DNA of 34,503 nt, from positions 1-34,503 of the forward strand of contig JAAFGT010000043.1 of the NCBI GenBank assembly GCA_010365215.1. Reading direction: 5' to 3'. This document shows positions 1 through 34,503 of this stretch, piece by piece (position 1 is the first letter of the stretch; every line of letters starts with the position of its first letter). The position numbers and the translations under genes are program-made. Origin of the DNA: Acidipila sp. (GTDB lineage: Bacteria > Acidobacteriota > Terriglobia > Acidiferrales > UBA7541). Below the pieces are notes generated by a model. It did not search any database. It was not told where the DNA came from and saw only the letters and a list, made by a program, of their open reading frames with translations.

Positions 1-331
1 GGCCACCCGGCCCCGTGGCGGTGATGGAATAAGTGGTTGACTCGGTCGGCGAAACTTTGCTCGAGCCTTCCGGCGACACCGCGTCGCCCGGCGTAAGCGT
101 TACCGCCGTGGCGTTGGTCGAGGTCCACGTCAGCGTCGTGCTCTCACCCTGCTGAATAAATGTAGGCGCAGCCTGCAGCGTGACCGTCGGGCGCGCGGCG
201 GGAGGAGTCGCCATAACCGGCGGCGGCGCCGGCGGCTTTACCGGAGTCTTGGGCGCGCAAGAGATGACCGTGAAGAGCAAAAGGCCCAGGCTGATGGACT
301 GCAGTGAACGGGCCCGGTGGGGAATACGCAT
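1..331 (-). CDS. pal: Pal-like lipoprotein, 5' part only
   Basis: The gene starts at an ATG (329-331) and runs off the left edge, leaving about 110 codons. The N-terminus is a lipoprotein signal: positive residues, a hydrophobic stretch (SLGLLLFTVIS) and Cys25 in a V-I-S-C lipobox. A proline-rich tether (PPAPPP) follows, then an Ig-like beta segment with the sequence STTLTWTSTNATAVTL. The OmpA-like peptidoglycan-binding domain expected of Pal would lie outside the window. A clear Shine-Dalgarno (GGAGGAT) precedes the ATG. The gene follows tolB on the same strand, the usual Pal position, so an outer-membrane lipoprotein that links the envelope to peptidoglycan is likely. The Pal name is inferred from context because the diagnostic domain is not visible; an unrelated Ig-domain lipoprotein is the alternative. 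Confidence 0.75.
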   Translation of the reverse strand, partial: MRIPHRARSLQSISLGLLLFTVISCAPKTPVKPPAPPPVMATPPAARPTVTLQAAPTFIQQGESTTLTWTSTNATAVTLTPGDAVSPEGSSKVSPTESTTYSITATGPGG

Positions 332-342
332 TTCAGATCCTC

Positions 343-374
343 CTCGAAGTGACTGCAGCTCGAAGTGACTGCAG
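343..374. repeat. Perfect 16-bp tandem duplication in the pal leader
   Basis: The 16-mer CTCGAAGTGACTGCAG occurs twice head to tail at 343-358 and 359-374. It lies 11 bp upstream of the pal start codon, in the tolB-pal gap, and its pal-proximal edge runs into the Shine-Dalgarno region. It looks like a recent slippage duplication in the untranslated leader. Confidence 0.9.
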
Positions 375-470
375 GTCGTGCGAATCGTAGAAACATTGCG
401 GAAGACGGCGTCATGGTATCACTTTTTTCCGCGGGCAGACATTTTTGAATCGACACGCGCGCCTGCCGGC

Positions 471-1817
471 CTACTTCGGCGACCAATTGGGCGATTCATT
501 GTGTCCCTCGAACGTCAACTGCCTGGGCAGCGAGCCGTCGGCCAGCATGCTCCAGATCTGGCGCGTGCCCGTGCGCGTGGATTCAAAGACCAGGTGACGC
601 CCATCCGGCGCCCACCACGGCCGTTCGTTACGTCCGGCATCGCGCGTCAGCTCCACAATCTGCCGCGTAGCCACTTCCATCACGTAAATATCGTAGTTGC
701 CCGACGGCCGCCGCCAGCTGAATGCCAGAAGCTGCCCGTTGGGGGACCACGCCGGATCGATCGAGTAACCCATATCCGGCAGCGAAAGTTTTTCCGTGTT
801 CGACCCGTCTGCATTCATAAGATAAATCGCCGGCAAGCCGCCGCGGTCGCTGACGAAGGCCACTTGCTGTCCGGTCTTGGGATTCCATACCGGCGAAGTG
901 TCCACCCCCGCGGAATAAGTAATGCGCTTCAAGCTGCCCCCGGTCGTGTCTGAGGAAAACAGCTCCGGGTCCCCATGCATGCTGGAAGAAAACATCAGCT
1001 TAGTGCCATCCGGAGACCATGCCGGCGCGGAATTGGTGCCGTGAAAGCGCATGAAGGAGACAATCTTCGAAGTCTCCATGGAGTACAGGCAGATCTGCGC
1101 GCTCATCAGCCCGCCGGCCTGGCCGTAACAGGTGAAGGCGATGCGCGAGCCGTCCGGCGACCAGCGCGGCGTAAGCGAAATGGTGCGCGCGTGAGTGACC
1201 TGCTTCTGGTTCGCGCCGTCGTAATCCATCATCCACAGTTCCTTATTTCCCGAGCGCGATGAAATAAAAGCGATGCGCGTCCCGGCGATTCCTGGCAGCC
1301 CTCCGGAAAGCCGCATGATGATTTCATCGGCAAACTGGTGCGCGAAGATGCGCACTTGCGCTTCGGTCACTTCGCCGTGATAGCGCTTGCCGATCACCGG
1401 CGGCGCCGCGGCGCTGCGCACGTCGGAAAGCCATGCTTCGATGGTCAAGTCGTTGCCCGTGGCGGTCAGGTTTCCATACGCCACCAGGTGCGCGGAAGCG
1501 GGCGCGGCGTTCCAGGCCGCCGCTTGCAGTTCGCCGGGGATGCTGGCGAGCTGCGTGGGAAAGAAACTGGGGCTGACCATATCCAGGATGCCGCTGTTCT
1601 CCAGATCACCGCGAAGAACTTCGGTAAAGATTCTCGCCACGGGCTGCGACGACGTGGTGCGCGGCGTGAAGTCCACCACGGCCACGCGCGCTTTTTCCAC
1701 GCCCAGTCCCGTGCCCGTGCGGAACCAGTCTTGCGCGCTCGTGAATAGGGGACAAAGCAGGCACGCCAGAACCAGGAAACTTCCGTAGCGACCGAATCCA
1801 GCTTTTAGTTTTGCCAT
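471..1817 (-). CDS. tolB: Tol-Pal system beta-propeller protein TolB
   Basis: 448 residues, a normal TolB length. A signal peptide (LVLACLLCPLFTSA) is followed by the N-terminal alpha/beta domain (about residues 40-165: VAVVDF, a helix around RIFTEVLRGDLENSGIL) and then a six-bladed propeller built from repeats of the form W-SPDG-x-I/L-x-F-x-S (TPRWSPDGSRIAFT, APAWSPDGTKLMFS, DPAWSPNGQLLAFS, ERPWWAPDGRHLVF). TolB is periplasmic and binds Pal, helping keep the outer membrane in register during division. The gene lies 38 bp downstream of the TonB-like gene and 139 bp upstream of pal, so it is part of the tol operon. The ATG has only a weak Shine-Dalgarno (AGGAT), which fits read-through translation in an operon. 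Confidence 0.95.
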   Translation of the reverse strand: MAKLKAGFGRYGSFLVLACLLCPLFTSAQDWFRTGTGLGVEKARVAVVDFTPRTTSSQPVARIFTEVLRGDLENSGILDMVSPSFFPTQLASIPGELQAAAWNAAPASAHLVAYGNLTATGNDLTIEAWLSDVRSAAAPPVIGKRYHGEVTEAQVRIFAHQFADEIIMRLSGGLPGIAGTRIAFISSRSGNKELWMMDYDGANQKQVTHARTISLTPRWSPDGSRIAFTCYGQAGGLMSAQICLYSMETSKIVSFMRFHGTNSAPAWSPDGTKLMFSSSMHGDPELFSSDTTGGSLKRITYSAGVDTSPVWNPKTGQQVAFVSDRGGLPAIYLMNADGSNTEKLSLPDMGYSIDPAWSPNGQLLAFSWRRPSGNYDIYVMEVATRQIVELTRDAGRNERPWWAPDGRHLVFESTRTGTRQIWSMLADGSLPRQLTFEGHNESPNWSPK

Positions 1818-1855
1818 AATCCTGTAGCGGCCCCGCTTCCTGCGCTCGCGTCTTT

Positions 1856-2647
1856 TCAGTAGCCGCTTCTCCGAAACTCAAACCAGAATTCCACGCCCAC
1901 CGAGCCGCCCGGGTAATCCGAGGGCAATCGCTCGAGCGGGTTGGCATCGCGAACCGCGCGGATCGCCGAAGTATCCACCGAGCTGTTGCCGCTGGAGCGC
2001 GTAATCTGGATGCTGGTGGCCGTTCCGTCGCGCATGATTTGAAACGCAATCACCACGCGCGGGGCCACGCGAATCGCAGGATCGATCGCCGACTGCAGCC
2101 AGTTCGCGCTCACCCGCCGCCGCACCGCCTCCACATACCAGGGATAGCGCGCGCCAAAATCTCCACCGGGGCCGCCCATGCCGATGCCCCCCTGGCTTCC
2201 ATTACTCATTGTGAACTGCGTGTAAGGCAGCGCCGGCGTTCCGCCTTCACCGTAGGGAACTGCGTTCGAGGGCGGCGGCGTCCTATTTTCGAAAACTTTT
2301 GAAGGACGCGTCACGTAGCGCGGCGGTTTATTCTTTTCAAATTCGGGAAGCTGCTTGGCGGAATTGTCCGGCAACGGCTTGGCCACCGGCTCGGCTTTAT
2401 AAAGTCCCTTGGTGTCATCGACGGCCTGGCTGGTAGCCATCTCCGGCCGCGGCAGCGGAACGCCAGCAACGCCGCGAACCAATCCGATGGGAACCACGTC
2501 GCCGCCCGCGCCGGACCAGACGTTATGCGCCGGCGCGTACAAAATCGAAAACGCCGTCCAGGCGATCAGCAGCGCGTGCAGCGCGGCCGATGCCAGCAGA
2601 AAGCGCTTGATGCTGGGCCCGGCGAAGGTGTATGCGGCGGCGTCCAT
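1856..2647 (-). CDS. TonB/TolA-like energy transducer
   Basis: 263 residues. There is one N-terminal membrane anchor (FLLASAALHALLIAWTAFSIL, about residues 15-35), a Pro/Lys-rich periplasm-spanning middle (about 75-130) and a C-terminal TonB/TolA-type domain (about 165-263: YVEAVRRRVSANW, a strand with FQIMRDGTATSIQITRSSG, then SAIRAVRDANPLERLP). It sits exactly where tolA normally lies, between tolR and tolB, 19 bp after tolR. It probably couples the TolQR proton channel to TolB and Pal across the periplasm. The C-terminal motif is of TonB type and not a classical long-helix TolA, as is common outside Proteobacteria. A TonB role for outer-membrane receptors cannot be excluded, but the operon context argues for the Tol function. 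Confidence 0.88.
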   Translation of the reverse strand: MDAAAYTFAGPSIKRFLLASAALHALLIAWTAFSILYAPAHNVWSGAGGDVVPIGLVRGVAGVPLPRPEMATSQAVDDTKGLYKAEPVAKPLPDNSAKQLPEFEKNKPPRYVTRPSKVFENRTPPPSNAVPYGEGGTPALPYTQFTMSNGSQGGIGMGGPGGDFGARYPWYVEAVRRRVSANWLQSAIDPAIRVAPRVVIAFQIMRDGTATSIQITRSSGNSSVDTSAIRAVRDANPLERLPSDYPGGSVGVEFWFEFRRSGY

Positions 2648-2666
2648 TTCGTTTAGCGATCTTTTG

Positions 2667-3089
2667 TCACCGAATTCGCGGGCGGCTGGAGATGGGCTCG
2701 GTGACCACGCTTATATTTACGATGCCCGATTGCCGCAGCTCGTCCACCACCGTGGCGAAGCTGCCGAATGGCACCACCTCATCGCAGCGCACAAAAACCG
2801 CCTGCGTTCCCGGAGTGGTGGATTTCGATTTCACCAGCTCGCCGATCTTGTGGATGTTCACCGCATCGTTGCCCAGATAGACGCGCTGCGCGCGGTCGAT
2901 GGTTACGACCAGGCGATTTTCGACGATGTCTTTTACGGTTTTCGTTTTCGGCAGGTCCACTTCGATGCCGGACTGCAGGATGGGCGCGGTGATCATGAAG
3001 ATAATCAGCAGCACCAGCACCACGTCGATGAAGGGAACCATGTTGATGTCCGAGAGTGACGTGCCCGTCTGATGCGTGGTTTGCGGCAT
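2667..3089 (-). CDS. tolR: TolR/ExbD-family proton-channel subunit
   Basis: 140 residues, typical for ExbD/TolR. The short cytoplasmic N-terminus is followed by one transmembrane helix with the family signature (DINMVPFIDVVLVLLIIFMI, about residues 14-34). It includes the conserved Asp in FID that carries protons in the channel. The remainder is a periplasmic domain (GIEVDLPKTKT... TVVDELRQSGIVNISVV). The ATG has an AAAGGGG Shine-Dalgarno. The gene lies 23 bp after tolQ and is co-directional with the rest of the operon. Together with TolQ it forms the motor that powers the TolA-like protein. ExbD is the paralogous alternative, but the tolB and pal neighbours decide for TolR. Confidence 0.93.
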   Translation of the reverse strand: MPQTTHQTGTSLSDINMVPFIDVVLVLLIIFMITAPILQSGIEVDLPKTKTVKDIVENRLVVTIDRAQRVYLGNDAVNIHKIGELVKSKSTTPGTQAVFVRCDEVVPFGSFATVVDELRQSGIVNISVVTEPISSRPRIR

Positions 3090-3112
3090 CTGCTTGCCCC
3101 TTTCTCCGCAGC

Positions 3113-3802
3113 CTATCCGTTATTTTTTTCCAGCAGGGCAATGAACTCGGTGGCGAAGGTGTCCATCTGCCCGGCCATGTCTTTGATGAGATGCAGAAAA
3201 TGGTTATAGGCGATTACCGCGGGAACCGCCGTGGCCAGGCCGGCTGCGGTGGTCACCAGCGCCTCGGCAATGCCCGGCGCCACAATGCGCAGGCTGGCTG
3301 CGCCGGCATCACCCAGGCCGGAGAACGCATCCATCACCCCCCACACCGTGCCGAACAGGCCGATGAACGGCGTCACCGAGCCGGTGGTGGCCAGCCAGGA
3401 CATCCATTTTTCCATGGCGCGAACTTCATCGGCGGAAGCCACCTGCATGGTCGCGGCCACGGCGTTGAAGCTTTTAAGTTTTCCCGGAGGATTGGCCACG
3501 CCCAGCTGGCTTTCCACTTCGCGCATACCCGCCGCGTAAACTTTCGCCACCGGCGAACCGGAAACTCGCGCGGCCACCGTCTTCGGCGCTGCGGACTGCC
3601 GGCTGGAGCGAAATGCGCTCAGGAATTGCGCGGTCTCCGAGCGCATGCGCGAAAAGGAAGCAGATTTTTGAAGAATGACCGCCCAGGAGAACAGCGAAAA
3701 GCAGAACAGCATCAACAGAACGCCGCGGGCAACCCACCCCGTTTGCGAAAGCAGCGGACCTAACTGGCCCACCAGCAGAAAAAAGCCAAATGGCAGTGTC
3801 AA
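3113..3802 (-). CDS. tolQ: TolQ/ExbB/MotA-family proton-channel subunit
   Basis: 229 residues with the three-helix TolQ layout: one helix near residues 20-40 ([18 protein letters not shown]), a cytoplasmic stretch, then two helices in the C-terminal half. These carry the family core [22 protein letters not shown] and a second block [26 protein letters not shown], with the conserved Thr/Gly/Pro pattern of the proton path. It starts at TTG (3800-3802) with a strong GGGAGGA Shine-Dalgarno just upstream. It is the first gene of the tol operon and has a promoter candidate about 90 bp upstream. It forms the stator of the Tol motor in the inner membrane with TolR. Confidence 0.94.
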
Positions 3803-3888
3803 TTTCCTCCCTCAGCGGGACGGGCTGCAAGGTTCTATCGCGCGTGATCCGATGGGTTCCCCACACGCGCAAAATGCCCCACGCAAAA

Positions 3889-3917
3889 ACCGTAGCACAC
3901 GCTGTGAAGAGGGTCAA
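3889..3917 (-). promoter_or_regulatory. Sigma-70-type promoter of the tol operon
   Basis: On the minus strand TTGACC (complement of 3912-3917), exactly 17 bases, and TACGGT (complement of 3889-3894) form a near-consensus promoter. It lies about 90 bp ahead of the tolQ TTG start. The spacing and direction are seen in the sequence; its use is inferred. Confidence 0.6.
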
Positions 3918-3979
3918 ACGCAGCAGGCCAGCGATGTTTCGCACTTGCCATCGCTCGCGGTGAAGATTTCGCGGGCCGT

Positions 3980-4513
3980 TTACTTCCGATCGTGCCCCCG
4001 GGGATCGTTTGCCGGATCGAAATACCGCGTGCCGGTGGGGCCGTATCCGCACACTTGCACCACCACCGCCTCCGCTTCCGTCTGCGCAAAATGATTGTGC
4101 CTGCCCGGCTCGGAGTAGACGCTTCCCGGCGGCAAAGCCTTCAGCGCGCCGGCATCGAAATGATCGCCATAACCAAAATGCCACACCCCTGAGACCACTG
4201 TGGCCATGCGGTCGTCGCTGTGGGAATGCGCCTGGATGGTGGTGTGCGCCGGAACAAAAAGCAGAATGGCGTAGAAGCCCGCCTTCTCCGGACTGCCAAA
4301 AAGAATTTTCGTGTGTACGCCCTTAACTCCCGAGCTGCCGATCTGGTTGCTGTCGACCGGGCTGTCTTGCATTTCCCCAGGCGTCATGCGGATCTCGGGC
4401 AGCGATTCCGGCGCCACCGCGGACGCGTAGACGATCACTAGAAACCCTGCAAGCGACAGGGCGGCCAGCCAAAACGCGGCGTGCGTCGGTTTTTTCGATA
4501 CGTTTGGCGACAT
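3980..4513 (-). CDS. Exported cupin-domain protein
   Basis: 177 residues. An N-terminal hydrophobic segment (FWLAALSLAGFLVIVYASAVA, about residues 14-34) should act as a signal peptide or anchor. The rest is a single cupin barrel. Motif 1 is visible as IQAHSHSDDRMATVVSG (H-x-H with a later acidic/polar position and closing Gly), and motif 2 as PGSVYSEPGRHNHF with its metal-ligand His. A metal-binding periplasmic protein is therefore likely, but the substrate is unknown; such proteins are often annotated only as cupin domain-containing. It is transcribed in the same direction as the tol operon but ends upstream of the tolQ promoter, so it is a separate unit. The ATG at 4511-4513 has GAGGA upstream. 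Confidence 0.82.
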   Translation of the reverse strand: MSPNVSKKPTHAAFWLAALSLAGFLVIVYASAVAPESLPEIRMTPGEMQDSPVDSNQIGSSGVKGVHTKILFGSPEKAGFYAILLFVPAHTTIQAHSHSDDRMATVVSGVWHFGYGDHFDAGALKALPPGSVYSEPGRHNHFAQTEAEAVVVQVCGYGPTGTRYFDPANDPRGHDRK

Positions 4514-4875
4514 GCAATAGTCCTCTTTGCTCGATTGAGTTGCCGGGCATCAGGCACGGATACAACATCGCCCGGGTTATAACGTGAACGATAACTCTGT
4601 CCGTAGCCACACTCAAGCCTTTGCGCGCATCTAATTAGAGTCGCCCATTGCCCCTCTTGGTTGAATTAGTTGAGAAAAGTTGCGAAAAGACTCCGCTGCA
4701 GCCGCGATTCGATGGTACGCTGCCATACTGTGTCGACTTTCAGCGATTCGCTGCCGCCTCCGAGGCGGAAGCAGCCGCACGCTCTCGCGCAAGGATTAAA
4801 ATTGCCATTGAAACTTTCCGTGTTATTACCCGCAGGCGCTCAGCCTTCAGCGCGTACTCGAAAGGAGACCGTTTG
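4514..4875. other. Divergent intergenic region with a structured leader
   Basis: 362 bp between the divergent cupin and radical SAM genes. Part of it stays open in the radical SAM frame from 4648, but the composition and the Shine-Dalgarno at 4860-4866 argue that it is leader. At 4750-4775 there is a hairpin: outer arms GCTGC and GCAGC enclose an inner pair CCGCC/GGCGG, with a small bulge. It has no T-run, so it is not an obvious terminator. No riboswitch class was recognised; the conserved cobalamin boxes were looked for and not found. Confidence 0.45.
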
Positions 4876-6372
4876 ATGCGCGTATTTCTGGTCAATCCGA
4901 ATCACTTGTCGTTTGGCATCGGCGTGATTACCCCGCGATGGCTCTACGTGCTGGCCTCGGCCACTCCGCGTTCCTATGGGGACCCGGTTCTGGTGGACGA
5001 AACTCTTGCGCCCATGGACTGCGCGCAGGTGCAAAAGGGAGATGTGGTCGGCATCGGCATCCACAGCGGCAATTGCCTGCGCGGTTACGAAGTGGGCCGC
5101 GCGGCGCGCGACCGTGGCGCTTACGTGGTCTTCGGTGGTATTCACACCAGCCTGTTTCCCGAGGAAGCATTTGAGCACGGCGGCGCGAACGCCGTGGTCA
5201 AAGGTGATGGCGACGTCATCTGGGCAAAAGTTCTGGCCGATTGCCAGAGCGGTCTGGTGCAACGGGTTTATGACGGCGGGCGCATCGAAGCCGGGCAATT
5301 CCTCCCGGCGCGCTGGGATTTAATGCCGCCCGACAGCTACATGTGGGCCTCCGTGCAGACCGTGCGCGGCTGTCCTAAGCACTGCTCCTTTTGCTCGGTG
5401 TGGCGCACCGACGGGCAAAAGCCTCGGCAGCGCGCCTCCGACTCGATTATCGGCGAGATTATCGAGCTGCGTCGCATGGGATTTCGCTTCATCGCCCTGG
5501 CCGACGACAATTTTTATCCCGTAACGCTGGAAGATTTGGAATTAGCCAGGCGCCAGAAGGATCACCACCACCTGGCCGAGCTGCAAGCCACTCGCGACGA
5601 GCGTTTTGAGCTGATGGCCCGCCTGGCCCTGCTGCCCGAGGACATGGTTTTCTACACGCAAATCACCATGGAAGCGGCCGAAGATCCCGATTTCCTTGAC
5701 GCCATGCAGAAAGCGCGCATCAAGGGAGCACTGGTGGGAGTGGAATCGGTCACTCCGGAAGGACTGAAAGCCATTTTCAAGGAATTTAATTACGCCGGCC
5801 GCGACCTGGTGCAGCGCTTGCGCACTTTCCGCGAGCATGGCGTGCATGTGCTGGGCTCGTTCATCTTCGGACTTCCCACCGACCGCCCCGACACTTTCGA
5901 GGCTACCGCCACTCTGGCCGCGGACGCCAATCTGACCTTCGCGCAGTTCGTCATGCTCACGCCTTTTCCCGGCACGGTGGATTTTCAGCGCTGGGAAAAA
6001 ACTATGGCCTCCGACCCCACGCGCATCGAAGGATTTCCGCTCACGCGCTACTGGCTGATTCCGCAGGCGCAGCGCCCCAAGGTGTACATGTCCCACCCGC
6101 TGATGTCCGCTGAGGAAATCCGCTGGCGAAGCCAGGCCGTGTGGGACCGTTTCTATTCGCTGCCATCCATCTGGAAGCGTTCCAACTGCGTGAAATCTTT
6201 GCGCGCCCGTTTGGCCTTCATTTTTATTTCCAAACTCTACCGGCAGATGTACGCCAACACCGGAATCGCCACCGACAGCGCGCGCTCCAACCGCGCCAAT
6301 CGCTGGGCGCGCCTGTTGGTAAAGCCCTGCCTGCGCCTCTTCCAGGCTCCGCCCATGCCCGAGCTGATGTAA
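4876..6372 (+). CDS. B12-binding-type radical SAM protein
   Basis: 498 residues from the ATG at 4876, chosen because AAAGGAG lies ten bases upstream; an upstream in-frame ATG at 4648 has no such signal. Residues 1-150 resemble the cobalamin-binding Rossmann domain of this superfamily (VFLVNP..., GDVVGIGIHSGN, AYVVFGGIHTSLFPEEAF), but the base-off DxHxxG motif is absent. The radical SAM cluster motif CX3CX2C is C166-PKH-C170-SF-C173, followed by a TIM-barrel-like core (FIALADDNFYP, GALVGVESVTPEGL, HVLGSFIFGLPTDRPDTF). The last 80 residues are a basic extension. Enzymes of this type methylate or rearrange unreactive carbons in lipids, cofactors and natural products; nothing here fixes the substrate. 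It stands alone, followed by miaB 98 bp later. Confidence 0.85.
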   Translation: MRVFLVNPNHLSFGIGVITPRWLYVLASATPRSYGDPVLVDETLAPMDCAQVQKGDVVGIGIHSGNCLRGYEVGRAARDRGAYVVFGGIHTSLFPEEAFEHGGANAVVKGDGDVIWAKVLADCQSGLVQRVYDGGRIEAGQFLPARWDLMPPDSYMWASVQTVRGCPKHCSFCSVWRTDGQKPRQRASDSIIGEIIELRRMGFRFIALADDNFYPVTLEDLELARRQKDHHHLAELQATRDERFELMARLALLPEDMVFYTQITMEAAEDPDFLDAMQKARIKGALVGVESVTPEGLKAIFKEFNYAGRDLVQRLRTFREHGVHVLGSFIFGLPTDRPDTFEATATLAADANLTFAQFVMLTPFPGTVDFQRWEKTMASDPTRIEGFPLTRYWLIPQAQRPKVYMSHPLMSAEEIRWRSQAVWDRFYSLPSIWKRSNCVKSLRARLAFIFISKLYRQMYANTGIATDSARSNRANRWARLLVKPCLRLFQAPPMPELM

Positions 6373-6470
6373 TGGCAGCGCCAGCGCCCCGCCGGCTCCG
6401 GGGGGGTGCCCAGACGGTCATGCCCTCGCGCCACCGCGAAAATTCCACTGTGATAAACTGAGCGGCGAAC

Positions 6471-8051
6471 ATGAGTCCGCTATTCGATGTTCGCGTGGAG
6501 GCTCTTCAGGCTGGTGGGCGCGAGGCTTGCCTCGCCCAGCCAGCGCTCGGCTCCAGCCTCGCCCCTGCAAAAATCCCCGAAGCCGCTGGCGGTAAAGCGT
6601 TTTACATCGAAACTTTCGGCTGCCAGATGAACGTCCACGACTCCGAGAAAGTTTCTGGCGTGCTGCTTTCCCGCGGTTACCGCATGGTGGAGGATCCACT
6701 CGCCGCGGATATGGTTTTCTACAACACCTGCAGCATCCGCGAAAAAGCCGCGCAGAAAGTTTTTTCGAGGCTGGGCCTTTTCAATCCCATAAACGCTCCC
6801 AGAGATACGGACGCACGGGAGCCCGCCACGCGTGGCGCCGCGAAAGATTTTGGCGCTGCTGTCGACCCGAATAATGTCGGCCCCAATACTGTCAGCCCGA
6901 ATACTCCGCTGCGGCACGTGCCGGTGAAATATCTTGGCGGCGGTGCGGGAACGCGAAAGATCATCGGCGTACTTGGTTGCGTCGCCCAACAGGAGGGCGA
7001 AGAGATTTTCGAGCGCGCGCCGTGGGTCAGCCTGGTCTGCGGAAGCGCCAGTTACCGCAAGCTGCCCGAGCTTCTCGAGCAGCTCGAATCCGGCAACCGC
7101 CGGGTGATGGGACTCGACACCGATACCGAGGAAACCTTCGAGACGGAAATCACGCGCCGCGACAATCCACACCGCGCCTACCTGACCATCATCGAAGGCT
7201 GCGACAAATCCTGCGCCTATTGCGTGGTTCCTTTCACGCGCGGCCCCGAGCGCAGCCGCTCGAGCGATTCCATTTTGCGCGAGGTCGGCGAGCTCGCCGC
7301 CCTGGGCTACTCGGAAGTGCAGCTCCTCGGGCAGACGGTAAATTCCTATCGCGATCCCGCCGCCGCGCGCATGAGCTTTGCCGCGCTGCTGGCCCAAGTG
7401 GCCCAGGTGCCGGGAATCCGCCGCGTGCGCTTTACCACTTCGCACCCGCGCGATTTTCACGCCGGCATCGTCGAGGCCATCGACCGCTACCCGCAGCTTT
7501 GCGATCACGTCCATCTGCCCGCGCAGTCCGGCTCCACGCGGCTGCTGGAAAAAATGCAGCGCAGCTACACGCGCGAGGAATACCTCGAGAAAATTGCCCT
7601 GATCCGCGGCTCGCGGCGCGGGATCAGCGTCACCACCGACATCATTGTGGGATTTCCCGGCGAGACCGAAGAAGACTTCCACGAAACGCTCACGCTGCTC
7701 GATGCCGCACAGTACGACGGAGTTTTTGCATTCAAGTTTTCGCCGCGTCCCAACACTCCCGCGCTGGCCATGGCCGACAGCATTCCGGAAGCGGAAAAAA
7801 GCCGCCGGCTGGCCGTGCTTCTCGAGCACCAGCGCCTGATCCAGCAGGAGCGCAACGAAAAGCTGGTCGGCGCGTGCTTCGAAGTGTTCGTCGAGAATCG
7901 CGCGCAGCGTGAAGGCCAGTGGACCGGCCGCACTTCAAGCAACCGCACGGTAAATTTCACTTCGCCGCGCGCGGAGCTGGTGGGAGAATACCTCGAAGTT
8001 CGCATCACCCGCGCCGGCGCCAACAGTCTGTCGGGCGAGCAGGCGGTTTAG
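6471..8051 (+). CDS. miaB: tRNA-2-methylthio-N6-dimethylallyladenosine synthase MiaB
   Basis: 526 residues, clearly longer than usual MiaB (about 440-475). The N-terminal methylthiotransferase domain holds the three cluster ligands C51 (FGCQMN), C87 (YNTCSIREKA) and C170 (GVLGCVAQQ). The radical SAM motif is C244-DKS-C248-AY-C251. A C-terminal TRAM domain follows (about 455-520). The enzyme adds a methylthio group to A37 of UNN-decoding tRNAs. Two features are odd: about 40 extra residues before FYIETFGC that contain a DNA palindrome, and an insert at about residues 104-161, between C87 and C170, that contains a VxPN(N/T) tandem repeat. The reading frame stays intact through both. The ATG at 6471 has a poor Shine-Dalgarno; a TAAACT -10-like box ends 11 bp upstream, so a very short leader is possible. 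Confidence 0.93.
   Translation: MSPLFDVRVEALQAGGREACLAQPALGSSLAPAKIPEAAGGKAFYIETFGCQMNVHDSEKVSGVLLSRGYRMVEDPLAADMVFYNTCSIREKAAQKVFSRLGLFNPINAPRDTDAREPATRGAAKDFGAAVDPNNVGPNTVSPNTPLRHVPVKYLGGGAGTRKIIGVLGCVAQQEGEEIFERAPWVSLVCGSASYRKLPELLEQLESGNRRVMGLDTDTEETFETEITRRDNPHRAYLTIIEGCDKSCAYCVVPFTRGPERSRSSDSILREVGELAALGYSEVQLLGQTVNSYRDPAAARMSFAALLAQVAQVPGIRRVRFTTSHPRDFHAGIVEAIDRYPQLCDHVHLPAQSGSTRLLEKMQRSYTREEYLEKIALIRGSRRGISVTTDIIVGFPGETEEDFHETLTLLDAAQYDGVFAFKFSPRPNTPALAMADSIPEAEKSRRLAVLLEHQRLIQQERNEKLVGACFEVFVENRAQREGQWTGRTSSNRTVNFTSPRAELVGEYLEVRITRAGANSLSGEQAV
6509..6541. repeat. REP-like palindrome inside the miaB 5' coding region
   Basis: Outer arms GGCTGG (6509-6514) and CCAGCC (6536-6541) enclose an inner hairpin CGAGGC-TT-GCCTCG (6521-6534). 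The GC-rich arms around a GGCTTGCC centre are shared with the hairpin at 29590-29609, which suggests members of one palindrome family. It encodes part of the N-terminal extension of MiaB (QAGGREACLAQP). Confidence 0.65.
6861..6905 (+). repeat. Three 15-bp tandem repeats in miaB
   Basis: The units GTCGACCCGAATAAT, GTCGGCCCCAATACT and GTCAGCCCGAATACT follow directly at 6861-6875, 6876-6890 and 6891-6905. Each encodes V-x-P-N-(N/T), starting at V131. Because the period is a multiple of three, copy-number change would keep the frame. Confidence 0.92.
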
Positions 8052-8124
8052 GTGAATCCGGGCTCCGGGTTCGGGCTTCTGCGCTTTCGTAGGGTTGCCT
8101 AAACAAAATCCCAAGGAGGCCGCG

Positions 8125-8610
8125 ATGGAAGTGGAAATGAAAATCCGGGGGCTGATGATGGACCCGGTCACCAACATGCCCATCGTGGTCCTCAAAGATA
8201 CCCAGGGCACCGCGATTTTGCCCATCTGGGTGGGCATCTACGAAGCCAACGCTATCGCCCTGGAAATCGAAAAGGTGCAGACCCCGCGGCCCATGACCCA
8301 CGATCTGCTCAAAAATCTTCTGCTGGGCCTGGAGGTCAGTGTGCAGAAAGTCGTGGTCAGCGAGCTCAAAGACGATACTTTTTATGCGCTCATCTGGATG
8401 GAAAGGGAAGGGCGCCTGCTCTCCATGGATTCGCGCCCCAGCGACGCGCTGGCCCTGGCCCTGCGTCTCGATTGTCCCATCTTCGTCGATGACGAAGTGC
8501 TGAAGAATTCCAAAGTGGCCACCGCCGTCTCCGAAAAAACCACCAACGAAGAGCTGCGCAAATGGCTGGAAGGCTTGAACGACGAAGATCTCGGCCGCTA
8601 CAAGATGTGA
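8125..8610 (+). CDS. Bifunctional nuclease family protein (DUF151)
   Basis: 161 residues from the ATG at 8125, chosen because AAGGAGG lies five bases upstream. An in-frame ATG 30 bp earlier lacks this signal. The whole protein matches the DUF151/BFN pattern: PVTNMPIVVLKDTQGTAILPIWVGIYEANAIAL near the N-terminus, RPMTHDLLKNLLLGL in the middle, and DSRPSDALALALRLDCPIFVDDEVL near residue 105-135. BFN-type proteins are linked to nuclease activity in plants and are widespread in bacteria, often near miaB or tRNA-modification genes; their bacterial role is poorly defined. It follows miaB by 73 bp on the same strand and may be co-transcribed. Confidence 0.9.
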   Translation: MEVEMKIRGLMMDPVTNMPIVVLKDTQGTAILPIWVGIYEANAIALEIEKVQTPRPMTHDLLKNLLLGLEVSVQKVVVSELKDDTFYALIWMEREGRLLSMDSRPSDALALALRLDCPIFVDDEVLKNSKVATAVSEKTTNEELRKWLEGLNDEDLGRYKM

Positions 8611-8776
8611 CCCTCCGTGCCCGAACCTGTGCTTGTACGTTTTCGAACAGACAACGTTTGTGCAAACCGGATACTGTCCTGGCGCGCGCACTCCTGCGCG
8701 AACACTATCTGCCGATAAGAGTTGGGAATGTCGAAATTTTGAATGTCTAAAGGATTTCGAAAGGGGAGGAAAGCCA

Positions 8777-9280
8777 ATGCCTGGAACTTATTCCACCAAA
8801 ACAGCAAGTTTGATTTTTCTGTTGTGGGTTGCATTTGCCGGCGCGGCAATTCCTGTGGCCGCGCAGAACTACCCGGCCAACGATCCCCGCGGCAGCTACT
8901 ACCGCCAGGCATACGACCAGGGTTTTCGCGCGGGCCAGGCCGATTACCAGGCGCGACGTGCTTACAACTACAACGGTGCCCTGGTTAGCTCAGGCGGGAT
9001 CTCCGCCGTTAGCAGCGATTATCGCAATGCGTTCCGGCAAGGCTATCAGGACGGCTACGCGGCCAGGGGCGGTAACCGCCAGAGCGATTGGTATTACAAG
9101 AATCATCAGCACAACACCGATTGCACAGAGCGCAATGATGACCATCGCGACCGCAATAATACCAACTGGGACTGCCAGCAGCGCCACGATAACGGCAAGC
9201 ACAAGGGCTGGTACAAAAAGCACCGCCCCAAAGACGACAACGAGAATGATGATCGCAAAAAACACAAGGACAAGGACTGA
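8777..9280 (+). CDS. Secreted small protein with His/Asp/Lys-rich tail
   Basis: 167 residues from the ATG at 8777, supported by GGGGAGGA upstream; the in-frame ATG at 8633 is less likely. A clean signal peptide ends at AIPVAA-QN (about residue 29). The mature N-terminal half has two similar helical blocks, YYRQAYDQGFRAGQADYQ and YRNAFRQGYQDGYAARGG, a motif repeat (x-R-x-A/Q-x-x-G-x-x-D/A-G). The last 60 residues are very polar (HNTDCTERNDDHRDRNNTN, KDDNENDDRKKHKDKD). The family is not recognised. A periplasmic or surface protein that binds metal or nucleic acid is only a guess from the composition. The upstream gap holds a GTTTGTGCAAAC near-palindrome (8656-8667). Confidence 0.75.
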   Translation: MPGTYSTKTASLIFLLWVAFAGAAIPVAAQNYPANDPRGSYYRQAYDQGFRAGQADYQARRAYNYNGALVSSGGISAVSSDYRNAFRQGYQDGYAARGGNRQSDWYYKNHQHNTDCTERNDDHRDRNNTNWDCQQRHDNGKHKGWYKKHRPKDDNENDDRKKHKDKD

Positions 9281-9322
9281 CGGCGCGTAGCGCCAGTCTG
9301 CGGCCAGCTTCGCGCATTCGGC

Positions 9323-9676
9323 ATGATTCCTTCTCCAATCAAGCCCATCATTTCCGTTGACGCTCTCAATCAGCTCGACATCCGCGTAGGCACGATCGAA
9401 GCGGTCAAGGATATACCCGGCGCGGACAAACTGGTGCAGATGCGCGTCAACTTCGGCGACCACGTGCGCACCATCGTCGCTGGAATGAAGCAGGAGCGCG
9501 AGAATCCACAGGAGGTCGTCGGCCGCCAGGCGCTCTTCGTAGTGAATCTGGAGCCGCGCAAAATGCGCGGCGTGCTCTCCGAAGGAATGCTCTTCAATAT
9601 CGGCTTCGCCGACGGCGTCAAGCCGGTACTCGCCGTCCCCGAAGCCCCGGTGCCGGACGGCACGCGCGCCGGATAG
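9323..9676 (+). CDS. Stand-alone tRNA-binding (EMAP/CsaA-type OB) domain protein
   Basis: 117 residues forming one OB-fold tRNA-binding domain, as in the C-terminus of methionyl-tRNA synthetase, CsaA and Arc1p/EMAP II. The typical sequence runs ALNQLDIRVGTIEAVKDIPGADKLVQMRVNFGDHVRTIVAGM, then VVNLEPRKMRGVLSEGMLF, with the conserved LDIRVG start and PRKMRG strand. It likely binds tRNA non-specifically or acts as a chaperone-like factor, as proposed for CsaA. The GADKL loop is closer to the MetG appendage than to CsaA. No strong Shine-Dalgarno is visible before the ATG; the gene lies 42 bp after the preceding gene, possibly in the same transcript. Confidence 0.88.
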   Translation: MIPSPIKPIISVDALNQLDIRVGTIEAVKDIPGADKLVQMRVNFGDHVRTIVAGMKQERENPQEVVGRQALFVVNLEPRKMRGVLSEGMLFNIGFADGVKPVLAVPEAPVPDGTRAG

Positions 9677-9700
9677 CAGGATGCAACAACGGTTTCTTAC

Positions 9701-9805
9701 GCGCCAAGCCTCGGGTAGTCCAGCAAGCCTCGCGAAGCCCAGCGCCAAGACCCGGGAAGTCCCACGCCAAGTCCCGCGAATCTCAGCGCCTCGCCCGGTA
9801 GTCTT
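9701..9805. repeat. Degenerate ~21-bp tandem repeat, five copies
   Basis: Five imperfect units follow each other at 9701-9722, 9723-9741, 9742-9764, 9765-9785 and 9786-9805. The common pattern is GCGCCAAG-C/T-CYCGSGWAGTCYCA; unit 2 has lost three bases. The array fills most of the gap between the tRNA-binding-domain gene and the next membrane protein. The copies are diverged, so the array is old. No open frame with coding character crosses it. Confidence 0.7.
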
Positions 9806-9929
9806 TCTCGTGGTATACCCTTAACTTCCCTGCATCCAATCCCGCGCACTTCAGTGGGCCGCGCGCGATTAGCGGTGGTTCTAGGTACGCTGACCTTCCC
9901 CTTCGGGGCGGAGATTCAGGAGGCCTTCC

Positions 9930-10349
9930 GTGAAAGCGCCGATTTTTTACCGCATCTCTACTGTTCTTCTGCTGCTTTTTGCCGCCGGCCATACTTATGG
10001 GTTCCGCCAGAATAATCCGCAATGGGGGGCAGACGCAGTTATCGGGTTAATGCACTCCATCCACTTTGACGTGCAAGGGTTTAGCCGGACGTATTGGGAC
10101 TTCTTCAGCGCCTTCGGCCTTTTGTTCTCCGTGTTTCTTTTGTTCGCGGCGGTATTAGCGTGGCTGCTGGCGGGACTTCCGGCAGAGACTTTGGCACGCG
10201 TGCGCAGCATTGCCTGGGCGCTGGTCATTTGCTTTGCAGCAGTCACAGCTTTGTCTTGGAGATACGCCTTCACCACCCCCATCGTTTTCTCCACTTTGAT
10301 CACCGTGTGTTTGACTATAGCGGCGTCGCTCTCGGCAAAGACCAGCTGA
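9930..10349 (+). CDS. Four-helix conserved membrane protein
   Basis: 139 residues starting at GTG (9930-9932) with CAGGAGG seven bases upstream. Four hydrophobic segments are visible: STVLLLLFAAGHTYGF (about 9-24), FFSAFGLLFSVFLLFAAVLAWLLAG (about 58-82), SIAWALVICFAAVTAL (about 93-108) and FSTLITVCLTIAASL (about 120-134). Between the first two lies a conserved-looking loop, RQNNPQWGADAVIGLMHSIHFDVQG. The family has no function I can name. It stands between the tandem repeat and the parAB operon on the same strand, without tight coupling to either. Confidence 0.75.
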   Translation: MKAPIFYRISTVLLLLFAAGHTYGFRQNNPQWGADAVIGLMHSIHFDVQGFSRTYWDFFSAFGLLFSVFLLFAAVLAWLLAGLPAETLARVRSIAWALVICFAAVTALSWRYAFTTPIVFSTLITVCLTIAASLSAKTS

Positions 10350-10690
10350 ACTTTGCTTGGGAAGCGCTCGGCAAGCGACACGCCGGTCCTGGGCGCATCG
10401 CCGGCCAGGATCCATGCGGCCGAACCGCCGGGTTTGGCGGCAGCCGGGGGTTTTCCTCAGGCTGCAACTTTTAGCTTGCGCCCGGGGTTCCGGGAGGGGT
10501 AAATTGCTACCTATGGTAGGGTCGGGGAACCAGGCACCCAGATGTAGGGCACGGGTTGCCAGGCTTGTTGTGGCCACACGCCCTGGGTAGCCGCAGATTC
10601 CGCGGGATGCGCGATTTGCGGATTTAGTGCAACCCATGACCAACTGCACGGCGCACTACACGTCTTAGCTAAAAGGGAGCGACGGGAGAT
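10350..10690. other. Non-coding region upstream of parA with palindromes
   Basis: 341 bp with no convincing gene. It contains a short perfect inverted repeat, CTACC-TAT-GGTAG (10507-10519). A following block (about 10511-10562), read on the minus strand, carries GTGCCCTACATCTGGGTGCC and a CCCCGACCC run. Such words resemble dispersed intergenic repeats of acidobacterial genomes, but no second copy is in this window. The parA leader ends with a GGGAG Shine-Dalgarno at 10684-10688. Confidence 0.4.
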
Positions 10691-11491
10691 TTGACCTGGG
10701 TTCTCGCCATCGCGAACCAGAAAGGCGGCGTCGGTAAGACCACGACGGCCATCAATCTCGCTGCTGCGCTTGCTGAACGAAAAAAGCGCACTCTGCTGAT
10801 CGATCTCGACCCGCAGGCCAACTCCACCCTGGCTTTTTTCAAGCTCGACGAAATCCAGACCACCATACACGAAGTTCTTGGCGAGCAGCGCATCAGCCTG
10901 GCCAGCATTCTGCGCCCCACCAAAGACGAATTCCTGAAAGTTGCGCCGGGAAAACTTTCCCTCTCGCGGCTCGAAGTGCAGCTGGCCGGGCAGTTCGACG
11001 CGCCCTTCAAGCTGAAAGACGCATTGACGCCGGTGCTTAAAGAGTTCGACTACATCGTCCTGGATACTCCGCCTGCTCTGGGCATCCTCACCGTCAACGC
11101 GCTGGTGGCTTCCACCCATCTGCTGGTGCCCATTCAGGCCGCCTACTTTGCCATCGAAGGCACCGACGACCTGCTGGAAACCTATTCGCGCATTCGTTCG
11201 CGGCCCAATCCCGACCTGAAAATTCTCGGTGTGCTGATTACCCTGTTCGACAAGCGCACCAACATTTCCCGCGACACTCACGAACAGATTCGCGCGGTAT
11301 TCGGCGGCACGCTGTTCAAAACCAAAATTTCCAAGAATGTGCGCCTCGAGGAGAGTCCCGCCTACAAGGAGACCATCCTGACGTTCGCGCCCAAATCACC
11401 GGGCGCCATCGAGTATCGAAAACTGGCTTTGGAGGTAATCCAACGTGTCGAAGAGGATCGGTCTGCCCGTCACGCTGAAGATGCGGCATGA
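10691..11491 (+). CDS. parA: ParA/Soj-type partition ATPase
   Basis: 266 residues starting at TTG with GGGAG just upstream. The deviant Walker A is KGGVGKTT (about residues 11-18: IANQKGGVGKTTTAINLA), followed by the A' motif LIDLDPQANST and the Walker B-like block YIVLDTPPALGILTVNAL. Length and motifs match chromosomal ParA/Soj, which uses ATP-dependent DNA binding to move ParB-parS complexes. Its 3' end overlaps parB by 47 bp, a common coupling. Such pairs are usual near bacterial replication origins, but no gidA/gidB, dnaA or parS site is visible here, so origin proximity is unproven. Confidence 0.93.
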   Translation: MTWVLAIANQKGGVGKTTTAINLAAALAERKKRTLLIDLDPQANSTLAFFKLDEIQTTIHEVLGEQRISLASILRPTKDEFLKVAPGKLSLSRLEVQLAGQFDAPFKLKDALTPVLKEFDYIVLDTPPALGILTVNALVASTHLLVPIQAAYFAIEGTDDLLETYSRIRSRPNPDLKILGVLITLFDKRTNISRDTHEQIRAVFGGTLFKTKISKNVRLEESPAYKETILTFAPKSPGAIEYRKLALEVIQRVEEDRSARHAEDAA

Positions 11492-12308
11492 CGCGCACTA
11501 CGTAGAATCGCTTACCAGCTTCAGCGGCGCCGCCGTCGGGCGGATGATTCCCGTCGATAAGATTCAGCCGAACCCGGAGCAGCCGCGCAAGGCTTTGGGC
11601 GACCTGCGCGACCTCACCGAATCGATTCGCGAAAAGGGCGTGCTCGAGCCGTTGCTGGTGCGCTACGTCCCCCGCGAAGACGCCTATCACATCATCAGCG
11701 GCGAGCGCCGCTATCATGCTTCCCGGGCCGCGGGCCTGCGCGAAGTGCCGTGCATTGAAAAAATTGCCGACGACGCGGAAACCCTGGAAATCGCGCTGAT
11801 CGAAAATCTTCAGCGCAAGGACCTCACCGCCTTTGAAGAAGCCGAAGGCCTGGCGCGCCTGGCCGAGCAGTTCGATTACACCCACGACGACATCGCCAGG
11901 AAAATTAGCCGCGCGCGATCGTCGGTCACCGAAACGCTGGCGCTGTGCGTGATCACCGGCGAAGTCCGCCAAAGATGCCTGGAGCACGGCATCATCTCCA
12001 AATCGCTGCTGCTGCAAGTGGCGCGCCAGCCCACCGAGCGCAAGATGCTGGAAATGGTGGAGCGCATCGCCCGCGGCGGCATGAACCGCGACCAGGCCCG
12101 CGCCCAGCGCCGCGACGAAAAATCCGGCGCCCTCCGCCCGCAACCCTTCGTCTACGATTTCCAGCCGGACACGCGCCAGTTCCGCCTGCGCCTGCAATTC
12201 CAGAAAAGCCAGGTCTCGCGCATCGAGGTCATCACCGCGCTCCGCGCCGTCCTCTCCGAGCTCGAAGCCGGCGCCCAGCAAGAAGATTCCGCAACCACCG
12301 CGGCGTAG
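11445..12308 (+). CDS. parB: ParB/RepB/Spo0J-type partition protein
   Basis: 287 residues from a GTG that overlaps the parA end. The N-terminal ParB/Srx domain runs from about 35 to 125 (VDKIQPNPEQPRKALGDLRDLTESIREKGVLEPLLVR, then IISGERRYHASRAAGL and ETLEIALIENLQRKDL). The helix-turn-helix DNA-binding part follows (EQFDYTHDDIARKISRARSSVTETLAL). The C-terminal part is a dimerisation-type domain. The CTP-binding motif reads GERRYHAS, with His in the place where many ParB proteins carry Arg (GERRxRA). It would load on parS sites and be positioned by ParA. No parS match was found in the window. Confidence 0.92.
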   Translation: MSKRIGLPVTLKMRHDAHYVESLTSFSGAAVGRMIPVDKIQPNPEQPRKALGDLRDLTESIREKGVLEPLLVRYVPREDAYHIISGERRYHASRAAGLREVPCIEKIADDAETLEIALIENLQRKDLTAFEEAEGLARLAEQFDYTHDDIARKISRARSSVTETLALCVITGEVRQRCLEHGIISKSLLLQVARQPTERKMLEMVERIARGGMNRDQARAQRRDEKSGALRPQPFVYDFQPDTRQFRLRLQFQKSQVSRIEVITALRAVLSELEAGAQQEDSATTAA

Positions 12309-12394
12309 CTCGCCTCTCCGGGAGCGTTCAATACGCCCATGCGAGTGGCATTCGTTCAACATGCTACCCACGCGCGACCGGGTATACTACCGCC

Positions 12395-12721
12395 GTGTTG
12401 CCGCTGGCTCCTCAACATCTCGCGCTCCTCGAAACGCTGGTCCAGGAAGGATTTGCGATGATGTCCTTCACGCTGTACCCCAATTGTGTTGGCGTCAGGA
12501 AAGGGAATTGCGCGGCGCTCTTGTCACCGCGAGAGGGCGGCGGGATGCGCGTGGTGGGCGCGCCGGGTTTTCTCATCGATGGCCAGTTGAGCGTGCGCGT
12601 GACTCGCCTCGGGCAGGAATTTTATGTGTGGAAAAAGAAAGAATTGCCGGCCACGCCCGGGCGCATGGCCGAGGTGGAAGAGTTTCGCAAAGAATTGCTA
12701 AGCTTGCTGGGCCCAGGCTAG
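12395..12721 (+). CDS. Small conserved-looking protein, unknown function
   Basis: 108 residues if started at GTG 12395, or 87 if started at ATG 12458. The ATG has AGGAAGG seven bases upstream. The GTG has no Shine-Dalgarno but sits six bases after TATACT (12383-12388), the geometry of a leaderless transcript. The residues between the two starts (LPLAPQHLALLETLVQEGF) look protein-like, which favours the longer form. The core is a compact alpha/beta protein: FTLYPNCVGVRKGNCAALLSP, then FLIDGQLSVRVTRLGQEFYVWKKKELPATP and an acidic C-terminal helix. The family is not recognised. It lies after parB and just before another small gene, likely co-transcribed with it. Confidence 0.65.
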   Translation: MLPLAPQHLALLETLVQEGFAMMSFTLYPNCVGVRKGNCAALLSPREGGGMRVVGAPGFLIDGQLSVRVTRLGQEFYVWKKKELPATPGRMAEVEEFRKELLSLLGPG

Positions 12722-12734
12722 ATGCGACGGAACC

Positions 12735-13085
12735 GTGCAGCGGGGGAATGTGCGAATCGAATGTAGTGGTGATGAAATAGTTCTGGCGCTGCTCAGCATC
12801 ATCCAGATTACCAACCCGGCCATGCTCCGCGCCGGTTCCGACGGCTTTGCCGTGGATCTGACTTCACTCGAAAAAAAACCTCAACTCTCCCCCGACGAGC
12901 TGCTGCTGGTGCGGCTGCACGAAGATTTCGCCGCCGGCGGCGACGCCGGCCCCTACCCCATCGAGCTGAGCCCTGCCGAAGCCACGCGGTTGTGCACTGC
13001 GCTGGAAATTCTGGCGCGCGCGAGGCAGTGGCCGGCGGATATGGAGCGCCTCAATGACAACCTGCGTTCGCGCTTGCAAAACTGA
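12735..13085 (+). CDS. Small hypothetical protein, unknown function
   Basis: 116 residues from GTG 12735; a second in-frame GTG at 12750 follows a GGGGG run and is equally possible. It appears globular, mostly helical, with hydrophobic periodicity (LALLSIIQITNPAML, SPDELLLVRLHEDFAAGG, SPAEATRLCTALEILARARQW). No signal peptide, membrane segment or known motif is visible. It begins 13 bp after the preceding gene and ends 24 bp before the DUF1761 gene, so the three are probably one transcript. Confidence 0.6.
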   Translation: MQRGNVRIECSGDEIVLALLSIIQITNPAMLRAGSDGFAVDLTSLEKKPQLSPDELLLVRLHEDFAAGGDAGPYPIELSPAEATRLCTALEILARARQWPADMERLNDNLRSRLQN

Positions 13086-13109
13086 AGATCGCCGCGAGGA
13101 GGTAAGAAG

Positions 13110-13520
13110 ATGCGCGTAAATTATGCAGCGGTGGCCGTGGCCGCCCTCATGCAGTTTGCGCTGGGAGCGCTCTGGTACTCTCCCCTGTTGTTCGCGAACC
13201 GCTGGGTGCAATTGATCGGCAAAAATGTAGAAGAGATGAAGCGCGCCCCAAATCCAGTGATTTACCTGGCCGCTCTGGCCTGTAGTGTGGTTATGGCCTA
13301 CGTGCTGGCGCTGGTCTGCGTCAGCCGCGGCGCTAAAAGCGCCGGCGATGGTGCAGCCAACGGCGCGCTGCTCGGCATTGGCCTGGTGGCCACGGCCATG
13401 CTCACCGGCTACCTGTTCGAGCAGCGCCCCGGTGAGCTCTACTTGATCAACGCCGGCTACTTTGTAGTTTCTCTAATCCTGATGGGCGCTCTGCTGGGCG
13501 CCTGGAGAAAACCGGCCTAG
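13110..13520 (+). CDS. DUF1761-family membrane protein
   Basis: 136 residues with four transmembrane segments and the family layout: VAAVALMQFALGALWYSPLLFANRW-type first helix with the conserved WYSPLLF, a short loop with a Lys/Glu cluster, two central helices (VIYLAALACSVVMAYVLALVCV and NGALLGIGLVATAMLTGYLFEQRP), and a last helix (YFVVSLILMGALLGAW). GAGGAGG lies before the ATG with good spacing. DUF1761 proteins are small inner-membrane proteins with no established function. It closes the parAB-proximal group of small genes and converges with the M28 peptidase gene. Confidence 0.85.
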   Translation: MRVNYAAVAVAALMQFALGALWYSPLLFANRWVQLIGKNVEEMKRAPNPVIYLAALACSVVMAYVLALVCVSRGAKSAGDGAANGALLGIGLVATAMLTGYLFEQRPGELYLINAGYFVVSLILMGALLGAWRKPA

Positions 13521-13534
13521 CCGCGCCGCGCAAC

Positions 13535-15865
13535 TTACTGCCCGGCGGCTTTGGCCGGTGCGGCGGCGCTCCAGCCTTCCACCTGCGCCGCAGCCGAGTC
13601 GATGAGCGCAGCCTCACCTTCCAGAATCTTGGCCACGTGCGCGATCTGTTCGTCGGCTTCCGTCCAGCGCTTCTGTTCGATGGCCTCGCGCACTCCGGCC
13701 ACCGTCTTCGGCGCGTAACCTGTGTACACCCCGGGAGCATAGAGCACGTGCTTGTACCAGGGACGCCGCGGCAGCCCGGCGGGATCGAGCAGCTTGCGCT
13801 CGCTTTCCACCAGCTTTTGATTGAGCGCCGCGAAATCGGCCGTGGCCCAGGCGCCGCTGCCGCGCGCGTGGCTCATGGCCCTCTGATACCGCGCGGCGGC
13901 GCGAGTGAGCGCCTCGTCGGCGTTTTCCAGCGGCGCGAAGTTGAGGTGCGGTGCAACGTCTTCTTTCAGCGGCGCCACGGTGGGCTTCTTGGGATCGAAA
14001 GCCGCGCGGAAAGCGCCTTCCTCGAGCTGCCGGTTGCGCTCGGCGGTTTCCTCCTGCCTGCTCTTGAGCAGCGCCTTGAGCTCATCGATGTACTTGTGCA
14101 CGGTATCGGCCAGGCCGGTGAATTCGAAAGGCAGCGCATCGCCATCGGCCAGCCGCATCACCGCGGTGCCCACCGTCTGCGAGAGCGCGCGCCCGTAAGC
14201 GAAGTCCGTGTCGGAAAAATGGGTGTACCAGTAGAAGCTGTCGTAGATGGAGTGGTAGATGCCGGCCTCGTCCTCGCCGCTGTAGCCCAGGTCCAGCGAG
14301 GCGATGCCCAGATGATCGATGAACGCGGTGTAGTCGCTGCCCGAGCCCAGCGCGCCGAGCCGCAAGTCAGCGCGGCTGCGCAGTTCCTTGCGCCGTTCCT
14401 CCGCGCCCCGCTCATCTCCGCGCCGCTCACCGCTGCTGAAGGCAATGCCCGCCAGGCGGTTGCGCTCGAACACGCTGAGCTTGCTCTCCGGGTCCTCGAT
14501 ATCGCGCAGCACGCCGTTCGTGAAATGTTCCAGGCTGTGCGAGCCCGCCATGTTGAAGTACCCGCGGCCGTTGCCATCGGTATTGATGTAGACGGCGGCG
14601 TGCCCGCGCAGTTCGGCGGCGTGCGTCTCCGCCCAGGCCGTGGAGCCCAGCAGCATGGGCTCTTCTCCGTCCCATGCGCAATAAATGATCGTGCGCTTCG
14701 GCTTCCATCCCTGCTTCACCAGCTCGCCCAGCGCGCGGGCTTCTTCGAGCAGCGCCACTTGACCGGAGATGGGATCCTCCGCGCCGTTCACCCAGGCGTC
14801 GTGATGATTGCCGCGAATAATCCAACTGTCCGCATCGCCCGCGCCGGGAATTTTGGCGATCACGTCATGAACCTGCTTGATGTCCCAGTTGGATTCAATG
14901 GCCAGGTGTACTTTCGCCGGGCCGGGGCCCACGTGATAGGCCATGGCCAGCCCTCCGCGCCACGATTCCGGCACCATCGGCCCGCCAATGGCCTCCAGCA
15001 GCGGCTGCGCGTCGCCGTACGAGATGGGCAGCACGGGAATTTTGGTAATGGTAGGCGCGTCCTTGACGGCCAGCCGCGCGATACTCTTGTCTTCGCGGTC
15101 CCGTGTGGTCGGATCGCCGGGCCAAAACGACGCGAAATCAATCACGCTGCCGCGCTGCACGCCGTCTTTGTTGCGCAGGCCTCCCTTGGGAAACACGTCG
15201 CCGGAAGCGTAGCCGTCATCTCGCGGGTCGGAGTAGATCAGGCAGCCCACCGCGCCATGCTCCGCGGCAACCTTTGGCTTGATCCCGCGCCAGGAATTGC
15301 CGTAACGCGCGATGACGATGGCGCCTTTCACCGAGATGCCCAGGCGCTCGAGCTGCTCATAATCCGCGGGCAGGCCATAGTTGACGTACACCAGCGGCCC
15401 GGTGACGTCGCCGTCAACGGAATAGGCGTTGTAGGTGGGCAGTTGCTCGCTCTGCTGGCCGGAGGTGGGATCGGCGGCTTCGGGCGGCTCCTGCAATTTC
15501 GCAGTGAACCGCGTGGGCGCAATCAACTCCAGCACGCGCCGCTTGGGCGTGGGGAACAGCACGTCGAAGCTCTCGATGTGCGCGTCCCATCCCCACTCCT
15601 TGAATCGCGCCAGGATCCACTCCGCGTTTTCCTTGTCGTAGGCCGAGCCCACATGATGCGGCCGGGCACTGAGCCGCTGCATGTAGTCGCGCTGGTTCTG
15701 CGCGCTGGGAAGCGCGCGGAACTTGCCCTCCCATTCGCGCTCGGCGTGCGATCCGGCAGGGGAGTAGCCCTCCAGCGGAGTATCCTCGCCGGCCACGACC
15801 GGATGGAAAAACGCGGCGAGAGCAAGCACCGCCGTGGCAAAACGAAAATCAAGATGCGGCCGCAT
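13535..15865 (-). CDS. Exported M28-family zinc metallopeptidase (glutamate carboxypeptidase II-like)
   Basis: 776 residues from the ATG at 15863-15865, chosen because AGGAGGC precedes it and the signal peptide (FATAVLALAAFFHPVVA) then lies at the N-terminus. A protease-associated domain follows (about 150-290: GAIVIARYGNSWRGIKPKVAAEHGAVGCLIYSDPRDDGYA). The M28 catalytic core has HHDAW near residue 353 (metal ligand His and catalytic Asp region) and DGEEP near 398 (catalytic Glu and metal ligand), with YINTDGNG after it. The C-terminal 150 residues match the transferrin-receptor-like dimerisation domain. The order and length fit the NAALADase/GCPII group. It probably trims acidic or other peptides outside the cytoplasm. 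It diverges from the ypdA-like gene. Confidence 0.93.
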   Translation of the reverse strand: MRPHLDFRFATAVLALAAFFHPVVAGEDTPLEGYSPAGSHAEREWEGKFRALPSAQNQRDYMQRLSARPHHVGSAYDKENAEWILARFKEWGWDAHIESFDVLFPTPKRRVLELIAPTRFTAKLQEPPEAADPTSGQQSEQLPTYNAYSVDGDVTGPLVYVNYGLPADYEQLERLGISVKGAIVIARYGNSWRGIKPKVAAEHGAVGCLIYSDPRDDGYASGDVFPKGGLRNKDGVQRGSVIDFASFWPGDPTTRDREDKSIARLAVKDAPTITKIPVLPISYGDAQPLLEAIGGPMVPESWRGGLAMAYHVGPGPAKVHLAIESNWDIKQVHDVIAKIPGAGDADSWIIRGNHHDAWVNGAEDPISGQVALLEEARALGELVKQGWKPKRTIIYCAWDGEEPMLLGSTAWAETHAAELRGHAAVYINTDGNGRGYFNMAGSHSLEHFTNGVLRDIEDPESKLSVFERNRLAGIAFSSGERRGDERGAEERRKELRSRADLRLGALGSGSDYTAFIDHLGIASLDLGYSGEDEAGIYHSIYDSFYWYTHFSDTDFAYGRALSQTVGTAVMRLADGDALPFEFTGLADTVHKYIDELKALLKSRQEETAERNRQLEEGAFRAAFDPKKPTVAPLKEDVAPHLNFAPLENADEALTRAAARYQRAMSHARGSGAWATADFAALNQKLVESERKLLDPAGLPRRPWYKHVLYAPGVYTGYAPKTVAGVREAIEQKRWTEADEQIAHVAKILEGEAALIDSAAAQVEGWSAAAPAKAAGQ

Positions 15866-15971
15866 AAGCCTCCTGGTTTGCTGCTGGTGATTGCGAAGGC
15901 CTAAGGGTATATGTCGCAACCTCACGTTGCAACCAGATGCGTTCCCCGGCATCCTAGAGCGGGAGAAAACT
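15866..15971. promoter_or_regulatory. Divergent promoter region with inverted repeat
   Basis: 106 bp between the divergent peptidase and reductase genes. It holds an inverted repeat GCAAC-CTCAC-GTTGC (15916-15930). On the minus strand TTGCAA and TATACC are separated by about 15 bases and could drive the peptidase gene. A regulator binding the repeat could affect both genes; this is inference. Confidence 0.35.
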
Positions 15972-16982
15972 GTGACTTACGATTTGATCTGCGTGGGAGC
16001 GGGGCCGACTGGTCTGGCCTGCGCGATGGAGGCGGTGCGCGCCGGGTTGAAGCCCTTGGTCATCGACAAGGGCGCGTTCTGCAATTCGCTCTACTACTAT
16101 CCCACCAACATGCTGTTCTTCACCACCTCGGACAAAATGGAAATCGGCGACCTGCCCATGTCCATCACCGCCGACAAGCCCACGCGCAGCGAAGCGCTGA
16201 AGTATTACCGCAAGGCCGCGGAGTTTTACCATTTGGAGGTACGCCTCTACGAATCGGTCGAACGGATAGAGCGTGTGGGGAGTAAGGACGGCGGATTTGC
16301 CGTGCACACGCGTCGGGGGAATGGCGCGGTGGAAGTCTACCAGGCCACCCGCGTGGTCATCGCCACGGGTTATTACGACCGCCCGCGCCCTATGGGTGTG
16401 CCTGGCGAAGACCTGCCGCACGTCTCGCATTACTACCGCGAGGCCCATCCCTGCTGGCAGCAGGACGTCGTCGTCATTGGCGGAAAAAATTCCGCGGCGG
16501 AGACGGCACTCGATCTCTTCCGCGGCGGCGCGCGCGTGACCCTGGTGCATCGCCACGCCGCGGTGAGCGACCGAATTAAATACTGGGTGAAGCCCGACAT
16601 CGAGAACCGCATCGAGGCCGGCGAAATTCAAGCGTGCTTTTCGTCGCGGGTAACGCGCATCGAGCCCGGAAAAGTGTGGGTAGCCCCGGTTAACGGCAGC
16701 GCCAGCGCCGCCGCCGACCACGAGCGCTCCATTCCGGCGGCCTTCGTCTTCGCCATGACCGGCTATAATCCCGACTTCGAATTTCTAAAACGGCAAGGCA
16801 TCCGCCTCGACCCCGCCACACAAAAGCCCGAGCTAAATCCCGAAACGCTGGAGACCAATGTCCCGGGACTCTACGTGGCCGGCGTAGTCGTCGGCGGATT
16901 GCAGACCGGAGAAATCTTCATCGAGAACGGCCGTTTCCACGGCAAGCAAATCATTGCCGCAATTCGCGGCACAACTCGGTAG
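15972..16982 (+). CDS. YpdA-like FAD/NAD(P)H disulfide reductase
   Basis: 336 residues from GTG 15972, which has GGGAG upstream and gives the usual length. The N-terminal FAD motif is YDLICVGAGPTGLACAME. The YpdA-type middle block is FCNSLYYYPTNMLFFTTSDKMEIGDLPM. The NAD(P)H motif is DVVVIGGKNSAAETALDLFRGGARVTLVHR, and the FAD-closing block near the C-terminus is VPGLYVAGVVVGG. YpdA is the proposed bacillithiol disulfide reductase. In characterised YpdA proteins the first glycine motif carries a Cys (GGGPCG); here it is GAGPTG, with Thr13, so the redox mechanism may differ. Cys7 and Cys17 are nearby. Membership in the family is clear; the exact substrate is not. Confidence 0.85.
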   Translation: MTYDLICVGAGPTGLACAMEAVRAGLKPLVIDKGAFCNSLYYYPTNMLFFTTSDKMEIGDLPMSITADKPTRSEALKYYRKAAEFYHLEVRLYESVERIERVGSKDGGFAVHTRRGNGAVEVYQATRVVIATGYYDRPRPMGVPGEDLPHVSHYYREAHPCWQQDVVVIGGKNSAAETALDLFRGGARVTLVHRHAAVSDRIKYWVKPDIENRIEAGEIQACFSSRVTRIEPGKVWVAPVNGSASAAADHERSIPAAFVFAMTGYNPDFEFLKRQGIRLDPATQKPELNPETLETNVPGLYVAGVVVGGLQTGEIFIENGRFHGKQIIAAIRGTTR

Positions 16983-17040
16983 TTCTGGAAAAACAGTTTC
17001 ACGGGCAAACAGATCCTTACCCCCAGGCACCCCTGCTCGA

Positions 17041-18687
17041 TCAACAGCCGAATGAACCGGGATTAAGGCCGTTGGAAACTACCCTGTTGCATCGATTCGT
17101 CTCTGCCAGTCCATGCCATGCATTGAAGTTTTGGTCCTCGCAGCAGTCGTTTGCATTTCCCGGCGGAGGGTTCGGGACCAACAGGGCGGCGGCGATGGCA
17201 ACCACCGCAGCGGCGACCAGACCTGCGACAATGCTCCGGCTAAATCCAGAGCGATCCGCACTCCGCGCGTCAACGGGCGATCTATTATTACGCGCTTGCG
17301 CCGGCGAGTTCGGAAGGTTGGGGCGCGCGGCGAGGACGGGGTAGAGCGCGGGGTCGCGTGCCGCGGCAGCTCTGGCATTGTATTTCGCCACCTGCTGTTG
17401 AAGCATCGCAATATTTCCGCCCTGGCACGATTGTGCCTTCGCTTGCCAACTCTGCGCCTGGGCGGTGTCCGCGGGAACGCCACTCCCTTTGGTGTACATA
17501 TCTGCGATGGCCTGCATGGCCACGCAATTGCCGCCGGCGGCGGCCTTCTTATATGCCTCCATCGCTTTTAGGTGCCAGTAGGGCGGATCGCCGCCCAGCT
17601 TTCCCATATTGTATTCAAAGCCCAGCGCCAGCCACCCTCTGGGGTCGCCCGCATCGGCGGCTTTTGTCGCCCAATAGGTAGCGCGATTACCGCTAACTGG
17701 CGTTTTTTGGTCGGCGTAAACATCGGAGAGCAGCGGCATCGCCAGAACATAGTTCGCTTCAGCGGCCTTTTGCAGAAGATGGAATGACCGCGACGCGTCA
17801 GCCGTCACGCCCAATCCGTCGTGATAAAGGATAGCCAATTCATAGGCCGCCTGCGCGTCACCGTGATCCGATGCCTTGTGATACCAGTAGGCCGCCGCGG
17901 GATAGTCAGGTTGCGCGCTTCCGTCCGGGGCCAGAGTGCTGTACTGATAGAGCAGCCCGAGAGTGCGTTGGGCCCTCACATCTCCCGCATCGGCCTTCGC
18001 GGTAAGGTCGCGTTTCAGTTGCTCGATACCGCTGGCATTGGCCCCCGGTTTGCCCAGCACGGGCTTGTTCAGTCCAGTCGGCTGCGCTCCGTAAGTGAAG
18101 CTGGTCTTGCCCAGCGCCGCGAGTGCCCTTGCGGCCATCGCCTTCTCTTGCTCCAGGCCGATCTCGCTTGGGCCGATCATCAAGCGCGTTGTGCCTCCCA
18201 GGAACACAAACAGCGTCACGTTATTGGGCGCTCCGATCCAGAAGGCCGCATCGCCCAGACCGGGCAGATCCGTCGGATGGTCGTAGGTGCGGGTATCGAC
18301 TTGCTTCCGAGCCTCGTCCACGGCGTGAGCGTTGGGCGTCGATGAGTACCGGACTTCGAGGCGGACGTTAACTACCTTCGGCGGCTTGGGCCGGTTGGGC
18401 GTTGCATAGTTAAACGTGAAGTTGGTAAAGCGGCAACCCTGATCAGCCGTGCCGGAAGTGAAATCAGGATCGAGAAGCGAACGAAAGGGCTCAGAGGGTT
18501 GCGGTGGTTCCAGCGTCACTCCAAGGATGGCCTCGGCGTCGGCTTTGGAGAGCAACTCGCATGCTGTTTTATTTTGCGCGTAGGCGGGCAAGCCCGAAAG
18601 CACGCATAGACCGGACAGGAAAACCAGACACGTCGCAAGATTTCGCACCGTGCGGAGAATTTTAAAATCAATTCTTCTCAGCTTCAT
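17041..18687 (-). CDS. Exported Sel1-repeat protein with C-terminal membrane helix
   Basis: 548 residues from the ATG at 18685-18687, preceded by GGGAGGT. A signal peptide (LATCLVFLSGLCVLSGLPAYA) leads into an N-terminal domain (about 35-190: ACELLSKADAEAILGVTLEPP, LPGLGDAAFWIG), which resembles small secreted sensory domains of unknown role. Several Sel1/TPR-like repeats follow (about 220-430), such as GDAQAAYELAILYHDGLGV and GNCVAMQAIADMYTKGSGV. Near the end is a single hydrophobic segment (IVAGLVAAAVVAIAAALLV, about 490-510) and a short Cys-containing tail. Sel1 repeats mediate protein-protein contacts. It converges with the ypdA-like gene and has no obvious functional partner nearby. Confidence 0.82.
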   Translation of the reverse strand: MKLRRIDFKILRTVRNLATCLVFLSGLCVLSGLPAYAQNKTACELLSKADAEAILGVTLEPPQPSEPFRSLLDPDFTSGTADQGCRFTNFTFNYATPNRPKPPKVVNVRLEVRYSSTPNAHAVDEARKQVDTRTYDHPTDLPGLGDAAFWIGAPNNVTLFVFLGGTTRLMIGPSEIGLEQEKAMAARALAALGKTSFTYGAQPTGLNKPVLGKPGANASGIEQLKRDLTAKADAGDVRAQRTLGLLYQYSTLAPDGSAQPDYPAAAYWYHKASDHGDAQAAYELAILYHDGLGVTADASRSFHLLQKAAEANYVLAMPLLSDVYADQKTPVSGNRATYWATKAADAGDPRGWLALGFEYNMGKLGGDPPYWHLKAMEAYKKAAAGGNCVAMQAIADMYTKGSGVPADTAQAQSWQAKAQSCQGGNIAMLQQQVAKYNARAAAARDPALYPVLAARPNLPNSPAQARNNRSPVDARSADRSGFSRSIVAGLVAAAVVAIAAALLVPNPPPGNANDCCEDQNFNAWHGLAETNRCNRVVSNGLNPGSFGC

Positions 18688-18875
18688 CCGGCACCTCCCG
18701 TTCGAATCCCACCAACGAATCCACCGGGGCAATGCCGTGTCTCGTAACCATTCTGGAGACCGGGTGACCACCTTGCGCCGGGAATTTTGAACAGTATCTT
18801 GAAACGGGCGCACCGTCCACTGCTGCGCTGGCAGTTCAAAGGAATCGGCAACGGCCTGGCGCCACCGCAGGCGGT

Positions 18876-18904
18876 TTGCGCCCGTCCGGTGCGGCTGCTA
18901 AACT
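18876..18904 (+). promoter_or_regulatory. Promoter of nuoI, probably giving a leaderless mRNA
   Basis: TTGCGC (18876-18881), exactly 17 bases, then TAAACT (18899-18904) with TG one base before it, an extended -10. The A of the nuoI ATG is the seventh base after the -10 box, where transcription would normally start. No Shine-Dalgarno is present. Confidence 0.55.
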
Positions 18905-18910
18905 GAAATC

Positions 18911-19384
18911 ATGGCATCCATGGTGGGCGAAGTGGTTGGCACGGTGCGCGCGCTGGTCAAGGGATTCAGCGTCACCTTCCGCAATATGCTGGGCAAGACC
19001 ACCACGGAAGCTTATCCCGACGCCCCCGCCACGCTGATGCCGCGCTACCGTGGCATTCACGTCCTGCATCGCGACGACGGCGGCCTGGAAAAGTGCGTGG
19101 GCTGCTTTCTCTGCTCCGCGGCATGCCCGGCAAACTGCATCTACATCGAGGCTGCGGAAAACACCGACGCCCAGCGCATCTCCGCGGGCGAGCGCTACGC
19201 CAAGGTCTACAACATCGATTATTCGCGCTGTATTTTCTGCGGTTATTGCGTCGAAGCCTGCCCCACCGATGCCATCACCCACGGCCACGGCTTCGAGCTG
19301 GCCACCTACGACATCAATTCGCTGGTCTACCGAAAAGAGCGCCTGCTCGAGCCCGGCCCGGCGAAGAAAACCGCGCACGTTTAG
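18911..19384 (+). CDS. nuoI: NADH-quinone oxidoreductase subunit I (solitary)
   Basis: 157 residues with the two [4Fe-4S] motifs of NuoI: C62-VG-C65-FL-C68-SAA-C72-P and C107-IF-C110-GY-C113-VEA-C117-P. They carry the linker NIDYSR and the tail TDAITHGHGFELATYDINSLVYRKERLL typical of the family. NuoI sits in the peripheral arm of complex I and passes electrons through clusters N6a and N6b. No other nuo gene is in the window, so this is an orphan copy; complex I genes elsewhere in the genome would be needed for it to work in that complex. Two ATG codons (18911, 18920) are possible; the first matches the promoter geometry. Confidence 0.93.
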   Translation: MASMVGEVVGTVRALVKGFSVTFRNMLGKTTTEAYPDAPATLMPRYRGIHVLHRDDGGLEKCVGCFLCSAACPANCIYIEAAENTDAQRISAGERYAKVYNIDYSRCIFCGYCVEACPTDAITHGHGFELATYDINSLVYRKERLLEPGPAKKTAHV

Positions 19385-19616
19385 ATCTCTCGCTTAACCT
19401 AGCTCGATTAGCCGCAACCATTCCCTGATTTTGCAATGCTCGGAGAGACGGCGAGGTGCGCAAGGCGTGAAAGAATCGCGGTTTTCGCACTGCGAGCGCT
19501 CGCTATGAGCGCGTTCCGTTCCGGGATGACCGCGTGGCCTGGCTACAGGCCCGCGCACTCGCTTTGAACTGCTTGAGTACGCGGACCTGCAAGCGAGCCC
19601 GGCCGGTTCCGTGCCC

Positions 19617-20441
19617 TCAGCTCAGCCGGGTCAGCAGGACCAGGCAAAATAGTCCGCAGCCCACCAGCACGAACGAAGCGGGCTCCGGGGTGGGCGTGAT
19701 TACGCCACCGCCGCCGCTTAATCCGCCGCTGTTCCCGCAGGAGGTGCCTGCCGCGCCGATGGAGATGTTATTCGTGTCCAGCGTTACGCCGCCATTGTGC
19801 GCCAGAGCCCGGCCGCACGAGATATTGGCACCGGTATTCAAGGTGATGCTGGTCAGCGCGAGAATATTTCCCAGGAACGATGTTCCGGTCCCGAGCGTCG
19901 CGGAGCTGCCCACCTGAAAAAACACGCTGGTATTGGCGCCGGGGTTGATGATCGTCACCGACGAGGCCGAGGAGGTGATCAGCGTGCTGCCAATCTGGAA
20001 AATGAATTGCTGATTGGCCTTGCCCTGAGCGTTGAGAATCAGTCCTCCGGTCAATGGCGCCGACGTGGAAAACGTATAAACGCCCGCCGTCAGTGTTTGG
20101 CCGCCTAGATTCTGGCCCGACAAGTTCGCAGTGGACGGCAGGTTCTTTAAAGTGTTGTAGGCATTAATGAGATCGATTTGCGCCTGGTTCGTGACGGCAC
20201 CAGGACCTAGGATCGTTCCACCGGTTACGACTCCCGGTGGAAAACCGGTAATCGCGCTGCCTCCGGAAACACCTACATTCCCGTTAATGGTGCTGGCTCC
20301 GGTATTGGTTACCGTAGATCCACCCAGGACCGCAAAACTGCTTGCGCTCATCAGAATGGAATTGGCGGAAGCAGGTGTGGCCAGTAGGGAACTAAGCAAT
20401 GCTAACGCTGGTAAAAGCAATAGAGACTTCACAATCTTCAT
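19617..20441 (-). CDS. Ice-binding-like DUF3494 protein with PEP-CTERM signal
   Basis: 274 residues. A signal peptide (LLLLPALALLSSLLATPASA) is followed by one DUF3494 domain (about 28-235). Typical features are FAVLGGSTVTNTGASTINGNVGVSGG, TNQAQIDLINAYNTL, GGQTLTAGVYTFSTSAPLTGGLILNAQG and a low-complexity beta-solenoid made of T/S/N/G. The last residues are a sorting signal, PEP at about 252 followed by a hydrophobic run and a final Arg (PEPASFVLVGCGLFCLVLLTRLS-like). Members of this family bind ice in some microbes, while many others have no tested activity. PEP-CTERM proteins are cut and placed at the cell surface or in exopolysaccharide by an exosortase (EpsH/XrtA). AGGAG precedes the ATG. 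It lies downstream of sulP on the same strand. Confidence 0.9.
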   Translation of the reverse strand: MKIVKSLLLLPALALLSSLLATPASANSILMSASSFAVLGGSTVTNTGASTINGNVGVSGGSAITGFPPGVVTGGTILGPGAVTNQAQIDLINAYNTLKNLPSTANLSGQNLGGQTLTAGVYTFSTSAPLTGGLILNAQGKANQQFIFQIGSTLITSSASSVTIINPGANTSVFFQVGSSATLGTGTSFLGNILALTSITLNTGANISCGRALAHNGGVTLDTNNISIGAAGTSCGNSGGLSGGGGVITPTPEPASFVLVGCGLFCLVLLTRLS

Positions 20442-20505
20442 CGTCGGCTCCTGTGGGCTAGAAGCTCTGTCAATAGTCTTGGCTGATACTATCCTCTCAA
20501 ATCAG

Positions 20506-20529
20506 ACTGTCTGTCTTTATTTGGACAGT
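20506..20529. promoter_or_regulatory. Inverted repeat upstream of the ice-binding protein gene
   Basis: ACTGTC (20506-20511) and GACAGT (20524-20529) face each other across 12 AT-rich bases, inside an AT-rich patch between sulP and the DUF3494 gene. It could be an operator or a leader hairpin for the minus-strand gene. A weak promoter (TTGAGA, 17 bases, ACTATT on the minus strand) overlaps the following 60 bp. There is no T-run, so it is not a good terminator. Confidence 0.4.
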
Positions 20530-20570
20530 AGCGTAAATTTATATTTAGCTTCCACTACAGGCAGGACGTG

Positions 20571-22298
20571 CTAGAGCTGGGCGTTGGCTGGTACTAACGG
20601 TACTGAGGCGTGCAACTTTTCCGCGCGGGCTAATGCTTCCTCGATATTGGCGCAAATATTTTCGCGTCCTACGTGCTGTTCGAACTCCGCCTGCTTCATC
20701 AGCCGCGCGGGTTGGTGCATGGCGCCACAGAGAATCATGGCGCGCCCGGAGGCGTGCAGCTCGCCGGCCAGGCGTTCGAGCGCCAGCACGCCGGTGGCGT
20801 CGATGGCATTCATGTTGCGCAGGCGCAGAATCACCACCTGTGGCAGCTCGGGAATGCGGTCGCTGATTGCCGAAATCTTGTCGGTGGCGCCAAACAGGAA
20901 CGGCCCGTGGATGCGGAAGATGGTTAGATAAGGCGGAAAAACTTTGTCCTGCAGACTGTGCGCGCGCCCGTGATGGATATATTCTTCGGTCACGCGGGTG
21001 ACCGTGGTGGTGATGGTCACTTTGCGGATGTAGAGAAGCGCCGCCAGGATCATCCCCACTTCCACGGCCACGCTCAGGTCGGCCATTACCGTCAGACCCA
21101 GCGTCACCAGCCACACGCTGATATCGGCGGTGCTGAGCTTGAGCAGCTCGGGAATCTGCCCCCACTCGCCCATGTTGTAAGAGACCATCATCAGAATTGC
21201 CGCCAGCACGGCCAAGGGAATAAATCGCGCCAGCGGCGCGGCGAACAGCAACACCCCCAGCAGCGTCACCGCGTGAATCATCCCGGCCAGGGGAGTCTGC
21301 CCGCCCGAGCGAACGTTGGTAGCCGTGCGCGCAATGGCTCCGGTCGCCGGCAGGCCGCCGAACAGCGGCGAAACAATGTTGGCGAACCCCTGCGCGATCA
21401 GCTCGACGTTGGGGTTGTGTCTGTCGCCGGTCATGCGGTCGGCCACCACCGCCGACATCAGCGACTCGATGGCCCCCAGCACGGCGATGGTGATGGCCGG
21501 GCGCAGCAGCGTGTGAAGGATCTCCACGTGGAACTGCGGCACCACGATGTGCGGCAATCCTTGTGGAATGCCGCCGAAGCGCGAGCCGATGGTCTCGATG
21601 TGCAATCCCAGCGCCCAGGCCGCAGCCGTGCCGCAGAAGAGCACCACAATCATTCCCGGCGCGCGCTTGATATGCGCGGAGAACAGCACCAGAAGCAGCA
21701 GCGAGACCAGCGCCAGCAGGGAAGCGGCCACGGAAAAACTCGAGAAGTTCCGCGCCAGGGCCGCCATTCGCGGCAGAAACGCGGCGGGCACGTGCTCGAG
21801 CGAGATGCCGAAGAAATCCTTAATCTGCGTGCTGGCGATCAGCAGCGCGATCCCGTTGGTGAAGCCGACCACTACGGGGCGGGGAATGAATTTCACCGCG
21901 CTGCCCAGGCCGCTGAGCCCGGCAAGCACCAGCAGCACGCCCGCCATCATCGTGCACATGAACAGCCCGGCAACACCATAGGTGGCGATGATCCCCGCCA
22001 CCACCACTACAAACGCGCCGGTGGGCCCACCAATCTGCACGCGCGAACCGCCCAGCGCGGAAATAATAAACCCGGTGACGATCGCGCAGTAGATCCCCGC
22101 CTGCGGCGTCAGCCCGCTGGCAATGGCAAACGCCATAGCCAGCGGCAGCGCTACCAGCCCCACGGTGACGCCCGCCACCAGATCCTTCAGGAACGTGTGC
22201 GCGTCGTAATCGCGCAGGCAGACGACGGATTTCGGCATCCAGCGGTAAAACGCGGCGCTGGCCGGGGCGGTAGCGGGCGATTGGTTTGTGGCACTCAC
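20571..22298 (-). CDS. SulP-family anion permease with STAS domain
   Basis: 575 residues. The transporter part (about 30-420) has ten or more hydrophobic segments and the SulP signatures DLVAGVTVGLVALPLAMAFAIASGLTPQAGIYCAI and GGSRVQIGGPTGAFVVVVAGI. The C-terminal STAS domain (about 450-560) includes RIHGPFLFGATDKI and VILRLRNMNAIDATGVLALERLAGEL, the pattern seen in SLC26/SulP proteins. These carry sulfate, bicarbonate, chloride or dicarboxylates; the substrate cannot be read from the sequence. It starts at GTG (22296-22298) after an A-rich stretch with no clear Shine-Dalgarno. There is no sulfate-assimilation or carbonic anhydrase gene beside it to suggest the ion. Confidence 0.93.
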   Translation of the reverse strand: MSATNQSPATAPASAAFYRWMPKSVVCLRDYDAHTFLKDLVAGVTVGLVALPLAMAFAIASGLTPQAGIYCAIVTGFIISALGGSRVQIGGPTGAFVVVVAGIIATYGVAGLFMCTMMAGVLLVLAGLSGLGSAVKFIPRPVVVGFTNGIALLIASTQIKDFFGISLEHVPAAFLPRMAALARNFSSFSVAASLLALVSLLLLVLFSAHIKRAPGMIVVLFCGTAAAWALGLHIETIGSRFGGIPQGLPHIVVPQFHVEILHTLLRPAITIAVLGAIESLMSAVVADRMTGDRHNPNVELIAQGFANIVSPLFGGLPATGAIARTATNVRSGGQTPLAGMIHAVTLLGVLLFAAPLARFIPLAVLAAILMMVSYNMGEWGQIPELLKLSTADISVWLVTLGLTVMADLSVAVEVGMILAALLYIRKVTITTTVTRVTEEYIHHGRAHSLQDKVFPPYLTIFRIHGPFLFGATDKISAISDRIPELPQVVILRLRNMNAIDATGVLALERLAGELHASGRAMILCGAMHQPARLMKQAEFEQHVGRENICANIEEALARAEKLHASVPLVPANAQL

Positions 22299-22662
22299 TA
22301 GTTTTTTTTGAGCGGACGGGAATTATCTTCCTTTTTCGGTTGCGATCCCACGATAGCACGCGCAGCCCGTTGCAATCCGCGCGGGTAACACGCAAGTTTC
22401 CACGCGAACCACGGATTCCGTCCGGCGCACGGGCACCCGCCGTCCGGGAGGGCCGTGCCCGTGCTGGAGGAGAGCATCGCGCGTGATGCAGGAACGGAAT
22501 CTGCAGGGTCACGCTTCGTTTTTGTTGGAGAGGCGTTTACTTCGCTCTTACGGCCGGGGCTCCTAGGCAAAGCGAGGGTTGGTTACCCTCGTCTTATACG
22601 CGGGGGGTTTTCTTCAACGCCTTGCCCCGCAATGCTATGATAGATTTGCCGCGGGAGGCAGC
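22299..22662. other. Divergent intergenic region with two hairpins and hicA promoter
   Basis: 364 bp between divergent sulP and hicA. Two palindromes are present: arms GCACGGGCA (22427-22435) and TGCCCGTGC (22456-22464) around 20 bases, and CGAGGGT-TGGTT-ACCCTCG (22573-22591). Neither has a T-run, so they look like repeat-type hairpins. A promoter for hicA is likely: TTCAAC (22613-22618), 17 bases, TATGAT (22636-22641), about 22 bp from the start codon. No gene was found here. Confidence 0.5.
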
Positions 22663-22851
22663 GTGAAGCTCCGCGATTTGTTACGTCTGCTGGAGGATGA
22701 CGGTTGGCGTTTGGTACGCACCCGAGGAAGCCATCGGCAGTTCAAGAATGCGAGCAAGCCTGGCACGGTCACCGTGGCAGGCAAACCTGGCGTTGATGTT
22801 CCACCCGGAACTCTGAACGCCATTCTCAAGCAAGCCGGGCTGAAGAAATAA
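22663..22851 (+). CDS. hicA: HicA-family mRNA interferase toxin
   Basis: 62 residues from GTG 22663, with GGGAGG six bases upstream; the in-frame extension further upstream has no start signal. The sequence is a complete HicA fold: KLRDLLRLLEDDGWRLVRTRGSHRQFKN with the catalytic His24 in GSHRQF, then VDVPPGTLNAILKQAGL. HicA cuts mRNA through this dsRNA-binding-like fold, and the adjacent HicB neutralises it. The two genes are 11 bp apart and form one operon with its own promoter. The reader should note there is no transposase or integrase next to the pair. Confidence 0.94.
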   Translation: MKLRDLLRLLEDDGWRLVRTRGSHRQFKNASKPGTVTVAGKPGVDVPPGTLNAILKQAGLKK

Positions 22852-22862
22852 GGGAGTCTACG

Positions 22863-23078
22863 ATGCGCTACATGGTGGTGATCGAGCGCGGAGAAAAAAG
22901 CTGGGGAGCACATGTGCCCGACCTCCCCGGTTGCATTGCTGTCGCCGAGACGCGGGGGGAAGTCGTTCGACTTCTTCGCGAGGCCATTGACTTCCACATC
23001 CAGGGCCTTAGGGAAGATGGTTTGCCAGTGCCACAGCCGAGTTCCGAGAGTGAGATTGTCGAAGTCGGCGCCTCATAA
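22863..23078 (+). CDS. hicB: HicB-family antitoxin, short form
   Basis: 71 residues with the partial RNase H fold of HicB: YMVVIERGEKSWGAHVPDLPGCIAVAETRGEVVRLLREAIDFHIQGLREDGLPVPQPSS. The PDLPGC motif and the final DGLPVPxP strand are typical. Unlike longer HicB proteins it has no C-terminal helix-turn-helix or ribbon-helix-helix domain, so it probably neutralises HicA but may not repress the operon alone. AGGGAG lies before the ATG. It converges with aspA. Confidence 0.93.
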   Translation: MRYMVVIERGEKSWGAHVPDLPGCIAVAETRGEVVRLLREAIDFHIQGLREDGLPVPQPSSESEIVEVGAS

Positions 23079-23167
23079 CGTTGCCTTCGCAGGTCAATGC
23101 GGCGCGCAGTTACGAATTGGCAGTTGGAACGCCCCTGCAGGCCCCAACCATCGCGAGCTAGTTACGT

Positions 23168-24586
23168 TCACTTGGCTTTCTTTCGCGCACCCTCCAGCGG
23201 AGGCGCGGGTTCGGTCATGCGATACGGATCGAGAATCTCCCGCATCAGTTTTTCATCCAGCAGCTTGCGCTCCAGCGCAATCTCGGTAACCGTGCGGCCG
23301 GTCTTCACGCTTTCCTTGGCAATCTCCGCGGCCGCGGCATATCCAATGTAAGGATTGAGCGCGGCAGCGATAGAGAGCGTGGCGTTCGCGTAGAATTGGC
23401 AGCGATCCTTGTTTACAGTGATCCCATCGATGCATTTCTCGGCCAGCACGCGCAGCGTATTTTTCAGAATCTCCGCGGAGTGCAGCACGTTCCACGACAT
23501 TGCCGGCATCATCACGTTCAATTCCAACTGCCCGGCTTGTACCGCCATGGCCGTGGCCAGGTCCGCCCCTGCGGTTTGAAATCCCACCATCGCCGTCAGC
23601 TCGGCCATGACCGGATTGATTTTCCCGGGCATGATGGAAGATCCCGGCTGCAGCGCGGGAATAAAGAGCTCCGCCAGCCCGGTATTGGGCCCGCTGGCCA
23701 GCAGGCGCAAATCGTTGGAGATGCGAATCAGCTCCAGTCCAAGGTTGCGCAGGGAAGAGGCGGCCACCGCCATGGCCAGATTCGACTGCATCGCGTAGCG
23801 CAGGTCCTCCGTGGGAATCAGCTCCTCACCGGCAATTTTGCTGAGGTGGCGCACGGCCAGCTTCTGATACTGCGGATGCGTGTTGACCCCGGTGCCCACC
23901 GCCGAGCCGCCCAGGCCCAGCTCGCGCAGCACGTCGCGCGCGTGTTCCAGCTCCGTGGCACAGCGCCGCATGGCCGTGGCGTAGGCGGCGAACTCCTGGC
24001 CCATCCGCACGGGCACCGCGTCCATCAAGTGCGTGCGCCCCGACTTCAAGATGGGATCGAACTCTTTGCCCTTGCGCGCGAAACTTTTCTCCAGGAGCGC
24101 GAGCGATTGAAGGGTCTCCCCTAAAAGCAGGATGGCAGACAGGCGCATGGCCGTGGGAAATACGTCGTTGGTGGACTGTCCGAAATTCACGTGGTCGTTC
24201 GGATGGCACAGCTCGTAATTGCCGCGCGCGCCTCCCAGCATTTCAATGGCGCGATTGGCAATCACTTCATTCGCATTCATGTGGAAAGAAACGCCGGCGC
24301 CGGCCTGATATACGTCCACCACGAATTGATCGTTATGTTTGCCGGCCAGAACTTCGTCCGCGGCTTTCTCAATGGCGTTAGCCAGCTTGGCGTCCAGCAG
24401 CTTGAGCTCGCGGTTGGCCATGGCCGCAGCCTTCTTGATCATGCCCATGGCGCGTATCAGCATGGGATGGGCGCGCAATCCGCTGATGGGATAGTTTTCC
24501 ACCGCGCGCAGCGTCTGAATACCGTAGTAAACGCCGGCGGGAACCTGCTTTTCGCCCAGTGAATCCTTCTCCATTCGAGTCTTCAT
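23168..24586 (-). CDS. aspA: Aspartate ammonia-lyase
   Basis: 472 residues from the ATG at 24584-24586, which gives the normal N-terminus (MEKDSLGEKQVPAGVYYGIQTLRAVENYPISG). The fumarase/aspartase blocks are present in order: CHPNDHVNFGQSTNDVFPTAMR, GRTHLMDAVPVRMGQEF, GGSAVGTGVNTHPQY, and the catalytic-loop signature GSSIMPGKINPV at about residue 325. The enzyme turns L-aspartate into fumarate and ammonia. The N-terminal pattern and GKINP loop fit aspartase more than fumarase C, but the two differ little and biochemistry would decide. The Shine-Dalgarno is weak (GGGGA). It is a single gene, convergent with hicB. Confidence 0.88.
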   Translation of the reverse strand: MKTRMEKDSLGEKQVPAGVYYGIQTLRAVENYPISGLRAHPMLIRAMGMIKKAAAMANRELKLLDAKLANAIEKAADEVLAGKHNDQFVVDVYQAGAGVSFHMNANEVIANRAIEMLGGARGNYELCHPNDHVNFGQSTNDVFPTAMRLSAILLLGETLQSLALLEKSFARKGKEFDPILKSGRTHLMDAVPVRMGQEFAAYATAMRRCATELEHARDVLRELGLGGSAVGTGVNTHPQYQKLAVRHLSKIAGEELIPTEDLRYAMQSNLAMAVAASSLRNLGLELIRISNDLRLLASGPNTGLAELFIPALQPGSSIMPGKINPVMAELTAMVGFQTAGADLATAMAVQAGQLELNVMMPAMSWNVLHSAEILKNTLRVLAEKCIDGITVNKDRCQFYANATLSIAAALNPYIGYAAAAEIAKESVKTGRTVTEIALERKLLDEKLMREILDPYRMTEPAPPLEGARKKAK

Positions 24587-24980
24587 CGTAATCCCCGTGA
24601 GCAAAGCTTGGCCAACAGCGCAACGCTTGCAAAAGAGTTCTGCGCTCAGAATAGCATACACGCGCGCAGCGATGCGTTTGGCTGAGGCGTCCTGAGAATC
24701 CCGAGTTGGCTCTGATAATACCTATTGCGGAATAGAAACATAAGACTGTGAGAGAACAACCAATCAACGCGGAAGGTCTGACGGGGAAAGGTTGGCCGGC
24801 GAGGCGGGTCAGCGCCCCAGCGGGCACACCAGTATGTGCGCGCCGCGCTGCGGTCCGCGGATCCCGTGGCGGCCCAAAGTCAGAGGCGCGCGCTCGCGTT
24901 TCCACCAGCTCGGCATCTGCTTACGCAGCCGCCGGCAACGCTGCCGCCGGTTGCACTGCGACGAACCACGCTGCTGCGGA
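24587..24980. other. Non-coding region upstream of aspA
   Basis: 394 bp between the 3' end of the next minus-strand gene and aspA. A -10-like TATGCT or TATTCT on the minus strand lies near 24650-24660, about 65 bp ahead of the aspA start. At about 24920-24950 two 15-bp blocks of the form CGC(A/T)GCCGCCGGCAA/TTG are repeated. Open frames cross the GC-rich part but show no coding character. Confidence 0.35.
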
Positions 24981-25511
24981 TTACGCCGCGTCGGGCAGCA
25001 CGGGACGTCCTTGTTCGTGCGCCGGCCGCGACCCATTTCCTTCGTTTTCTTGCCGGCGCCCCCGCTGGGTACCGCCCGCAACCGCCGACCGCATCTCGGC
25101 GCTGCCCGACTGTGCAGCCAACACCGCAACGCACTGCTCCACTAACCGTGGCCGGCCCGGACGCGACGGCGGACGTGACGGCGGGCGTGACACCGGCCTG
25201 ACAGCACTGCCTTCGCCCTCGGGTTGCGTTGCGCAGCGGTCAAATGCCGCGAAGACCGGCGCCAGCGGATCGCCATACATCGCCGATGCCGGCTCCGCGG
25301 GGCGAAGGGTGCCGCGAATTTCCGTGCAGTTCTCCAGGATCCATCGCGCCAGCAGGGCCAGCGCCGATTCCTCGGTCATTTCCTCCCATAGCGCGCGAAG
25401 CTCACGGCGAAGATTGGAGACGTGCTCGAGTTTGGCAAGTTCGTACTGGCGCAGCGAATTCTCCGAACAGTTGCGAAGGTACTTGATAGGCGGCTCGAAT
25501 GTTTCACTCAT
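24981..25511 (-). CDS. Hypothetical protein, helical N-terminus and Pro/Arg-rich repeat tail
   Basis: 176 residues from an ATG with GGGAGAA upstream. Residues 1-70 are strongly helical and look well conserved (SETFEPPIKYLRNCSENSLRQYELAKLEHVSNLRRELRALWEEM, LALLARWILENC). The middle carries SRPPSRPPSRPG, which comes from a 12-bp DNA repeat. The last 50 residues are low-complexity and may be poorly conserved. No known domain is recognised. It points away from the phage-type genes that follow on the opposite strand, with a 630-bp gap between them, and may be the leftmost gene of that accessory region. Confidence 0.6.
   Translation of the reverse strand: MSETFEPPIKYLRNCSENSLRQYELAKLEHVSNLRRELRALWEEMTEESALALLARWILENCTEIRGTLRPAEPASAMYGDPLAPVFAAFDRCATQPEGEGSAVRPVSRPPSRPPSRPGRPRLVEQCVAVLAAQSGSAEMRSAVAGGTQRGRRQENEGNGSRPAHEQGRPVLPDAA
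25158..25193. repeat. Three 12-bp tandem repeats
   Basis: CGGACGCGACGG, CGGACGTGACGG and CGGGCGTGACAC lie head to tail. On the minus strand they encode the Ser-Arg-Pro-Pro repeats of the hypothetical protein, so copy change would not shift its frame. Confidence 0.85.
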
Positions 25512-26141
25512 GGTCGATTCTCCCGGTAGAAAGTTCTTCTCCGTTTCTTATAGTAGAACGCTTAAAGACGTACTTAAGGAGATAACATATTTTCCAGCGC
25601 CGGAAACATCTGTTTCGTTAAATTACTCTAATCTCGAAAGGCCGCGTTGTTCTGATCGCAGCAGCTGCACGCAACCAGAGAGCGCGGCTCAGCTCAGGTC
25701 ATCACGCGTGCTGAATTCGTGCTGAACTCATTCTAAAAATGTGCAGCGCATGCAGCGGCGACTACGAAGATCCGGATATGAGCGCGCCGTTGTCCGATTT
25801 GGAGGGTGAAACTGACGGTCAGGTGAGGAGCAGGGAAGAACTACCGGTTAAGTAGCGCGCACTTAAGTTCTTGCAGAGCTGTTCGGCTTTAACGGGCGCG
25901 TCAGGAGTCTTTGCCGGGCGGGCGTCAACGCCGCGGCTATCGCCCAGGGAATTCGAATCGCCGCAACACTGTGTTCGCCGGCGGCGTAAAACTCAGCGGC
26001 GCAATAAGAAGGGATGAGCTGCGCTCGCGCGAAAGCGAGGCGAATAGAACTCGCAGCCTGGCTACCTTCCACCGGCCGCAGAGGTGCGCGCCGCTAACCA
26101 CGAAGTTAGATCGAGTTAAACCGCATCAACCGGGAGGCCTC
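25512..26141. other. AT-richer divergent region with ACTTAAG palindromes
   Basis: 630 bp at the left border of the phage-type genes, visibly richer in A/T than its surroundings in the part 25530-25740. It holds two inverted repeats with a shared core: CTTAA-8 nt-TTAAG (25561-25578) and TTAAGT-AGCGCGC-ACTTAA (25848-25866). There is also an 11-bp direct repeat CGTGCTGAAYT (25707-25717, 25718-25728). On the minus strand TATAAG lies ahead of the hypothetical gene start. This looks like a control region, possibly with repressor sites; no repressor gene is in the window. Confidence 0.45.
25739..25855 (+). CDS. Possible 38-residue peptide
   Basis: A short frame MCSACSGDYEDPDMSAPLSD... ending ELPVK. 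It has a CxxC pair at the start and an acidic body, so it could be a small metal-binding or regulatory peptide. No Shine-Dalgarno precedes it, and its stop codon overlaps the second ACTTAAG palindrome. It is reported as a candidate only. Confidence 0.25.
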   Translation: MCSACSGDYEDPDMSAPLSDLEGETDGQVRSREELPVK

Positions 26142-26429
26142 ATGGCGCGGCGAAATTTCTGCCTGGTCAACGCGCATTGGACGTCGGGCGACGTGCAAGC
26201 CCACCGCTGCTACGACGGCAGCCACGCTCACGTTTCCCGCGAAGAGCGCAACGAACTTCTCTCCGGTGGCTTGGCGGAGTGGCTGCTTTTTCCGCGCGTT
26301 CTGCGGCTCAAACGCACCGTATCGCTGCGCGGCCTCTCCTGCAAGGTGGGCGAATATTTGGCCACGCAAGTTCAGCTGGGTCATGCCTGGGCGCGCGTGA
26401 TGGTTGCAGGAATCACGCGCACCGGCTGA
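26142..26429 (+). CDS. Small hypothetical protein, unknown function
   Basis: 95 residues from ATG 26142, with GGGAGG five bases upstream; the frame is open further upstream but without a start signal. The sequence has several His and Cys in the first part (NFCLVNAHWTSGDVQAHRCYDGSHAHVSREERNELL), then SLRGLSCKVGEYLATQVQLGHAWARVMVAGI. A small metal-binding protein is possible from the composition only. It is the first plus-strand gene before the terminase group. The following 235 bp (26430-26664) show no gene or signal I can recognise. Confidence 0.6.
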   Translation: MARRNFCLVNAHWTSGDVQAHRCYDGSHAHVSREERNELLSGGLAEWLLFPRVLRLKRTVSLRGLSCKVGEYLATQVQLGHAWARVMVAGITRTG

Positions 26430-26664
26430 AAAACCTGCTGGAACATTTTCGGCACATTCTTGCAACACCGAACTCCATCGCGCCTCGCAGTTGCCCGCCA
26501 CCCCCACTCCTAACAGAGGGCTCCGGCCTGGATTCGCATCCGCACGGGCGGTCGAGTACGAGCTGGAGCCGCTCACCGTCAGCTCGGCGAGTCGAGAGGC
26601 GTAGGAAAACATCGCAGCAAGTTCGAGCACCCGGAAACGAAATTCGCAAGCAGGGAGAGCAACG

Positions 26665-27030
26665 ATGCCGAATTATAACGCGGACACACCGCATGCCATT
26701 TTTCCAGGAGATGTGGTGTTGCCGTTCAACGCCGAATCGCCCGCGCCGCCGCAGTCCAGCCAGCAGTTCGCGCTGCCCGCCTTCACCGGGGCGCATCCCG
26801 ACCAGGGCCGGCAGATCTCCTGGCAGACCAGCTTCGCCTCCGCGCCCACCGCGGTAAACGTGGTGCTTCAGGCTGCCGACGTCGATGCCGACGTCAACTA
26901 CGCCGTCGTGGACACCTCTACTCTGGCCGCAGGCGAGCGCCGACAGGTGCTCGTGCGCGCAAGATTTATAAGAGCCCGGCTGGTCAGCCAGACCGCCGGC
27001 GGCGCGATCACGGTGACCCTCGGCGCGTGA
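26665..27030 (+). CDS. Small beta-rich protein, possible phage structural component
   Basis: 121 residues from an ATG with AGGGAGAG upstream. The protein has no signal peptide, no Cys and a sequence dominated by short beta strands (AVNVVLQAADVDADVNYAVVDTSTL, QVLVRARFIRARLVSQTAGGAITVTLGA), a pattern common in phage decoration or fibre-type proteins. This is inference from composition and location; no family is recognised. It ends 98 bp before a strong terminator and so belongs to a transcript separate from the terminase operon. Confidence 0.6.
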   Translation: MPNYNADTPHAIFPGDVVLPFNAESPAPPQSSQQFALPAFTGAHPDQGRQISWQTSFASAPTAVNVVLQAADVDADVNYAVVDTSTLAAGERRQVLVRARFIRARLVSQTAGGAITVTLGA

Positions 27031-27128
27031 TTCCAACTAAGACTTTCTGCCCCAATCCCGACTGACCCACAGCCTTGATAGCTGTCTGGGCGAAGTATCG
27101 CACCACGCGGCGGGACCGGGTGGAGTCG

Positions 27129-27163
27129 TATGAGGCCGGCGCAATCCGGCCTCATATAATTTT
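27129..27163 (+). terminator. Rho-independent terminator overlapping a TATAAT box
   Basis: A perfect 11-bp stem, TATGAGGCCGG (27129-27139) and CCGGCCTCATA (27146-27156), has loop CGCAAT and is followed by TAATTTT. It closes the transcript of the upstream small gene. TATAAT (27155-27160) lies in the tail and could be the -10 of the terminase operon, though no -35 match is seen at the right distance. Confidence 0.8.
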
Positions 27164-27223
27164 CATTGGGCGCATCGCTTAACCCGACCGCAGCCGGTCC
27201 GTCTCGAGGAGCCCAACAACCAA

Positions 27224-27592
27224 GTGTCCGCCGTCAAAAAACCTGGCCGGCCAAAAGGCCGCAAAAACAGTCACCCCGCCCCGCAACTAGCGCGCGCGGC
27301 GGCAGCGGTGATCGAGAAATCCATTGCCTGCGCTAACGAACTGAAAATATCGATTCACGAATTGATCGCGCGCGCCTATCGCTGCCACCCCGAGCCGGAC
27401 CTCCGCCCGGAACAGCTGCTCAAGCGTTTCATGCTCACGGACGTGCGGGTTTTCCTCTGGGCCATGGAGCACGATCACGGAAAACCCAGGCAGTTCGTGG
27501 AAGCCTCCGGCCCCGCTGGCGGGCCGATGGAGCTGAAAGTCGTAATCGAGAGAATCGGGGAAAAAAATGAGCGAGAACAAAACAGCCTATAA
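27224..27592 (+). CDS. Terminase small-subunit-like protein
   Basis: 122 residues from GTG 27224; a GAGGAG lies about 12 bases upstream, a longer spacing than usual. The Lys/Arg-rich start (KKPGRPKGRKN) resembles the AT-hook-like beginnings of DUF5681-type and other small terminase proteins. A helical body follows (AAAAVIEKSIACANELKISIHELIARAY, LLKRFMLTDVRVFLWAMEHDHG). Small terminases recognise phage DNA and regulate packaging. The call rests on this pattern and on the large terminase gene two positions downstream, not on a strong motif. Its 3' end overlaps the next gene by 26 bp. Confidence 0.65.
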   Translation: MSAVKKPGRPKGRKNSHPAPQLARAAAAVIEKSIACANELKISIHELIARAYRCHPEPDLRPEQLLKRFMLTDVRVFLWAMEHDHGKPRQFVEASGPAGGPMELKVVIERIGEKNEREQNSL

Positions 27593-27734
27593 CATCGCCA
27601 ATCTTCTCATCGCTGCCGGCGTCGCATCGATCCTCGGCGCAGCCATCTTCGCCCCCGCAGCCGTGCGCATCGCCGATTTCGCCGGCCTCATCGTCGCCGG
27701 CGCGGGCCTTTTCTCTCACAAACTTTTCAACTAG
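27567..27734 (+). CDS. 55-residue membrane protein in the packaging operon
   Basis: A short gene, MSENKTAYNIANLLIAAGVA... ending SHKLFN, overlapping the end of the preceding gene by 26 bp. Its stop codon (27732-27734) directly touches the large-terminase ATG. Two hydrophobic segments (ANLLIAAGVASILGAAIFA and FAGLIVAGAGLFS) with a charged N-terminus and a short basic end suggest a two-helix membrane protein. Holins and related small phage membrane proteins have this build, but a holin role is unproven and the location between terminase genes is unusual for one. GGGG followed by A-run serves as a weak Shine-Dalgarno. Confidence 0.7.
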   Translation: MSENKTAYNIANLLIAAGVASILGAAIFAPAAVRIADFAGLIVAGAGLFSHKLFN

Positions 27735-29225
27735 ATGCCCCTGCTCCGAGCGCCGCTTCCCGAAGTCCACCTGCGCCTTCAGCCCAAGCAAGCGGCGTTC
27801 TTCGACATGGTGCAGGAGCCAGGCGCCAACTGGCTGGCTTATGGTGGCAGCCGTGGCGGAGGGAAGTCCTACGCTCTCCGCGCCATCATGCTCAAGCGTC
27901 GCGAGCTCTATAAGGCCACGCGCGGGCTTATCCTTCGCCGCACTTTCGAAGACGTCTGGCAAAATCATCTCCAGCCCCTCTTCGAGCAGTATCCGTTCAT
28001 GCGGCCGTGGTATCACACGCAGCACAAGGAGCTCACCCTCCCCAACGGCTCCGCCATCGTCTTTGGCTCTGCCGAACACTTGGGCGATATCTACGGCTTC
28101 CAGGGCAAGCAGTACATGGACATCGCCGTCGATGAAGCCACCAAGCTCACCGAGGAGGAGTTGGTCTTCCTCAAGACCTGTAACCGCTCCGTCGGCATTC
28201 CCGAGGATCATTGCAAGATGCTCCTCACCATGAACCCCGGCGGCGTGGGCCACGCCTTCATCAAACGCGTCTTCATCGACGGAAACTTTCGTGATCATGA
28301 ACGCGCCGGCGACTACCGCTTCCTCCAGGCCTATGCCTGGGACAACGTCGGCTGGGCGCAGAAAAGCCTGGCGGAAGAAGGGCTCACCGTCGACGACTAC
28401 TACGCCTTGACCAGCGATCAGCGCTTCGACTACTTCATCTCCAAAACGGCGTATGGCCGCAGCCTGAATAGCCTTTCCAGCGCGCTCCGCCCGGGCCATC
28501 TGTTGGGACTCTGGGATGAACTGGCCGGCCAGTATTTCGATATCTTCGATCCCAGCCGCCACACTGCCCGCGTCGAAGATCTGGGCCTCAACCCGTATCT
28601 CCCGCGGTGGATTTCCATTGACTGGGGATTTCAGCACCCCGCCGCCATCCACTGGCATGCCCAGGACGGCAAGCGCACCTTCACTTATCGCGAGTGGGTG
28701 GTCAACCATCTCTCCCCCCGCGCGCTCGCTCATGAGATTGCCGAGAAAAGTGCCAAAGAAACCATTGACGCCGTTTATCTGGGCCCTGACGCTTTCGCCC
28801 GGCGCACCGACGAGGCCACCATTGCTGATCAACTGGGCAACGTCTTTGCCGGCCGGGGCATTCCTCGCCCCGCGCCCGCTGACAACGACCGCATTGGCGG
28901 GTGGATGCTGCTCTACGACCTCCTGGAAAACAACGAGTGGGTCATCGCCGACAACTGCCGGAAACTGATTGAAGTGCTGCCCACCCTGGTCCGCAAAGTC
29001 GGCGGCGAGGAAGATATTCAAAAGGTGGAAGGCGACGATGCCGCGGACTCCGCGCGCTATGGCCTCAAGACGCGCCACAGCCCGCGCACCCCTCCCGTCG
29101 AAGCGCGCATCGCCCAGCGCATGGAGCAAGTCGTTGCCCAGGACCCCACCGTCCGCGCCATCTACGCCCGCAAGTTCGAATCTGAAGAAAGAAAAAAACA
29201 CCGCCCCGTAATGCTGCGGCGTTGA
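27735..29225 (+). CDS. terL: Phage terminase large subunit
   Basis: 496 residues. The ATPase half has Walker A G37-G-S-R-G-G-G-K44-S, the Walker B block MDIAVDEA (128-135) with catalytic E134, and the coupling motif LLTMNPGG (163-170). The nuclease half begins near 290 with ISIDWG, whose D296 is the expected first metal ligand. It continues with VYLGPDAF and VEGDDAADSARYG, the later acidic positions. TerL packs DNA into the procapsid using ATP and cuts it with the RNase H-like domain. All main motifs appear intact, so the protein may be active. It starts at an ATG right after the stop of the 55-residue gene, consistent with translational coupling. Confidence 0.93.
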   Translation: MPLLRAPLPEVHLRLQPKQAAFFDMVQEPGANWLAYGGSRGGGKSYALRAIMLKRRELYKATRGLILRRTFEDVWQNHLQPLFEQYPFMRPWYHTQHKELTLPNGSAIVFGSAEHLGDIYGFQGKQYMDIAVDEATKLTEEELVFLKTCNRSVGIPEDHCKMLLTMNPGGVGHAFIKRVFIDGNFRDHERAGDYRFLQAYAWDNVGWAQKSLAEEGLTVDDYYALTSDQRFDYFISKTAYGRSLNSLSSALRPGHLLGLWDELAGQYFDIFDPSRHTARVEDLGLNPYLPRWISIDWGFQHPAAIHWHAQDGKRTFTYREWVVNHLSPRALAHEIAEKSAKETIDAVYLGPDAFARRTDEATIADQLGNVFAGRGIPRPAPADNDRIGGWMLLYDLLENNEWVIADNCRKLIEVLPTLVRKVGGEEDIQKVEGDDAADSARYGLKTRHSPRTPPVEARIAQRMEQVVAQDPTVRAIYARKFESEERKKHRPVMLRR

Positions 29226-29237
29226 GGCCGAATAATC

Positions 29238-29561
29238 ATGACCAAGGAAGAAATTTGTAATCTCTGGCACTGGCTGACCACCACGCGCTACACCCGCCTG
29301 CTCGAAGAGGAGGTGGTGCGGCTGCGCGTCGAGAACGTCGCGCTGCGCAATTCCATTTACGCCCGCGCGGGAGTCCCGCCCGTGGAATACGCGGCGGCCC
29401 TTGCGCCGGCCTTTTCTCCGGCAGGTCGCGGTGCGGGCGCACCAGCGCCAGTCCGCCGACCCTTAAGCTGGGCGCAAGCCAAAGCCAGGCTAGAGTCGCT
29501 CCATCGAGTAACCCCAGGAAAAACGGAAGAGAAGAGAGATCCCTCGCTCCGCCAGGGATGA
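29238..29561 (+). CDS. Small coiled-coil protein in the phage module
   Basis: 107 residues, 12 bp after terL on the same strand. The first 40 residues form an amphipathic helix with a heptad-like pattern (RLLEEEVVRLRVENVALRNSIYA), suggesting a short coiled coil and oligomerisation. The rest is Ala/Pro-rich and low complexity. No family is recognised, but its position between terminase and portal is typical for small head or packaging accessories. The last codons run into a stretch (CCCTCGCTCCGCCAGGGATG) that looks like an intergenic repeat, so the real C-terminus may have been extended by that element. Confidence 0.55.
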   Translation: MTKEEICNLWHWLTTTRYTRLLEEEVVRLRVENVALRNSIYARAGVPPVEYAAALAPAFSPAGRGAGAPAPVRRPLSWAQAKARLESLHRVTPGKTEEKRDPSLRQG

Positions 29562-29589
29562 CCGATTTGGCAGCGCCGTTTCTTCGTAG

Positions 29590-29681
29590 GGGCGGGGCTT
29601 GCCCCGCCCACTCGCCGTGCTCGGGCTAACCCGTCTGCTAAAATGCGCCATCTCTTCGTAGGGGCACGGCATGCCGTGCCC
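29590..29681. repeat. Pair of REP-like palindromes
   Basis: Two GC-rich hairpins: GGGCGGGGC-TT-GCCCCGCCC (29590-29609) and the perfect palindrome GGGCACGGCATGCCGTGCCC (29662-29681). Both are preceded by the same word, TCTTCGTAGGGGC. Between them lies TGCTAAAAT (29636-29644), an extended -10-like box. They occupy the 209-bp gap before the next gene. The shape is that of dispersed intergenic palindromes common in bacterial chromosomes. Confidence 0.85.
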
Positions 29682-29770
29682 GCTCGTCCTGCAAGCAACC
29701 ACTTCCACCCTCGCTCGGTACAACGAACATTTACGAAAAATCTTAAGCGGCAAACCATCAGGAGACCACG

Positions 29771-30121
29771 ATGCCGGTTACACAAACTGGACGCTACAGC
29801 ATGAACCCCGCATACGCGGAAACACTGGACGCCGCTGCGCACGCCGCCGGACAAACCGATAACGCCAAACACGACGAATCTCCCAACCCCAACAACGCCG
29901 ATCACGCCGGTCAGGAAAAGGCCGCGGTTAACCGCATCGAGATCGAGCCCACCGAAGAGGGCGGCTTCGTCAGCCGCACCCATCGCGAGCAGAGCGAAGA
30001 TAGCCAGAACCACGACAACCAGCACGACGGCTGGGCCATGCCCTACGAAGAGCCCGAGCTCCGCGCGCATCCCGACAGCGCGCACCTCCTGAAATTCTTA
30101 GCCCAGGAACTCGGGGAGTAG
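29771..30121 (+). CDS. Small acidic protein, unknown function
   Basis: 116 residues from an ATG with CAGGAG six bases upstream. The protein is very polar and acidic (His, Asp, Asn, Gln, Glu rich; NAKHDESPNPNNADHAGQEK, HREQSEDSQNHDNQHDGW). Its C-terminus is better ordered (MPYEEPELRAHPDSAHLLKFLAQEL). It appears largely disordered and could be a small phage accessory. It lies 84 bp upstream of the portal gene on the same strand; no family is recognised. Confidence 0.6.
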   Translation: MPVTQTGRYSMNPAYAETLDAAAHAAGQTDNAKHDESPNPNNADHAGQEKAAVNRIEIEPTEEGGFVSRTHREQSEDSQNHDNQHDGWAMPYEEPELRAHPDSAHLLKFLAQELGE

Positions 30122-30205
30122 CAGCATTTGCGGTCACCCATCTTTCTTCAATAGGCACCCCTTCCGGCTCCGCGCCTGCTTGCTGATTCTGAGGACAAAA
30201 ATCAA

Positions 30206-32575
30206 ATGGCAATAAGCACTCGATCCAAAGACGAACTGTCCGCGGCTGAATCCATCGCGCGCGGCAATTCGAGCGATTCCGCGCCGGGACAGGAGCGCAA
30301 CATAGCCGCTGGCCAAGATGACCACACCGCCGCTGCCCAGGATGGAAACAGCGCCAGCGCCTCCAACGGTTTCGCCGCCACCCCCTACGGCGCGAATAAC
30401 GAGCAGCTTCCGGGGCGCCTGCAATCCGCGCTGCGCTCGCTGGTCGAGGAGCTGGCCCGCGAAAATTCCTACGCCCGGCGCCAGGAAGTAAAAAAAGTAC
30501 GCCAGGCGCGCATGTTCTGGAAAGGCCAGCAGTATTTGTGGTGGAACGAGCAGGACCAGAATTTTCACACCCCGTTCCAGGCCGGAGCCCAAAGCGCCAA
30601 CTCCTCCGCCGACGACCAGCCGCGCTATCAATACGTGACCAATATTTATCAGCCTTTCGGCCTGGCGCTGATCTCCGTGCTCTCGCAGAGCGTCCCGGCC
30701 ACGCGCCTCTTTCCCGAATCGCCCACTAACGAGCAGGACATCACCACCGCCAAGGCCGGCTCGAAAGTCATCGAATTTCTGGAGCGCAACAACGACGGCA
30801 AGAAACTCTTGCAGGAAACGGCCTTCTATCTTTACACCGATGGCAAAGTCGGCGGTTACGTGCGCTACGTCGTGGATGGGCAGCGCTTTGGCTTCACCGA
30901 GCAGCCTGTGTACGAGCTGGTGGAAACGCGCGTCAGTGAGGATTCGCCGGATGCAGCACTGGACGCAGCCCCAAGTACAGCGCCGGGCTCCGCCGCCCAT
31001 CGCGCGCCTGAAACTGTAATGGTTCCGCGCGTAGCCCGCATGGAGCGCGTGCCCAACGGCCAGGAAGTTATTTCCATCCTCGGCGCGCTCGAGCTGAAGA
31101 CTCCGCTGTGGGCGCGCGAGCAGCACGAATTTCCGTACCTCATGTGGAGCGTCGAGGCGCATCTCTCCAAGCTGCGCGCCGCCTACCCTCATGCGTCGGA
31201 GAGAATCCAGGCCGGCGGGATCTCCGGCGAAGAGGAATACGAGCGCATCGCGCGGCTGCAAGTCACCCAGGGCGGCAGCGCGCAGTCCCAGGGACTGGCC
31301 ACCGGCGACAACCTCGGCAACCTGGTCACCTTTCAACGCACCTGGCTGCGGCCATGGGCTTTCTACTCGCTGCAGGATGTGGCTCTGCGCCAGGAGCTGC
31401 TGAAACTTTTCCCGGATGGCTGCTATGTCGCCTTTGCCGGCGACGCCTATTGCGAGGCGCGAAATGAAAGTATGGACGACCGCTGGCGCGTCATCCACGC
31501 CATGCCCGGCGATGGGCAGGATCGCCCGGCGCTGGGCGAAGCGCTGATCCCCGTGCAGGAGCGGCTCAACGATCTGGCCAACATCACCATGGAGACCTAC
31601 GAGTACGGAATCCCCAGCACGTTTGTGGATTCCGAAGTGCTCGATATCGACGCGCTCGAAGAGCAGACCAGCGAGCCGGGAGCGATGTATCCGGTCAGCC
31701 CGCGGCCCGGCCAGCCGGTGGGCGCGGGCTTTTTCACCACGCCGCAGGCCACCGTTTCTCCGGACATGCTGCGTCACATGGGCGAGCTAGCCGGACCGCT
31801 GGCCCAGTTCGTCACCGGCGCATTTCCCGCGCTGATGGGCGGCGATTCGCCCGACCAGAAAACCGCCACGGGTTACGCCATGCAACGCGACCAGGCCATG
31901 GGCCGCATGGGACTGCCGTGGACGCGCATGCGCAAGTTCTACAGCGAGCTCATGCTGCTGGCACTGGAAAGTTTTCGCGAGAATCGCTTTGAAGATGTAG
32001 CCATGCCCGTGCTCAGCGACAGCCAGGAGTGGGCGCCGGAAACAATTCACCTGGCCGATCTCAAAGGCCAGGTGCGCGTCTTCCCGGAGACCGATGAGAA
32101 TTTCCCGACTTCGTGGACGCAGCAGCGCCAGTCCTTGCTGCAATTGATGCAGGTGATGGGAGCGGACCCGGTGTTCCACCAGGCCATGAGCGCGCCGGAA
32201 AATATGGCCGTGCTCAAGCGCCTCTCCGGCCTCGACGAGATCGCCCTGCCCGGCGATGACGCTCGCGTAAAGCAGTATCGTGAGATCGCGCAACTTATTT
32301 CCGCCGCGCCATTGATTGCGGCAAACCCGGCCACCGGCGCGATCGTAATGACGCCTACCATCCTCCCCGACGAATTTGCCGACGACCATGCCAGCGAGCT
32401 CGAAACCTGCAAGCGCTGGCTCACCAGCGAATCCGGCCAACTAGCCAAAGCCCAGAACCCCGAGGGCTTCGCCAACGTCCGCGCCCACGCCATGCTGCAC
32501 CAGCAGATCATCGAAGCCGCGGCAGCCAAGGCTACAGCGCCGGCAGTCGGCCTGCCGCATGCGTATAAGCTCTAG
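30206..32575 (+). CDS. Phage portal protein
   Basis: 789 residues. The portal ring forms the DNA entry and tail-docking vertex of the capsid. After a disordered Ser/Ala/Gly-rich start (1-70) comes the portal core, with VKKVRQARMFWKGQQYLWWNEQDQNFHTPF, the long YVTNIYQPFGLALISVLSQSVPATRLFPESP segment, and later QVRVFPETDENFPTSWTQQRQSLLQLMQVMG. The pattern resembles the large portal proteins of P22-like viruses. The length also fits. The C-terminal 100 residues are Ala-rich, as in barrel helices. It follows the terminase genes in the standard order and is followed by a toxin-antitoxin cassette. Assignment is from pattern and context; a profile search would settle the subfamily. Confidence 0.85.
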   Translation: MAISTRSKDELSAAESIARGNSSDSAPGQERNIAAGQDDHTAAAQDGNSASASNGFAATPYGANNEQLPGRLQSALRSLVEELARENSYARRQEVKKVRQARMFWKGQQYLWWNEQDQNFHTPFQAGAQSANSSADDQPRYQYVTNIYQPFGLALISVLSQSVPATRLFPESPTNEQDITTAKAGSKVIEFLERNNDGKKLLQETAFYLYTDGKVGGYVRYVVDGQRFGFTEQPVYELVETRVSEDSPDAALDAAPSTAPGSAAHRAPETVMVPRVARMERVPNGQEVISILGALELKTPLWAREQHEFPYLMWSVEAHLSKLRAAYPHASERIQAGGISGEEEYERIARLQVTQGGSAQSQGLATGDNLGNLVTFQRTWLRPWAFYSLQDVALRQELLKLFPDGCYVAFAGDAYCEARNESMDDRWRVIHAMPGDGQDRPALGEALIPVQERLNDLANITMETYEYGIPSTFVDSEVLDIDALEEQTSEPGAMYPVSPRPGQPVGAGFFTTPQATVSPDMLRHMGELAGPLAQFVTGAFPALMGGDSPDQKTATGYAMQRDQAMGRMGLPWTRMRKFYSELMLLALESFRENRFEDVAMPVLSDSQEWAPETIHLADLKGQVRVFPETDENFPTSWTQQRQSLLQLMQVMGADPVFHQAMSAPENMAVLKRLSGLDEIALPGDDARVKQYREIAQLISAAPLIAANPATGAIVMTPTILPDEFADDHASELETCKRWLTSESGQLAKAQNPEGFANVRAHAMLHQQIIEAAAAKATAPAVGLPHAYKL

Positions 32576-32606
32576 TCGGCCAGGGTCACGGAATTGCACA
32601 CTTTGA

Positions 32607-32635
32607 TTGACGGGAAGCCAGATAAAATCTATCTT
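32607..32635 (+). promoter_or_regulatory. Promoter of the Doc cassette
   Basis: TTGACG (32607-32612), 17 bases, TATCTT (32630-32635). The start site would lie near 32642, a few bases before the AAAGAGG Shine-Dalgarno (32644-32650). It gives the cassette its own transcription between the portal and scaffold genes. Confidence 0.6.
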
Positions 32636-32658
32636 GGGAATAGAAAGAGGTTACTTCA

Positions 32659-32826
32659 TTGCCTGAAAAGAGCCGCTGGGCCATCCTGGAATTAGAAAAG
32701 AGTCTCAAAGAAAATGAGCCTCTCGTGCGCGCCCAATTTAAATCCGCCGGGCGGGTTCCGGATGAGGCCGTGGTGTTCACTGTTGCCATGTATTACGAGA
32801 CACTGAAAACTCTTGCCACAGAATAG
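32659..32826 (+). CDS. Putative antitoxin of the Doc-like protein
   Basis: 55 residues from TTG 32659, with AAAGAGG eight bases upstream, encoding (M)PEKSRWAILELEKSL and ending ETLKTLATE. The protein is small and mainly helical, with a charged start and a final helix, VPDEAVVFTVAMYYETLKTLA. It precedes and overlaps a Doc-family gene by 14 bp, the normal antitoxin-toxin order. It does not look like Phd, because no DNA-binding start is visible, and the Fic-inhibitory S/T-x-x-x-E-G/N motif is not found. The antitoxin role is inferred from position and size. Confidence 0.65.
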   Translation: MPEKSRWAILELEKSLKENEPLVRAQFKSAGRVPDEAVVFTVAMYYETLKTLATE

Positions 32827-33355
32827 GGACTTCGCGTTACAGCCCGCCTTCATCGAGATGTTGCATGACGAAATGGTCTCGCTGACGTGGCCGGGCATCG
32901 AGCCGGAAGGCCCCGGTCAATTGCGGGACCCCGGTCTGCTGGATTCAGCCGCAGGTCGGCCTTTTCAGAGCGTGGACGGAGCAGATGCTTACGAGAGCAT
33001 CCTCGAGAAAGGGTCCGCGCTTTTCCATTCCTTGATCGCCAACCGCCCTTTTCAGAACGGGAACAAACGAACCGCCGTCCTTGGCCTGGTTAGTTTTCTC
33101 ATGGCCAATGAGTATTACCCGGCGCTGACCAACAGCGAAATGCTCGACTTTGCCAGACGGACTGCAACCTACAAAGTAAGGGGACTCACGCATTCGGAAA
33201 TCCTCTCTCAGATTGTTTCTTTCTTGGTTGATGGAACGACTCCCTTCAAGGTTCTGGCGCAAGCTGAAGATTTGGCAAGCGTCCACCAGCGAGCGATGCG
33301 GATCGGGCGAGGGATTCGGGAGCATCCGCTGAATCGGGTCCAGCCGCGCCAATAG
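32813..33355 (+). CDS. doc: Doc/Fic-family protein with a changed active-site motif
   Basis: 180 residues from TTG 32813, overlapping the antitoxin gene. The start is chosen because the Doc-like first helix (FALQPAFIEMLHDEM) must be included; later ATG codons at 32858 and 32873 would cut it. The central block LLDSAAGRPFQSVDG and the motif IANRPFQNGNKRTAVLG are those of death-on-curing proteins. The canonical Fic motif is H-P-F-x-(D/N)-G-N-K-R; here the first position is Arg78 (codon CGC, 33044-33046) instead of the catalytic His. The phosphate-binding GNKR part is intact. Doc normally phosphorylates EF-Tu. With Arg78 it could be inactive, or altered in activity. It is longer than P1 Doc (126 residues) because of a C-terminal extension. 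Confidence 0.85.
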   Translation: MPQNRDFALQPAFIEMLHDEMVSLTWPGIEPEGPGQLRDPGLLDSAAGRPFQSVDGADAYESILEKGSALFHSLIANRPFQNGNKRTAVLGLVSFLMANEYYPALTNSEMLDFARRTATYKVRGLTHSEILSQIVSFLVDGTTPFKVLAQAEDLASVHQRAMRIGRGIREHPLNRVQPRQ

Positions 33356-33381
33356 TCCGCGCGCAAAAATATAGTCAACAG

Positions 33382-33405
33382 GCCGCTCGAAAGGGCGGCT
33401 TTTTT
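33382..33405 (+). terminator. Rho-independent terminator after the Doc-like gene
   Basis: Stem GCCGCTC (33382-33388) and GGGCGGC (33393-33399), with one G-T pair, loop GAAA, and a run of six T. It ends the toxin-antitoxin transcript and isolates it from the scaffold-like gene. Confidence 0.88.
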
Positions 33406-33455
33406 ATTTCCTTTAACCGTCCACGCGAATTTTGACAGAGACAGAGAGGTTAAGA

Positions 33456-34503
33456 ATGGCAGTCACGGCAACGAAGATTGAGACGGCGCACCCGGGGAAT
33501 GGCGCTGCTGTTGAAGGCGGCGCGGGCGCCTACCTCACCGACGAGCAGATCCTGGGTATCGACGGTATCGACGACAGCGCTGGCGGTGCTGGCCCCGGTG
33601 GAGCGACCGCCGGAGAAGCGCCCGGAGCGGCGGGTGAGGCCGAGCACGAAGCGCGCTATTGGCGCGACGCCGGCGACGACTGGGGTGATCCCGAAGAATT
33701 ATCGCGCAGCGCGGTGAACGCAGTAAATTCAAAGAATCGAGATACCGCGCAGGGTGAAGCGACCGCCAAGAGGGAAGAAGACACCAAGAACGACAAAGCA
33801 CTCGACGGCGAACACGCCACGCAGACGAAGGCCGAGACCCACGGTAAAGACGGGAGCCGCGATAAAGACGCGCCACTCGGTGAGCGCGCTGCGCAGGCGG
33901 CCACAATTCCGCGCGAGTTCGAAGCCATCTTTGCTACCGGAGAGAGCGGCGCCAAGCTGCGCGACATTTACCGGCGCGAGTCGGAATACCGCGAGCTGTT
34001 TCCCGACGTGAGTGAGGCGCGCGCCCTGCGCGGCGCGTTCGCGACCATTGATGATGCGCGAGCCGCGGTGCAAGCGCGTCACGACCTGCAGCACGTCGAC
34101 GAACTCTTTGACAGCGCCAGCCCCGCGGCCCACGTCGAGTTAATGTCCCAGCTGGCCCAGCGCGATCCCGCGGCCTTTCGCTCCCTGGCAGCCACGTTTG
34201 GTGAGCGACTGGGTGAGATCGACCCGCAAGCCTATCGCGTCATCTCGGGAGAGTTTGCCCGCACCGCACTCGAGGTCGGTCATGTTCCTCAACAGATCGA
34301 GCTGCTGGCCCGCGCCGCCGAAAAGGGCGACGCTGCAGCAGTGAAGTTTCTGGCTAGCGAGCTGCTCGAGAGAATCGCCGCGTTGAAGAAGGACGGCACC
34401 AGTCAGTCGTCCCTCGCTCATTCGTCGCTTGCCCAGCGCCCGCTGAGTTCGTTTTCCGCGCCGGCGCCGTCCGGACGCATGGCCGCCGCTACACCAGGCG
34501 TCG
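33456..34503 (+). CDS. Scaffold-like phage head protein, 5' part
   Basis: The gene starts at ATG 33456 (AGAGAGG upstream) and stays open for 349 codons to the right edge. The first 145 residues are acidic and low complexity, Gly/Ala then Glu/Lys/Asp rich (AREEDTKNDKALDG-type), and probably disordered. Residues 150-320 are strongly helical (FEAIFATGESGAKLRDIYRRESEYRELFP, VELMSQLAQRDPAAFRSLAATFGERLGEIDPQAYRVISGEF). A disordered start and helical body after the portal gene match scaffolding proteins, which guide capsid assembly. The family was not identified, and the major capsid gene expected next lies outside the window. Confidence 0.6.
   Translation, partial: MAVTATKIETAHPGNGAAVEGGAGAYLTDEQILGIDGIDDSAGGAGPGGATAGEAPGAAGEAEHEARYWRDAGDDWGDPEELSRSAVNAVNSKNRDTAQGEATAKREEDTKNDKALDGEHATQTKAETHGKDGSRDKDAPLGERAAQAATIPREFEAIFATGESGAKLRDIYRRESEYRELFPDVSEARALRGAFATIDDARAAVQARHDLQHVDELFDSASPAAHVELMSQLAQRDPAAFRSLAATFGERLGEIDPQAYRVISGEFARTALEVGHVPQQIELLARAAEKGDAAAVKFLASELLERIAALKKDGTSQSSLAHSSLAQRPLSSFSAPAPSGRMAAATPGV

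What the first reader, a model, noticed from the sequence alone, without database searches (positions are those of the whole stretch)
19617..20441. Ice-binding-like domain exported with a PEP-CTERM signal
A signal peptide, a full DUF3494 domain and a PEP-CTERM end are joined in one protein. This would place a possible ice-binding protein at the surface or in the exopolysaccharide, suggesting a role in freezing tolerance or adhesion. No exosortase is in the window.
Basis: partly seen in the sequence, partly recalled or inferred. Interest (0 to 1): 0.5.

Follow-up and report, generated by a model that had tools for sequence, protein, structure and literature searches.

The report
Surface-exported ice-binding-like protein
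An uncultured bacterium carries an ice-binding-like protein with an end signal that probably sends it to the cell surface; proteins built this way are already known, so this is an ordinary new example, although some relatives seem to pair such a protein with its own sorting enzyme.

Summary
The minus-strand ORF 19617-20441 (274 aa) has a signal peptide (by eye), a full DUF3494/Ice_binding domain (E 1.5e-54) and a PEP-CTERM-like end. The AlphaFold2 model matches solved ice-binding proteins (7bwx Z 33.0, 6eio Z 31.5), and 17 of 24 outward positions of the predicted ice face are Thr/Ser.

Ice activity is untested. Weak point: the tail scores below Pfam's cut-off and has one Arg, the fewest basic residues of 66 tails.

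DUF3494 plus PEP-CTERM is published (Nostoc nIBP, PMC7783341, passages), with ice-structuring activity of the recombinant protein. This is a new member of a known kind. PEP-type tails go with an exosortase in the class: 34/36 genomes against 15/25.

Side finding, not in this genome: in a related family, one exosortase clade lies beside a DUF3494 gene in 9 of 20 cases; four loci read have PAPSS-tailed DUF3494, exosortase and EpsI.

The parts
19617..20441 (-). Gene for the 274-aa DUF3494 protein with PEP-CTERM-like end
   Evidence: ORF list; PF11999 E 1.5e-54
20448..20452 (-). AGGAG, ribosome-binding-like site 6 nt before the ATG
   Evidence: Read from the sequence
20364..20441 (-). Signal peptide, residues 1-26 (by eye)
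   Evidence: Lys near the N-terminus, Leu-rich core, A-S-A before N27; no predictor run
19764..20330 (-). DUF3494 / Ice_binding domain, residues 38-226, beta-solenoid
   Evidence: Pfam, genome search, AlphaFold2 block means 89-98 over residues 31-230, VIA-align Z 33.0 to 7bwx
19776..20318 (-). Span of the six predicted B-face (ice-face) segments: residues 42-47, 126-131, 152-157, 179-184, 197-202, 217-222
   Evidence: Mapped by hand from AnpIBP segments (PMC7277481 passages) through the alignment; 17 of 24 outward positions Thr/Ser
19620..19694 (-). PEP-CTERM-like tail, residues 250-274, from the Pro-Glu-Pro region to the end; a single Arg after the helix
   Evidence: PF07589 14.4 bits and 18.8 bits, cut-off 20.7; comparison of 66 tails

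Best explanation
A surface-displayed DUF3494 protein. The signal peptide takes it across the inner membrane; the hydrophobic tail holds it there until the genome's XrtA-type exosortase cuts near the PEP motif and passes it to the outer surface or the exopolysaccharide. There the rigid, flat, Thr/Ser-rich B face binds an ordered surface, most likely ice or ice-like water, and limits recrystallisation next to the cell. Shown here: intact gene, domain, fold match, Thr/Ser face, tail motif, exosortase and exopolysaccharide locus in the genome, co-occurrence of such tails with exosortases. Inferred: cleavage, final location, ice as the ligand.
For: PF11999 E 1.5e-54. Best solved relatives are ice-binding proteins: 6eio E 9.2e-37; the 31 Foldseek matches with E <= 0.001 are ice-binding or antifreeze structures; 7bwx Z 33.0, 6eio Z 31.5. 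B face 17 of 24 Thr/Ser, P 5e-7 against the domain's own composition. XrtA locus, 10 other PEP-CTERM proteins. Tail-exosortase association 34/36 against 15/25, P 0.002. The protein falls in a 51-member clade (support 0.949) with Nostoc PEP-tailed proteins; recombinant Nostoc nIBP structured ice (PMC7783341 passages).
Against: Tail below Pfam's cut-off and with one Arg, fewest of 66. No sigma-54 site upstream. The face is shared by almost all of the 36 aligned relatives, so it is not specific for ice. Two of 36 genomes with a PEP-type tail had no exosortase found (assemblies 86-87% complete). No cold-linked neighbour gene among those scanned.
Confidence: 0.55

Rival explanations
1. The protein is exported and displayed as above, but its flat repetitive face binds another regular surface (mineral, polysaccharide, another cell): a surface adhesin without a freezing role.
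For: DUF3494 proteins occur in tropics and hot springs, and a mineral-like ligand has been proposed (PMC7783341 and PMC6892780, passages). The next fold after the ice-binding structures is the ComZ pilin, Z 13.5. In 80 named loci the domain is joined to many kinds of surface anchor.
Against: All close solved relatives found are ice-binding proteins, and a PEP-CTERM member of the same larger clade structured ice as a recombinant.
Confidence: 0.33
2. The tail no longer works as a sorting signal: the protein stays in the inner membrane or periplasm, or is released by another route.
For: One Arg only, fewest of 66 tails; below the curated score.
Against: The PEP motif stands at the usual place after the domain; the tail helix has the highest hydropathy of those listed (2.65); a relative of the same family has a similar short end with two Arg (L097).
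Confidence: 0.1

Closest known systems
nIBP of Nostoc sp. HG1 (PMC7783341; passages read)
   Same: Signal peptide, uncapped DUF3494 domain, PEP-CTERM end, genome with EpsH-type exosortase and exopolysaccharide genes; Thr/Ser b side.
   Different: Other phylum (here inferred acidobacterial); the window tail has one basic residue, whereas the Nostoc tails of the same clade (such as L182) end FNKRFRKGW. nIBP's ice activity was measured, this one's was not.
EfcIBP (PDB 6eio) and AnpIBP (PDB 7bwx)
   Same: Same fold: Z 31.5 and 33.0, 41 and 40% identity; AnpIBP S153 and T156, needed for full activity (PMC7277481 passages), correspond to S179 and T182.
   Different: No PEP-CTERM end was seen in the solved chains; this protein adds a Gly-rich linker and the tail.
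PEP-CTERM/exosortase (EpsH, XrtA) sorting system (PMC1569441; passages)
   Same: PEP motif plus hydrophobic helix; exosortase with C, NxxR and HxxxG motifs, EpsI and PrsT, 10 further substrates.
   Different: Only one basic residue at the end; no sigma-54 site found upstream of this gene.

Membership tests
DUF3494 / Ice_binding (PF11999) | Domain match over the curated cut-off | tested here: met
   185.3 bits against 28.7, profile 1-207 of 208
DUF3494 / Ice_binding (PF11999) | Triangular beta-solenoid with one long helix | tested here: met
   AlphaFold2 model with helix 82-99 and strands; Z 33.0 to 7bwx, 200 residues, rmsd 1.2
DUF3494 / Ice_binding (PF11999) | Flat B face rich in outward Thr/Ser | tested here: met
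   17 of 24; positions mapped by hand from AnpIBP
Ice-binding protein (function) | Measured ice shaping, thermal hysteresis or recrystallisation inhibition | not testable with these tools
   Needs purified protein
PEP-CTERM protein | N-terminal signal peptide | tested here: inconclusive
   Clear by eye; no predictor available
PEP-CTERM protein | Pro-Glu-Pro motif followed by a hydrophobic helix at the C-terminus | tested here: met
   PEPASFVLVGCGLFCLVLL; hydropathy 2.65; helix 264-273 in the model, low confidence
PEP-CTERM protein | Cluster of basic residues at the very end | tested here: inconclusive
   One Arg; fewest of 66 tails, commonest value 4
PEP-CTERM protein | Score over the curated Pfam cut-off of 20.7 bits | tested here: not met
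   14.4 bits, 18.8 bits; hence called PEP-CTERM-like, not filed as a certain member
PEP-CTERM protein | Exosortase and further PEP-CTERM proteins in the same genome | tested here: met
   One exosortase, XrtA over cut-off, 10 other PEP-CTERM hits over cut-off
PEP-CTERM protein | Cleavage by the exosortase and delivery to the outer surface | not testable with these tools
   Needs an exosortase mutant and mass spectrometry

The most novel reading that the evidence does not exclude
DUF3494 is a general lattice-binding module that bacteria fit to whatever surface-sorting route they have (PEP-CTERM, VPLPGA, IPTL, LPXTG-like, autotransporter-like, PAPSS). In one acidobacterial family it even has its own exosortase: a DUF3494 gene with a PAPSS-like tail beside an exosortase of a separate clade and an EpsI gene, an enzyme that would recognise PAPSS-like instead of PEP tails. 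The window protein is the common version that shares the genome's XrtA.
Probability: 0.5. Interest if true: 0.45.

Novelty: new member of a known kind. Interest (0 to 1): 0.3.

Why it matters
It shows that exosortase-sorted ice-binding-like proteins, reported for Nostoc, are frequent in this acidobacterial class as sampled here. If the dedicated exosortase cassette of the relatives is real, it is a one-enzyme, one-substrate pair whose substrate carries a soluble, foldable, assayable domain, which would make the little-understood exosortase reaction directly testable.

Tried and rejected
Chance match: rejected. The domain E-value is 1.5e-54 and the tail ranks right after the 10 clear PEP-CTERM hits of the genome.

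Sigma-54 control, as described for proteobacterial PEP-CTERM genes: a consensus from recall matched 6 of 10 positions upstream of the window gene, no better than shuffles (0.995 of them reach it); among the 10 other PEP-CTERM genes one, in L014, matched 10 of 10. Not supported here.

Recent foreign origin: gene GC3 0.67 against 0.75-0.82 for five of six neighbours, but the sixth (Sel1) is 0.665. Inconclusive. In the tree the window's nearest nodes have weak support (0.452 and 0.794).

Exosortase beside the window gene: none; it is on another contig. A home-made exosortase profile found none in the 80 named loci, whose flanks were up to 8 kb where the contig allowed.

They share no sequence block (0 of 31).

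Rows dropped. The tail test uses 61 of the 75 class genomes with DUF3494; the other 14 had only long multidomain or partial hits that I did not fetch, and some of the 61 have further hits not examined. Tails were sorted by eye and include variant motifs (PAPSS; PEL in L116). Exosortase present means E <= 0.001, not over cut-off. Relatedness was not corrected for. Of 42 candidate rows, 35 plus the window protein went into the structure alignment; 7 with long or odd tails were left out. Those rows came from the best 80 of 426 relatives, so they are not a random control for the Thr/Ser count. The automatic labels miss some tails (L127 and L128 carry TPEPGT but are labelled 'other'), and its 66 tails include a few duplicates between the two sets (such as L097 and L169).

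VIA-align saw only the 111 chains that Foldseek ranks highest; folds not listed are not excluded.

Full report
Observation. The minus-strand ORF 19617-20441 encodes 274 aa. Pfam places Ice_binding (DUF3494) at residues 38-226, E 1.5e-54, and PEP-CTERM at residues 250-269 with 14.4 bits, below the cut-off of 20.7. A signal peptide is plain by eye. Neighbours are a SulP-type transporter (20571-22298, minus), a NuoI-like protein (18911-19384, plus), a Sel1-repeat protein (17041-18813, minus) and a HicA/HicB-like pair (22579-23078, plus). Of the nine proteins scanned none is a sorting or exopolysaccharide gene.

Genome. The window lies in a 4.1-Mb assembly of 91 contigs, 97.8% complete. One exosortase was found, at C7:152588-153301, 222 bits. 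The surrounding stretch (L036) is an XrtA-type locus: the exosortase scores 228.6 bits against XrtA's cut-off of 208, EpsI 125.7 against 42.8 and PrsT 338 against 312. The export protein, chain-length protein, XrtA-associated ATPase and tyrosine kinase hit the XrtA-system models but stay below those cut-offs. The exosortase contains EACSGIR, NALR and HEFEG, in line with the putative C, NxxR and HxxxG triad (PMC1569441, passages). Ten PEP-CTERM proteins score over cut-off; the window protein is eleventh with 18.8 bits, the next hit has 13.6. Two further DUF3494 proteins in the genome end right after the domain.

Lineage. Four relatives drawn by the genome tool are the same contigs, block for block, as named records titled Acidobacteria bacterium: G270 and JABCZD010000005.1, G054 and CADEFM010000019.1, G368 and JAPKZA010000289.1, G291 and LNFE01000302.1. 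G270 is in the window's family. I infer an acidobacterial lineage.

Structure and face. AlphaFold2 on 36 rows gives mean pLDDT 85, block means 89-98 over residues 31-230, low in linker and tail. The 31 Foldseek matches with E up to 0.001 are ice-binding or antifreeze structures; VIA-align gives 7bwx Z 33.0 and 6eio Z 31.5, and the first other fold, the ComZ pilin, 13.5. With the B-face segments of AnpIBP (PMC7277481, passages), mapped by hand through, the 24 outward positions read STTT, TSPT, STIS, SSTG, TSTN, GGTD: 17 Thr/Ser, P 5e-7 against the domain's composition, tied seventh of 36 with eleven others, median 16.5. AnpIBP S153 and T156, whose change to Tyr cut activity to 17%, correspond to S179 and T182. 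As the aligned relatives share nearly the same face, it marks a regular-lattice binder and does not prove ice.

Tail and exosortase. In the class sample DUF3494 occurs in 75 of 399 genomes and an exosortase in 251 of 399. For 61 of the 75 I read C-termini: genomes with a PEP-type tail have an exosortase in 34 of 36, those without in 15 of 25 (Fisher P 0.002; relatedness not corrected). In the nearer sample of 61 relatives the window protein has homologues in 7 genomes and exosortase occurs in 27. The window's tail has the fewest basic residues of 66 tails, one, the commonest value being four. I therefore call it PEP-CTERM-like.

Other anchors. Among 80 named loci of many phyla (the best 80 of 426 relatives) the domain is followed by PEP-CTERM ends, a VPLPGA end (L159), IPTL-type ends (such as L175, L198, L221; in L175 the motif reads VPTL), LPXTG-like ends (L176, L205), long autotransporter-like C-termini (such as L200, L231) or a PAPSS end (L208) (the names of these signals are from recall). 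The window protein falls in a 25-member clade (support 0.945; 21 labelled PEP) within a 51-member clade (0.949; 38 labelled PEP) that also holds the four Nostoc proteins.

Side finding, outside the window's genome. In 237 genomes of another family of the class, the exosortase next to a DUF3494 gene in L083 belongs to a separate group: 20 hits with 57% identity or more and E below 1e-86; the other 111 hits under the limit of 1e-60 have 53% or less and E above 1e-71. Reading together, 9 of the 20 lie directly beside a DUF3494 gene; of the 111 I found none within 20 kb of one. Tails there read [VTA]P[AL]P[SP][ST]. One more of the 20 is beside a different protein with a TPAPSS tail (L245). Of the remaining ten, eight were looked at and showed no such tail within 1.5 kb, and two were not fetched. 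In L083, L085 and L111 the order is DUF3494, exosortase, EpsI on one strand; in L039 the DUF3494 gene is divergent. The EpsI proteins score 94.8 to 107.4 bits against 42.8, and the four exosortases pass only the general exosortase models, no named subtype. Against a strict pairing: the PAPSS-tailed DUF3494 protein of L208 has no exosortase beside it.

Literature. DUF3494 with PEP-CTERM was reported for Nostoc HG1, with at least 23 more in GenBank (PMC7783341, passages); the recombinant structured ice, one preparation only after detergent treatment. Searches for ice-binding with exosortase, DUF3494 with Acidobacteria, PEP-CTERM with exosortase and Acidobacteri and exosortase with DUF3494 found no paper in the open-access library, which lacks most subscription journals.

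Verdict. The description is right. A new member of a known kind.

Noticed in passing
L039:3677-6192, L083:5955-8252, L085:4131-6727, L111:1028-3318 (other genomes, not the window): DUF3494 gene with a PAPSS tail beside an exosortase of a separate clade and an EpsI gene: looks like a dedicated sorting cassette.
   Followed up: partly
L159, L175, L198, L221, L176, L205, L200, L231, L208: DUF3494 domains joined to many different C-terminal surface signals in different phyla.
   Followed up: partly
window 22579-23078: HicA/HicB-like toxin-antitoxin pair on the plus strand.
   Followed up: no
window 20500-20540: Imperfect palindrome TGTCCAAATAAAGACA upstream of the gene, absent upstream of the 10 other PEP-CTERM genes of the genome by the same pattern; may be chance.
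   Followed up: no
L014, about 89 bases before the chosen start: A full match to the recalled sigma-54 consensus upstream of another PEP-CTERM gene of the genome.
   Followed up: no
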